Of a stretch of 64,000 nucleotides of DNA, positions 1 through 64,000 are shown piece after piece. The notes beneath the pieces were generated by a model. The model made no database searches. It saw nothing but the letters and a program-made list of their open reading frames with translations, and was not told the origin of the DNA. Within the stretch, counting starts at the first letter, position 1; each line of letters begins with the position of its first letter. This stretch comes from Brachycybe producta. Its lineage: Eukaryota; Arthropoda; Diplopoda; Playtdesmida; Andrognathidae. The stretch spans positions 62,001 through 126,000 of the forward strand of contig JAUPFP010000161.1 in assembly GCA_036925085.1 (NCBI GenBank), read 5' to 3'. The translations under genes and the position numbers were made by a program.

Positions 1-594
1 TGTTAAGGGCTGGTAAACATCAATTACATTTGAAATGGGGTTTCTACACACTGGGCATAAAAAACTTTCCATTTCTAATAACGTTGTTGTACATGCCTTA
101 CAGGCAGCTTGATGCTTACAAGGGTCAAATACAACCCGTGCACCCTTCACTAAACAAATAGTACAATATTTGATAGTGGCCGTTTCTTCATCATCGTAGG
201 GTAGTAGTTTCTCCAGAAGTTCTTCTTTTCGGCTTACAGGTGGATTTCCCATCAGCTGGAGGAGAATTTCACTATCGGTCGTGTCATCTGCAGTTGCAAT
301 TTCATTATTTTTTTTTAAATTTTTTTACGACCAATCTAATTACTTACTGGAGTCATCGAGATAGACAATTGGATGTCTATTAACTGCAGCACTTCTAGTA
401 GAGGCATTCGAGGCAGTTTCAGGCTCCGTTTCAGAATCAGATGCAATGTCTACAAATGGAATACATGAATTATAAGAAGACATAGTTGCATCATGTCCAA
501 CCAAGGTTTGACAATAGACTCGGGAATTATCATGCTCCGAAAAATTAACATTAGGTATGAGAAATAGTGTTAACGGGGACCAGACATGGTACAT
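1..594 (-). CDS. Spliced RING-finger protein, 3' end off the left edge
   Basis: Minus-strand gene in two exons. Exon 1 (594 to 348) is rich in Ser, Glu and Asp. It ends at a GTAAGT donor (347-342), and a 60-nt intron closes at CTGCAG (AG at 289-288). Exon 2 (287 to beyond 1) keeps the frame and encodes a C3HC4 RING with spacing C-x2-C-x11-C-x-H-x3-C-x2-C-x11-C-x2-C, closing with CPVCRNPI. Without splicing the frame stops directly after the donor. RINGs of this type at a C-terminus occur in IAP and MDM2-type ubiquitin ligases, so E3 activity is inferred. No BIR domain is visible. The start is uncertain: ATG 594 or ATG 483. The gene is divergent from the virion cluster and shares its control region. 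It could be a Polinton cargo gene or a neighbouring host gene. Confidence 0.6.
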
Positions 595-628
595 CCTCAG
601 GAGTATTTCAGTAGGACAGATTAGACAG

Positions 629-637
629 ATGAGTCAT
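629..637. promoter_or_regulatory. AP-1-type palindrome
   Basis: ATGAGTCAT is a perfect bZIP (Jun/Fos or CNC class) consensus palindrome. It lies between the divergent RING gene and the virion cluster. Function is inferred from the consensus only. Confidence 0.4.
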
Positions 638-695
638 CATGTCTATACATGTGTTCATAAGTTCATGATTTAGACACACCCTTTGGACCACATCA

Positions 696-755
696 AGGCA
701 TGTTTGAACAAGCCTAAACATGTCTGAACATGTTTATTCTTGTTTTGTCAAGGCT
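696..755. promoter_or_regulatory. p53-family response element array
   Basis: Four abutting decamers fit RRRCWWGYYY with no mismatch and no spacer: AGGCATGTTT (696-705), GAACAAGCCT (706-715), AAACATGTCT (716-725) and GAACATGTTT (726-735). Two further CWWG cores follow in the same 10-bp register (CTTG 739-742, CAAG 749-752) with degenerate flanks. The array lies about 50-110 bp upstream of a TATA box and about 100-210 bp upstream of the divergent RING start codons. Two abutting decamers make a full p53 tetramer site, so this is two overlapping-register full sites plus decayed ones. Confidence 0.65.
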
Positions 756-803
756 GAGATTTATTTACACCCCTTGGAAACAAGAATGGAATAAGCTAAG
801 GGG

Positions 804-810
804 TATAAGT
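804..810 (+). promoter_or_regulatory. TATA box of the virion gene cluster
   Basis: TATAAGT stands about 50 bp downstream of the p53-like array and about 130 bp upstream of the first start codon. A start site near 830-840 is inferred. It would give a short leader exon ending at the donor at 879/880. Confidence 0.45.
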
Positions 811-879
811 ACTTGGAGAAACGTATACGCTATGGCAAGATCTACTCATTACCCGAAGCCTCGGATTTCACGGCATTAG

Positions 880-937
880 GTATGTTTTTTCTTTTCTCGG
901 TTTGATTCAGCCTTATGAATGAAAAATTAATTTCCAG
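880..937 (+). other. Predicted 58-nt leader intron
   Basis: The donor is AG|GTATGT, followed by a pyrimidine-rich stretch, and the acceptor is TTTCCAG. Splicing joins the leader directly to A-ATG at 939. A second acceptor (TTTTACTCAG, ending 1503) stands in the same place before the next gene, also giving A-ATG. One leader could therefore feed both genes by alternative splicing. Inferred from consensus only. Confidence 0.45.
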
Positions 938-1475
938 AATGCCTATTTTCGGCAATATATCCACCGTTATTGATTGTGATGGATTTCAAATTGGAAGTGA
1001 TTTTTACATTAAGGAATTGGGATACTATACTATCGGTGATCCACACCCGCATAATATGTTTATTCGACTTCCTCAAAATAGACTGTTTACTGAAAAGGAT
1101 GTCAGAACAATGCAATTCGTGACGGCACATATTCATGGTCTTTCTTATAGAAATGATATTGATGATGTCGCATTTTCAACATTTCTGAATGTTTTACGTA
1201 GCTTGTATACGCATGCCTCTGAGAAAAATTCAAATGCCTTATTTGCTTATAAGTTGGGCACTGTGGAAAAAAATGTATTAATGAAATTAAATATTCCTAG
1301 CATAAACCTCGAGAAACTAGGCCTTTGTATGAAATATGAGAATTTACTGACAATCTTTGGCCCTCAAGAAGTTGACTATACGTGTAGTCGTCATAAAAAA
1401 CGGAGAAATGGAATAGCACATTGTGCAAAAAATGAGGCTTATATTTTTGGATTATGGATACAAAAACAGAAATAA
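915..1475 (+). CDS. Polinton-associated protein, DEDD-exonuclease-like (tentative)
   Basis: 186 codons from ATG 915. If the leader intron is spliced, the start is ATG 939 (178 residues). The N-terminus has a short hydrophobic strand and an acidic pair (VIDCDGF, D20 and D22) followed by IKELGYY, which resembles the first motif of an RNase H-fold 3'-5' exonuclease. The C-terminus carries a Cys/His-rich stretch (C, H, HCA, then a Trp). I associate this layout with a recurrent protein of arthropod Polintons, from memory of the family rather than a search. The terminal HxxxxD motif of true DEDDh enzymes is not clear, so activity is uncertain. First gene of the plus-strand cluster, 29 nt before the next ATG. 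Confidence 0.4.
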   Translation: MNEKLISRMPIFGNISTVIDCDGFQIGSDFYIKELGYYTIGDPHPHNMFIRLPQNRLFTEKDVRTMQFVTAHIHGLSYRNDIDDVAFSTFLNVLRSLYTHASEKNSNALFAYKLGTVEKNVLMKLNIPSINLEKLGLCMKYENLLTIFGPQEVDYTCSRHKKRRNGIAHCAKNEAYIFGLWIQKQK

Positions 1476-1504
1476 GCTAATATGTACAATTTATTTTACT
1501 CAGA

Positions 1505-1873
1505 ATGTTGTATACGCCAACGGATTTTCCTGGTATTCGCGCGCAAGCTCGTGATGCGATAAAAACCATGATAAAATTACCAGGTTGGAATAAAGCGTGT
1601 GCTGACTGTGTTCATCAAGACGAACTCCTAAAAGCGGGTGATGGAAGTCAAGTTCCGACACATTTTTGTACGATGTATCCCGAGGAATACGAAAGGAAAA
1701 AAATAAATGATTTATTCGAGAGTGTGAATGTCTTATTTGTGTTAAACCGCTGGATCGAATATGCCAAACCGATTAGAAGCGTCATCATTCAAGGAATTTT
1801 GTATCTGATCGACCATTGGTTAGAATATGAGTGGCGATGTGAAATTTTCAAAGCTTGTACTAATACTGAATAA
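1505..1873 (+). CDS. Hypothetical protein of the Polinton cluster
   Basis: 122 residues, not recognised. The N-terminal half is polar and has four cysteines (CADC, a lone Cys in HFC, and one near the C-terminus). The C-terminal half is amphipathic to hydrophobic, around NRWIEYAKPIRSVIIQGILYLIDHWLEYEW, here quoted only as its span at roughly residues 80-110. The ATG follows a convincing splice acceptor (TTTTACTCAG, AG at 1502-1503). Its place between the exonuclease-like gene and the ATPase, on the same strand with short gaps, suggests it belongs to the element. No function proposed. Confidence 0.5.
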   Translation: MLYTPTDFPGIRAQARDAIKTMIKLPGWNKACADCVHQDELLKAGDGSQVPTHFCTMYPEEYERKKINDLFESVNVLFVLNRWIEYAKPIRSVIIQGILYLIDHWLEYEWRCEIFKACTNTE

Positions 1874-1917
1874 ATATCACGTTATGTACTCATTCTCGTT
1901 ACATTCTTGAAGCTAAA

Positions 1918-2754
1918 ATGGTAGAGCAAGATGAAATATCGCGCTTAACGATAGAGGAAACGGTGATGCCGCAAAAAAGGAAACCGAGTATAAAATACAT
2001 CGTTATGGGCTGCATAGGGGCTCTTATGCTTATCCTCGAAACAACGAACATCGCTATTTCTACTAAAACGGAAGCACCTGCCAATATACAACTACCGCAA
2101 AATTCCGTATCGATCATGGAAAAAGAGGGTTCCTTCATTCCACTGAAGGCACCGTTTAGGATGATTATTGCCGGTCCCAGCAATTGCGGGAAAACAACCT
2201 TCGTTAAGAAAATTTTGGATCATGCCAGGGGAATGATTAAACCCCCACCGGAAAGAGTAACATGGTACTATTCTCAATATCAAGACTGGTATTCACTTTA
2301 TGGGACTCGAGCGACATTTCTAAAAGGAATGCCCGACATGAAGACTCTAAGATGCGATAGAAACCAGCTTATTGTACTCAACGATCTGTTTCAAGATGTG
2401 AATAGGGGTGTTTCTCAGCTCTTTACGTGTGATTCGCATCATAGAAATATAAGTGTTATATTTATTACTCAAAATATTTTTGACAAGAACCCGTATCAGC
2501 GCACCATTTCTTTGAATGCCTCTTATCTGGTTCTTTTTAAAAACCCTCGTGACAAATCTCAAATTGCTCATTTGTCTCATCAGATGTATCCTGGTAACAC
2601 CAAGTTTATGATCGATGCCTTTAACCAGAGTACTCGTGATCCGTACAGTTACTTGATGATTGATCTCACGCAGAATGCGGATGACAATTCTAGGCTCAGA
2701 ACGAATATATTTCCGGGAGAGTATACCGCTGTATTTTTACCTAAACAACGATGA
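1918..2754 (+). CDS. Genome-packaging ATPase (FtsK/HerA type)
   Basis: 278 residues. A P-loop GPSNCGKTT lies at residues 86-94. A Walker B strand LIVLND ends at Asp156, and a downstream FITQN strand (about residue 183) fits the sensor position of A32-like/FtsK-HerA packaging ATPases found in Polintons and nucleocytoplasmic viruses. Its role would be to pump DNA into a preformed capsid. Before the P-loop there is an extension of about 80 residues with a hydrophobic stretch (about 25-46) flanked by lysines, possibly a membrane anchor. Polinton ATPases usually start nearer the P-loop, so a later start such as Met67 is possible. The stop overlaps the next ATG as ATGA at 2751. Confidence 0.85.
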   Translation: MVEQDEISRLTIEETVMPQKRKPSIKYIVMGCIGALMLILETTNIAISTKTEAPANIQLPQNSVSIMEKEGSFIPLKAPFRMIIAGPSNCGKTTFVKKILDHARGMIKPPPERVTWYYSQYQDWYSLYGTRATFLKGMPDMKTLRCDRNQLIVLNDLFQDVNRGVSQLFTCDSHHRNISVIFITQNIFDKNPYQRTISLNASYLVLFKNPRDKSQIAHLSHQMYPGNTKFMIDAFNQSTRDPYSYLMIDLTQNADDNSRLRTNIFPGEYTAVFLPKQR

Positions 2755-3110
2755 AAGTAAGTCAAAAAATTCCTTCACGTCTCGATCGTAACATTCACAG
2801 ATTACACGTAGCTGTGGAAAGTAATCCGCGACTTCAAAAAGAACTTCTAAAGAACTCCAACTTGGATTTTATTCAGTGTTTGTGTGATTGCGCGCATAAT
2901 ATTGGGAACTCTAACATTGTACTGAGTGAACGTGAAAAAAGAAAGTTACGACCCTATAGGCATGTACTGAATAAATTAGTGACTACGAAAGCATCTCCAA
3001 AGTCGAAGAAAAACTTTCTCGTCAAACAAAAAGGGGGTTGGCTTCCGCTGTTAATTTCTCCCGTATTGTCGATGTTAACGGGTTTAATAACATCATGGCC
3101 GAGAAAATGA
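2751..3110 (+). CDS. Small conserved Polinton protein with basic region and hydrophobic tail
   Basis: 119 residues. The N-terminal half is helical. A paired-cysteine helix (CLCDCAHNI, about residues 43-52) precedes a lysine/arginine-rich central stretch (KRKLRPYRH, then KSKKNF) and a hydrophobic C-terminus (LPLLISPVLSMLTGLI). This basic-then-hydrophobic plan recurs next to the ATPase in animal Polintons and resembles small adenoviral core or membrane-active peptides. That comparison is inference. The start is fixed by the ATGA overlap with the ATPase stop, and the end overlaps the next frame. Confidence 0.65.
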   Translation: MKVSQKIPSRLDRNIHRLHVAVESNPRLQKELLKNSNLDFIQCLCDCAHNIGNSNIVLSEREKRKLRPYRHVLNKLVTTKASPKSKKNFLVKQKGGWLPLLISPVLSMLTGLITSWPRK

Positions 3111-3709
3111 TCCTCATCCCCGCTGAATCTTGGGAAGCTCAATATCGAGAAAGACAAGAAAATAAAACGCCCGTTCAACGTACTCTAAGAGACATTGAAA
3201 AGGCCATTCAGCGTATTTTAGAAGAAGAAAACTTGGATAACTACAATAAGGTTTTACTTCTAGGACAATTACAACACCGGTATAAATCCATTTATGAGAA
3301 CAGACCCAAAGAGGTAACGAAAGTGACATTAGAGGACCCTGGTTTTTCGAGTCCCATTGAAGAAAAACAATCATCAGGTATCAGCGATATAGTTAACCAA
3401 CTGCCGAAGACACAACAGAAGAAGGCCGGTCGTCTTCTCAATTTGATAAAAGATGGTAGAGGGCCATTAAGTTGGAATTCATCGCATCAGCTTCTGATAA
3501 ATGGTCAAGTCGTGCCGAATACCAATATTATGGACCTTACTAGAGATCTCGTTATCAGTAAAACTAGATACGACCCCCCAGGATGGGAGCCATTTATCAC
3601 GGAGCTGAAAAAAATGAACGTACCTCGATCTCTCATAGCTAACGACAAGCGATGGGATTATCATCCAGATACCAAAGAATCTAACCGTCCCGTATGGGAA
3701 GAATCATGA
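3095..3709 (+). CDS. Conserved Polinton protein of unknown function
   Basis: 204 residues from ATG 3095, which has a good context (A at -3, G at +4). The frame is open upstream to 3038 but without an ATG. An alternative start at 3107 would give an exact ATGA overlap with the previous stop. Composition is charged and helical in the first 70 residues. The middle part reads as helix (IVNQLPKTQQKKAGRLLNLI), followed by LSWN and a short INGQVVPNTNIMDL motif, a pattern I recall from Polinton proteins located between ATPase and integrase. A structural or assembly role is a guess. The stop overlaps the integrase ATG at 3706. Confidence 0.6.
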   Translation: MAEKMILIPAESWEAQYRERQENKTPVQRTLRDIEKAIQRILEEENLDNYNKVLLLGQLQHRYKSIYENRPKEVTKVTLEDPGFSSPIEEKQSSGISDIVNQLPKTQQKKAGRLLNLIKDGRGPLSWNSSHQLLINGQVVPNTNIMDLTRDLVISKTRYDPPGWEPFITELKKMNVPRSLIANDKRWDYHPDTKESNRPVWEES

Positions 3710-4770
3710 AAAACAAAGAACTCAAAAAAATTTATTACGATCCATCCTCCAGCGGGTCTTTCGGAGGTGTGGACCGCCTTCATGCGGCAACTGGAAAGAA
3801 ATTTACTCGGGGTGAAATTGAAGCCTGGTTACGAACGCAAGATGTCTACACTTTACATAAACCAGTGAGAAGAACATTTACGAGAAATAGAACATTGGTC
3901 AGTAAAATAGACGATGTATGGCAGATGGATCTCGTGGATATGCAGTCTTACAAAAAAGAGAATAAGGGTTACAACTATCTTTTAACTTGTATCGATGTAT
4001 TTTCAAAACATGCTTGGGTTCAACCATTAAAACAAAAAACTGGAAAGGAAATGATCGCTGCTTCAAAAATTATTCTGCGAGATGGAAGGAAGCCGAGAAA
4101 AATTCAATCGGATAGGGGTAAAGAATTCCTGAATAAGAACTTTCAGACCTTTCTCAAAGAAAATGGGATTGGATTTTATACCACTTTTAACGAAGTCAAA
4201 GCTGCCGTTGTCGAACGTTTTAATAGAACTTTGAAATCACGCATGTGGAGGTATTTTACAGCGAAGGGCAATTATCAGTACATTGATAAGTTGAGTCATC
4301 TGGTGAAAGGATACAATGCATCGTATCATAGAAGCATTGGCATGGCTCCGGAGAAAGTCTCATCTACCAATGAAAAAGATGTATTTAAACGATTGTTTCC
4401 ATCTGCCAATAGTAGATTGCCCAAGTTCAAAGTAGGTGATCGTGTTCGTATTTCCAAGACGAAGCTAACTTTCGAAAAAGGTTACTTACCCAATTGGTCG
4501 GACGAAGTTTTCACCATCTCTGCGCATATCGACCGAATACCTTCGGTATACCGTCTCGTGGATATTGATGGAGAACTATTAGAAGGTACGTTTTACGAGG
4601 AAGAACTTCAAAAAATTGACAAGAAAGACAGCGATTTTTGGAGGGTAGAAAAAGTTGTAGCTGAAAAAGGAAAAGGACGGCACCGGCAACTTTTGGTGAA
4701 GTGGAAAGGATACGCTGATAAACACAACAGTTGGATTAAAGCGGGAAATTTGAAACAACTACAAAAATGA
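3706..4770 (+). CDS. Polinton integrase with C-terminal chromodomain
   Basis: 354 residues from ATG 3706, which overlaps the preceding TGA. An in-frame ATG at 3694 would add four residues. The retroviral-type DDE core is present: Asp in WQMDL (codon 3928), Asp in IQSDRGKEF (4111) and Glu in VVERFNRTL (4213), a D-x60-D-x33-E spacing slightly shorter than the usual x35. There is no HHCC finger at the N-terminus, only a helical segment. An SH3-like region with KVGDRVRISK follows. The last 45 residues hold a chromodomain core (LLVKWKGYADKHNSW), as in c-integrases of Polintons, which may steer insertion to marked chromatin. The frame is intact. The 3' end overlaps the next gene as ATGA at 4767. 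Confidence 0.92.
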   Translation: MKNKELKKIYYDPSSSGSFGGVDRLHAATGKKFTRGEIEAWLRTQDVYTLHKPVRRTFTRNRTLVSKIDDVWQMDLVDMQSYKKENKGYNYLLTCIDVFSKHAWVQPLKQKTGKEMIAASKIILRDGRKPRKIQSDRGKEFLNKNFQTFLKENGIGFYTTFNEVKAAVVERFNRTLKSRMWRYFTAKGNYQYIDKLSHLVKGYNASYHRSIGMAPEKVSSTNEKDVFKRLFPSANSRLPKFKVGDRVRISKTKLTFEKGYLPNWSDEVFTISAHIDRIPSVYRLVDIDGELLEGTFYEEELQKIDKKDSDFWRVEKVVAEKGKGRHRQLLVKWKGYADKHNSWIKAGNLKQLQK

Positions 4771-6134
4771 CCGAGTCTCAAGACTTTTACGTGACACTGC
4801 CTAGTAATAGCAGTATGAAATATTATCCGGACAACACTTTAACGAATTACACCGTGAAACTCCCAAAACCCATCGAAATTACTGGAGATTACGAAGTTGC
4901 CTTGGCTGAGATTCATTTTTCACGTACCTGGTTAAAGATTGCGGATGAAAAGGAAGGTGAAATTATTATCAGAGATCTGGAGCGGAGCCTAAGCATCAAT
5001 ATTAGCGTTCCTAGCTGGGCGTATCATTCTCCCGGATTTCTCGTGAATGCCATCAACTCTCATATCGATGAATATTTCGGGCCCCTTCATTTGAGGCATC
5101 CCTCGATTCAATCGAGCAAAAATGAATTGATTAAAAAAATAGACAAATCTACAGCTAATATAGACAAAGAGGAAGAAAATATGGTAATAGAAGAAGCCAG
5201 GGTTCAAACAACTGCGGACAATGTGAATGTCATGTTCAAAACATGCGAGGAATCACGCACCAACTATCAGAATCTCGTTAAGGATCAGAATACCAGTCAA
5301 ATGGAATATCAAAACAAAATAAATGATCTCGAAAATCAATTACAACATCAAAAAGGCCTCATACCCGGACCCGATGGAAAACGGGATGAAGCCATTCAGC
5401 GTCTCGTTAATGTCTTACAACAAAAACTACAGGACGAACAAAAAAAGAAGACTGACGATAAAGATACCAAAGATAAACTCATCAATCCGGTTCGTTTACA
5501 AAAAGAAGCGAATGAATTTAATTACAATATTTTAAAGTCCTCGTATGATGAAAAAAAAGAAAATTTAGCCAAGTCAAAACAAGATCTACAAAATATGAAA
5601 GATTATCATCAGCAATTGTTAGAAAGCAAAACACGAATGGAGAATATCGCTAATCCGAGATTAAATAGTGAAAAGAATCCTTGGTTCAAATATCGGAATA
5701 CAACGTCACGTGTAGAAGTTACCGTTCAGCCCAATTCAAGCATTCAATTCTCCGAAAAAATACAAAGAATGCTCGGGTTTCAAGAGGACTATCTTAGCAA
5801 TACGTCGGAACTTCCCATTATTAAGGTGGCCGACTTTCTTTCGGATATTCAGCGTGATATTCATTCCTTATTTGTGTATATCGACTGCATCGAGTACCAG
5901 CCGGTAGGGGATATACTTTCACCTTTATTGAGACCCGTTCATCTTCAGGATTCTGATGGAATGAGAGTTACCAAAATCTACAATCAACTACAGTACAAAA
6001 GAGTATCACGTGATAGTATACATAGTATCGAAGTGCGTATAAGCGATGTCTTTGGACGTAAAATTTTATTTACCAGTGGAGACGTAGTGATAGCCACAGT
6101 TCATTTTCGTCCGTGTTCCATTTTTCACAAATGA
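4767..6134 (+). CDS. Penton-like minor capsid protein with coiled-coil insert
   Basis: 455 residues. The N-terminal part (1 to about 115), with FYVTLPSNSS, NYTVKLPKPI and EVALAEIHF, and the C-terminal part (about 300-455) match the single-jelly-roll minor capsid (penton) protein of Polintons. Between them lie about 185 residues of heptad-like, Lys/Glu/Gln-rich sequence (residues about 118-300) predicted to form a long coiled coil, broken near its centre by a Gly/Pro hinge (LIPGPDGK). I do not recall this insertion in typical Polinton pentons, and it could project as a vertex spike. Start and stop both sit in ATGA overlaps (4767 and 6131). Jelly-roll assignment is by motif memory; the insert is seen directly. 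Confidence 0.75.
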   Translation: MTESQDFYVTLPSNSSMKYYPDNTLTNYTVKLPKPIEITGDYEVALAEIHFSRTWLKIADEKEGEIIIRDLERSLSINISVPSWAYHSPGFLVNAINSHIDEYFGPLHLRHPSIQSSKNELIKKIDKSTANIDKEEENMVIEEARVQTTADNVNVMFKTCEESRTNYQNLVKDQNTSQMEYQNKINDLENQLQHQKGLIPGPDGKRDEAIQRLVNVLQQKLQDEQKKKTDDKDTKDKLINPVRLQKEANEFNYNILKSSYDEKKENLAKSKQDLQNMKDYHQQLLESKTRMENIANPRLNSEKNPWFKYRNTTSRVEVTVQPNSSIQFSEKIQRMLGFQEDYLSNTSELPIIKVADFLSDIQRDIHSLFVYIDCIEYQPVGDILSPLLRPVHLQDSDGMRVTKIYNQLQYKRVSRDSIHSIEVRISDVFGRKILFTSGDVVIATVHFRPCSIFHK

Positions 6135-6607
6135 GGGTGCCTTACTATTGTGGATCAGCGTCTGATCCGTGTTATAATTATCATAAACAAATTGGATCCT
6201 CTTTACCCGTCTTTGTGGGATCTCAATATCAGCGGGGACACAGATTTTTCTCTTCGTTATATCGTTTCGTGATCCCTTTTTTGAAAAAAGGAGCCCTCTC
6301 AGCAAGTAAGCAGTTGTTAAAGTCTGGAACTAACGTCGTATCCGATATTGAAGCGGGGGAATCTTTCAAAAGTGCCTTAAAAAGGCGTGGAACGGAAGCC
6401 GGGCATGAATTTTTGAAGACAATGACAGGTGGAGCTAAGCGCCGGAATACGACTAAAACATCTGGAAATAGAAGAACCGTGGCCAGTACGAAGCGTACAG
6501 TGAAAAGGAAAGCATCGAAGAAGAAAGTCGCTAAGAAAAGGAAAACCGCAGCAAAGAAAGCTTCGGGTAAAAAAAGAAAAACTAGCAATTTCGTGAATCT
6601 CCTATAA
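6131..6607 (+). CDS. Basic virion protein (pVI/core-like)
   Basis: 158 residues, starting at the only in-frame ATG, which overlaps the penton stop as ATGA. The N-terminal third includes GHRFFSSLYRFVIPFLKKGA, an amphipathic segment of the kind seen in membrane-lytic adenoviral pVI-like proteins. The C-terminal third is almost entirely Lys/Arg/Thr/Ala (KRKASKKKVAKKRK and similar), expected to neutralise or condense packaged DNA. A protein of this design just upstream of the major capsid gene is usual in Polintons. The pVI or core-protein equivalence is inference from layout and composition. Confidence 0.7.
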   Translation: MRVPYYCGSASDPCYNYHKQIGSSLPVFVGSQYQRGHRFFSSLYRFVIPFLKKGALSASKQLLKSGTNVVSDIEAGESFKSALKRRGTEAGHEFLKTMTGGAKRRNTTKTSGNRRTVASTKRTVKRKASKKKVAKKRKTAAKKASGKKRKTSNFVNLL

Positions 6608-6609
6608 AC

Positions 6610-7895
6610 ATGAGCGGCTTTCTCGTACATCATGACTCGGGGCCCGGGATGAGTTGTGAATTGGATATTTTTACCGTGCCCGCGACGCAAACGAGTAATC
6701 GGGATGACTGCATTAAGGAATACCATCCCGTGAACAGTATCGAAGACCAAAATACGATAGAGTTCAATATCATGGGAAATGCCGATGAATACATAGATCC
6801 TTCTGATATTTACCTGAATGTGAAGGCAAGAATCTTAAAAGCGGACGGAAAACCATTGGACGCTACTTGCGAAGTCACACCTATAAATGGGTTTTTTCAC
6901 TCACTTTTTAGCGAAATTACGGTTACTCTCGGGCATACGATTATTAGTTCCACTGATCACGATTATGGATATAAAGCTTATTTAACGACCCTTCTAGGCA
7001 GCGAAAACACCGGGAATAAACCTTATTTATCTCTGGAGATGTTCTACAAAGACACCATCGCTGCCTTTAAAGATCGTAAACCATCCACCTCCGATCCGGC
7101 AGATGGATTAGCGCAACGCTTCGAAAGATCAAAAGCGAGTGCTATTATGGATATGTGCGGACGTCTTCACGGAGATATATTTCATCAGGGGCGGCTCTTA
7201 CCTAATATGCTCGATCTCTCCATTAAATTAATTCGTCAAAAAGATGCCTTTTGTTTACTGAAACCAGATACCTCTATGTACGAAAAGTGATACCAAATCC
7301 ATCTATCGTTGAAACGCATATTGAGCAGTCGTTGAAGTCTAATTTTATTTATCCCATCAACCGAATCAAATGCACTTCTTTCAGTGAACCTAGCGGCGGC
7401 CACGATATTAACATCAACATTTGTAATGGCATATTACCGAGTTTCGTTATGATTGGACTCGTTGATAGTGATGCACGAGCTGGAAATTTAAAAAAGAATC
7501 CTTTTCATTTTCATTACAAGGACCTTAGTTTTCTCGAGCTACAGGTAGATGGTACCCAGTTTCCGGGGATACAGTTCAGTCCAAATTTCAGTACGAAAGA
7601 ATACGGTCATCTTTATCAGCAGCTATTTTCTGCGTGCCGCAAGTATTATGGCACAGACGGTGTAGATGTGACGTTCGAGGAATTTAAAAACGGCTATTCT
7701 CTTTATGCCTTCGATCTCACCAATGATCAAAGTGCTCTATCAGGATCCCATTTCAACTTGAGTAAAAACGGATCTTTACGGCTCAATATGAAATTTAAAA
7801 ATCCATTGAACACAACGGTGAATGTCATCGTTTATTCCATCTACCAGTCCATTATCGAAGTGGATCATCATCGCAATGTTATCATAGATTATTAA
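6610..7895 (+). pseudogene. Major capsid protein (double jelly roll), frame broken
   Basis: Two overlapping open frames together cover a Polinton major capsid protein. The first (6610-7290) begins MSGFLVHHDS and contains the N-terminal jelly roll (INGFFHSLFSEITVTLG). The second (open from before 7251 to 7895) starts in frame at about LYVRKV and carries the C-terminal jelly roll (NPFHFHYKDL, VDGTQFPG, YSLYAFDLT, IIEVDHHRNV). The frame changes by one base between 7251 and 7290. Fewer residues separate the FCLL and VRKV motifs than I would expect for the family, so a small deletion with frameshift is more likely than programmed slippage, and no slippery heptamer is visible. A sequencing error or a tiny intron are alternatives. 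Starts 2 nt after the preceding stop. Confidence 0.75.
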
Positions 7896-7896
7896 A

Positions 7897-8367
7897 ATGG
7901 ATTCTAGTCAACTGGAATATTTATTATTTCATCATCCAGCCACGCATTTTGTGTTTGCTGGTGTATTCGCACGGGACCAACTTCCTTTTAGAGTGAATCG
8001 TAAACTTTATATCGTTAATCTGGACGCGCGGTCGGAGCCTGGATCTCACTGGATCACTATTTATTTCAATAATGGAATGGCTGAATATTTTGACAGTTAC
8101 GGAATGAAGCCAATGACGGACGAGATAAATCAGTTCATTACGAGAAACAGTCTCTCCTGGACTTACAATGCACGTAGACTCCAACATTCGAGAACGGCCG
8201 TATGTGGCCAATATTGTATTTTTTATTCTATTTTAAGATGTTCTAATGTATCTATGAAAAGTATCGTTTCTACGTTTCATCGACATAATTATTTGCGAAA
8301 TGATAAAATTGTTCACGCATTTATTAATTATAATCTAAAAAAATATTTACCACTGTATGCTTTTTAA
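7897..8367 (+). CDS. Adenain-like cysteine protease
   Basis: 156 residues. Catalytic candidates in the order of the adenovirus protease family are His51 (GSHWITIYF), Asp66 (YFDSYG), Gln96 and Cys103 (AVCGQYC). The Gln-to-Cys interval of seven equals that of adenain. The family (C5/ULP-like) matures capsid proteins, so it probably acts on the capsid, penton and core precursors encoded just upstream. The ATG lies one base after the capsid stop. Last gene of the plus-strand cluster, followed by a short convergent 3' region. Confidence 0.88.
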   Translation: MDSSQLEYLLFHHPATHFVFAGVFARDQLPFRVNRKLYIVNLDARSEPGSHWITIYFNNGMAEYFDSYGMKPMTDEINQFITRNSLSWTYNARRLQHSRTAVCGQYCIFYSILRCSNVSMKSIVSTFHRHNYLRNDKIVHAFINYNLKKYLPLYAF

Positions 8368-8513
8368 TTACATTTTTATTTACCCTTTACCTTTTCAATA
8401 CATGTATTATTATATTATTTATATAAAGTAAATATATTAAAATGGGTATATGTAACATTATGGGATGTATACAATCGTGAATAAACATTTATAGGACTAC
8501 ATCGAGTAAATAC
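8368..8513. terminator. Convergent polyadenylation region
   Basis: This AT-rich interval separates the plus-strand virion cluster from the minus-strand replication cluster. A plus-strand AATAAA stands at 8480-8485. A minus-strand AATAAA (TTTATT at 8375-8380) lies just past the protease stop, so the two 3' UTRs would overlap by about 100 nt. Confidence 0.5.
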
Positions 8514-8933
8514 TTATTTTCCCGTAGAGCCAAACCCAAGCTCACCACGGGTGCTTGGAGGGAGTTCAACATCGCACTCTGTAAATTCCACATCGGGGTA
8601 TATTTTTTCAAAAATGATTTGCGCAATTCTATCCCCTTTTTTAATAGAAAAATCATAGGTTCCGAAATTTATTAACAGAACATTAATAGCTCCCCTGTAG
8701 CTGGAATCAATGACACCGGCCAAAACATCGATTCCAAAATGAAGCGCGGGGCCCGATCTTGGTGCGATTCTTCCATAGGAATTATACGGTATAGCCATGG
8801 ATAAGTCTGTCGCACAGAGCATTCTATCTCCAGGTTTAATAGTGCAGTTCACCGCAGAATACAGATCATATCCGGCATCACCCATATTCATTTTCTTCGA
8901 GATGACACATGCATCGCTTAATCTCTTAACCAT
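8514..8933 (-). CDS. dut: Trimeric dUTPase
   Basis: 139 residues from ATG 8933; upstream in-frame codons lack an ATG. All five dUTPase motifs are present in order: DAGYDLYS (1), PRSGPA (2), GVIDSSYRGAINVLL (3, with the catalytic Asp and Tyr), KGDRIAQIIF (4) and TRGELGFGSTGK (5, the Gly-rich P-loop-like cap). It would convert dUTP to dUMP and keep uracil out of replicating DNA. It lies 48 nt downstream of the polymerase stop on the same strand, so it looks like the third cistron of the replication module. dUTPase is not one of the core Polinton genes and may have been acquired. Confidence 0.92.
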   Translation of the reverse strand: MVKRLSDACVISKKMNMGDAGYDLYSAVNCTIKPGDRMLCATDLSMAIPYNSYGRIAPRSGPALHFGIDVLAGVIDSSYRGAINVLLINFGTYDFSIKKGDRIAQIIFEKIYPDVEFTECDVELPPSTRGELGFGSTGK

Positions 8934-8981
8934 TATGGTAGGTTCTATAATGAACAACAAATGATTTTATCTAAATTTTGT

Positions 8982-11900
8982 TTAAATTGAAAAATAGCCA
9001 TAAGCGAGGGTAGTAATTCCGTCATTCTCAATATAACGTTTATCATCGAATGCGGTAAGACTGATTTTGTTCACTTCTAGAGTGTAAATATCGTGCATTT
9101 TAGACATGATTTGCCGTTGAATCACCCTATTCGGAATAGACTGATGCAAAGATTCAATGTACATATCATGATTGAAGTGAGATTTAACGATCTGTTTCTT
9201 AATACCTTTAGCTTTACATTTATACTTATGGCTATTTAACAGTATAGAATACATTTTAGATTTTAGGGCCACAAATTCCGAAATAGGTTCACCATTCATT
9301 TCATCTTTAAATTTTCCCATAACTTTTTTGTTTTTAAGAGAGTGCAGAAAGTGACTTTTTGGATAGTCACTCGTATCCAAATGGTATTGGTAACGCTGCA
9401 TGTCATGGTACAAATCTTTCGTTTGAATATGCATAATGAAACTATCCGTATCGGTATACAACAATTTCAATCTATTTCCGGGATAATTTGATTTCAGAAC
9501 ATAATAATAAAATTCATACATGAACAACTTCGATATTTCTAGCACAGTAAAACCCGTATACATTGGTTTGTTAAAATAAATGGACCATTTTTTCATTTTA
9601 AAAACAGTGAGATTCTTATCGATAATGTGAAATGAGTCTAAATTTGCGCGACTGAGTAATTTTAGACACCGTTCTTTTTCATTAACGAGTTCGGCATTCA
9701 TTTTTTTTCTTTGATTTTCCATCGTTTTCCCGAAAACGGCATTGTTCATTAATTTGAAAAAGTCTTTTTCGAAATCATCTTTTGCTAGTTTACGCATGGC
9801 AATGTTAAATTCTGTATAGGGCTTTAACCACTTACCTTGGGTAAAAGAAAGAACACGATGAATTTTGATTAATTTCATCCCCAGGTTTAAGTAGCATTGT
9901 AAATTTCTAACATGAATCACGTAATGTTTTTTATGATAAAGATTTGGTGCGAGTTTTTTCGTCTTGTAGTTTTTGGGTTCTTTTCCTTTTACTTTTTTTA
10001 GAAGGTCTTTAGCATAAGGAGATAGCATATCGAGGTGAATATCGAGCCTTTCTGGACAAAGAGGGTAGTCACTATGATCAAAATGTAAATCAAGGGGATA
10101 ATCGAGATCCACTTCTAATATGTATCCCTCTTTGTCATCTGGATTTATGGAATGGATGTCAAAAGTTTTGATCTCATTTTCATCTAACCAACAAAAATCT
10201 TTCATGGGCATGGGCTCGCACATCGCCGTAGCATACAAGGAATTGTAGTCCCAATAGGCTAAATAAGATTTAGGCTTAGATGGATCGTAATCATTTAGAT
10301 AGGGATTGTTCGCTTTTGCGTATCTGTGGCTGGCAACAGAAACACCTCCGCGAATACCTTTTTCGATAAATAAGTGCATATCATAATCCGTAAGTAATTC
10401 CAACTCAACTTCTGTGTATTTCAAAGCGGCGGACCATGCATACATGGGCAAAGTGAAATAATGCGCGGGATCTAGTCCAAAACTTTTAAAAGAAATAGTT
10501 CGGAAATTTTCGAAAACATCCGCCAAAATGAGACAATCGCTTCTTAAGTAAATATCGTGATAATCGCCTAATGTTTCACAACCGAACGTCTCCCATACCT
10601 TTTTCACGTGCTCGTAATCTTTATCAGAGATCACTTCTTCATTCAGGGTATTGCTGAAACAAGCTTTATCCGGAATGCCTACTGCGTCAAATTTTGAGTG
10701 ACTGTCCAAGTATTCATAAGGAAAATGTCCTTTTTGCGTCATGAGATCAATTTTTGAAGGGTCTTTGAAAAACCATGAAACGCAATTAAATTTCTCTTTA
10801 GAAAGATTTTGAGCGAGGGTTGCGAGTGGAGTGGACAAGAATTGAAAACTATCTAGAAACACGAGATCATCGACGATGAAACTCGTATAGCGCTCAATAT
10901 TTAATGGAATAATGTTAATGGGCTTTTCCGTTTTAATCCTAGATAGGGCTTTAACGATAAAATGCTCATCATACGAACGTAAACAATGAGCGAAACATGG
11001 CAAGTAAGAGCGGTCACGCAAGGTTGCATTACAACTGAAGCACGCTGCACCCCTGTAATTGTTTCCCGGAAGATGGTGGTCATGATCTCTTACTTTGCCC
11101 GTTATAAACTCATTGAACTCCGTATGACAAGCGTAACAGTGTGTGGCTTTCTGGAAATTTTCCTCATCTTCGTTCGTCATGATCATAGGCTCTATTGGGG
11201 CTGATTTCAGCAATGCACTGGCTTTGTCTCTTAACGTCATGACGAGCTCATACGCAGGATCTTGGGACCTTTTACATTCGTGAGCTACAACCTTACCGTG
11301 ATAATCAACGATAACGTAAGAATACGAGCAAGCTTCGTGTTTTTGGATGGTTTTGGTATAGGAGGTACTCGGATTTTGAGTTGGGCCACTGACTTTTTGG
11401 ATGAGACTTTCGAAATCAAAATAAGCTACGTAAGGGCACCGCAAGGCTTTATGAAACTCGTTAAACTTTAAAACACAATCCTCTTTGCTGGGTAACCGAA
11501 TTTTGGCCGTTTTATGCTCTTCACACATGGGACGATGCCTTTCTAAAGCGCTTTCGACTTTAAACCCTTGGCAGCATCGTAAGCAAAAAAATTTTTTGTT
11601 TAAACCATCACGTCCCATTAATCGAGCAATATTTCGAATGAGAAAGTAGTGCCTGTCATGAAGAAGAAGATTTATTTCTCTATTTGAGTTGGAATTGCTT
11701 AACTGAAGAGGAACCACAAATTTATCGTAACCGAAAACGTTAATTTTGAGATTATTCGCAATTTCGAATTTTGAAATTTGGCTTAAACCAACGGGATATT
11801 CAAGCATGGATGTATCCAGAGAACCTTCTAATTTCTTATAGTGGCTCAATCTATTTGGATGGTTGTCTCTCGTGACCGGATGTAAATGAGCTAATATACA

Positions 11901-12581
11901 CCATAAAAAACATTTGGCATCTTTAGATGCGATATTTAAAATAGATTTCTTATTTTTTAATGAACCGGGAAGTTTTCCCGAACATCCCCCTTTATACGGT
12001 CTGTATTTACCAATTTTGATTTCTACATCTTCGATGGAATCGATCACCCAACCCGAACCTCTATTAATGAAAGCTTCTATTGCGCCTAAGATTTGCATTT
12101 CACATTCTCGCAAGTAATGTTTTATTTCTGAATGATGCATAATAAGTTTCATATTACTACAAAAATAAGAATCATTGGTTTCGTAAGTCATTATTGCCTC
12201 ATTGTTTTCATAAATGATTTTTGGCTTCATAAAATGAATGCGTAAACATAATTGAAATTTAAATCTCATTTTATTAGACCATCCCTCCAACAAATTTGTA
12301 ACATCATTATAGACGTGTTGAAAATAGTCCCTTGGATCCTGAATATTATTCCCATTCATGTGTTTTAAGGTAACTAATACACTCCCAAATCCCGTTTTAT
12401 GTACAATAAAAGAATCTGGTAAAAATATTTCGTGAGTGTTATTTAAATGTGCCAACCATTCCGTTTTAGTATTAAATTGTGAATTGCAGAGATTACATTT
12501 TTCTTTGATAGGTCCGATAACATGGGCATTGAGAAAATGCTCCATGGAGTTATCTGGATCCCCACATATGAAACAGCTCAT
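8982..12581 (-). CDS. polB: Protein-primed family B DNA polymerase
   Basis: 1199 residues in one open frame. Two C2H2 fingers open the protein (C3, C6, H15, H20 and C29, C32, H45, H50), and another Cys cluster begins at 333. The exonuclease motif FDFES has Asp389 and Glu391. Residues about 482-517 form an endonuclease-VII-like zinc site (CYAC, DHDHH, CFSCN) often embedded in Polinton polymerases. Polymerase motif A is YWDYNSLY (Asp778), motif B KLMNNAVFGK (943-952), motif C YTDTDS (1044-1047), followed by KSKMYS. It would replicate the element by protein priming at its termini. The ATG overlaps the stop of the upstream PC4-like gene as ATGA. All visible catalytic residues are intact. Confidence 0.95.
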   Translation of the reverse strand: MSCFICGDPDNSMEHFLNAHVIGPIKEKCNLCNSQFNTKTEWLAHLNNTHEIFLPDSFIVHKTGFGSVLVTLKHMNGNNIQDPRDYFQHVYNDVTNLLEGWSNKMRFKFQLCLRIHFMKPKIIYENNEAIMTYETNDSYFCSNMKLIMHHSEIKHYLRECEMQILGAIEAFINRGSGWVIDSIEDVEIKIGKYRPYKGGCSGKLPGSLKNKKSILNIASKDAKCFLWCILAHLHPVTRDNHPNRLSHYKKLEGSLDTSMLEYPVGLSQISKFEIANNLKINVFGYDKFVVPLQLSNSNSNREINLLLHDRHYFLIRNIARLMGRDGLNKKFFCLRCCQGFKVESALERHRPMCEEHKTAKIRLPSKEDCVLKFNEFHKALRCPYVAYFDFESLIQKVSGPTQNPSTSYTKTIQKHEACSYSYVIVDYHGKVVAHECKRSQDPAYELVMTLRDKASALLKSAPIEPMIMTNEDEENFQKATHCYACHTEFNEFITGKVRDHDHHLPGNNYRGAACFSCNATLRDRSYLPCFAHCLRSYDEHFIVKALSRIKTEKPINIIPLNIERYTSFIVDDLVFLDSFQFLSTPLATLAQNLSKEKFNCVSWFFKDPSKIDLMTQKGHFPYEYLDSHSKFDAVGIPDKACFSNTLNEEVISDKDYEHVKKVWETFGCETLGDYHDIYLRSDCLILADVFENFRTISFKSFGLDPAHYFTLPMYAWSAALKYTEVELELLTDYDMHLFIEKGIRGGVSVASHRYAKANNPYLNDYDPSKPKSYLAYWDYNSLYATAMCEPMPMKDFCWLDENEIKTFDIHSINPDDKEGYILEVDLDYPLDLHFDHSDYPLCPERLDIHLDMLSPYAKDLLKKVKGKEPKNYKTKKLAPNLYHKKHYVIHVRNLQCYLNLGMKLIKIHRVLSFTQGKWLKPYTEFNIAMRKLAKDDFEKDFFKLMNNAVFGKTMENQRKKMNAELVNEKERCLKLLSRANLDSFHIIDKNLTVFKMKKWSIYFNKPMYTGFTVLEISKLFMYEFYYYVLKSNYPGNRLKLLYTDTDSFIMHIQTKDLYHDMQRYQYHLDTSDYPKSHFLHSLKNKKVMGKFKDEMNGEPISEFVALKSKMYSILLNSHKYKCKAKGIKKQIVKSHFNHDMYIESLHQSIPNRVIQRQIMSKMHDIYTLEVNKISLTAFDDKRYIENDGITTLAYGYFSI

Positions 12582-13191
12582 TTTTCAAAATCAAATCCCA
12601 ATTTACCCAAAACAGTAGGAACTTGATTAAGTTTGGTGATTAATTTGGGGTAAATATGAACTGGAATACAAGCCCCTTTAGTAAATTTATTTTCTATGCT
12701 ATATTTACGAATGTCGATGAACCAATTCTCATTACTTTCGAGAATACGTAGTTTCCAATTGTCCTCGACGGGGATAGTTTCGTGAACTTTGAAATCTGGT
12801 AAAGTGTTCTTTTCCTCCGATTTACTGAGGTGACGTCCAAACCATTCTTTGATCGTGTCTTCCGCTACAGCTGAAGATGGCCCCGCCTCGCCGATTGCCT
12901 TTGCTTGACGCTTTGCAACTTCAGATTTTGGTGCGGCTTTCCTTTTTGTCTTTCGACCAGTTACTGCGGTTTCTACCGTCAAGTCTATCAATATTTTTCA
13001 GAATTTTTCTAAGAAACAACATTGACTTTGTAAGCTAAGATACTGTGTATAGGACTTCAAATACTAATAATGAAAATTTACCAATATAAAAAATAGCTTC
13101 TAGTGATTTGTAAAATGGGCATTTATGTTTCTTAGGCTATTTGATAGTTTAAAAAGAAATACTCACCAATGATGTCTTGATTGTCCTGCAT
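12578..13191 (-). CDS. PC4-like (p15) ssDNA-binding protein, spliced
   Basis: The main open frame (12984 to 12578) has no ATG of its own. A 25-nt first exon (13191 to 13167) begins with ATG and ends at donor G|GTGAGT. With acceptor GATAG (AG at 12986-12985) it joins in frame across a 182-nt intron, giving 143 residues. After a low-complexity Lys/Ala/Ser N-terminus, the C-terminal 60 residues (WKLRILES, WFIDIRKY, KGACIPVHIY) resemble the PC4/p15 fold, which binds single-stranded DNA and melts promoters. The fold call rests on the IDIRKY...KGxxI pattern. The stop overlaps the polymerase ATG, which implies co-expression with it. Confidence 0.55.
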
Positions 13192-13390
13192 TATGATGTA
13201 AATGACTTTACAAAAATTGGTTATAGATGGGGAGTTTTTGATGTAATATTTGTAAGATTAACCACAGTAAAAAACTTTAAAGTTGTAGTATTTTGCTGTA
13301 ATGATGTTAGAAATGAATGATCAGAGCAACTGTTGTCTTAGAAGATTCAGAATAGAAATTGATGTGTGAATTTTATGAGAACTTTTTGCT

Positions 13391-13399
13391 CTTTTTATA
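13391..13399 (-). promoter_or_regulatory. TATA box of the replication module
   Basis: On the minus strand this reads TATAAAAAG, about 200 nt upstream of the predicted first ATG at 13191. A CCAAT box (13432-13436, plus orientation) and the 32-bp CCAAT array lie further upstream. Confidence 0.5.
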
Positions 13400-13534
13400 C
13401 TGAAATAGTGTCCTCGATTAAAAATAGTAGCCAATGAAACTACTCAGATATTACAATAAAACACCAATAATATTAAGTTAAGATTACAAAAAAACATAAA
13501 TAAAAATGAAACCAGGTTATGAAAGACAAAAAAA

Positions 13535-13730
13535 GCTAAGAAAGAAGCCAATAAAAAGCAGCATGGTTATAAAAGAGGGCAATAGAAAAGGAGCATGACT
13601 ATGAAAGAAGCCAATAGAAAAAGAGCATGACTATAAAAGAAGCCAATAGAAAAGGAGCATGACTATGAAAGAAGCCAATAGAAAAGGAGCATGACTATGA
13701 AAGAGGCCAATAGAAATAGAACAAAACTAT
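13535..13730. repeat. 32-bp tandem repeat with CCAAT boxes
   Basis: Six units of about 32 bp, core GAAGCCAATAGAAAAGGAGC. CCAAT starts at 13548, 13611, 13643, 13675 and 13707, with a degenerate GCAAT at 13579. The step is 32 bp except for a single 31-bp interval. Some units also hold TATAAAAG. Placed upstream of the replication promoter, it resembles a viral-type enhancer of NF-Y (CCAAT) sites. Enhancer function is inference. Confidence 0.6.
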
Positions 13731-13735
13731 GGAGG

Positions 13736-13933
13736 ACATCACTACAAGAAATAGAAATAGGTTCAGGGTACTAAGCAATAATATAGTGATATAATCTATG
13801 AAAAATATGAAAGCTAAGAATAAATACATGTTTTATGTGATAAATATAAAAGAAATTCTTTTGTGATTTTGAATTGCATTGTCATCATTTTTAATTTTAA
13901 GTTAAATAAAAATGTTGGTCTTCCTGCTATGGC
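13736..13933. other. AT-rich spacer, no gene seen
   Basis: Between the 32-bp array and the 312-bp repeats there is AT-rich sequence with stops in all frames. I see no Polinton terminal inverted repeat here, and the right end of the element is not resolved. Confidence 0.4.
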
Positions 13934-14811
13934 CCAGAAATGACCACATCATAGTCTAAGAGAGATTGTAATGTGGTGTGGAAAATGTGTATTCTGTAAG
14001 AAAAAATGTAGTTAAAATTAAATATATATATGTATATATTCAGAGTATGAAATAAAATTTCTTACTTTTTATATACAAAATGTTTAATTTATTCTATATA
14101 CAGTCGTAAAAACAAGTTTTTTTATCATCTCAGCAGGTGGTATGAGAAAGTTTTAAACTTCTTTCTCTTTAACGAGAAGGAAAAAAAACTGGGTCAAAGC
14201 TTTTTCTCTCTGATGAAGCATTAAAATGGCTTTAAAACGAGTGGTGTAGAAATGACTCAATGATAGTCTATGGGTAGATTGTAATGGGGTGTGAAAATTG
14301 TGTATTCTATAAGAAAAAATGTAGTTAAAATCTGAATGTATATGTATATATTCAGAGTATGAAATAAAATTTCTTACCTTCTATATATAAAATGTTTTAT
14401 TTATTCTATATACATTCGTGAAAACAAGTTTTTTATTATCTCAGCAGGTGGTTAAAGAAAGTTTCAAACTTCTATCTCTTTAATGAGAAGCAAAAAAACT
14501 GGGTCAAAGTTTTTTCTCTCTGATGAAGCATTAAAATAGCTTTAAAACAAGTGGCGTAGAAATGACTCAATGATAGTCTATGGGAGATTGTATTGGGGTG
14601 TGGAAATTGTGTATTCTATAAGAAAAAATGTAGTTAAAATCTGAATGTATATGTATATATTCAGAGTATGAAATAAAATTTCTTACCTTCTATATATAAA
14701 ATGTTTTATTTATTCTATATACATTCGTGAAAACAAGTTTTTTTATGATCTCAGCAGGTGGTTAAAGAAAGTTTCAAACTTCTTTTTAATGAGAAGCAAA
14801 AAAAACTGGGT
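13934..14811. repeat. 312-bp AT-rich tandem repeat, copies 1 to 3
   Basis: The marker GAAATGACTCAATGATAGTC and its variant recur at 13934, 14246 and 14558, a step of 312 bp. Each unit also repeats a TATATGTATATATTCAGAG stretch, a CTCAGCAGGTGG box and a TTTCTCTCTGATGAAGC box. Copies 2 and 3 are closer to each other than to copy 1. Copy 3 is interrupted by the retrotransposon and resumes at 27922. Confidence 0.75.
14808..14811. repeat. Target-site duplication, left copy
   Basis: GGGT directly before the LTR, repeated at 27922-27925 after the other LTR. The uninterrupted repeat copies read ACTGGGTCAAAG with a single GGGT at this place, so the duplication is confirmed internally. Confidence 0.9.
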
Positions 14812-15647
14812 TGTAACGACCCGACTTGGTCGCTACAATACCCACGGGAAATTTGACTTAACTTACCGTCGCTGACCCTCCTTGGGACGGGTCGAAGCGC
14901 TGGCCAGCCCTCCTCTTGTACCCGTCCGTGCCACGGGTAGCGCCGATCGGAGGATCCTCCACGCCGCAAGCCGACGGACGAAGACCGCCGAACAAGACGA
15001 GGAATCCACGGTAGATTCCCGATGAATCCTACCGTGGATGAACCGCGCGCGAAGCACCGGCCGACACGATGATGCACATGCCGAAACAGGACGGTGGTGG
15101 GCGGCAACCCCAGCCGAGAACCCCCACCCTCCTCGCGGTAACTTCCCCAGTATTATTAAGCAAATAATAAAAGACACGGACACAGTGGTTGTAGAGAGTG
15201 AAAATAAACAATATATTTATTCAATGGAATAAACCAAAAACACTCACTTATAAATGGGCAATATCTGCTGGTAAATGTACCAGCAGAGAGCCAACAAAGA
15301 GATGCAATAGATGAAATACAAGATGAACTCCTGGCTAATTCCAGCCAGGAGGAGAGGTTATTGACCTCCTTACAAACAGCAAACAAAGAGATGAATGGTG
15401 GCCATCTTGGCCACCTGTTGATTGAAGGAGCAACAAGCACATGCACTCTGCATAAGGGTTTCACTTCCACTGTCCAGTATACAATGCCCACCGCCATTAT
15501 ATACACCCCCAGGCTGCTCCACCTGGGGGAGGACAGGGACCCTTGCTGGCCATTTTGTCGTCTGCTTGGCAATGAATTTGACAAGTGCCTAGCAGACGAC
15601 ATGGGATTTAGTTCTGCACCAAAAAGGAGCAGAACTGGGTCGTCACA
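14812..15647 (-). repeat. 3' LTR (836 bp)
   Basis: Read on the minus strand the LTR begins TGTGACGACCC and ends GGGTCGTTACA, an imperfect 11-bp terminal inverted repeat with TG...CA ends. A TATATAA box (15503-15497) and an AATAAA (15221-15216) delimit a probable R region. Contains the same chain of inverted repeats as the other LTR. Confidence 0.93.
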
Positions 15648-15666
15648 ATCCTCTCAACTTCCCTGA
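15648..15666 (-). promoter_or_regulatory. Polypurine tract
   Basis: On the minus strand the purine-rich segment AGGGAAGTTGAGAGG stands directly before the 3' LTR, the position where plus-strand DNA synthesis is primed in LTR elements. Confidence 0.5.
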
Positions 15667-15727
15667 TCCGCCCCGGGATCAGGTCGGCTGAGCCAGCAAG
15701 GATTGCGCCCATGACCCCCACTCAGTT

Positions 15728-16610
15728 TCAGACTGATTTCTTCGGTGGTGGATTCATCGGAGCCACCATCCACACCGACATCCACCGACGTATCCACCAC
15801 GAACACATCCGGGTGTTTCTCCACCCGAGACCGACATCGAAATCAGTCCCCCTGAGTCTTAACACCTCTTGCTGTCGAAACGCTCCGACGGCAAGTGTGT
15901 CAAGTTGCGGACTCTGACGAAGAGTCCGACTTGTAAGAAGGTCTACGAGGGCGGCCGCGGGATCGGACACGCTACCTCGTAGAGGGTGGGTGACAAATTC
16001 TCCCACCATTCCTTCCAAGTCGCAGCCAAGGAGACGCTGAACGTATGGGGCCGCGAGCTGGGCTACATGTACAAGTCCAGCTCCTGTCCCCACCACGTCG
16101 AGAACAGCGTAGCATCTCCTTACCGGGTTGACGACCAGCAACACCGGATAGTCTGTACTGCCCAATGCCAGCACATAACGCATGGCAAATGACGGTAACG
16201 ACGGCGTCCACGGAACTGGGAGTGGCTCTCCCAGACGATAGTATCCGTGGTATTGGTACCCCTCCATTCCCGGCTGGTCCTGCCACAGACCAAGCCGGTT
16301 ATTCAGAAAGACCTCTCCTTCTGAATACGGAGGCTCCGCACCAAAGCGTCGACCCTCGCCCTCGGGCTCAGGAGACTTGGCTCTTTCTTCCGGTCCTAGG
16401 GCCGCAAAGACCCCATCATCGGGACCCGGAGAGAAGGGTGTCCTTCCTACGGAAGGCACGGGACCACGTTTGGCGGGAACGTTACTTTTCCCCGCCGGGC
16501 TGCCCCCACCGCTAGGTAACGGTGAGCTGACCCGGTGGAGAGTTCCCACCGACCGAACTGATAAGTTCGGTACCCGCCACCACCTTCGGGGAGGATGACG
16601 GTATACCGAG
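15728..16610 (-). CDS. Continuation frame of retrotransposon ORF3
   Basis: An open frame on the element's sense strand, one base out of step with ORF3 and taking over where ORF3 stops (16512). From about 16600 on, its composition looks like protein: SPEPEGEGR, then a compact segment including YPVLLVVNPVRRCYAVLDVV and VHVAQLAAPYVQRLLG. Only this part looks coding; its upstream portion (to 17131) is a shadow of ORF3. It could be the C-terminal half of ORF3, reached through a +1 shift, an unseen intron, or lost by an indel. Near 15850 another frame also looks protein-like, so the true end is unsure. Not recognised as a known family. Confidence 0.4.
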
Positions 16611-18668
16611 AACAACGTCTCGCATTGACCGATCATCCCTCCGCGCCGTCGTGCTATGACGGGTATGGTGCGGTTGGCTCCCGGCCGACACGGCCGCACC
16701 GTGTCGGGACTCCTCCTCCTCGGTCCCGATACTTCCACCACCACCAGTCCCCTGGGACCCACGGGTGGAAGTCTTCGGACCTCCCTTCTTCTCATGATGG
16801 GCCTTCTTGCCCTTCTTTTTCTTCTTTTTCTTTTTCTTCTTATCATGAGAAGAAGGTTCACCGTGCTGCGAGCTGGACGCACCATGGCTCGCAGACTTAC
16901 CGGGCCGGTCAGTCTTAGGAGGGTGGTTAGCCCCCTTCGATTGACCGGACTTACTAGTCGCAGACTTTCTAGCCGAAGCTGTACTAGTCTTTGAACTAGC
17001 TCCCGTAGCCGAACTGACGGTCGAGGACGCTCGTGTCGCCACGAAGCGTCCCTTTCCATCCCGGGGAAGATCTCTCTTCTCCGGGGCAAGGGTCGGCTGA
17101 CCCTTGCCACCAACAGGTTTAACTGCCGCACCCTGGTGAGGTGCCTTGGCAGCTTGTATCACCCCCCTCTGGGCGATACGCTGTTGGCCAGCAGCCGTGG
17201 TGGCACTCGGAATAGGAGTGGCACCAACTCCGACGGGAGGTTCCCCTGTACTGAGCGGATCCCGGGCATCAGCTTCCCGCAGGGGCGGAAACTGAGAGGC
17301 CTGGAGCTCAAACTCTCGACGGTGTGCAGCCTTCTTGTCCCGCTGGACAAGAGCAGCACATCTGGCCGCTTGTGCCTGGTGGTACCGCAAGCGGTCCTCC
17401 TGGCTCCACTTTCCTTTGGGAAAGCCGGCCGGACCTCCACGAGAGGTCTTAGCCTTCTTTCCCACCGGATTACTGGCCAAAGGTGGGGTGAAGGGGCGGG
17501 GACGTTTCTGTCCCTGACCACCACCACCACTGGCGCGAGTGCTCTTCCTCGGAGCGGGAGGAGAAGGCTGATTGGCCTTCTTTTCCGCTCTTCGGTCCCT
17601 CTTGGGAGTTGCAGACTGCCAGCTTGAACAGCCAGCCTCCGCTTCGGTTGGTCCCGAAACCGGAGGCTGACCAACAGGCCAGGCAGCACCAGCAGCTCCC
17701 TCAGGATGAGCTGGCGACACAGGGAGAAGACCCACTGCCGGCGTAAACTTCGCCAAGGCAGCCTTCGTCCTCTCCAACTGTGCCTCCCTCTTCGCCAGGG
17801 CTTTCATCCTGGCGGTGTACCGAGCAGCTCCGGACTTCTTTTTGGATTTAGAACCGTCCTTACGGAACTGCTGGGTAGGGTACTCCCCAACGAAGTAGCG
17901 TTTCCCATCCGACGCCAGGAAACCACCTGACGCCGATTGGTACTGCGCGGCTTCATCCTGCCTTTCCAGACAGGCCGCTTCCGTCTCCCCAACAGGGTCA
18001 ACCGGAATTGGACTGCCCTTCCGGGCTGGAGTACCCTCCTGGGATCCGGTCACAGACCGTTTACCCAGGGAGCCTGATCCTCTCCCTTCAGACTCCGAAG
18101 AGTCCTCTGAAGAGAGGATCCGTTGGCCTCGCCACCGCCTGGAGACGGGCACCACATCATCTTCCATGGTGTCCATCTCCGCCTCCGTGTCGATGACCAG
18201 GGTTCCTCCCAAGGAGGCATCCCTGCTTCCCTCAGCCAGGCTAGCCAATTCTAGCCGGCCTTGGTCCGCCGGAGGATCACACTTCGTCAAAGAGGTAGCT
18301 GCCAAACCGGTGGCCACCTCCTCGACGGGCGTGCTGGCCCGCACCGGCTCACCAACCGCCGGGATCTCCATGGCTTCCAACTTAATGGTCGCCCTCGGAG
18401 AACCCACGGTGGGAGGCGGTGTCAACCGTCCCCAAACAGACCCATAGTATAGAGGGGTCCGAGGGGACGGCTGGGTCACCACAGCGTCATCAGCCAATAG
18501 CAGACCCAAAGGTCCGCCGTCGGCCAAGTCAGCTATGGCCCTACCCAAAGAGTCCGGGGAGCAAGCGGCATCCGACTCCAACAGCTCTGCATCACCCGGA
18601 TGCAAAGAGCTGAGGGAGGAGGAACCGCTGCCACCCCCGCCAGTGTCTTCCTTCTCCGCCGTGGCTAC
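16512..18668 (-). CDS. Retrotransposon ORF3 (env position), unknown function
   Basis: The open frame spans 19463 to 16512 but has no ATG at its upstream end. A strong splice acceptor, pyrimidine-rich and ending TTTCAG at 18669, would start the coding exon at 18668 and give about 718 residues. The protein is low-complexity: an acidic N-terminal part (SSEDSSESEG), basic coiled segments (MKALAKREAQLERTKAALAK), many Pro/Ser/Gly stretches and a run of more than ten lysines near 16820. No signal peptide or membrane segment typical of an envelope is evident. It may be a nucleic-acid-binding accessory protein, expressed like env from a spliced RNA. Continues, out of frame, into the segment ending at 15728. 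Confidence 0.5.
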   Translation of the reverse strand, partial: VATAEKEDTGGGGSGSSSLSSLHPGDAELLESDAACSPDSLGRAIADLADGGPLGLLLADDAVVTQPSPRTPLYYGSVWGRLTPPPTVGSPRATIKLEAMEIPAVGEPVRASTPVEEVATGLAATSLTKCDPPADQGRLELASLAEGSRDASLGGTLVIDTEAEMDTMEDDVVPVSRRWRGQRILSSEDSSESEGRGSGSLGKRSVTGSQEGTPARKGSPIPVDPVGETEAACLERQDEAAQYQSASGGFLASDGKRYFVGEYPTQQFRKDGSKSKKKSGAARYTARMKALAKREAQLERTKAALAKFTPAVGLLPVSPAHPEGAAGAAWPVGQPPVSGPTEAEAGCSSWQSATPKRDRRAEKKANQPSPPAPRKSTRASGGGGQGQKRPRPFTPPLASNPVGKKAKTSRGGPAGFPKGKWSQEDRLRYHQAQAARCAALVQRDKKAAHRREFELQASQFPPLREADARDPLSTGEPPVGVGATPIPSATTAAGQQRIAQRGVIQAAKAPHQGAAVKPVGGKGQPTLAPEKRDLPRDGKGRFVATRASSTVSSATGASSKTSTASARKSATSKSGQSKGANHPPKTDRPGKSASHGASSSQHGEPSSHDKKKKKKKKKKGKKAHHEKKGGPKTSTRGSQGTGGGGSIGTEEEESRHGAAVSAGSQPHHTRHSTTARRDDRSMRDVVLGIPSSSPKVVAGTELISSVGGNSPPGQLTVT

Positions 18669-19459
18669 CTGAAACAGATCAAAAAATACGGTAAAAATTT
18701 GACCTATTACGGTAGGAAACATTTTCCACGGTCCAAAACCGCGAAAAAATGTTTTCCGGCCGGGCAGGCACCGTGGTACACGGCCAAAGCCGTCCCCAAC
18801 GGTAATTGCACGGTCGGAACCGGCCAAAAACACTTTTGGTCGGTCCAAATTCCGTAATTTTACGTTCGGTAACTTGGGCGGTGATTTCCACGGTAAATCA
18901 CCGTAGGAAATCCCGTTTCCACCGTGCATATCCCGTGATCCACGGTAAAAACCGTCCTTCACGGGACCCGCACGGTCGGAATCGGCCAAACACCTGTTTG
19001 GACCGTCCAAATCTGGCACCGACAATTCAGGCTCCTTGGGGAGTGGTTTACACGGACAACTACCGTGCAAAACCACTTTCCGTCCGTTAGAACACCGTGG
19101 ATCACGGTCGAAACCATTTTCCACGGTGGTTTCACGGACAGAACCGTGCAAAAACACCTTTTCACCGTCCAAACTCCGTAGAACTTGGTCCTCACCAAGT
19201 CCCACGGCGTTCGAGCGGCAAAACACCGTGTTCTCCACGGCCCCATCGGCGGTAGCATCACCGTCAAAATTGTTACGGTGATGCCTCCACCAAAACCACG
19301 TGTTCAAGCGGTCAATGACCGCTTGACACACCCAAAAGCAATAAAAGAATACTGCCAAAGGGCAGGAAAAGGAAATTCCCCTTTGGGGACTTACTTCTTG
19401 TCTTGAAGCATCCAATTGTCCTGAGTTTTTGCCTTTTCGTCGGTGAAATATACGTTTTT
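18669..19459 (-). repeat. ACGGT/ACCGT-rich segment between pol and ORF3
   Basis: About 790 bp densely filled with ACGGT and its complement ACCGT in short inverted pairs such as CACGGTAAATCACCGTA. The same motif fills the gag leader. The segment is open in the ORF3 frame, but its translation is repetitive, and it ends at a splice acceptor, so it is more likely intron or untranslated sequence. Confidence 0.5.
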
Positions 19460-22400
19460 TCACAAAAATAGCGGCAAACGTCCGTCTTTTTTTAATTTAA
19501 CTACAAGATGGCGTTTAGTCGCTAATTTCACCAACGGAATGGCTAACAGCGGCGGCTTGGCGGCTGAAACATTATTAGCCGCCTCCATTGCTGTTACCAT
19601 AGAGATTCCACCGTCGTCTGCCACAATAGGAGCAGATACACGGCCTGAATCTCTACGGAAAGACTCAGGAGAGAGATCTTTAAGGGAAATTACTACTGCA
19701 GACTCCTCTTCGAGTTTGCAGTTGGGAATTGTGGATTTCTCCACCCAGCTCCCCCTGAACAACCGCCATCTGTCCGTGACAGACAGGCGGCGCCCAGTCC
19801 AGGGGTCACTGCGCTCCCAATCCTTATTTCCCCAATTCAGGTCATCATCCCACAACAGAGAATGACCTGCTCTCTCCCACCAGGACAGGGACTTCCAAAG
19901 TCCCTGCACCACCCTGGTGCCCATTGGAGCTCCAGAGGAAGCTTGCATAACCTCAAAGGCCCTGGGTTTCCTCGGACGGAGGTAATACCGGGGCCGAGGT
20001 GCTTCCTCTGCCTCAGAGTCAGTTGACTCCACCACCAAGCTAGGCTGGCCAGAAGGTCCTGGAGAGACATCATCCCTCCTCTCACTTCCAGCTGACCCAG
20101 ACTCAGCGTCACTGGACCCTTCGGAGTTCGATGAGGTTTCAGAGCCACCTAGGCCATCTTCCTCACGAACCCCACATGTGGGAATGTACGGCTTCAAGTT
20201 ATCCACATGAAACCGGTCCCGCACCTTCCGACCATACCCATCTACGAATTCTATCTCGTAGACCAGGTCGGAAACCTGCCGGACCACCGTACCCAGTTCA
20301 GCCTTGTAAGCGAAATTCCACTTCTTGGCTTGACCGAGCTTCCCAGCCATATCCCTTATCCAGACCTTATTACCAGGCTGGTATCGGGGTGGCTCCACCC
20401 GGCCGGCGTCATACCGACTCTTCTGTCTTCTTTGAGCGGCCGCCAAATTTTGACGAGCACGCTCTTCCACGGCTTGCTGGTCGGGCAAGACGCGGACCGG
20501 ACCGTTAGGGAGGAGATTGTCAATCCCCAACCTAGGCTCACGACCAAACAACAATTGGTACGGAGACACTTCCGTGCTCTCCTGCACCGCAGTGTTGTAG
20601 GCCCACACGGCGGGCCGCAATTTCTCCCACCAATCACGTTGGTCCTTGAGGGGATCAAGGTAACGCTTGATGGTTTCCATCACGGTCTTGTTCGTACGCT
20701 CCGTAAGCCCATTAGCTTGCGGATGGTACGCCGTCGTGAAGTGCTGCGCTATATTATAGCGCTCCCGGAACTTTCGCAAAATCCTGCTACAGAACTGGGA
20801 TCCACGATCCGAGATGAGAGTAGTCGGTGTGCCATACACCGACAAGATCTCATCTTTCAGAAACTTGACAACACAAGCGGCCGTAGCCCTTCGTACTGCC
20901 TTTGCCACGCCGTACCGGGTGAAGTAGTCCACCATAATCAATACATATGTGACTCCACCCACGGACGCGGGAAAAGGCCCAACGAAGTCCATTCCCCAGG
21001 CATGAACCGGGTACTCAGGAACTATGGGTTGCAAGAATCCTTGAGCTCTTGCGAACTGTCGTACTCTCTGACACACTAAGCATGACTTAACATACTCCAC
21101 CGTGTCACGTTTCATACCTAACCAGTAGAAACGAGTACGCATACGTTGGTAGGTCTTGTACACTCCGAAGTGACCAGCTTCGGAGCTATCGTGCAACTTC
21201 CGCAAGCAGAAGGCTTGACACGACCTCGGCACAACCAACACAGTTCTAGTGCGATCCTGAATGGATTTGATGGCATACAACAACTTGTCTGCCACCACGA
21301 ACTTGAACCTTAAGTCCGAGTCGGGGTCGGTGGAGAGCTCACGCTTCACCTTGGAGCACCAACTGTCGTTGGCCTGCTCCATTACCCAATCCACCTCAGA
21401 CCGGATCCGGTAAATCACCTCACCCACGTCGGCTTCGACGTGTTCAGGCAAAGAAGGATCAACAACTTCCTTCACCGGATACCGACTCAAACAGTCAGCA
21501 TCCTCGTGAAGTTTCCCCTTCTTGAACTGAATCTTATACCGGTACTCCTGCAACTGCATTTGCCAACGCCCCAACCTGCCTTGCAGGTTTTTGGCAGTCT
21601 GCAAATGACAGAGCGCATGGTGATCTGTTACGATCCCAAAGTCCCGGTTAAAGATGTAAGGTCGGAATTTACCCACGGCAAACATGATCGCCAAGCATTC
21701 CTGCTCGGTGACACTATACCGTGTTTCCGGTCCCTTCATGAGACGGCTAGCGTAGGCCAGAACCCGAGGAGCCTTGTCCTCAGGTAACTTCTGGTATACT
21801 ACGACACCTAGACCGTACCCACTAGCATCGGTGTGTATTAACACCTCACCACGTGGATCATACATGGTGAGCACCGGTGCTTCGGTTAAAAATGCCTTTA
21901 ACCGTTCGAAAGCTAGACCACACTGTTCCGACCAGTCAAAGGACGCATCCTTCCTGGTCAGATCGTGCAGAGGTCTTGCGATCTTGGCAAAGTCCTTGAT
22001 GAACCTACGGTAGTAGCCGGTCAGTCCAAGAAAACTTCGGACGGCGGTCACCGTTGTAGGGACATCGAACTCCTCGACTGCTCTTACGAGACCCGGGTCC
22101 GGAGCAACTCCCTCGGCACTAACAATGTGACCGAGATATTTGACCTTGTCAAACCCGAAGAAACATTTCTTCGGCTGGAGTTTCAGCTCCGCCCCTCGTA
22201 ACAGTCTCAGGACAGTACTCAAGCGTTCGAGAAACTGCTCAAAGGTGCTCCCAAAGACGATAATATCGTCTAGGTACACCAAGCAGCTCTCCCACTTGTG
22301 TCCCGCCAACAAGAGGTCTAACGCTCTTTGCATAGTGGCAGGAGCATTACAGAGTCCGAAAGGCATTTTTCGGAACTCAAACAGACCTTGAGAGCAAATG

Positions 22401-24325
22401 AATGCTGTCTTCTCAATGTCTTGCTCCGCCATCCTGACCTGCCAGTAACCACTAGCAAGGTCTAGGGTTGCGAAATACTTCGCTCCAGCAAGTGAATCGA
22501 GGGCATCATCGATGCGAGGTAACGGGTACTGATCCGCCTTAGTTTGGGCATTCAGTCGCCGATAGTCCACACAGAAACGGAAGCCACCATCCTTCTTGCG
22601 AACAAGCAAGATAGGGCTCGCGTAGGGACTATGCGAAGGTTGGATTACCCCTGCATCCAACATCTTCGCTACCTCTTCTCTCTCGATTGCACGAGCCGCC
22701 GGAGCGGTTCTTCGCAATCCTTCACGCACCGGAGGTAACCCACCGGTATCAATTGTGTGCTCGACGAGCGGGGTTTCCCCCAGCTCTGTATAATCGAACG
22801 CAAAATGATCACGGCGTTCTAGCAGGAACTCCCGAAGCTGTGCCGCCTCCTCAGGCTTCAGACTAGGTCCGATTTTAAGGCACTCTTCGAGAGTGGGCTT
22901 GACTTCCGCATTGAGGATCCGGCGACCTTTCTTGGTTGCCCCTCTCAACTTAGGCGGAAGCCCCCCTGGTCGACCATCTCCATGAGTGGGGTCTCCCCCT
23001 CTCAACTTAGATGGATCGTCCAGTCCCACCACTAGGGCTGCCTCCACAGCTTGAGCTGTCGCCACACCCTCCCCTGTTTCCAGGGCAATGGGTACGTCGG
23101 CGACGTTCTCAAGCCAAATGTCGTAAGAGCCTTCTTCTGTGGCTTCGGCAATACCTGCCACTGCCAACAGACCACGGCCACCTAAGGCTTTACGATGGGG
23201 CTCAACGAGAAGCAGCTGTCCAGGGCCAGCATGCTCTATCAAGCTCACGGAAACTACCTTCCGCTCATGAGCTGATAACCATACATTCTGCAATAGTCGC
23301 AGGGAACAAACTTCCCCGCTCCTAATTGGAGAACTGGTCTCGGCAAGCGTAGGTGACACAATGTCAACCCACCCATCCACCTTTTCAGGCTCCGCAGGCA
23401 TACCTTCCGGGAACCCGAAAGGAGGGAGTAGCACCGGCTCCACAGAATCGTGAAGCCTCGCCAACGCCTCCAATACGGAACTCGGAAGTTGTACCGAAGT
23501 ACCCTGCGCAGCCTGGACGGCCAGTGCGGCATGAAGATCATCTGGATGTGCATTCCAGATGTCTTCCCGGAAATAAACTTTCCGGCTCACGACGTCCAAC
23601 ATTAACCCGAACCGGGAAGCCAGGTCAACACCTATTACGGCTTCCCCTTCCCCCTCAATGAGGAGAAGATGGGTATGTATGGACCGTCCGTGGATTGACA
23701 TGTCCACGTACATGACTCCTTCTATCTGGATGGAGTACCCGCTCATGCCCGTCAGGAATGAGGGGAGGCTAACCTCCTGCACCGGTAACTCCATCTCCCG
23801 TGCCACCGACATGCTCATTACCGATACTTCGGCACCGGTGTCGACGATCGACTCAACCAGCCGACCATCCATCGACACCAGAACACGCGGTGCCCCACGC
23901 AAGTAAGCACGGCTCTGTAATTCTGGAATGGGCAACCGTCGTTGCCCGACATTACTTCTCTGAGCCTCATCCGGTCGTACCGGATGCTCAGGGGCCTGGC
24001 TTCCAGTCTCCACTCCAGGAGACCCACCAGGCCTGGGCGACAGCATGGGCGCACCAACGCTCGAAGCCCTCGTAATGCCCGTACCACTCGGACCTTCCTC
24101 CCCCTCATCAGGGAAGAAAGGTGCCACCCAGCTCTCCAGCCGGGCAAGCGCAGCTTCCAGTGTGGGGCTTGGCTCCTGAAATACCCACTGGGTAATTTCT
24201 GGGTCCGCAGACCTAGCCAGAGGCACCCCTGCGTCATGCAGGATACCCACATATCTGGAGACTGCCCGAAGGTACGCTCCTTCTTTACTTCGCCGGCTTT
24301 GCCGGGCACCTGAGGTTTGTAGCAT
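19460..24325 (-). CDS. pol: Gypsy Pol polyprotein
   Basis: 1621 residues. Aspartic protease DTGA at Asp162. Reverse transcriptase with YLDD at 684-687 inside VYLDDIIVFG. RNase H with HTDASGYG (Asp833). Integrase zinc finger with a His near 1045 and Cys1082/1085. The integrase core is DDE with Asp1113, Asp1173 and Glu1209, a D-x59-D-x35-E spacing. PR-RT-RH-IN order defines Ty3/Gypsy. No chromodomain; the C-terminus after YYLRPRKPR is an uncharacterised tail of about 140 residues. ATG 24325 lies 17 nt past the gag stop in another frame, but the pol frame is open upstream across the gag end, so either frameshifting or reinitiation could be used. All visible catalytic residues are intact. Confidence 0.95.
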   Translation of the reverse strand: MLQTSGARQSRRSKEGAYLRAVSRYVGILHDAGVPLARSADPEITQWVFQEPSPTLEAALARLESWVAPFFPDEGEEGPSGTGITRASSVGAPMLSPRPGGSPGVETGSQAPEHPVRPDEAQRSNVGQRRLPIPELQSRAYLRGAPRVLVSMDGRLVESIVDTGAEVSVMSMSVAREMELPVQEVSLPSFLTGMSGYSIQIEGVMYVDMSIHGRSIHTHLLLIEGEGEAVIGVDLASRFGLMLDVVSRKVYFREDIWNAHPDDLHAALAVQAAQGTSVQLPSSVLEALARLHDSVEPVLLPPFGFPEGMPAEPEKVDGWVDIVSPTLAETSSPIRSGEVCSLRLLQNVWLSAHERKVVSVSLIEHAGPGQLLLVEPHRKALGGRGLLAVAGIAEATEEGSYDIWLENVADVPIALETGEGVATAQAVEAALVVGLDDPSKLRGGDPTHGDGRPGGLPPKLRGATKKGRRILNAEVKPTLEECLKIGPSLKPEEAAQLREFLLERRDHFAFDYTELGETPLVEHTIDTGGLPPVREGLRRTAPAARAIEREEVAKMLDAGVIQPSHSPYASPILLVRKKDGGFRFCVDYRRLNAQTKADQYPLPRIDDALDSLAGAKYFATLDLASGYWQVRMAEQDIEKTAFICSQGLFEFRKMPFGLCNAPATMQRALDLLLAGHKWESCLVYLDDIIVFGSTFEQFLERLSTVLRLLRGAELKLQPKKCFFGFDKVKYLGHIVSAEGVAPDPGLVRAVEEFDVPTTVTAVRSFLGLTGYYRRFIKDFAKIARPLHDLTRKDASFDWSEQCGLAFERLKAFLTEAPVLTMYDPRGEVLIHTDASGYGLGVVVYQKLPEDKAPRVLAYASRLMKGPETRYSVTEQECLAIMFAVGKFRPYIFNRDFGIVTDHHALCHLQTAKNLQGRLGRWQMQLQEYRYKIQFKKGKLHEDADCLSRYPVKEVVDPSLPEHVEADVGEVIYRIRSEVDWVMEQANDSWCSKVKRELSTDPDSDLRFKFVVADKLLYAIKSIQDRTRTVLVVPRSCQAFCLRKLHDSSEAGHFGVYKTYQRMRTRFYWLGMKRDTVEYVKSCLVCQRVRQFARAQGFLQPIVPEYPVHAWGMDFVGPFPASVGGVTYVLIMVDYFTRYGVAKAVRRATAACVVKFLKDEILSVYGTPTTLISDRGSQFCSRILRKFRERYNIAQHFTTAYHPQANGLTERTNKTVMETIKRYLDPLKDQRDWWEKLRPAVWAYNTAVQESTEVSPYQLLFGREPRLGIDNLLPNGPVRVLPDQQAVEERARQNLAAAQRRQKSRYDAGRVEPPRYQPGNKVWIRDMAGKLGQAKKWNFAYKAELGTVVRQVSDLVYEIEFVDGYGRKVRDRFHVDNLKPYIPTCGVREEDGLGGSETSSNSEGSSDAESGSAGSERRDDVSPGPSGQPSLVVESTDSEAEEAPRPRYYLRPRKPRAFEVMQASSGAPMGTRVVQGLWKSLSWWERAGHSLLWDDDLNWGNKDWERSDPWTGRRLSVTDRWRLFRGSWVEKSTIPNCKLEEESAVVISLKDLSPESFRRDSGRVSAPIVADDGGISMVTAMEAANNVSAAKPPLLAIPLVKLATKRHLVVKLKKDGRLPLFL

Positions 24326-24342
24326 TACCGGTCGACTGCAGC

Positions 24343-26163
24343 TCAGTTCTGCAGGGACCGGCGCCGGTTTAACGAGGGCGGGCCCTCGTTTCTGGCAACA
24401 GGTAGATAGAACATCTGTCCATCAATGACGGTGGACAGATACTCCCGGCCCTGCAGTACCACGGGTGCTAGACCCGGCAGGTACTGCACCACTGGGCTTT
24501 CGCCCGGTGGTAATCGAGCAACCTGTCCTTGGGCAACAGCCCTCGGACAGTCCTTCCTAAGGTGACCCATTTGGTTACACCGAAAGCATGGACCTGGTTG
24601 CCTACGAGTAGGACCTCCACCTCCAGCCGTTTGGCTGGAACCTGACGGGGCTGCTGTGGACTTATTTCCACCCTGGCTCTGCCGCTTCGTCTTTCTTCCC
24701 TTCTGCCCTCCGGTCTTGGCAGTAGCTCCGTCCGATTTGGACGGTGCCGCTGCCTTCGCACCCGAAGAGGTAGAAGTAGACGTAGCAGAGCTCTTGGGCT
24801 TTGCCACAGCACCAGAGACCTTAGCCGCAGCCTGGGTCCCTGGTACCGTCAAGGTACGGGCAGGTAACGCTCCCGCCGTAAGCATGTCGGCCTCGACCAA
24901 CATCGCCTCGGTGGTAAAGTCCCTGACCGTCTCAGCTTTCGATCCCCAGAGAGGTCTGAGAATCTCCGGCTGCAGTTTCTTCTTGTATCGGAGGAGTCGA
25001 CAAGACTCATCCTCACCAGGAGAAACTCGTTCTGCTAGCTCAACAAAGCGCCAGTAGAACGCCTGGAGTGATTCCGCAGGCCCTTGCTTCATGGCCTCGA
25101 AACGGTCAAAACAGGCCTGAGCCTGATTCTTCGTCCCAAAGCGGTGAAGCATAGCCTGCCTCAACTCCGGCCAGGTCAGGTTCGGCTTGAACTCCACCAA
25201 ACAGGCGTAATGTTCCTCAGCCGGACCATCGAGCAGGTACGTAAAGAAACTGCACCTGGCCTCATCCGTCCAGCGCTGAGCCCGAGCTTTGGCTTCGAAC
25301 TGCCGGAGAAAAGGCGTAATGTCCTCTCGTCCATCATACCGTATGAACGAGTGAACTGGGTTAAAAAACCCAAACGCCTGAATCTCCGACGGGACAGCCG
25401 GCGCAGGCGTCCACGGCGCGGTACTTACCCGCCGTGGTGCCCTGCCCCGGTTCCCCGAAGTCTCAGCATCGGATTCAGCATCCTCGGGTTCCACCAAGTG
25501 GACCCGTGGTCGCTGAACGGGCGGAGGAACTCCCCGACCACCTCCCGTAGGAGCGGTCCGAGTTCCTCCACCGGGAGGCATTCGCCTGGCCGGAGCCGGC
25601 GGCACCTCCCTACCTGCACCTTCCCGGTGCACGGGCGACGGTGTGAACCGAGGTTGCGACCGATGGAGCCGCCCGATCCCTGGGGAAAGATGACCCTGCC
25701 ATCGCAGTTCATCAATCCCCCTGGCAACCTCACGGAGCTCCTCCTCAGTCATCGACGCCAACCATGACGTCGTATTCACTGAGGGTGGCCCCGGGGTCCC
25801 TACCACCTCTCCCGCTAAGGGATTACCTCCACGTCCAACCGGACGGGAGGCGGTGGAGGTTAACAGGCCGGCCATAGGCCGTACGCCTGTCCCAGTTGGG
25901 GTCGGTGCCCCTCCATCACCACCGTCTCCCGGTGCTCCACCGGAGGCAGTGTCCCGACGGTGCGTCCGCACCGTCACAAAGCCTCCAGCCGGAGGTTGGT
26001 CCGTAGAGACCATTTCTACGACACCTTCCTCCGTGGAGTCACCGGGTACGTTCCCGCCAACAGCACCCTCAACAGGGTGCCGCCCCTCCGGCCGCCTTCC
26101 ACGGCCGACGGTGCGGGAACGCAACTCCAATCCTTCCAACAAACTGCTTCCCCGACCAGACAT
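24343..26163 (-). CDS. gag: Gypsy Gag polyprotein
   Basis: 606 residues from ATG 26163; the frame is open upstream to 26223 but without an ATG. The first 280 residues are Pro/Gly/Arg-rich and low in complexity. A capsid-like helical region follows (FLRQFEAKARAQRWTDEAR and downstream, ending near LQAFYWRFVEL). After a Ser/Ala/Thr/Lys-rich linker comes a single CCHC zinc knuckle, CFRCNQMGHLRKDC, beginning about 60 residues before the end. It would assemble the retrotransposon particle and bind the RNA. Placed between the hairpin-rich leader and pol. Confidence 0.88.
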   Translation of the reverse strand: MSGRGSSLLEGLELRSRTVGRGRRPEGRHPVEGAVGGNVPGDSTEEGVVEMVSTDQPPAGGFVTVRTHRRDTASGGAPGDGGDGGAPTPTGTGVRPMAGLLTSTASRPVGRGGNPLAGEVVGTPGPPSVNTTSWLASMTEEELREVARGIDELRWQGHLSPGIGRLHRSQPRFTPSPVHREGAGREVPPAPARRMPPGGGTRTAPTGGGRGVPPPVQRPRVHLVEPEDAESDAETSGNRGRAPRRVSTAPWTPAPAVPSEIQAFGFFNPVHSFIRYDGREDITPFLRQFEAKARAQRWTDEARCSFFTYLLDGPAEEHYACLVEFKPNLTWPELRQAMLHRFGTKNQAQACFDRFEAMKQGPAESLQAFYWRFVELAERVSPGEDESCRLLRYKKKLQPEILRPLWGSKAETVRDFTTEAMLVEADMLTAGALPARTLTVPGTQAAAKVSGAVAKPKSSATSTSTSSGAKAAAPSKSDGATAKTGGQKGRKTKRQSQGGNKSTAAPSGSSQTAGGGGPTRRQPGPCFRCNQMGHLRKDCPRAVAQGQVARLPPGESPVVQYLPGLAPVVLQGREYLSTVIDGQMFYLPVARNEGPPSLNRRRSLQN

Positions 26164-26223
26164 CGGGAAACCAGGGTCTTGGCCGATTTCGTCCGTGCGA
26201 ACACGGGCAAAACTGGCCACCAC

Positions 26224-27067
26224 TTGTCGGAAGGAACTCTACCGTAAAATACGGTGAATTTACGGACCAAAGTCCGCAAAACACCGACAATTAACGGTAG
26301 AACCGTAAACTACCGCAGTTTCACGGACAAAAGTCCGTGTCCCACGGTCAGATTTACGGTGGAGCTCCTTCTTACCGTCTTCGACCGGTGATATACGGAC
26401 AACCGTCCGTTGTTCACCGTCTAATCACGGTACAAAGCTCTTTCACCGTAATAGAACGGAGATACACGGACAACGGTCCGTAATCTGCCGTCCACCAACG
26501 GTGAAACTGCCTTCTTACCGTGTTCGAACGGTGATTCACGGACAAAAGTCCGTAATCCACCGTCTACTTACGGTAAAACTTGACCGTAACCCGGTTTTAC
26601 CACGGTGTCACGGACAAAAGTCCGCGTCCCACGGTATACCACCGGTAAACCTGGCCGTAGACGGGTTTCCGCCGCAGTTCCACGGACAAAAGTCCGTGCC
26701 CTACGGTGTACTACCTGTCTACCGGACAAGCTACGGTAAAGTTGCTTTTTTACCGGGTTCTACAGGTCCTGCACGGTAAATCACCGTGCTACCGGTATAC
26801 TGACGGTAAAAACAACCGTTATCCCGCGTTCGGACGGTCCTGCACAGTCAACCACCGTGCCCACCGTCGTACTTACGGATAACCTAGGGCTTTCCCCGGT
26901 GACCACCGCGGTATCACGGACAACCGTCCGTGTCCCACGGTCCTTCACCGGACTACTACGCCCTAAGCCGCGTTCGGCCGTAGTTCCGTGGACAAATGTC
27001 CACGCCCTACCGGCACCACACGACTCCGGTCTTACCGACCGCACAAGAGAGGCTGGTGGTAGCGCTA
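26224..27067 (-). repeat. Gag leader with 72-bp-period hairpin array
   Basis: Nine inverted repeats of the form CACGGAC-N4-GTCCGTG. The GGAC starts are at 26264, 26325, 26397, 26468, 26540, 26612, 26684, 26918 and 26990. Most steps are 71-72 bp; the 234-bp gap holds degenerate units, including GCACGGTAAATCACCGTGC (26771-26789). Loops are AAAA, AACC, AACG, CAAA or AAAT on the plus strand. The last stem changes to CGTGGAC/GTCCACG with both arms altered together. A packaging signal, translation control element or repeated protein site are possible roles. Confidence 0.7.
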
Positions 27068-27083
27068 CCCGGCGCCTCCACCA
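27068..27083 (-). promoter_or_regulatory. tRNA primer-binding site
   Basis: Two bases inside the 5' LTR the minus strand reads TGGTGGAGGCGCCGGG. Its complement, CCCGGCGCCTCCACCA, looks like a tRNA 3' end with CCA. If A73 and the next seven bases are the acceptor strand, base 70 is U, as in the G3:U70 pair of tRNA-Ala. The Ala assignment is inference. Confidence 0.6.
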
Positions 27084-27085
27084 AT

Positions 27086-27921
27086 TGTAACGACCCGACT
27101 TGGTCGCTACAATACCCACGGGAAATTTGACTTAACTTACCGTCGCTGACCCTCCTTGGGACGGGTCGAAGCGCTGGCCAGCCCTCCTCTTGTACCCGTC
27201 CGTGCCACGGGTAGCGCCGATCGGAGGATCCTCCACGCCGCAAGCCGACGGACGAAGACCGCCGAACAAGACGAGGAATCCACGGTAGATTCCCGATGAA
27301 TCCTACCGTGGATGAACCGCGCGCGAAGCACCGGCCGACACGATGATGCACATGCCGAAACAGGACGGTGGTGGGCGGCAACCCCAGCCGAGAACCCCCA
27401 CCCTCCTCGCGGTAACTTCCCCAGTATTATTAAGCAAATAATAAAAGACACGGACACAGTGGTTGTAGAGAGTGAAAATAAACAATATATTTATTCAATG
27501 GAATAAACCAAAAACACTCACTTATAAATGGGCAATATCTGCTGGTAAATGTACCAGCAGAGAGCCAACAAAGAGATGCAATAGATGAAATACAAGATGA
27601 ACTCCTGGCTAATTCCAGCCAGGAGGAGAGGTTATTGACCTCCTTACAAACAGCAAACAAAGAGATGAATGGTGGCCATCTTGGCCACCTGTTGATTGAA
27701 GGAGCAACAAGCACATGCACTCTGCATAAGGGTTTCACTTCCACTGTCCAGTATACAATGCCCACCGCCATTATATACACCCCCAGGCTGCTCCACCTGG
27801 GGGAGGACAGGGACCCTTGCTGGCCATTTTGTCGTCTGCTTGGCAATGAATTTGACAAGTGCCTAGCAGACGACATGGGATTTAGTTCTGCACCAAAAAG
27901 GAGCAGAACTGGGTCGTCACA
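27086..27921 (-). repeat. 5' LTR (836 bp) with promoter
   Basis: Same length as the left LTR and matching along its length by eye. A minus-strand TATATAA box at 27777-27771 suggests transcription starting near 27745; AATAAA is at 27495-27490. Seven perfect inverted repeats with 8-10 bp stems lie at 27278-27313, 27539-27560, 27602-27625, 27671-27689, 27780-27803, 27831-27874 and 27884-27910. Confidence 0.93.
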
Positions 27922-28117
27922 GGGTCAAAGTTTTTTCTCTCTGATGAAGCATTAAATAGCTTTAAAACAAGTGGTGTAGAAATGACTCAATGATAGCCTA
28001 TGGGAGATTGTATTGGGGTGTGGAAATTGTGTATTCTATAAGAAAAAATGTAGTTAAAATCTGAATGTATATGTATATATTCAGAGTATAAAATAAAATT
28101 TCTTACCTTCTATATAT
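27922..28117. repeat. 312-bp repeat, rest of copy 3 and truncated copy 4
   Basis: Begins with the second GGGT duplication (27922-27925) and continues the interrupted repeat from the same base. The next copy starts near 27979 and breaks off at CTATATAT (28117), where the 14-bp satellite begins without transition. Confidence 0.8.
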
Positions 28118-31100
28118 GAACGTTTAAGGTTGAATGGTTAAGGTTGAACGTTTAAGGTTGAACGTTTAAGGTTGAACATTTAGGGTTGAACAATTAAGGT
28201 TGAACGTTTAAGGTTGAACGTTTAAGGTGGAACGTTTAAGGTTGAAAGTTTAAGGTTGAATGTTTAAGGTTGAATGTTTAAGGTTGAATGTTTAAGGTTG
28301 AACGTTTAAGGTTGAACGTTTAAGGTTGAACGTTTAAGGTTGAACATTTAAGGTTGAACGTTTAATTTTGAACGTTTAAGGTTGAACGTTTAAGGTTGAA
28401 CGTTTAAGGTTGAACGTTTAAGGTTGAACGTTTAAGGTTGAACGTTTAAGGTTGAATGTTTAAGGTTTTACGTTTAAGGTTGAACGTTTAAGGTTGAACG
28501 ATTAAGGTTGAACGTTTAATTTTGAACGTTTAAGGTTGAACGTTTGAGGTTGAACGTTTAAGGTTTCACGTTTAAGGTTTCATGTTTAAGGTTTCACGTT
28601 TAAGGTTTCACGTTTAAGGTTGAATGTTTAAGGTTGACCGTTTAAGGTTGACCGTTTAAGGTTGAATGTTTAAGGTTGAACGTTTAAGGTTGGACGTTTA
28701 AGGTTGAACGTGTAAGGTTTCACGTTTAAGGTTGAACATTTAAAGTTTCACATTTAAGGTTTCACGTTTAATGTTTCACGTTTAAGGTTTCACGTTTAAG
28801 GTTTCACGTTTAAGGTTTCACGTTTAAGGTTTCACGTTTAAGGTTTCACGTTTAAGGTTTCACGTTTAAGGTTTCACGTTTAAGGTTTCACATTTAAGGT
28901 GGAACGTTTAAGGTGGAACATTTAAGGTTGAACGTTTAAGGTTTCACGTTTAAGGTTTCACGTTTAAGGTTTCACGTTTAAGGTTTCACGTTTAAGGTTT
29001 CACGTTTAAGGTTGAACGTTTAAGGTTGAACATTTATGATTGAACGTTTAAGGTTGAACATTTAAGGTGGAACGTTTAAGGTTGAACGTTTAAGGTTGAA
29101 CGTTTAAGGTTTCACGTTTAAGGTTTCACGTTTAAGGTTTCACGTTTAAGGTTTCACGTTTAAGGTTTCACGTTTAAGGTTTCACGTTTAAGGTGGAACA
29201 TTTAAGGTTGAACGTTTAAGGTTTCACGTTTAAGATTGAACATTTAAGGTTGAACGTTTAAGGTTGAACGTTTAAGGTTGAACATTTAAGGTTGAACGTT
29301 TAAGGTTGAACGTTTAAGGTTGAACGTTTAAGATTGAACGTTTAAGGTTGAACGTTTAAGGTTGAACGTTTAAGGTTGAACGTTTAAGGTTGAACGTTTA
29401 AGGTTGAACGTTTAAGGTTGAACGTTTAAGGTTGAACGTTTAAGGTTGAACGTTTAAGGTTGAACGTTTAAGGTTGAACGTTTAAGGTTGAACGTTTAAG
29501 GTTGAACGTTTAAGGTTGAACGTTTAAGGTTGAACGTTTAAGATTGAACGTTTAAGGTTGAACGTTTAAGGAGGAACATTTAAGGTTGAATGTTTAAGGT
29601 TGAACGTTTAAGGTTGAACGTTGAAGATTGAACGTTTAAAGTTGAACGTTTAAGGTTGAACGTTTAAGGTTGAACGTTTAAGGTTGAACGTTTAAGGTTG
29701 AACGTTTAAGGTTGAACGTTTAAGGTTGAACGTTTAAGGTTGAACGTTTAAGGTTGAACATTTAAGGTTGAATGTTTAAGGTTGAACGTTTAAGGTTGAA
29801 CGTTTAAGATTGAACGTTTAAGGTTGAACGTTTAAGGTTGAACGTTTAAGATTGAACGTTTAAGGTTTCACGTTTAAGGTTTCACATTTAAGGTTTCACG
29901 TTTAAGGTTGAACGTTTAAGGTTGAACGTTTAAGGTTGAACGTTTAAGGTTGAACGTTTAAGATTGAAAGTTTAAGGTTTCACGTTTAAGGTTGAACGTT
30001 TAAGGTTGAACGTTTAAGGTTGAACGTTTAAGGTTGAACGTTTAAGATTGAAAGTTTAAGGTTTCACGTTTAAGGTTTCACGTTTAAGGTTTCACGTTTA
30101 AGGTTGAACGTTTAAGGTTGAAAGTTTAAGGTTGAATGTTTAAGGTTGATCATTTAAGGTTGAACGTTTAAGGATTCACATTTATGATTGAACATTTAAG
30201 GTTTCACGTTTAAGGTGGAACGTTTAAGGTTGAACGTTTAAGGTTTAACGTTTAAGGTTTAACGTTTAAGGTTGAACGTTTAAGATTGAACGTTTAAGGT
30301 TGAACGTTTAAGGTTGAACGTTTAAGGTTGAACATTTAAGGTTGAACGTTTAAGGTTGAACATTTAAGGTTGAACATTTAAGGTTGAATGTTTAAGGTTG
30401 AACGTTTAAGGTTGAACGTTTAAGGTTGAACGTTTAAGGTTGAACAGTTAAGGTGAACGTTTAAGGTTGAACGTTTAAGATTGAACGTTTAAGGTTGAAC
30501 GTTTAAGGTTGAACATTTAAGGTTGAATGTTTAAGGTTGAACGTTTAAGGTTGAACGTTTAAGATTGAACGTTTAAGGTTGAACATTTAAGGTTGAATGT
30601 TTAAGGTTGAACAATTAAGGTTGAACGTTTAAGGTTGAACGTTTAAGGTTGAACGTTTAAGGTTGAACATTTAAGGTTTCACGTTTAAGGTTGAACATTT
30701 AAGATTGAACGTTTAAGGTTTCACGTTTAAGGTTGAACGTTTAAGATTGAACGTTTAAGGTTTCACGTTTAAGGTTTCAAGTTTAAGGTTTCACGTTTAA
30801 GGTTGAACGTTTAAGGTTGAACGTTTAAGGTTGAACGTTTAAGGTTGAACGTTTAAGGTTGAACATTTAATGTTGAAAATTTAAGGTTGAATGTTTAAGG
30901 TTGAACGTTTAAGATTGAACGTTTAAGGTTGAAAATTTAAGGTTGAACGTTTAAGGTTTAACGTTTAAGGTTGAACGTTTAAGGTTGAACGTTTAAGGTT
31001 GAACGTTTAAGGTTTAACGTTTAAGGTTGAACGTTTAAGGTTAAACGTTTAAGGTTGAACGTTTAAGGTTGAACGTTTAAGGTTGAACGTTTAAGGTTGA

Positions 31101-34100
31101 ACGTTTAAGGTTGAACGTTTAAGGTTGAACGTTTAAGATTGAACGTTTAAGGTTGAACGTTTAAGGTTGAACGTTTAAGGTTGAACGTTTAAGGTTGAAC
31201 GTTTAAGGTTGAACGTTTAAGATTGAACGTTTAAGGTTGAACGTTTAAGGTTGAACGTTTAAGGTTGAACGTTTAAGGTTGAACGTTTAAGGTTGAACGT
31301 TTAAGGTTGAACGTTTAAGATTGAACGTTTAAGGTTTCACGTTTAAGGTTTCACATTTAAGGTTGAACGTTTAAGGTTGAAAGTTTAAGGTTGAATGTTT
31401 AAGGTTGATCATTTAAGGTTGAACGTTTAAGGTTTCACATTTATGATTGAACATTTAAGGTTTCACGTTTAAGGTGGAACGTTTAAGGTTGAACGTTTAA
31501 GGTTTAACGTTTAAGGTTTAACGTTTTAGGTTGAACGTTTAAGATTGAACGTTTAAGGTTGAACGTTTAAGGTTGAACGTTTAAGGTTGAACATTTAAGG
31601 TTGAACATTTAAGGTTGAATGTTTAAGGTTGAACGTTTAAGGTTGAACGTTTAAGGTTGAACATATTAAGGTTGAACAGTTAAGGTTGAATGTTTAAGGT
31701 TGAACATTTAAGGTTGAACGTTTAAGGTTGAACGTTTAAGGTTGAACGTTTAAGGTTGAACGTTTAAGGTTGAACATTTAAGGTTGAAAATTTAAGGTTG
31801 AATGTTTAAGGTTGAACGTTTAAGGTTGAACGTTTAAGGTTGAAAGTTTAAGGTTGAACGTTTAAGGTTTAACGTTTAAGGTTGAACGTTTAAGGTTGAA
31901 CGTTTAAGGTTGAACGTTTAAGGTTGAACGTTTAAGGTTGAACGTTTAAGGTTGAACGTTTAAGGTTGAACGTTTAAGGTTGAACGTTTAAGGTTGAACG
32001 TTTAAGGTTGAACGTTTAAGGTTGAACGTTTAAGATTGAACGTTTAAGGTTGAACGTTTAAGGTTGAACGTTTAAGGTTGAACGTTTAAGGTTGAACGTT
32101 TAAGGTTGAACGTTTAAGGTTGAACGTTTAAGGTTGAACGTTTAAGATTGAACGTTTAAGGTTTCACGTTTAAGGTTTCACGTTTAAGGTTGAATGTTTA
32201 AGGTTGAAAGTTTAAGGTTGAATGTTTAAGGTTGATCATTTAAGGTTGAACGTTTAAGGTTTCACATTTATGATTGAACATTTAAGGTTTCACGTTTAAG
32301 GTGGAACGTTTAAGGTTGAACGTTTAAGGTTTAACGTTTAAGGTTGAACGTTTTAGGTTGAACGTTTAAGATTGAACGTTTAAGGTTGAACGTTTAAGGT
32401 TGAACGTTTAAGGTTGAACATTTAAGGTTGAACATTTAAGGTTGAATGTTTAAGGTTGAACGTTTAAGGTTGAACGTTTAAGGTTGAACATTTAAGGTTG
32501 AACAGTTAAGGTTGAATGTTTAAGGTTGAACGTTTAAGGTTGAACATTTAAGATTGAATGTTTAAGGTTGAACGTTTAAGGTTGAACGTTTAAGGTTGAA
32601 CATTTAAGGTTGAATGTTTAAGGTTGAACGTTTAAGGTTGAACGTTTAAGATTGAACGTTTAAGGTTGAACATTTAAGGTTGAACATTTAAGGTTGAATG
32701 TTTAAGGTTGAACAATTAAGTTTGAACGTTTAAGGTTGAACGTTTAAGGTTGAACGTTTAAGGTTGAACGTTTAAGGTTGAACGTTTAAGGTTTAACATT
32801 TAAGGTTTAACATTTAAGGTTTAACATTTAAGGTTGAACGTTTAAGGTTGAACGTTTAAGGTTGAACGGTTAAGGTTGAACGTTTAAGGTTGAACGTTTA
32901 AAGTTGAACGTTTAAGGTTGAACGTTTAAGGTTGAACGTTTAAGGTTGAACGTTTAAGGTTGAACATTTAAGGTTGAAAATTTAAGGTTGAATGTTTAAG
33001 GTTGAACGTTTAAGGTTGAACGTTTAAGGTTGAACGTTTAAGGTTGAACGTTTAAGGTTGAACGTTTAAGGTTTCACGTTTAAGGTTGAACGTTTAAGGT
33101 TGAACGTTTAAGGTTGAACGTTTAAGGTTGAACGTTTAAGGTTGAACGTTTAAGGTTGAACGTTTAAGGTTGAACGTTTAAGGTTGAACGTTTAAGGTTG
33201 AACGTTTAAGGTTGAACGTTTAAGGTTGAACGTTTAAGGTTTCACGTTTAAGGTTTCACGTTTATGGTTGAACATTTAAGGTTTCACGTTTAAGGTGGAA
33301 CGTTTAAGGTTGAACGTTTAAGGTTGAACGTTTAAGGTTGAACGTTTAAGGTTGAACGTTTAAGGTTGAACGTTTAAGGTTGAACGTTTAAGGTTGAACG
33401 TTTAAGGTTGAACGTTTAAGGTTGAACGTTTAAGGTTGAACGTTTAAGGTTGAACGTTTAAGGTTGAACGTATAAGGTTGAACGTTTAAGGTGGAACATT
33501 TACGGTTGAACGTTTAAGGTTGAACGTTTAATTTTGAACGTTTAAGGTTTCACGTTTAAAGCTGAACGTTTAAAGTTGAACATTTAAGGTTGAATGTTTA
33601 AGGTTTCACGTTTAAGGTTTCACGTTTAATGTTTCACGTTTAAGGTTTCACGTTTAAGGTTGAACTTTTAAGGTTGAACATTTAATGTTGAACATTTAAG
33701 GTTGAATGTTTAAGGTTGAACATTTAAGGTTGAACGTTTAAGGTTGAACGTTTAAGGTTGAACTTTTAAGGTTGAATGTTTAAGGTTGAACGTTTAAGGA
33801 TGAACGTTTAAGGTTGAACGTTTAAGGTTGAAAGTTTAAGGTTGAACGTTTAAGGTTGAACGTTTAAGGTTTCACTTTTAAGGTTTCACGTTTAAGGTTG
33901 AATGTTTAAGGTTGAACGTTTAATTTTGAACGTTTAAGGTTTCACGTTTAAGGTTGAACGTTTAAGGTTTCACGTTTAAGGTTGTACGTTTAAGGTTGAA
34001 CGTATAAGGTTGAACGTTTAAGGTGGAACGTTTACGGTTGAACGTTTAAGGTTGAACGTTTAATTTTGAACGTTTAAGGTTTCACGTTTAAGGTTGAACG

Positions 34101-37100
34101 TTTAAGGTTGAACATTTAAGGTTGAATGTTTAAGGTTTCACGTTTAAGGTTGAACGTTTAAGGTTGAACATTTAAGGTTGAACATTTAAGGTTTAACGTT
34201 TAATGTTTCACATTTAAGGTTGAACATTTAAGGTTTCACGTTTAAGGTTTCACGTTTATGGTTGAACATTTAAGGTTTACCGTTTAAGGTGGAACGTTTA
34301 AGGTTTAACGTTTAAGGTTTAACAGTTAAGGTTTAACGTTTAAGGTTTAACGTTTAAGTTTTAACGTTTAAGGTTGAACGTTCAAGGTTGAACGGTTAAG
34401 GTTGACGTTTAAGGTTGAACGTTTAAGGTTGAACGTTTAAGGTTGAACGTTTAAGTTTGAACGTTTAAGGTTGAACATTTAAGGTTGAACAATTAAGGTT
34501 GAACATTTAAGGTTGAACGTTTAAGGTTGAATGTTTAAGGTTGAACGTTTAAGGATGAACGTTTAAGGTTGAAAGTTTAAGGTTGAACGTTTAAGGTTTC
34601 ACGTTTAAGGTTTCACGTTTAAGGTTTCACGTTTAAGGTTTCACGTTTAAGGTTGAATGTTTAAGGTTGAACGTTTAAGGTTGAACATTTAAGGTTGAAC
34701 ATTTAAGGTTTCACGTTTAATGTGGAACGTTTAAGGTTGAACGTTTAAGGTTTAACGTTTAAGGTTTAACGTTTAAGGTTTAACGTTTAAGGTTTAACGT
34801 TTAAGGTTTAACGTTTAAGGTTTAACGTTTAAGATTGAACGTTTAAGGTTGAACGTTTAAGGTTGAACGTTTAAGGTTGAACATTTAAGGTTGAACATTT
34901 AAGGTTGAATGTTTAAGGTTGAACGTTTAAGGTTGAACGTTTAAGGTTGAACATTTAAGGTTGAACAGTTAAGGTTGAATGTTTAAGGTTGAACGTTTAA
35001 GGTTGAACGTTTAAGATTGAACGTTTAAGGTTGAACGTTTAAGGTTGAACGTTTAAGGTTGAACATTTAAGGTTGAATGTTTAAGGTTGAACGTTTAAGG
35101 TTGAACGTTTAAGATTGAACGTTTAAGGTTGAACATTTAAGGTTGAACATTTAAGGTTGAATGTTTAAGGTTGAACAATTAAGTTTGAACGTTTAAGGTT
35201 GAACGTTTAAGGTTGAACGTTTAAGGTTGAACGTTTAAGGTTGAACGTTTAAGGTTTAACATTTAAGGTTTAACATTTAAGGTTTAACGTTTAAGGTTGA
35301 ACGTTTAAGGTTGAACGTTTAAGGTTGAACGGTTAAGGTTGAACGTTTAAGGTTGAACGTTTAAAGTTGAACGTTTAAGGTTGAACGTTTAATGTTGAAC
35401 GTTTAAGGTTGAACGTTTAAGGTTGAACGTTTAAGGTTGAACATTTAAGGTTGAAAATTTAAGGTTGAATGTTTAAGGTTGAACGTTTAAGATTGAACGT
35501 TTAAGGTTGAACGTTTAAGGTTGAACGTTTAAGGTTGAACGTTTAAGGTTTCACGTTTAAGGTTGAACGTTTAAGGTTGAACGTTTAAGGTTGAACGTTT
35601 AAGGTTGAACGTTTAAGGTTGAACGTTTAAGGTTGAACGTTTAAGGTTGAACGTTTAAGGTTGAACGTTTAAGGTTGAACGTTTAAGGTTGAACGTTTAA
35701 GGTTGAACGTTTAAGGTTGAACGTTTAAGGTTGAACGTTTAAGGTTTCACGTTTAAGGTTTCACGTTTATGGTTGAACATTTAAGGTTTCACGTTTAAGG
35801 TGGAACGTTTAAGGTTGAACGTTTAAGGTTGAACGTTTAAGGTTGAACGTTTAAGGTTGAACGTTTAAGGTTGAACGTTTAAGGTTGAACGTTTAAGGTT
35901 GAACGTTTAAGGTTGAACGTTTAAGGTTGAACGTTTAAGGTTGAACGTTTAAGGTTGAACGTTTAAGGTTGAACGTTTAACGTTGAACGTTTAAGGTTGA
36001 ACGTTTAAGGTTGAACGTATAAGGTTGAACGTTTAAGGTGGAACATTTACGGTTGAACGTTTAAGGTTGAACGTTTAATTTTGAACGTTTAAGGTTTCAC
36101 GTTTAAAGCTGAACGTTTAAGGTTGAACATTTAAGGTTGAATGTTTAAGGTTTCACGTTTAAGGTTTCACGTTTAATGTTTCACGTTTAAGGTTTCACGT
36201 TTAAGGTTGAACTTTTAAGGTTGAACATTTAATGTTGAACATTTAAGGTTGAATGTTTAAGGTTGAACGTTTAAGGTTGAACGTTTAAGGTTGAACGTTT
36301 AAGGTTGAACGTTTAAGGTTGAACGTTTAAGGTTGAACTTTTAAGGTTGAATGTTTAAGGTTGAACGTTTAAGGATGAACGTTTAAGGTTGAACGTTTAA
36401 GGTTGAAAGTTTAAGGTTGAACGTTTAAGGTTGAACGTATAAGGTTGAACGTTTAAGGTGGAACGTTTACGGTTGAACGTTTAAGGTTGAACGTTTAATT
36501 TTGAACGTTTAAGGTTTCACGTTTAAGGTTGAACGTTTAAGGTTGAACATTTAAGGTTGAATGTTTAAGGTTTCACGTTTAATGTTTCATGTTTAAGGTT
36601 TCACGTTTAAGGTTGAACTTTTAAGGTTGAACGTTTAAGGTTGAACGTTTAAGGTTGAACGTTTAAGGTTGAACGTTTAAGGTTGAACGTTTAAGGTTGA
36701 ACGTTTAAGGTTGAACGTTTAAGGTTGAACGTTTAAGGTTGAACGTTTAAGGTTGAACGTTTAAGGTTGAACGTTTAACGTTGAACGTTTAAGGTTGAAC
36801 GTTTAAGGTTGAACGTATAAGGTTGAACGTTTAAGGTGGAACATTTACGGTTGAACGTTTAAGGTTGAACGTTTAATTTTGAACGTTTAAGGTTTCACGT
36901 TTAAAGCTGAACGTTTAAGGTTGAACATTTAAGGTTGAATGTTTAAGGTTTCACGTTTAAGGTTTCACGTTTAATGTTTCACGTTTAAGGTTTCACGTTT
37001 AAGGTTGAACTTTTAAGGTTGAACATTTAATGTTGAACATTTAAGGTTGAATGTTTAAGGTTGAACGTTTAAGGTTGAACGTTTAAGGTTGAACGTTTAA

Positions 37101-40100
37101 GGTTGAACGTTTAAGGTTGAACGTTTAAGGTTGAACTTTTAAGGTTGAATGTTTAAGGTTGAACGTTTAAGGATGAACGTTTAAGGTTGAACGTTTAAGG
37201 TTGAAAGTTTAAGGTTGAACGTTTAAGGTTGAACGTATAAGGTTGAACGTTTAAGGTGGAACGTTTACGGTTGAACGTTTAAGGTTGAACGTTTAATTTT
37301 GAACGTTTAAGGTTTCACGTTTAAGGTTGAACGTTTAAGGTTGAACATTTAAGGTTGAATGTTTAAGGTTTCACGTTTAATGTTTCATGTTTAAGGTTTC
37401 ACGTTTAAGGTTGAACTTTTAAGGTTGAACATTTAATGTTGAACATTTAAGGTTGAATGTTTAAGGTTGAACGTTTAAGGTTGAACGTTAAAGGTTGAAC
37501 GTTTAAGGTTGAACGTTTAAGGTTGAACTTTTAAGGTTGAATGTTTAAGGTTGAACGTTTAAGGATGAACGTTTAAGGTTGAACGTTTAAGGTTGAACGT
37601 ATAAGGTTGAACGTTTAAGGTGGAACGTTTACGGTTGAACGTTTAAGGTTGAACGTTTAATTTTGAACGTTTAAGGTTTCACGTTTAAGGTTGAACGTTT
37701 AAGGTTGAACATTTAAGGTTGAATGTTTAAGGTTTCACGTTTAAGGTTGAACGTTTAAGGTTGAACATTTAAGGTTGAACATTTAAGGTTTAACGTTTAA
37801 TGTTTCACATTTAAGGTTGAACATTTAAGGTTTCACGTTTAAGGTTTCACGTTTATGGTTGAACATTTAAGGTTTACAGTTTAAGGTGGAACGTTTAAGG
37901 TTTAACGTTTAAGGTTTAACAGTTAAGGTTTAACGTTTAAGGTTTAACGTTTAAGTTTTAACGTTTAAGGTTGAACGTTCAAGGTTGAACGGTTAAGGTT
38001 GACGTTTAAGGTTGAACGTTTAAGGTTGAACGTTTAAGGTGGAACGTTTAAGTTTGAACGTTTAAGGTTGAACATTTAAGGTTGAACAATTAAGGTTGAA
38101 CGTTTAAGGTTGAACGTTTAAGGTTGAATGTTTAAGGTTGAACGTTTAAGGATGAACGTTTAAGGTTGAAAGTTTAAGGTTGAACGTTTAAGGTTTCACG
38201 TTTAAGGTTTCACGTTTAAGGTTTCACGTTTAAGGTTTCACGTTTAAGGTTGAATGTTTAAGGTTGAACGTTTAAGGTTGAACGTTTAAGGTTGAACATT
38301 TAAGGTTTCACGTTTAATGTGGAACGTTTAAGGTTGAACGTTTAAGGTTTAACGTTTAAGGTTTAACGTTTAAGGTTTAACGTTTAAGGTTTAACGTTTA
38401 AGGTTTAACGTTTAAGGTTTAACGTTTAATGTTTAGTGTTTAAGGTTTAACGTTTAAGGTTTAACGTTTAATGTGGAACGTTTAAGGTTGAACGTTTAAG
38501 GTTTAACGTTTAAGGTTTAACGTTTAAGATTTAACGTTTAAGGTTTAACGTTTAAGGTTTAACGTTTAAGGTTTAACGTTTAAGGTTTAACGTTTAAGGT
38601 TTAACGTTTAAGGTTTAACGTTTAAGGTTGAACGGTTAAGGTTGAACGGTTAAGGTTGAACGTTTAAGGTTGAACGTTTAAGGTTGAACGTTTAAGGTTG
38701 AACGTTTAAGGTTGAACGTTTAAGGTTGAATATTTAAGGTTGAACAATTAAGGTTGAACGTTTAAGGTTGAACGTTTAAGGTTGAACGTTTAAGATTGAA
38801 TGTTTAAGGTTGAACGTTTAAGGTTGAACGTTTAAGGTTGAACGTTTAAGGTTGAAAGTTTAAGGTTGAACGTTTAAGGTTTCACGTTTAAGGTTTCATG
38901 TTTAATGTTGAATGTTTAAGGTTGAACGTTTAAGGTTGAACGTTTAAGGTTTCACATTTAAGGTTTCACATTTAAGGTGGAACGTTTAAGGTTGAACGTT
39001 TAAGGTTTAACGTTTAAGGTTTAATGTTTAAGGTTTAACGTTTAAGGTTTAACGTTTAAGGTTTAACGTTTAAGGTTTAACGTTTAAGGTTTAACGTTTA
39101 AGGTTTAACGTTTAAGGTTTAACGTTTAAGGTTTAACGTTTAAGGTTTAACGTTTAAGGTTTAACGTTTAAGGTTTAACGTTTAAGGTTGAACGTTTAAG
39201 GTTGAACGGTTAAGGTTGAACGGTTAAGGTTGAACGGTTAAGGTTGAACGTTTAAAGTTGAACGTTTAAGGTTGAACGTTTAAGGTTGAACGTTTAAGGT
39301 TGAACGTTTAAGGTTGAATATTTAAGGTAGAACAATTAAGGTTGAAAGTTTAAGGTTGAACGTTTAAGGTTGAACATTTAAGATTGAACGTTTAAGGTTG
39401 AACGTTTAAGGTTGAACGTTTAAGGTTGAACGTTTAAGGTTGAAAGTTTAAGGTTGAACGTTTAAGGTTGAACGTTTAAGGTTCAACGTTTAAGGTTTCA
39501 CGTTTAAGGTTTCACGTTTAAGGTTGAACATTTAAGGTTGAACGTTTAAGGATGAACGTTTAAGGTTGAACGTTTAAGGTTGAACGTTTAAGGTTGAACG
39601 TTTGGTTGAACGTTTAAGGTTGAACATTTAAGGTTTCACGTTTAAGGTGGAACGTTTAAGGTTGAACGTTTAATGTTGAATGTTTAAGGTTGAACGTTTA
39701 AGGTTGAACGTTTAAGGTTGAACGTTTAAGGTTGAACGTTTAAGGTTGAACGTTTAAGGTTGAAAGTTTAAGGTTGAACGTTTAAGGTTGTACGTTTAAG
39801 GTTGAACGTATAAGGTTGAACGTTTAAGGTTGAACGTTTAAGGTTGAACGTTTAAGGTTGAACGTTTAAGGTTGAACGTTTAAGGTTGAACGTTTAAGGT
39901 TGAACGTTTAAGGTTGAACGTTTAAGGTTGAACATTTAAGATTGAACGTTTAAGGTTGAACGTTTAAGGTTGAACGTTTAAGGTTGAACGTTTAAGGTTG
40001 AACGTTTAAGGTTGAACGTTTAAGGTTGAACGTTTAAGGTTGAACGTTTAATGTTGAACGTTTAAGGTTGAACGTTTAAGGTTTAACGTTTAAGGTTTAA

Positions 40101-43100
40101 CGTTTAAGGTTTAACGTTTAAGGTTTAACGTTTAAGGTTTAACGTTTAAGGTTTAACGTTTAAGGTTTAACGTTTAAGGTGGAACGTTTAAGGTTGAACG
40201 TTTAAGGTTTAACGTTTAAGGTTTAACGTTTAAGGTTTAACGTTTAAGGTTTAACGTTTAAGGTTTAACGTTTAAGGTTTAACGTTTAAGGTTTAACGTT
40301 TAAGGTTTAACGTTTAAGGTTTAACGTTTAAGGTTTAACATTTAAGGTTTAACGTTTAAGGTTGAACGGTTAAGGTTGAACGGTTAAGGTTGAACGGTTA
40401 AGGTTGAACGTTTATGGTTGAACGTTTAAGGTTGAACGTTTAAGGTTGAACGTTTAAGGTTGAACGTTTAAGGTTGAACGTTTAAGGTTGAATATTTAAG
40501 GTTGAACAATTAAGGTTGAACGTTTAAGGTTGAACGTTTAAGGTTGAACGTTTAAGATTGAACGTTTAAGGTTGAACGTTTAAGGTTGAACGTTTAAGGT
40601 TGAACGTTTAAGGTTGAAAGTTTAAGGTTGAACGTTTAAGGTTGAACGTTTAAGGTTTCACGTTTAAGGTTTCACGTTTAAGGTTTCACGTTTAAGGTTG
40701 AACATTTAAGGTTGAATGTTTAAGGATGAACGTTTAAGGTTTCACGTTTAAGGTTGAACGTTTAAGGTTGAATGTTTAAGGTTGAACGTTTAAGGTTGAA
40801 CATTTAAGGTTGAACATGTAAGGTTGAACATTTAAGGTTTCACGTTTAAGGTGGAACGTTTAAGGTTGAACGTTTAAGGTTTAACGTTTAAAGTTTAACG
40901 TTTAAGGTTTAACGTTTAAGGTTGAACATTTAAGGTTGAACATTTAAGGTTGAACGTTTAAGGTAGAACGTTTAAGGTTGAACGTTTAAGGTTGAACGTT
41001 TAAGGTTGAACGTTTAAGGTTGAACATGTAAGGTTGAACATTTAAGGTTGAACGTTTAAGGTTGAACGTTTAAGGTTGAACGTTTAAGGTTGAATGTTTA
41101 TGGTTGAACGTTTAAGGTTGAACGTTTAAGGTTGAACGTTTAAGGTTTCACGTTTAAGGTATCACGTTTAAGGTTTCACGTTTAAGGTTGAACGTTTAAG
41201 GTTTCACGTTTAAGGTTTCACGTTTAAGGTTGAACTTTTAAGGTTGAACATTTAATGTTGAACATTTAAGGTTGAATGTTTAAGGTTTCACGTTTAAGGT
41301 TGAACGTTTAAGGTTTCACGTTTAAGGTTTCACGTTTAAGGTTGAACTTTTAAGGTTGAACATTTAATGTTGAACATTTAAGGTTGAATGTTTAAGGTTG
41401 AACGTTTAAGGTTGAACGTTTAAGGTTGAACGTTTAAGGTTGAACGTCACTGGTTGAACGTTTAAAGTTGAACGTTTAAGGTTGAACGTTTAAGGTTGAA
41501 CGTTTAAGGTTGAACGTTTAAGGGTGAACGTTTAAGGTTGAACGTTTAATGTTGGAATGTTTAAGGTTGAACGTTTAAGGTTGAACGTTTAAGGTTGAAC
41601 GTTTAAGGTTGAACGTTTAAGGTTGAACGTTTAAGGTTGAACGTTTAAGGTTGAACGTTTAAGGTTTAACGTTTAAGGTTGTACGTTTAAGGTTGAACGT
41701 ATAAGGTTGAACGTTTAAGGTTGAACGTTTAAGGTTGAACGTTTAAGGTTGAACGTTTAAGGTTGAACGTTTAAGGTTTCACGTTTAAGGTTGAACGTTT
41801 AAGGTTGAACGTTTAAGGTTGAACGTTTAAGGTTGAACGTTTAAGGTTGAACGTTTAAGGTTGAACATTTAAGATTGAACGTTTAAGGTTGAACGTTTAA
41901 GGTTGAACGTTTAAGGTTGATCGTTTAAGGTTGAACGTTTAAGGTTGAACATTTAAGGTTGAACATTTAAGGTTGAACGTTTAAGGTTGAACGTTTAAGG
42001 TTAAACGTTTAAGGTTGAACGTTTAAGGTTGTACGTTTAAGGTTGAACGTATAAGGTTGAACGTTTAAGGTGGAACGTTTACGGTTGAACGTTTAATTTT
42101 GAACGTTTAAGGTTTCACGTTTAAGGTTTCACGTTTAAGGTTGAACGTTTAAGGTTGAACGTTTAAGGTTGAACGTTTAAGGTTGAACGTTTAAGGTTGA
42201 ACGTTTAAGGTTGAACATTTAAGGTTGAACGTTTAAGGTTTAACGTTTAAGGTTTCACATTTAAGGTTGAACATTTAAGGTTGAACGTTTAAGGTTGAAC
42301 GTTTAAGGTTGAACGTTTAAGGTTGAATGTTTATGGTTGAACGTTTAAGGTTGAACATGTAAGGTTGAACATTTAAGGTTGAACGTTTAAGGTTGAACGT
42401 TTAAGGTTGAACGTTTAAGGTTGAATGTTTATGGTTGAACGTTTAAGGTTGAACGTTTAAGGTTTCACGTTTAAGGTTTCACGTTTAAGGTTTCACGTTT
42501 AAGGTTTCACGTTTAAGGTATCACGTTTAAGGTTTCACGTTTAAGGTTGAACGTTTAAGGTTTCACGTTTAAGGTTTCACGTTTAAGGTTGAACTTTTAA
42601 GGTTGAACATTTAATGTTGAACATTTAAGGTTGAATGTTTAAGGTTGAACGTTTAAGGTTGAACGTTTAAGGTTGAACGTTTAAGGTTGAACGTCACTGG
42701 TTGAACGTTTAAAGTTTAACGTTTAAGGTTGAACGTTTAAGGTTGAACGTTTAAGGTTGAACGTTTAAGGGTGAACGTTTAAGGTTGAACGTTTAATGTT
42801 GAATGTTTAAGATTGAACGTTTAAGGTTGAACGTTTAAGGTTGAACGTTTAAGGTTGAACGTTTAAGGTTGAACGTTTAAGGTTGAACGTTTAAGGTTGA
42901 ACGTTTAAGGTTGAACGTTTAAGGTTGAACGTTTAAGGTTTAACGTTTAAGGTTGTACGTTTAAGGTTGAACGTATAAGGTTGAACGTTTAAGGTTGAAC
43001 GTTTAAGGTTGAACGTTTAAGGTTGAACGTTTAAGGTTGAACGTTTAAGGTTTCACGTTTAAGGTTGAACGTTTAAGGTTGAACGTTTAAGGTTGAACGT

Positions 43101-46100
43101 TTAAGGTTGAACGTTTAAGGTTGAACGTTTAAGGTTGAACGTTTAAGGTTGAACATTTAAGATTGAACGTTTAAGGTTGAACGTTTAAGGTTGAACGTTT
43201 AAGGTTGATCGTTTAAGGTTGAACGTTTAAGGTTGAACATTTAAGGTTGAACATTTAAGGTTGAACGTTTAAGGTTGAACGTTTAAGGTTAAACGTTTAA
43301 GGTTGAACGTTTAAGGTTGTACGTTTAAGGTTGAACGTATAAGGTTGAACGTTTAAGGTGGAACGTTTACGGTTGAACGTTTAATTTTGAACGTTTAAGG
43401 TTTCACGTTTAAGGTTTCACGTTTAAGGTTGAACGTTTAAGGTTGAACGTTTAAGGTTGAACGTTTAAGGTTGAACGTTTAAGGTTGAACGTTTAAGGTT
43501 GAACATTTAAGGTTGAACGTTTAAGGTTTAACGTTTAAGGTTTCACATTTAAGGTTGAACATTTAAGGTTTCACGTTTAAAGTTGAACGTTTAAGGTTGA
43601 ACGTTTAAGGTTGAACGTTTAAGGTTTCACGTTTAAGGTTGAACGTTTAAGGTTTCACGTTTAAGATTTCACGTTTAAGGTTGAACGCTTAAGGTTGAAC
43701 GTTTAAGGTTGAGCGTTTAAGGTTGAATATTTAAGGTAGAACGTTTAAGGTTGAACGTTTAAGGTTGAACGTTTAAGGTTGAACGTTTATGGTTGAACGT
43801 TTAAGGTTGAATGTTTAAGGTTGATCGTTTAAGGTTGAACGTTTAAGGTTGAACATTTAAGGTTGAATGTTTAACGTTGTACGTTTAAGGTTTCACGTTT
43901 AAGGTTTCACGTTTAAGGTTTCATGTTTAAGGTTGAACGTTTAAGGTTGAACGTTTAAGGTTGAACGTTTAAGGTTGAACGTTTATGGTTGAACGTTTAA
44001 GGTTGGACGTTTAAGGTTGAACATTTAATGTTGAACGTTTAAGTTTGAACGTTTAAGGTTTCATGTTTAAGGTTGAACGTTTAAGGTTTCACGTTTAAGG
44101 TTGAACGTTTATGGTTGAACATTTAAGGTTTCACGTTTAAGGTGGAACGTTTAAGGTTGAACGTTTAAGGTTTAACGTTTAAGGTTTAACGTTTAAGGTG
44201 GAACGTTTAAGGTTGAACGTTTAAGGTTGAACGTTTAAGGTTGAACGTTTAAGGTTGAACGTTTAAGGTTGAACGTTTAAGGTTGAACGTTTAAGGTTGA
44301 ACGTTTAAGGTTGAAAGTGTAAGGTTGAACGTTTAAGGTTGAACATTTAAGATTTCACGTTTAAGGTTTCATGTTTAAGGTTGAACGTTTAAGGTTGAAC
44401 GTTTAAGGTTATACGTTTAAGGTTGAACGTTTAAGGTTGAACATTTAAGGTTGAACGTTTAAGGTTGAACGTTTCAGGTTGAACGTTTAAGGTTTCTCGT
44501 TTATGGTTGAACATTTAAGGTTTACCGTTTAAGGTGGAACGTTTAAGGTTGAACGTTTAAGGTTTAACGTTTAAGGTTTAACGTTTAAGGTTTAACGTTT
44601 AAGGTTGAACGTTTAAGGTTTAAAGTTTAAGGTTTAACGTTTAAGGTTTAACGTTTAAGGTTTAACATTTAAGGTTTAACGTTTAAGGTTGAACGTTTAA
44701 GGTTGAATGTTTAAGGTTGAACGGTTAAGGTTGAACGTTTAAGGTTTCACGTTTAAGGTTTCACGTTTAAGGTTTCACGTTTAAGGTTTCACGTTTAAGG
44801 TATCACGTTTAAGGTTTCACGTTTAAGGTTTCACGTTTAAGGTTTCACGTTTAAGGTTGAACTTTTAAGGTTGAACATTTAATGTTGAACATTTAAGGTT
44901 GAATGTTTAAGGTTGAACGTTTAAGGTTGAACGTTTAAGGTTGAACGTTTAAGGTTGAACGTTTAAGGTTTCACATTTAAGGTTTCACGTTTAAGGTTGA
45001 ACGTTTAAGGTTTCACGTTTAAGGTATCACGTTTAAGGTTTCACGTTTAAGGTTTCACGTTTAAGGTTTCACGTTTAAGGTTTCACGTTTAAGGTTGAAC
45101 TTTTAAGGTTGAACATTTAATGTTGAACATTTAAGGTTGAATGTTTAAGGTTGAACGTTTAAGGTTGAACGTTTAAGGTTGAACGTCACTGGTTGAACGT
45201 TTAAAGTTGAACGTTTAAGGTTGAATGTTTAAAGTTGAAAGTTAAAGGTTGAATGTTTAATTTTGAACGTTTAAGGTTGAACGTTTAAGGTTGAACGTTT
45301 AAGGTTGAACGTTTAAGGTTGAACGTTTAATGTTGAATGTTTAAGGTTGAACGTTTAAGGTTTCACGTTTAAGGTTTCACGTTTAAGGTTTCACGTTTAA
45401 GGTTGAACGTTTAAGGTTGAACATTTAAGATTGAACGTTTAAGGTTGAACGTTTAAGGTTGAACGTTTAAGGTTGAACGTTTAAGGTTTAACGTTTAAGG
45501 TTGAACGTTTAAGGTTGAACGTTTAAGGTTGAACGTTTAAGGTTGAACGTATAAGGTTGTACGTTTAAGGTTGAACGTATAAGGTTGAACGTTTAAGGTG
45601 GAACGTTTACGGTTGAACGTTTAAGGTTGAACGTTTAATTTTGAACGTTTAAGGTTTCACGTTTAGGGTTTCACGTTTAAGGTTGAACATTTAAGGTTGA
45701 ACGTTTAAGGTTGAACGTTTAAGGTAGAACATTTAAGGTTGAACATTTAAGGTTGAACGTTTAAGGTTTAACGTTTAAGGTAGAACATTTAAGGTTGAAC
45801 ATTTAAGGTTGAACGTTTAAGGTTTAACGTTTAAGGTTTCACATTTAAGGTTGAACATTTAAGGTTTCACGTTTAAAGTTGAACGTTTAAGGTTGAACGT
45901 TTAAGGTTGAACGTTTAAGGTTGAACGTTTAAGGTTGAACATTTAAGGTTGAATGTTTAACGTTGAACGTTTAAGGTTTCACGTTTAAGGTTTCACGTTT
46001 AAGGTTTCACGTTTAAGGTTTCACGTTTAAGGTTTCACGTTTAAGGTTTCACGTTTAAGGTTACACGTTTAAGGTTTCACGTTTAAGGTTTCACATTTAA

Positions 46101-49100
46101 GGTTGAACGTTTAAGGTTGAACGTTTAAGGTTGAACGTTTAAGGTTGAACGTTTAAGGTTGAACGTTTAAGGTTGAACGTTTAAGGTTGAACGTTTAAGG
46201 TTGAACATGTAAGGTTGAACATTTAAGGTTGAACATTTAAGGTTGAACATTTAAGGTTGAACGTTTAAGGTTGAATGTTTATGGTTGAACGTTTAAGGTT
46301 GAACGTTTAAGGTTGAACATTTAAGGTTTCACGTTTAAGGTTTCACGTTTAAGGTTTCACGTTTAAGGTTGAACTTTTAAGGTTGAACATTTAATGTTGA
46401 ACATTTAAGGTTGAATGTTTAATTTTGAACGTTTAAGGTTGAACGTTTAAGGTTGAACGTTTAAGGTTGAACGTTTAAGGTTTCACATTTAAGGTTTCAC
46501 GTTTAAGGTTTCACGTTTAAGGTATCACGTTTAAGGTTTCACGTTTAAGGTTTCACGTTTAAGGTTTCACGTTTAAGGTTTCACGTTTAAGGTTGAACTT
46601 TTAAGGTTGAACATTTAATGTTGAACATTTAAGGTTGAATGTTTAAGGTTGAACGTTTAAGGTTGAACGTTTAAGGTTGAACGTCACTGGTTGAACGTTT
46701 AAAGTTGAACGTTTAAGGTTGAATGTTTAAAGTTGAAAGTTTAAGGTTGAATGTTTAATTTTGAACGTTTAAGGTTGAACGTTTAAGGTTGAACGTTTAA
46801 GGTTGAACGTTTAATGTTGAATGTTTAAGGTTGAACGTTTAAGGTTTCACGTTTAAGGTTGAACGTTTAAGGTTTCACGTTTAAGGTTGAACGTTTAAGG
46901 TTGAACATTTAAGATTGAACGTTTAAGGTTGAACGTTTAAGGTTGAACGTTTAAGGTTGAACGTTTAAGGTTTAACGTTTAAGGTTGAACGTTTAAGGTT
47001 GAACGTTTAAGGTTGAACGTTTAAGGTTGAACGTATAAGGTTGTACGTTTAAGGTTGAACGTATAAGGTTGAACGTTTAAGGTGGAACGTTTACGGTTGA
47101 ACGTTTAAGGTTGAACGTTTAATTTTGAACGTTTAAGGTTTCACGTTTAAGGTTTCACGTTTAAGGTTGAACATTTAAAGTTGAACGTTTAAGGTTGAAC
47201 GTTTAAGGTAGAACATTTAAGGTTGAACATTTAAGGTTGAACGTTTAAGGTTTAACGTTTAAGGTTTCACATTTAAGGTTGAACATTTAAGGTTTCACGT
47301 TTAAAGTTGAACGTTTAAGGTTGAACGTTTAAGGTTGAACGTTTAAGGTTTCACGTTTAAGGTTGAACGTTTAAGGTTTCACGTTTAAGATTTCACGTTT
47401 AAGGTTGAACGCTTAAGGTTGAACGTTTAAGGTTGAGCGTTTAAGGTTAAACATTTAAGGTAGAATGTTTAAGGTTGAACGTTTAAGGTTGAACGTTTAA
47501 GGTTGAACGTTTATGGTTGAACGTTTAAGGTTGAATGTTTAAGGTTGATCGTTTAAGGTTGAACGTTTAAGGTTGAACATTTAAGGTTGAATGTTTAACG
47601 TTGAACGTTTAAGGTTTCACGTTTAAGGTTTCACGTTTAAGGTTTCACGTTTAAGGTTTCACGTTTAAGGTTTCACATTTAAGGTTTCACGTTTAAGGTT
47701 TCACGTTTAAGGTTTCACGTTTAAGGTTGAACTTTTAAGGTTGAACATTTAATGTTGAACATTTAAGGTTGAATGTTTAAGGTTGAACGTTTAAGGTTGA
47801 ACGTTTAAGGTTGAACGTCACTGGTTGAACGTTTAAAGTTGAACGTTTAAGGTTGAATGTTTAAAGTTGAAAGTTTAAGGTTGAATGTTTAATTTTGAAC
47901 GTTTAAGGTTGAACGTTTAAGGTTGAACGTTTAAGGTTGAACGTTTAATGTTGAATGTTTAAGGTTGAACGTTTAAGGTTTCACGTTTAAGGTTGAACGT
48001 TTAAGGTTTCACGTTTAAGGTTGAACGTTTAAGGTTGAACATTTAAGATTGAACGTTTAAGGTTGAACGTTTAAGGTTGAACGTTTAAGGTTGAACGTTT
48101 AAGGTTTAACGTTTAAGGTTGAACGTTTAAGGTTGAACGTTTAAGGTTGAACGTTTAAGGTTGAACGTATAAGGTTGTACGTTTAAGGTTGAACGTATAA
48201 GGTTGAACGTTTAAGGTGGAACGTTTACGGTTGAACGTTTAAGGTTGAACGTTTAATTTTGAACGTTTAAGGTTTCACGTTTAAGGTTTCACGTTTAAGG
48301 TTGAACATTTAAAGTTGAACGTTTAAGGTTGAACGTTTAAGGTAGAACATTTAAGGTTGAACATTTAAGGTTGAACGTTTAAGGTTTAACGTTTAAGGTT
48401 TCACATTTAAGGTTGAACATTTAAGGTTTCACGTTTAAAGTTGAACGTTTAAGGTTGAACGTTTAAGGTTGAACGTTTAAGGTTTCACGTTTAAGGTTGA
48501 ACGTTTAAGGTTTCACGTTTAAGATTTCACGTTTAAGGTTGAACGCTTAAGGTTGAACGTTTAAGGTTGAGCGTTTAAGGTTAAACATTTAAGGTAGAAT
48601 GTTTAAGGTTGAACGTTTAAGGTTGAACGTTTAAGGTTGAACGTTTATGGTTGAACGTTTAAGGTTGAATGTTTAAGGTTGATCGTTTAAGGTTGAACGT
48701 TTAAGGTTGAACATTTAAGGTTGAATGTTTAACGTTGAACGTTTAAGGTTTCACGTTTAAGGTTTCACGTTTAAGGTTTCACGTTTAAGGTTTCACGTTT
48801 AAGGTTTCACATTTAAGGTTTCACGTTTAAGGTTTCACGTTTAAGGTTTCACGTTTAAGGTTTCACGTTTAAGGTTGAACGTTTAAGGTTGAACGTTTAA
48901 GGTTGAACGTTTAAGGTTGAACATTTAAGGTTGAACGTTTAAGGTTGAACGTTTAAGGTTGAACGTTTAAGGTTCAACATGTAAGGTTGAACATTTAAGG
49001 TTGAACATTTAAGGTTGAACATTTAAGGTTGAACGTTTATGGTTGAACGTTTAAGGTTGAACGTTTAAGGTTGAACATTTAAGGTTTCACGTTTAAGGTT

Positions 49101-52100
49101 TCACGTTTAAGGTATCACGTTTAAGGTTTCACGTTTAAGGTTTCACGTTTAAGGTTTCACGTTTAAGGTTTCACGTTTAAGGTTGAACTTTTAAGGTTGA
49201 ACATTTAATGTTGAACATTTAAGGTTGAATGTTTAAGGTTGAACGTTTAAGGTTGAACGTTTAAGGTTGAACGTCACTGGTTGAACGTTTAAAGTTGAAC
49301 ATTTAAGGTTGAATGTTTAAAGTTGAAAGTTAAAGGTTGAATGTTTAAGGTTGAACGTTTAAGGTTGAACGTTTAAGGTTGAACGTTTAATGTTGAATGT
49401 TTAAGGTTGAACGTTTAAGGTTGAATGTTTAAGGTTGAACGTTTAAGGTTGAACGTTTAAGGTTGAACGTTTAAGGTTGAACGTTTAAGGTTGAACGTTT
49501 AAGGTTGAAAGTTTAAGGTTTAACGTTTAAGGTTGTACGTTTAAGGTTGAACGTATAAGGTTGAACGTTTAAGGTTGAACGTTTAAGGTTGAACGTTTAA
49601 GGTTGAACGTTTAAGGTTGAACGTTTAAGATTTCACGTTTAAGGTTGAACGTTTAAGGTTTCCCGTTTAAGGTTGAACGTTTAAGGTTGAACATTTAAGA
49701 TTGAACGTTTAAGGTTGAACGTTTAAGGTTGAACGTTTAAGGTTGAACGTTTAAGGTTGAACGTTTAAGGTTGAACGTTTAAGGTTGAACGTTTAAGGTT
49801 GAACGTTTAAGGTTGAACGTATAAGGTTGAACGTTTAAGGTGGAATGTTTACGGTTGAACGTTTAAGGTTGAACGTTTAAGGTTGAACGTTTAAGGTTTA
49901 ACGTTTAAGGTTGAACGTTTAAGGTTGAACGTTTAAGGTTGAACGTTTAAGGTTGTACGTTTAAGGTTGAACGTATAAGGTTGAACGTTTAAGGTGGAAC
50001 GTTTACGGTTGAACGTTTAAGGTTGAACGTTTAATTTTGAACGTTTAAGGTTTCACGTTTAAGGTTTCACATTTAAGGTTGAACATTTAAGGTTGAACGT
50101 TTAAGGTTGAACGTTTAAGGTTGAACGTTTAAGGTTGAACATTTAAGGTTGAACGTTTAAGGTTTAACGTTTAAGGTTTCACATTTAAGGTTGAACATTT
50201 AAGGTTTCACGTTTAAAGTTGAACGTTTAAGGTTGAACGTTTAAGGTTGAACGTTTAAGGTTGAACGTTTAAGGTTGAACGTTTAAGGTTTCACGTTTAA
50301 GATTTCACGTTTAAGGTTGAACGCTTAAGGTTGAACGTTTAAGGTTGAGCGTTTAAGGTTGAACATTTAAGGTAGAACGTTTAAGGTTGAACGTTTAAGG
50401 TTGAACGTTTAAGGTTGAACGTTTATGGTTGAACGTTTAAGGTTGAATGTTTAAGGTTGATCGTTTAAGGTTGAACGTTTAAGGTTGAACATTTAAGGTT
50501 GAATGTTTAACGTTGAACGTTTAAGGTTTCACGTTTAAGGTTTCACGTTTAAGGTTTCACGTTTAAGGTTTCACGTTTAAGGTTTCACGTTTAAGGTTTC
50601 ACGTTTAAGGTTTCACGTTTAAGGTTGAACGTTTAAGGTTGAACGTTTAAGGTTGAACGTTTATGGTTGAACGTTTAAGGTTGGACGTTTAAGGTTGAAC
50701 ATTTAATGTTGAACGTTTAAGTTTGAACGTTTAAAGTTTCATGTTTAAGGTTGAACGTTTAAGGTTTCACGTTTAAGGTTGAACGTTTATGGTTGAACAT
50801 TTAAGGTTTCACGTTTAAGGTGGAACGTTTAAGGTTGAACGTTTAAGGTTGAACGTTTAAGGTTTAACGTTTAAGGTTGAACGTTTAAGGTTGAACGTTT
50901 AAGGTTGAACGTTTAAGGTTGAACGTTTAAGGTTGAACGTTTAAGGTTGAACGTTTAAGGTTGAACGTTTAAGGTTGAACATTTAAGTTTGAACGTTTAA
51001 GGTTGAACGTTTAAGGTTGAAAGTGTAAGGTTGAACGTTTAAGGTTGAACATTTAAGATTTCACGTTTAAGGTTTCATGTTTAAGGTGGAACGTTTAAGG
51101 TTGAACGTTTAAGGTTTTACGTTTAAGGTTGAACGTTTAAGGTTGAACATTTAAGGTTGAACGTTTAAGGTTGAACATTTAAGGTTGAACGTTTAAGGTT
51201 GAACGTTTCAGGTTGAACGTTTAAGGTTTCACGTTTATGGTTGAACATTTAAGGTTTACCGTTTAAGGTGGAACGTTTAAGGTTGAACGTTTAAGGTTTA
51301 ACGTTTAAGGTTTAACGTTTAAGGTTGAACGTTTAAGGTTTAAAGTTTAAGGTTTAACGTTTAAGATTTAACATTTAAGGTTTAACGTTTAAGGTTGAAC
51401 GTTTAAGGTTGAACGTTTAAGGTTGAACGGTTAAGGTTGAACGTTTAAAGTTGAACGTTTAAAGTTGAACGTTTAAGGTTGAACGTTTAAGGTTGAACGT
51501 TTAAGGTTGAACGTTTAAGGTTGAACGTTTAAGGTTGAACGTTTAAGGTTGAACGTTTAAGGTTGAAAGTTTAAGGTTGAACGTTTAAGGTTGAACGTTT
51601 AAGGTTAAACGTTTAAGGTTGAACGTTTAAGGTTGAACGGTTAAGGTTGAACGGTTAAGGTTGAACGTTTAAGGTTGAACGTTTAAGGTTGAACGTTTAA
51701 GGTTGAACGTTTAAGGTTGAACGTTTAAGGTTGAATATTTAAGGTTGAACAATTAAGGTTGAACGTTTAAGGTTGAACGTTTAAGGTTGAACGTTTAAGA
51801 TTGAACGTTTAAGGTTGAACGTTTAAGGTTGAACGTTTAAGGTTGAACGTTTAAGGTTGAAAGTTTAAGGTTGAACGTTTAAGGTTTCACGTTTAAGGTT
51901 TCATGTTTAATGTTGAATGTTTAAGGTTGAACGTTTAAGGTTGAACGTTTAAGGTTGAACGTTTAAGGTTGAACGTTTAAGGTTGAATATTTAAGGTTGA
52001 ACAATTAAGGTTGAACGTTTAAGGTTGAACGTTTAAGGTTGAACGTTTAAGATTGAACGTTTAAGGTTGAACGTTTAAGGTTGAACGTTTAAGGTTGAAC

Positions 52101-55100
52101 GTTTAAGGTTGAAAGTTTAAGGTTGAGCGTTTAAGGTTAAACATTTAAGGTAGAATGTTTAAGGTTGAACGTTTAAGGTTGAACGTTTAAGGTTGAACGT
52201 TTATGGTTGAACGTTTAAGGTTGAATGTTTAAGGTTGATCGTTTAAGGTTGAACGTTTAAGGTTGAACATTTAAGGTTGAATGTTTAACGTTGAACGTTT
52301 AAGGTTTCACGTTTAAGGTTTCACGTTTAAGGTTTCACGTTTAAGGTTTCACGTTTAAGGTTTCACGTTTAAGGTTTCACGTTTAAGGTTTCACGTTTAA
52401 GGTTTCACGTTTAAGGTTGAACGTTTAAGGTTGAACGTTTAAGGTTGAACGTTTAAGGTTGAACTTTTAAGGTTGAACGTTTAAGGTTGAACATGTAAGG
52501 TTGAACATTTAAGGTTGAACATTTAAGGTTGAACGTTTAAGGTTGAACGTTTAAGGTTGAATGTTTATGGTTGAACGTTTAAGGTTGAACGTTTAAGGTT
52601 GAACATTTAAGGTTTCACGTTTAAGGTTTCACGTTTAAGGTTTCACGTTTAAGGTATCACGTTTAAGGTTTCACGTTTAAGGTTTCACGTTTAAGGTTTC
52701 ACGTTTAAGGTTTCACGTTTAAGGTTGAACTTTTAAGGTTGAACATTTAATGTTGAACATTTAAGGTTGAATGTTTAAGGTTGAACGTTTAAGGTTGAAC
52801 GTTTAAGGTTGAACGTCACTGGTTGAACGTTTAAAGTTGAACATTTAAGGTTGAATGTTTAAAGTTGAAAGTTAAAGGTTGAATGTTTAAGGTTGAACGT
52901 TTAAGGTTGAACGTTTAAGGTTGAACGTTTAATGTTGAATGTTTAAGGTTGAACGTTTAAGGTTGAATGTTTAAGGTTGAACGTTTAAGGTTGAACGTTT
53001 AAGGTTGAACGTTTAAGGTTGAACGTTTAAGGTTGAACGTTTAAGGTTGAAAGTTTAAGGTTTAACGTTTAAGGTTGTACGTTTAAGGTTGAACGTATAA
53101 GGTTGAACGTTTAAAGTTGAACATTTAAGGTTGAATGTTTAAGGTTGAACGTTTAAGGTTGAACGTTTAAGGTTGAACATTTAAGGTTGAACGTTTAAGG
53201 TTTAACGTTTAAGGTTTCACATTTAAGGTTGAACATTTAAGGTTTCACGTTTAAAGTTGAACGTTTAAGGTTGAACGTTTAAGGTTGAACGTTTAAGGTT
53301 GAACGTTTAAGGTTGAACGTTTAAGGTTTCACGTTTAAGATTTCACGTTTAAGGTTGAACGCTTAAGGTTGAACGTTTAAGGTTGAGCGTTTAAGGTTGA
53401 ACATTTAAGGTAGAACGTTTAAGGTTGAACGTTTAAGGTTGAACGTTTAAGGTTGAACGTTTAAGGTTGAACGTTTATGGTTGAACGTTTAAGGTTGAAT
53501 GTTTAAGGTTGATCGTTTAAGGTTGAACGTTTAAGGTTGAACATTTAAGGTTGAATGTTTAACGTTGAACGTTTAAGGTTTCACGTTTAAGGTTTCACGT
53601 TTAAGGTTTCACGTTTAAGGTTTCACGTTTAAGGTTTCACGTTTAAGGTTTCACGTTTAAGGTTTCACGTTTAAGGTTGAACGCTTAAGGTTTCACGTTT
53701 AAGGTTGAACGTTTATGGTTGAACGTTTAAGGTTGGACGTTTAAGGTTGAACATTTAATGTTGAACGTTTAAGTTTGAACGTTTAAAGTTTCATGTTTAA
53801 GGTTGAACGTTTAAGGTTTCACGTTTAAGGTTGAACGTTTATGGTTGAACATTTAAGGTTTCACGTTTAAGGTGGAACGTTTAAGGTTGAACATTTAAGG
53901 TTGAACGTTTAAGGTTTAACGTTTAAGGTTGAACGTTTAAGGTTGAACGTTTAAGGTTGAACGTTTAAGGTTGAACGTTTAAGGTTGAACGTTTAAGGTT
54001 GAACGTTTAAGGTTGAACGTTTAAGGTTGAACATTTAAGTTTGAACATTTAAGGTTGAACGTTTAAGGTTGAAAGTGTAAGGTTGAACGTTTAAGGTTGA
54101 ACATTTAAGATTTCACGTTTAAGGTTTCATGTTTAAGGTGGAACGTTTAAGGTTGAACGTTTAAGGTTTTACGTTTAAGGTTGAACGTTTAAGGTTGAAC
54201 ATTTAAGGTTGAACGTTTAAGGTTGAACATTTAAGGTTGAACGTTTAAGGTTGAACGTTTCAGGTTGAACGTTTAAGGTTTCACGTTTATGGTTGAACAT
54301 TTAAGGTTTACCGTTTAAGGTGGAACGTTTAAGGTTGAACGTTTAAGGTTTAACGTTTAAGGTTTAACGTTTAAGGTTGAACGTTTAAGGTTTAAAGTTT
54401 AAGGTTTAACGTTTAAGATTTAACATTTAAGGTTTAACGTTTAAGGTTGAACGTTTAAGGTTGAACGTTTAAGGTTGAACGGTTAAGGTTGAACGTTTAA
54501 GGTTGAACGTTTAAAGTTGAACGTTTAAGGTTGAACGTTTAAGGTTGAACGTTTAAGGTTGAACGTTTAAGGTTGAACGTTTAAGGTTGAACGTTTAAGG
54601 TTGAACGTTTAAGGTTGAACGTTTAAGGTTGAAAGTTTAAGGTTGAACGTTTAAGGTTGAACGTTTAAGGTTGAACGTTTAAGGTTGAACGTTTAAGGTT
54701 GAAAGTTTAAGGTTGAACGTTTAAGGTTGAACGTTTAAGGTTGAACGTTTAAGGTTGAACGTTTAAGGTTGAACGTTTAAGGTTGAACGTTTAAGGTTGA
54801 ACGTTTAAGGTTGAACGTTTAAGGTTGAACGTTTAAGGTTGAACGTTTAAGGTTGAACGTTTAAGGTTGAACGTTTAAGGTTGAACGTTTAAGGTTGAAC
54901 GTTTAAGGTTGAACGTTTAAGGTTGAACGTTTAAGGTTGAACGTTTAAGGTTGAACGTTTAAGGTTGAACGTTTAAGGTTGAACGTTTAAGGTTGAACGT
55001 TTAAGGTTGAACGTTTAAGGTTGAACGTTTAAGGTTGAACGTTTAAGGTTGAACGTTTACGGTTGAACGTTTAAGGTTGAACGTTTAAGGTTGAACGTTT

Positions 55101-58100
55101 AAGGTTGAACGTTTAAGGTTGAACGTTTAAGGTTTCACATTTAAGGTTTCACGTTTATGGTTGAACATTTAAGGTTTCACGTTTAAGGTGGAACGTTTAA
55201 GGTTGAACGTTTAAGGTTGAACGTTTAAGGTTGAACGTTTAAGGTTGAACGTTTAAGGTTGAACGTTTAAGGTTGAACGTTTAAGGTTGAACGTTTAAGG
55301 TTGAACGTTTAAGGTTGAACGTTTAAGGTTGAACGTTTAAGGTTGAACGTTTAAGGTTGAACGTTTAAGGTTGAACGTTTAAGGTTGAATGTTTAAGGTT
55401 GAACGTTTAAGGTTGAACGTTTAAGGTTGAACGTTTAAGGTTGAACGTTTAAGGTTGAACGTTTAAGGTTGAACGTATAAGGTTGAACGTTTAAGGTCGA
55501 ACGTTTACGGTTGAACGTTTAAGGTTGAACGTTTAATTTTGAACGTTTAAGGTTTCACGTTTAAGGCTGAACGTTTAAGGTTGAACATTTAAGGTTGAAT
55601 GTTTAAGGTTTCACGTTTAAGGTTTCACGTTTAAGGTTTCACGTTTAATGTTTCACGTTTAAGGTTTCACGTTTAAGGTTGAACTTTTAAGGTTGAACAT
55701 TTAATGTTGAACATTTAAGGTTGAATGTTTAAGGTTGAACGTTTAAGGTTGAACGTTTAAGGTTGAACGTTTAAGGTTGAACGTTTAAGGTTGAACGTTT
55801 AAGGTTGAATGTTTAAGGTTGAAAGTTTAAGGTTGAACGTTTAAGGTTAAACGTTTAAGGTTTCACGTTTAAGGTTTCACGTTTAAGGTTTCACGTTTAA
55901 GGTTGAATGTTTAAGGTTGAACGTTTAAGGTTGAACGTTTAATTTTGAATGTTTAAGGTTGAACGTTTAAGGATGAACGTTTAAGGTTGAACGTTTAAGG
56001 TTGAAAGTTTAAGGTTGAACGTTTAAGGTTAAACGTTTAAGGTTTCACGTTTAAGGTTTCACGTTTAAGGTTGAACGTTTAAGGTTTCACGTTTAAGGTT
56101 GTACGTTTAAGGTTGAACGTATAAGGTTGAACGTTTAAGGTGGAACGTTTATGGTTGAACGTTTAAGGTTGAACGTTTAATTTTGAACGTTTAAGGTTTC
56201 ACGTTTAAGGTTGAACGTTTAAGGTTGAACGTTTAAGGTTGAATGTTTAAGGTTTCATGTTTAAGGTTGAACGTTTAAGGTTGAACATTTAAGGTTGAAC
56301 ATTTAAGGTTTAACGTTTAATGTTTCACATTTAAGGTTGAACATTTAAGGTTTCACGTTTAAGGTTTCACGTTTATGGTTGAACATTTAAGGTTTACCGT
56401 TTAAGGTGGAACGTTTAAGGTTTAATGTTTAAGGTTTAACAGTTAAGGTTTAACGTTTAAGGTTTAACGTTTAAGTTTTAACGTTTAAGGTTGAACGTTC
56501 AAGGTTGAACGGTTAAGGTTGACGTTTAAGGTTGAACGTTTAAGGTTGAACGTTTAAGGTTGAACGTTTAAGTTTGAACGTTTAAGGTTGAACATTTAAG
56601 GTTGAACAATTAAGGTTGAACGTTTAAGGTTGAACGTTTAAGGTTGAATGTTTAAGGTTGAACGTTTAAGGATGAACGTTTAAGGTTGAACGTTTAAGGT
56701 TGAAAGTTTAAGGTTTCAAGTTTAAGGTTTCACGTTTAAGGTTTCACGTTTAAGGTTTCACGTTTAAGGTTGAATGTTTAAGGTTGAACGTTTAAGGTTG
56801 AACGTTTAAGGTTGAACATTTAAGGTTTCACGTTTAAGGTGGAACGTTTAAGGTTGAACATTTAAGGTTTAACGTTTAAGGTTTAACGTTTAAGGTTTAA
56901 CGTTTAAGGTTTAACGTTTAAGGTTTAACGTTTAAGGTTTAACGTTTAAGGTTTAACGTTTAAGGTTTAACGTTTAAGGTTTAACGTTTAAGGTTTAACG
57001 TTTAAGGTTTAACGTTTAAGGTTTAACGTTTAAGGTTTAACGTTTAAGGTTGAACGGTTAATGTTGAACGGTTAAGGTTGAACGTTTAAGGTTGAACGTT
57101 TAAGGTTGAACGTTTAAGGTTGAACGTTTAAGGTTGAACATTTAAGGTTTCACGTTTAAGGTGGAACGTTTAAGGTTGAACATTTAAGGTTTAACGTTTA
57201 AGGTTTAACGTTTAAGGTTTAACGTTTAAGGTTTAACGTTTAAGGTTTAACGTTTAAGGTTTAACGTTTAAGGTTTAACGTTTAAGGTTTAACGTTTAAG
57301 GTTTAACGTTTAAGGTTTAACGTTTAAGGTTTAACGTTTAAGGTTTAACGTTTAAGGTTGAACGGTTAATGTTGAACGGTTAAGGTTGAACGTTTAAGGT
57401 TGAACGTTTAAGGTTGAACGTTTAAGGTTGAACGTTTAAGGTTGAACGTTTAAGGTTGAAAGTTTAAGGTTGAACGTTTAAGGTTTCACGTTTAAGGTTT
57501 CACGTTTAAGGTTTCACGTTTAAGGTTGAATGTTTAAGGTTGAACGTTTAAGGTTGAACGTTTAAGGTTGAACATTTAAGGTTTCACATTTAAGGTGGAA
57601 CGTTTAAGGTTTAACGTTTAAGGTTTAACGTTTAAGGTTTAACGTTTAAGGTTTAACGTTTAAGGTTTAACGTTTAAGGTTTAACGTTTAAGGTTTAACG
57701 TTTAAGGTTTAACGTTTAAGGTTTAACGTTTAAGGTTTAACGTTTAAGGTTTAACGTTTAAGGTTGAACGGTTAAGGTTGAACGGTTAAGGTTGAACGGT
57801 TAAGGTTGAACGTTTAAGGTTGAACGTTTAAGGTTGAACGTTTAAGGTTGAACGTTTAAGGTTGAACGTTTAAGGTTGAACATTTAAGGTTGAACAATTA
57901 AGGTTGAACGTTTAAGGTTGAACGTTTAAGGTTGAACGTTTAAGATTGAACGTTTAAGGTTGAACGTTTAAAGTTGAACGTTTAAGGTTGAACGTTTAAG
58001 GTTGAAAGTTTAAGGTTGAACGTTTAAGGTTGAACGTTTAAGGTTGAACGTTTAAGGTTTCACGTTTAAGGTTTCACGTTTAAGGTTTCACGTTTAAGGT

Positions 58101-61100
58101 TGAACATTTAAGGTTGAACGTTTAAGGATGAACGTTTAAGGTTGAACGTTTAAGGTTGAACGTTTAAGGTTGAACGTTTAAGGTTGAACGTTTAAGGTTG
58201 AACATTTAAGGTTGAACATTTAAGGTTTCACGTTTAAGGTTTCACGTTTAAGGTTTCACGTTTAAGGTTTCACGTTTAAGGTATCACGTTTAAGGTTTCA
58301 CGTTTAAGGTTTCACGTTTAAGGTTTCACGTTTAAGGTTGAACTTTTAAGGTTGAACATTTAATGTTGAACATTTAAGGTTGAATGTTTAAGGTTGAACG
58401 TTTAAGGTTGAACGTTTAAAGTTGAACGTTTAAGGTTGAACGTCACTGGTTGAACGTTTAAAGTTGAACGTTTCAGGTTGAATGTTTAAAGTTGAAAGTT
58501 TAAGGTTGAACGTTTAAGGTTGAACGTTTAAGGTTGAACGTTTAAGGTTGAACGTTTAATGTTGAATGTTTAAGGTTGAACGTTTAAGGTTGAACGTTTA
58601 AGGTTGAACATGTAAGGTTGAACATTTAAGGTTGAACGTTTAAGGTTGAACGTTTAAGGTTGAACGTTTAAGGTTGAATGTTTATGGTTGAACGTTTAAG
58701 GTTGAACGTTTAAGGTTGAACGTTTAAGGTTTCACGTTTAAGGTTTCACGTTTAAGGTTTCACGTTTAAGGTATCACGTTTAAGGTTTCACGTTTAAGGT
58801 TTCACGTTTAAGGTTTCACGTTTAAGGTTTCATGTTTAAGGTTGAACTTTTAAGGTTGAACATTTAATGTTGAACATTTAAGGTTGAATGTTTAAGGTTG
58901 AACGTTTAAGGTTGAACGTTTAAGGTTGAACGTTTAAGGTTGAACGTCACTGGTTGAACGTTTAAAGTTGAACGTTTAAGGTTGAATGTTTAAAGTTGAA
59001 AGTTAAAGGTTGAACGTTTAAGGTTGAACGATTAAGGTTGAACGTTTAAGGTTGAATGTTTAATGTTGAATGTTTAAGGTTGAACGTTTAAGGTTGAACG
59101 TTTAAGGTTGAACGTTTAAGGTTGAACGTTTAAGGTTGAACGTTTAGGGTTAAACGTTTAAGGTTGAACGTTTAAGGTTGAACGTTTAAGGTTGAAAGTT
59201 TAAGGTTTAACGTTTAAGGTTGTACGTTTAAGGTTGAACGTATAAGGTTGAACGTTTAAGATTGAACGTTTAAGGTTGAACGTTTAAGGTTGAACGTTTA
59301 AGGTTGAACGTTTAAGGTTGAACGTTTATTGTTGAACGTTTAAGGTCGAACGTTTAAGGTTGAACGTTTAAGGTTTCACGTTTAATGTTTCACGTTTAAG
59401 GTTTCACGTTTAAGGTTGATCGTTTAAGGTTGAACGTTTAAGGTTGAACATTTAAGATTGAACGTTTAAGGTTGAACGTTTAAGGTTGAACGTTTAAGGT
59501 TGAACGTTTAAGGTTGAACGTTTATTGTTGAACGTTTAAGGTCGAACGTTTAAGGTTGAACGTTTAAGGTTTCACGTTTAATGTTTCACGTTTAAGGTTT
59601 CACGTTTAAGGTTTCACGTTTAAGGTTTCACGTTTAAGGTTTCACGTTTAAGGTTGATTGTTTAAGGTTGAACGTTTAAGGTTGAACGTTTATGGTTGAA
59701 CGTTTAAGGTTGGACGTTTAAGGTTGAACATTTAATGTTGAACGTTTAAGGTTTCACGTTTAAGGTTTCATGTTTAAGGTTGAACGTTTTAGGTTGAACG
59801 TTTTAGGTTGAACTTTAAGGTTGAATGTTTAAGGTTGAACGTTTAAGGTTTCACGTTTAAGGTTTCACGTTTAAGGTTTCACGTTAAAGGTTTCACGTTT
59901 AAGGTTTCACGTTTAAGGTTTCACGTTTAAGGTTTCACGTTTAAGGTTTCACGTTTAAGGTTTCACGTTTAAGGTTTCACGTTTAAGGTTTCACGTTTAA
60001 GGTTGAACGTTTAAGTTTTCATGTTTAAGGTGGAACGTTTAAGGTTGAATGTTTAAGGTTGAACGTTTAAGGTTGAATGTTTAAGGTTGAACGTTTAAGG
60101 TTGAACGTTTAAGGTTGAACGTTTAAGGTTTAACGTTTAAGGTTGAACGTTTAAGGTTGAACGTTTAAGGTTGAATGTTTAAGGTTTTACGTTTAAGGTT
60201 GAACGTTTAAGGTTGAACGTTTAAGGTTGAACGTTTAAGGTTGAACATTTAATGTTGAACGTTTAAGGTTGAACGTTTAAGGTTGAACGTTTAAGGTTGA
60301 ACGTTTAAGGTTGAACGTTTAAGGTTGAACGTTTAAGGTTGAACGTTTAAGGTTGAACGTTTAAGGTTGAACGTTTAAGGTTGAATGTTTAAGGTTTTAC
60401 GTTTAAGGTTGAACGTTTAAGGTTGAACGATTAAGGTTGAACGTTTAAGGTTGAACGTTTTAGGTTGAACGTTTAAGGTTGAAAGTTTAAGGTTGAACGT
60501 TTAAGGTTGAACATTTAAGGTTGAACGTTTAAGGTTTCACGTTTATGATTGAACATTTAAGGTTTCACGTTTAAGGTGGAACGTTTAAGGTTGAACGTTT
60601 AAGGTTTAACGTTTAAGGTTTAACGTTTAAGGTTTAACGTTTAAGGTTTAACGTTTAAAGTTTAACGTTTAAGGTTTAACGTTTAAGGTTGAACGTTTAA
60701 GGTTGAACATTTAAGATTTCACGTTTAAGGTTGAACGTTTAAGGTTGAACGTTTAAGGTTGAACGTTTAAGGTTGAACGTTTAAGGTTGAACGTTTAAGG
60801 TTGAATGTTTAAGGTTGAACTTTTAAGATTGAACGTTTAAGGTTGAACGTTTAAGGTTGAACGTTGAAGGTTGAACATTTAAGGTTGAACGTTTAAGGTT
60901 GAAAGTTTAAGGTTGAACGTTTAAGGTTGAACATTTAAGATTTCACGTTTAAGGTTTCATGTTTAAGGTTGAACGTTTAAGGTTGAACGTTTAAGGTTGA
61001 ACGTTTAAGGTTTTACGTTTAAGGTTGAACGTTTAAGGTTGAATGTTTAAGGTTGAATGTTTAAGGTTGAACGTTTAAGGTTGAACGTTTAAGGTTGAAC

Positions 61101-64000
61101 GTTTAAAGTGGAACGTTTAAGGTTGAACGTTTAAGGTTTAACGTTTAAGGTTTAACGTTTAAGGTTTAACGTTTAAGGTTTAACGTTTAAGGTTTAACGT
61201 TTAATGTTTAACGTTTAAGGTTTAACGTTTAAGGTTTAACGTTTAAGGTTTAACGTTTAAGGTTTAACATTTAAGGTTTAACGTTTAAGGTTTAACGTTT
61301 AAGGTTTAACGTTTAAGGTTTAACGTTTAAGGTTGAACGTTTAAGGTTGAACGTTTAAGGTTGAACGTTTAAGGTTGAACGTTTAAGGTTGAACGTTTTA
61401 GGTTGAACGTTTAAGGTTGAATGTTTAAGGTTTTACGTTTAAGGTTGAACGTTTAAGGTTGAACGATTAAGGTTGAACGTTTAAGGTTGAACGTTTTAGG
61501 TTGAACGTTTAAGGTTGAAAGTTTAAGGTTGAACGTTTAAGGTTGAACATTTAAGGTTGAACGTTTAAGGTTTCACGTTTATGATTGAACATTTAAGGTT
61601 TCACGTTTAAGGTGGAACGTTTAAGGTTGAACGTTTAAGGTTTAACGTTTAAGGTTTAACGTTTAAGGTTTAACGTTTAAGGTTTAACGTTTAAAGTTTA
61701 ACGTTTAAGGTTTAACGTTTAAGGTTGAATGTTTAAGGTTGAACATTTAAGATTTCACGTTTAAGGTTGAACGTTTAAGGTTGAACGTTTAAGGTTGAAC
61801 GTTTAAGGTTGAACGTTTAAGGTTGAACGTTTAAGGTTGAACGTTTAAGGTTGAATGTTTAAGGTTGAACTTTTAAGATTGAACGTTTAAGGTTGAACGT
61901 TTAAGGTTGAACGTTGAAGGTTGAACATTTAAGGTTGAACGTTTAAGGTTGAAAGTTTAAGGTTGAACGTTTAAGGTTGAACATTTAAGATTTCACGTTT
62001 AAGGTTTCATGTTTAAGGTTGAACGTTTAAGGTTGAACGTTTAAGGTTGAACGTTTAAGGTTTTACGTTTAAGGTTGAACGTTTAAGGTTGAATGTTTAA
62101 GGTTGAATGTTTAAGGTTGAACGTTTAAGGTTGAACGTTTAAGGTTGAACGTTTAAGGTTGAACGTTTAAGGTTTCACGTTTATGGTTGAACATTTAAGG
62201 TTTACCGTTTAAAGTGGAACGTTTAAGGTTGAACGTTTAAGGTTTAACGTTTAAGGTTTAACGTTTAAGGTTTAACGTTTAAGGTTTAACGTTTAAGGTT
62301 TAACGTTTAAGGTTTAACGTTTAAGGTTTAACGTTTAAGGTTTAACGTTTAAGGTTTAACGTTTAAGGTTTAACGTTTAAGGTTTAACGTTTAAGGTTTA
62401 ACGTTTAAGGTTTAACGTTTAAGGTTTAACGTTTAAGGTTGAACATTTAAGGTTGAACGTTTAAGGTTGAACGTTTAAGGTTGAACGTTTAAGGTTGAAC
62501 GTTTTAGGTTGAACGTTTAAGGTTGAAAGTTTAAGGTTGAACGTTTAAGGTTGAACATTTAAGGTTGAACGTTTAAGGTTTCACGTTTATGATTGAACAT
62601 TTAAGGTTTCACGTTTAAGGTGGAACGTTTAAGGTTGAACGTTTAAGGTTTAACGTTTAAGGTTTAACGTTTAAGGTTTAACGTTTAAGGTTTAACGTTT
62701 AAGGTTTAACGTTTAAGGTTGAACGTTTAAGGTTGAACATTTAAGATTTCACGTTTAAGGTTTCACGTTTAAGGGTGAACGTTTAAGGTTGAACGTTTAA
62801 GGTTGAACGTTTAAGGTTGAACGTTTAAGGTTGAATGTTTAAGGTTGAACTTTTAAGATTGAACGTTTAAGGTTGAACGTTTAAGGTTGAACATTTAAGG
62901 TTGAACGTTTAAGGTTGAACGTTTAAGGTTGAAAGTTTAAGGTTGAACGTTTAAGGTTGAACATTTAAGATTTCACGTTTAAGGTTTCATGTTTAAGGTT
63001 GAACGTTTAAGGTTGAACGTTTAAGGTTGAACGTTTAAGGTTGAACGTTTAAGGTTGAACGTTTAAGGTTGAACGTTTAAGGTTTTACGTTTAAGGTTGA
63101 ATGTTTAAGGTTGAATGTTTAAGGTTGAACGTTTAAGGTTGAACGTTTAAGGTTGAACGTTTAAGGTTGAACGTTTAAGGTTTCACGTTTATGGTTGAAC
63201 ATTTAAGGTTTACCGTTTAAAGTGGAACGTTTAAGGTTGAACGTTTAAGGTTTAACGTTTAAGGTTTAACGTTTAAGGTTTAACGTTTAAGGTTTAACGT
63301 TTAAGGTTTAACGTTTAAGGTTTAACGTTTAAGGTTTAACGTTTAAGGTTTAACGTTTAAGGTTTAACGTTTAAGGTTTAACGTTTAAGGTTGAACGTTT
63401 AAGGTTGAACGTTTAAGGTTGAACGTTTAAGGTTGAACGTTTAAGGTTGAACGTTTAAGGTTGAACGTTCAAGGTTAAACGTTCAAGGTTGAACGTTTAA
63501 GGTTGAAAGTTTAATGTTGAACGTTTAAGGTTGAACGTTTAAGGTTTCACGTTTAAGGTTGAACGTTTAAGGTTTCACGTTTAAAGTTGAACGTTTAAGG
63601 TTTAACGTTTAAGGTTTAACGTTTAAGGTTTCACGTTTAAGGTTGATTGTTTAAGGTTGAACGTTTAAGGTTGAACGTTTATGGTTGAACGTTTAAGGTT
63701 GGACGTTTAAGGTTGAACATTTAATGTTGAACGTTTAAGGTTTCACGTTTAAGGTTTCATGTTTAAGGTTGAACGTTTTAGGTTGAACGTTTTAGGTTGA
63801 ACTTTAAGGTTGAATGTTTAAGGTTGAATGTTTAAGGTTTCACGTTTAAGGTTTCACGTTTAAGGTTTCACGTTAAAGGTTTCACGTTTAAGGTTTCACG
63901 TTTAAGGTTTCACGTTTAAGGTTTCACGTTTAAGGTTTCACGTTTAAGGTTTCACGTTTAAGGTTTCACGTTTAAGGTTTCACGTTTAAGGTTGAACGTT
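28118..64000. repeat. 14-bp satellite array with higher-order structure
   Basis: About 35.9 kb, roughly 2,560 units, of consensus AAGGTTGAACGTTT, reaching the right edge. The main variants change the middle to TTTCACG, TTTAACG or TGGAACG. Variants form runs (TTTAACG at 38.99-39.18, 56.86-57.05 and 62.23-62.43 kb; TTTCACG at 59.84-60.00 and 63.84-63.99 kb) and repeat as blocks: a rare CGTCACTGG unit recurs at 46682 and 47816 (1134 bp, 81 units), and a TTCACGTTTATGATT junction recurs at 60536, 61572 and 62580 (1036 and 1008 bp). Every frame meets stops within three units, so nothing is coded. Probably heterochromatic; centromeric or subtelomeric location is unknown. Confidence 0.95.

Follow-up and report, generated by a model that had tools for sequence, protein, structure and literature searches.

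A putative p53-family binding site in the first-gene promoter of a Polinton-like element of the millipede Brachycybe producta

Upstream of the first plus-strand gene of a Polinton-like element in the genome of Brachycybe producta, four perfect decamers of the p53 type abut one another. These decamers probably constitute a binding site for a host protein of the p53 family, a reading that is well supported by the sequence and suggests that the element may listen to the stress alarm of its host; that it would be induced and make its exit in response is plausible. The window referred to below is the whole stretch of DNA analysed, 64,000 nucleotides of contig JAUPFP010000161.1 (assembly GCA_036925085.1, positions 62,001 to 126,000).

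The element and the decamers in its promoter

The element is Polinton- or adintovirus-like and multicopy in the 295-Mb host genome. A packaging ATPase, an rve integrase, an adenain-like protease, a dUTPase and a probable type B DNA polymerase (PolB) make up a gene set as in Polintons and adintoviruses (Table 1). Its naming as a Polinton in a preliminary description of this DNA agrees with the integrase and the A32-like ATPase; the protease match is weak, the polymerase was recognised by eye and the capsid candidates (6610-7895) gave no profile match. PolB-like motifs in the 1199-aa open reading frame (ORF) carry the polymerase assignment; no Pfam PolB match was obtained for this ORF, and searches with it returned weak endonuclease VII matches alone. 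With an E-value limit of 1e-3 a search with the ATPase yielded 961 proteins, and in IMG/VR no relatives were found for the ATPase, the ATPase alignment or the integrase.

In the right part of the element a 309-bp unit is repeated 2.8 times (13936-14811) and resembles, by eye, its left end. The Polinton genes are followed on the right by a Ty3/gypsy-type retrotransposon with gag, RT, RNase H and integrase (15728-26223), which is probably nested in the element. About 36 kb are occupied by the 14-bp satellite TGAACGTTTAAGGT (28117-64000, and positions 1-1395 of locus L075), and since this satellite is present left of the element too, the Polinton seems to be inserted within a satellite array.

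Table 1. Features of the Polinton-like element and its surroundings; positions are those of the window unless a contig is given.
Feature	Position	Strand	Remarks
RING (C3HC4) protein gene, two predicted exons	1..594 (348-594; 287 to beyond window start)	-	exons by eye
TGAGTCA, presumed AP-1-type	630..636		
Inner decamer pair GAACAAGCCT AAACATGTCT	706..725		most widely kept 20-mer among clade A loci
TATA-like box of first plus-strand gene	804..809	+	
Predicted 5'-UTR intron, GTATGT...CAG	880..937	+	by eye, from genomic sequence alone
First gene, no known domain	939..1475	+	listed ORF 915-1475
Packaging ATPase (A32-like)	1918..2754	+	PF04665 23.1 bits, cut-off 22.8
Retrovirus-type integrase with chromodomain	3694..4770	+	PF00665 57.3 bits; PF00385
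Adenain-like cysteine protease	7897..8367	+	weak: PF00770 16.3 bits, below cut-off; 6lj9 S273R E 8e-4
dUTPase	8514..8933	-	PF00692 116 bits
Large ORF, probable type B DNA polymerase, 1199 aa	8982..12581	-	endonuclease VII-like stretch
Bcl-2-like ORF, 158 aa, C-terminal hydrophobic tail	C161:61319-61795		just outside window

A p53 response element comprises a pair of RRRCWWGYYY decamers that abut or are separated by a short spacer, and p53 binds as a tetramer on two abutting decamers. Positions 696-735 conform to this rule perfectly and hold two such full sites: direct reading gives four abutting decamers, AGGCATGTTT, GAACAAGCCT, AAACATGTCT and GAACATGTTT, with zero mismatches and zero spacers, followed by the two degenerate units ATTCTTGTTT (736-745) and TGTCAAGGCT (746-755), in which the CWWG core is retained in 10-bp phase. 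The perfect run and its continuation to position 755, as first described, are thus confirmed, and so is their place just upstream of a TATA box, given that a TATA-like box follows the fourth decamer at a distance of 68 bp. The p53 element of fly reaper may have CATGTTTGAACAAG in common with 699-712, which serves as a lead only; the string of that element was absent from the literature searched for it.

In the 28.1 kb of the window outside the satellite 11 perfect decamers were observed against 6.7 expected from base composition; a single decamer is thus unremarkable in this DNA, and what stands out is the abutting run alone. For four abutting perfect decamers the expectation in these 28.1 kb is about 1e-10 if independence is assumed, an assumption too strict because of local duplication (Tandem Repeats Finder gives 699-733 a score of 42, a weak repeat of 10 bp), and the perfect 20-mer in the region -300..-60 of the first gene was reached by none of 2000 dinucleotide shuffles. 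The non-viral decamer repeats of the host described below weaken the argument, made in the preliminary description, that the run is not due to chance.

Retention of the site among related copies

Searching the host genome with the first gene under an E-value limit of 1e-5 gave at least 152 matches, some of them fragments of one copy. Seventy were read, 30 as retrieved and 40 chosen, mostly the more complete ones; some clade A matches were left out. Clades were set by identity to the window's protein together with the promoter, without a tree: A with 49 loci (at least 64% identity), B with 10 (53%), C with three (54-55%), D with two (48%) and E with five (37-49%); L071, truncated at its start, was excluded from the counts.

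Within -300..-160 every one of the 49 clade A loci possesses a 20-mer that departs from the motif at no more than one position, and it is perfect in 38, while the form with four decamers is intact in only ten. The inner pair was present in all 49 (37 perfect, seven with one and five with two mismatches), its letters and range being constrained by construction, since the search fixed CAAG and C..G within -240..-170; L007 and L011 are among the loci with mismatches. An unrestricted scan over -1500..+60 found the same array in clade A. At 97% promoter identity the 49 loci fall into 23 groups, one of which has 22 members, and in the 23 representative promoters the array aligns at one place. In the 12 close loci L012-L023, which probably reflect one inherited state, each outer decamer carries a core mismatch and the inner pair is perfect.

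Over 696-755 mean conservation by decamer position is highest for G7 (0.89) and C4 (0.85), by a small margin over R2 (0.83), and lowest for position 1 (0.54). Per 10 bp, the 23 groups give means of 0.63 to 0.88 for 700-749 and 0.54-0.58 for 680-699; in this alignment one group is displaced by a unit, so that the first columns score lower. The TATA stretch reaches 0.85, 760-789 reach 0.82-0.86 and 840-849 reach 0.95; the array is therefore kept on a par with the core promoter, not better.

The distance from the best 20-mer to the TATA box was measured in 22 loci, 16 of them of clade A. It amounts to 67-88 bp in 15 of these 16, L073 having no recognised TATA box, to 41 bp in L054 and to 10-11 bp in L060 and L063, the value for L063 resting on an AT-rich stretch that is possibly not its TATA box. 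Promoters of the L044 type are one 10-bp unit shorter than that of L005, so that the array apparently grows and shrinks by whole units. TGASTCA, presumably an AP-1-type site as at 630-636 of the window, is retained in 37 of the 49 clade A promoters. The end of the predicted 5'-UTR intron directly precedes the ATG at 939, and its AG/AATG junction recurs in L054, L060 and L063; for the first-gene protein a protein search gave no match at the thresholds used. The arrangement between divergent genes noted in the preliminary description holds for the window, with the RING gene on the minus and the first gene on the plus strand, but not for L044, L045, L048, L072, L054 and L060: no RING pattern was found in the 1500 bp upstream of these six, where a Bcl-2 BH2-type motif occurs instead on the same strand, with ORFs seen for five of them (L072 excepted).

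More distant copies were compared by a fixed cost scheme for 20-mers, in which a mismatch at C4 or G7 costs 3 and any other 1, and by 2000 shuffles for each of 17 of the 70 loci; the p53 motif had been fixed beforehand, and the promoters had already been inspected before the test region and weights were chosen. Three of the four distant clades (B-D, at 48-55% protein identity) show a weaker 20-mer with two to three mismatches, or four in L062. The best 20-mers are AAACAAGTTAAGACCTGCTA in clade B (shuffle p 0.006 in L050 and 0.0075 in L054), GAACAAGTTTAGACATGAAA in clade C (0.0095 in L060 and, with one more mismatch, 0.0195 in L062) and GAACATGTTTTAACATGTAC in clade D (0.0005 in L063). Clade E, of which all five loci were tested, has at best a half-site, AGACATGTGT or AGACATGTTT, just before the TATA box (p 0.14-0.36).

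When the columns of the motif were shuffled, permutations identical to it being skipped, one in 3000 equalled the p53 motif over L054, L060 and L063 together, and this number did not change when L065 was included or the region was set to -450..0. For the clade A loci L045, L037 and L005 four in 3000 were as good, and the reversed motif scored lower throughout. In ungapped comparisons of L005 with L060 and L063 the site was the best match, if weakly (of 200 shuffles, 29 did as well for L060 and 4 for L063), while against L050, L065 and L067 another segment aligned best. Among six promoters blastn, with an E-value limit of 1, gave six matches that join different clades, five of them on the site, the best being that of L054 with L060 (0.011) and the one off the site that of L063 with L065. 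The first-gene proteins of L054, L060 and L063 are mutually 47-61% identical.

Also read were L085-L089, five loci that bear the ATPase but for which no match to the first gene was listed; a site tied to the gene was rejected for all of them. L085 (42%) has two perfect 20-mers, both inside a tandem satellite; no good 20-mer was found near the gene in L086 and L087 (41% each), L088 (90%) and L089 (71%), the best cost being 4 in L087 and 6-7 in the rest. When related copies are checked for the decamers, as had been proposed at the outset, the outcome is mixed: the 20-mer is found in all clade A loci read, but the four-decamer form persists in a minority and clade E and L086-L089 are without the site.

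Host decamer repeats and competing readings

Genome-wide the 20-mer pattern occurs 307 times, as opposed to 19 times for the reversed control, an excess that was rejected as stand-alone evidence because part of it stems from a satellite and from decamer arrays of the host. The 50 forward places listed, all on contig C1, group into 26 loci; for 12 of these a first-gene match is listed no more than 1.5 kb away. Seven stretches were read from the remaining 14. L001, L002, L003 and L076 are long, fuzzy, non-viral 10-bp arrays of CATG decamers, located in L001 in an intron of a neprilysin-like gene and in L002 in an intron of a PC2-like gene (names assigned by eye); L077 is one isolated 20-mer site; and L078 and L079 are satellite with a unit of about 105-120 bp, some units of which contain the perfect p53-type 20-mer AAACTTGTTCAAACTTGTTT. 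Satellite of about 105-120 bp also directly precedes the Polinton ATPase in L085 (3329-3816).

As the host makes decamer repeats, material of this kind may have given rise to the viral array. The promoter array could be a local minisatellite of host type with no regulatory role, its match to p53 a by-product of the palindromic CATG unit. The intronic CATG arrays, the genome-wide counts and the 14 listed C1 loci away from the first gene speak for this reading, which we nevertheless consider rather unlikely: the viral array is short, has mixed CATG, CAAG and CTTG cores and occupies one aligned place in the 23 clade A promoters, and a related pair occurs in clades at 48-55% protein identity. Mixed cores, fixed place and presence in distant clades favour retention by selection. 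Another factor with half-sites spaced at 10 bp, be it a host factor of the Grainyhead/CP2 type or a regulator encoded by the element, might use the array instead, as CNNG cores at this spacing are compatible with CP2-type sites. CATG and CTTG cores with RRR and YYY flanks, with C4 and G7 best kept, nonetheless suit p53 better, and none of the ORFs in the subset scanned was recognised as a DNA-binding regulator encoded by the element; we regard this alternative as improbable.

Host p53 might also bind and repress or restrain the element, the site then being a control point of the host and not a viral sensor. Binding within about 100 bp upstream of a TATA box, as here, is usual for activation, and conservation across element clades would better fit a benefit to the element, so that we regard restraint as unlikely. 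A p53 effect on the element might be of either sign, given what is described for other transposons. There, p53 response elements are reported from primate LINE-1, THE1-MaLR and ERV LTRs with negative and positive effects; sites in defective LINE-1 and HERV-I act negatively, and one LINE-1 site can raise transcription (PMC5031199).

A site for a p53-family protein, as the preliminary description had proposed, is supported by the canonical sequence, its presence in all clade A loci read, its weaker form in three of four distant clades and a p53-family gene in the host; clade E and L086-L089 speak against it. The host gene, on contig C133, matches PF00870 across three exons; the joined DNA-binding domain scores 202 bits, is closest to 7pc6 and p63/p73, and is followed by a tetramerisation motif (PF07710, 28.6 bits against a cut-off of 20.7). 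By eye, the equivalents of human K120, S241, R248, R273, C277 and R280 look conserved.

A possible induction switch and its known counterparts

Beside the site, the RING ORF at 1-252 matches PF13920 with 46.2 bits (cut-off 27). RING domains of the Mdm2 type are C2H2C4 and accompanied by a p53-binding domain; as the present RING is C3HC4, an Mdm2-like identity was rejected, and neither of the two ORFs scanned showed a p53-binding domain. The Bcl-2-like ORF just outside the window fits the idea of induction by p53. It scores 21.3 with PF00452, under the cut-off of 31.4; those of L044, L060 and L073 are likewise below this cut-off, while the counterpart at this place in L050 exceeds it with 42.5 bits. 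A profile built from eight such ORFs matches Bok and Bcl-2 structures (best E 1.6e-4); a protein search with the Bcl-2-like ORF gave no match at the thresholds used. One perfect half-site lies 144 bp upstream of the Bcl-2-like gene of the window's element. That the p53 site would drive this gene too was rejected, the best 20-mers in ten upstream regions costing 4-8, with the lowest in L061. Two tandem ORFs in L063 (327-1301) align with the Bcl-2-like ORFs, yet have no PF00452 match. In L065 and L067 of clade E an ORF with a PC4-type coactivator domain (PF02229, 38.5 and 39.2 bits) precedes the first gene and occupies the place of the Bcl-2-like ORFs in other clades.

In the mechanism we propose, a p53 tetramer would sit on the inner pair 706-725, the outer decamers probably providing a further site in which decay is tolerated. 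Once host p53 had been activated, by DNA damage or by replication of the element itself, transcription of the first gene would rise, perhaps along with that of the divergent RING gene in the subclade of the window, and the Bcl-2-like protein encoded by the element would delay the death caused by p53. That an integrated animal DNA virus should thus use host p53 as its induction switch, turning on its first gene while a viral Bcl-2-like protein delays death, is a tentative proposal, possible but short of probable.

Induction of prophage lambda by the SOS response offers a comparison by analogy only: a damage signal of the host turns an integrated virus on, lambda by loss of its repressor, whereas here an activating host factor is proposed to bind directly. 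Three sources supply closer parallels. The primate sites likewise lie within the regulatory part of a mobile element, but mostly of retroelements (PMC5031199), while the present one belongs to a virus-like DNA element of another animal, extends across diverged element clades and lies beside Bcl-2-like and RING ORFs. In mouse Rbl2, Ncoa1 and Klhl26, p53 sites are contained in fuzzy tandem repeats, with six of seven half-sites perfect in Rbl2; the clustering of many perfect half-sites is alike, but those repeats are described as poorly conserved (PMC3386156), in contrast to the Polinton site, which is kept over element clades. The giant gypsy elements of planarians named Burro resemble the present element as mobile elements with a BCL2-like motif and ubiquitination- and apoptosis-type domains, yet are LTR retrotransposons, and no p53 site is mentioned in the sections of the source at hand (PMC6431247). 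No pointer to p53 sites in Polinton or adintovirus promoters was found in open-licence literature, as judged mainly by titles and the beginnings of abstracts; a literature listing on p53 sites in proviral promoters contained, at that level, nothing on Polintons, and in the accessible text of one adintovirus paper p53 is mentioned once, for another virus group (PMC11071296).

To the question which trigger wakes integrated Polintons in animals, a conserved p53-type promoter element together with a host p53-family gene would offer one directly testable answer. If true, it would connect an old class of animal DNA viruses with the biology of tumour suppression and give a reason for the presence of apoptosis-related genes in Polintons.
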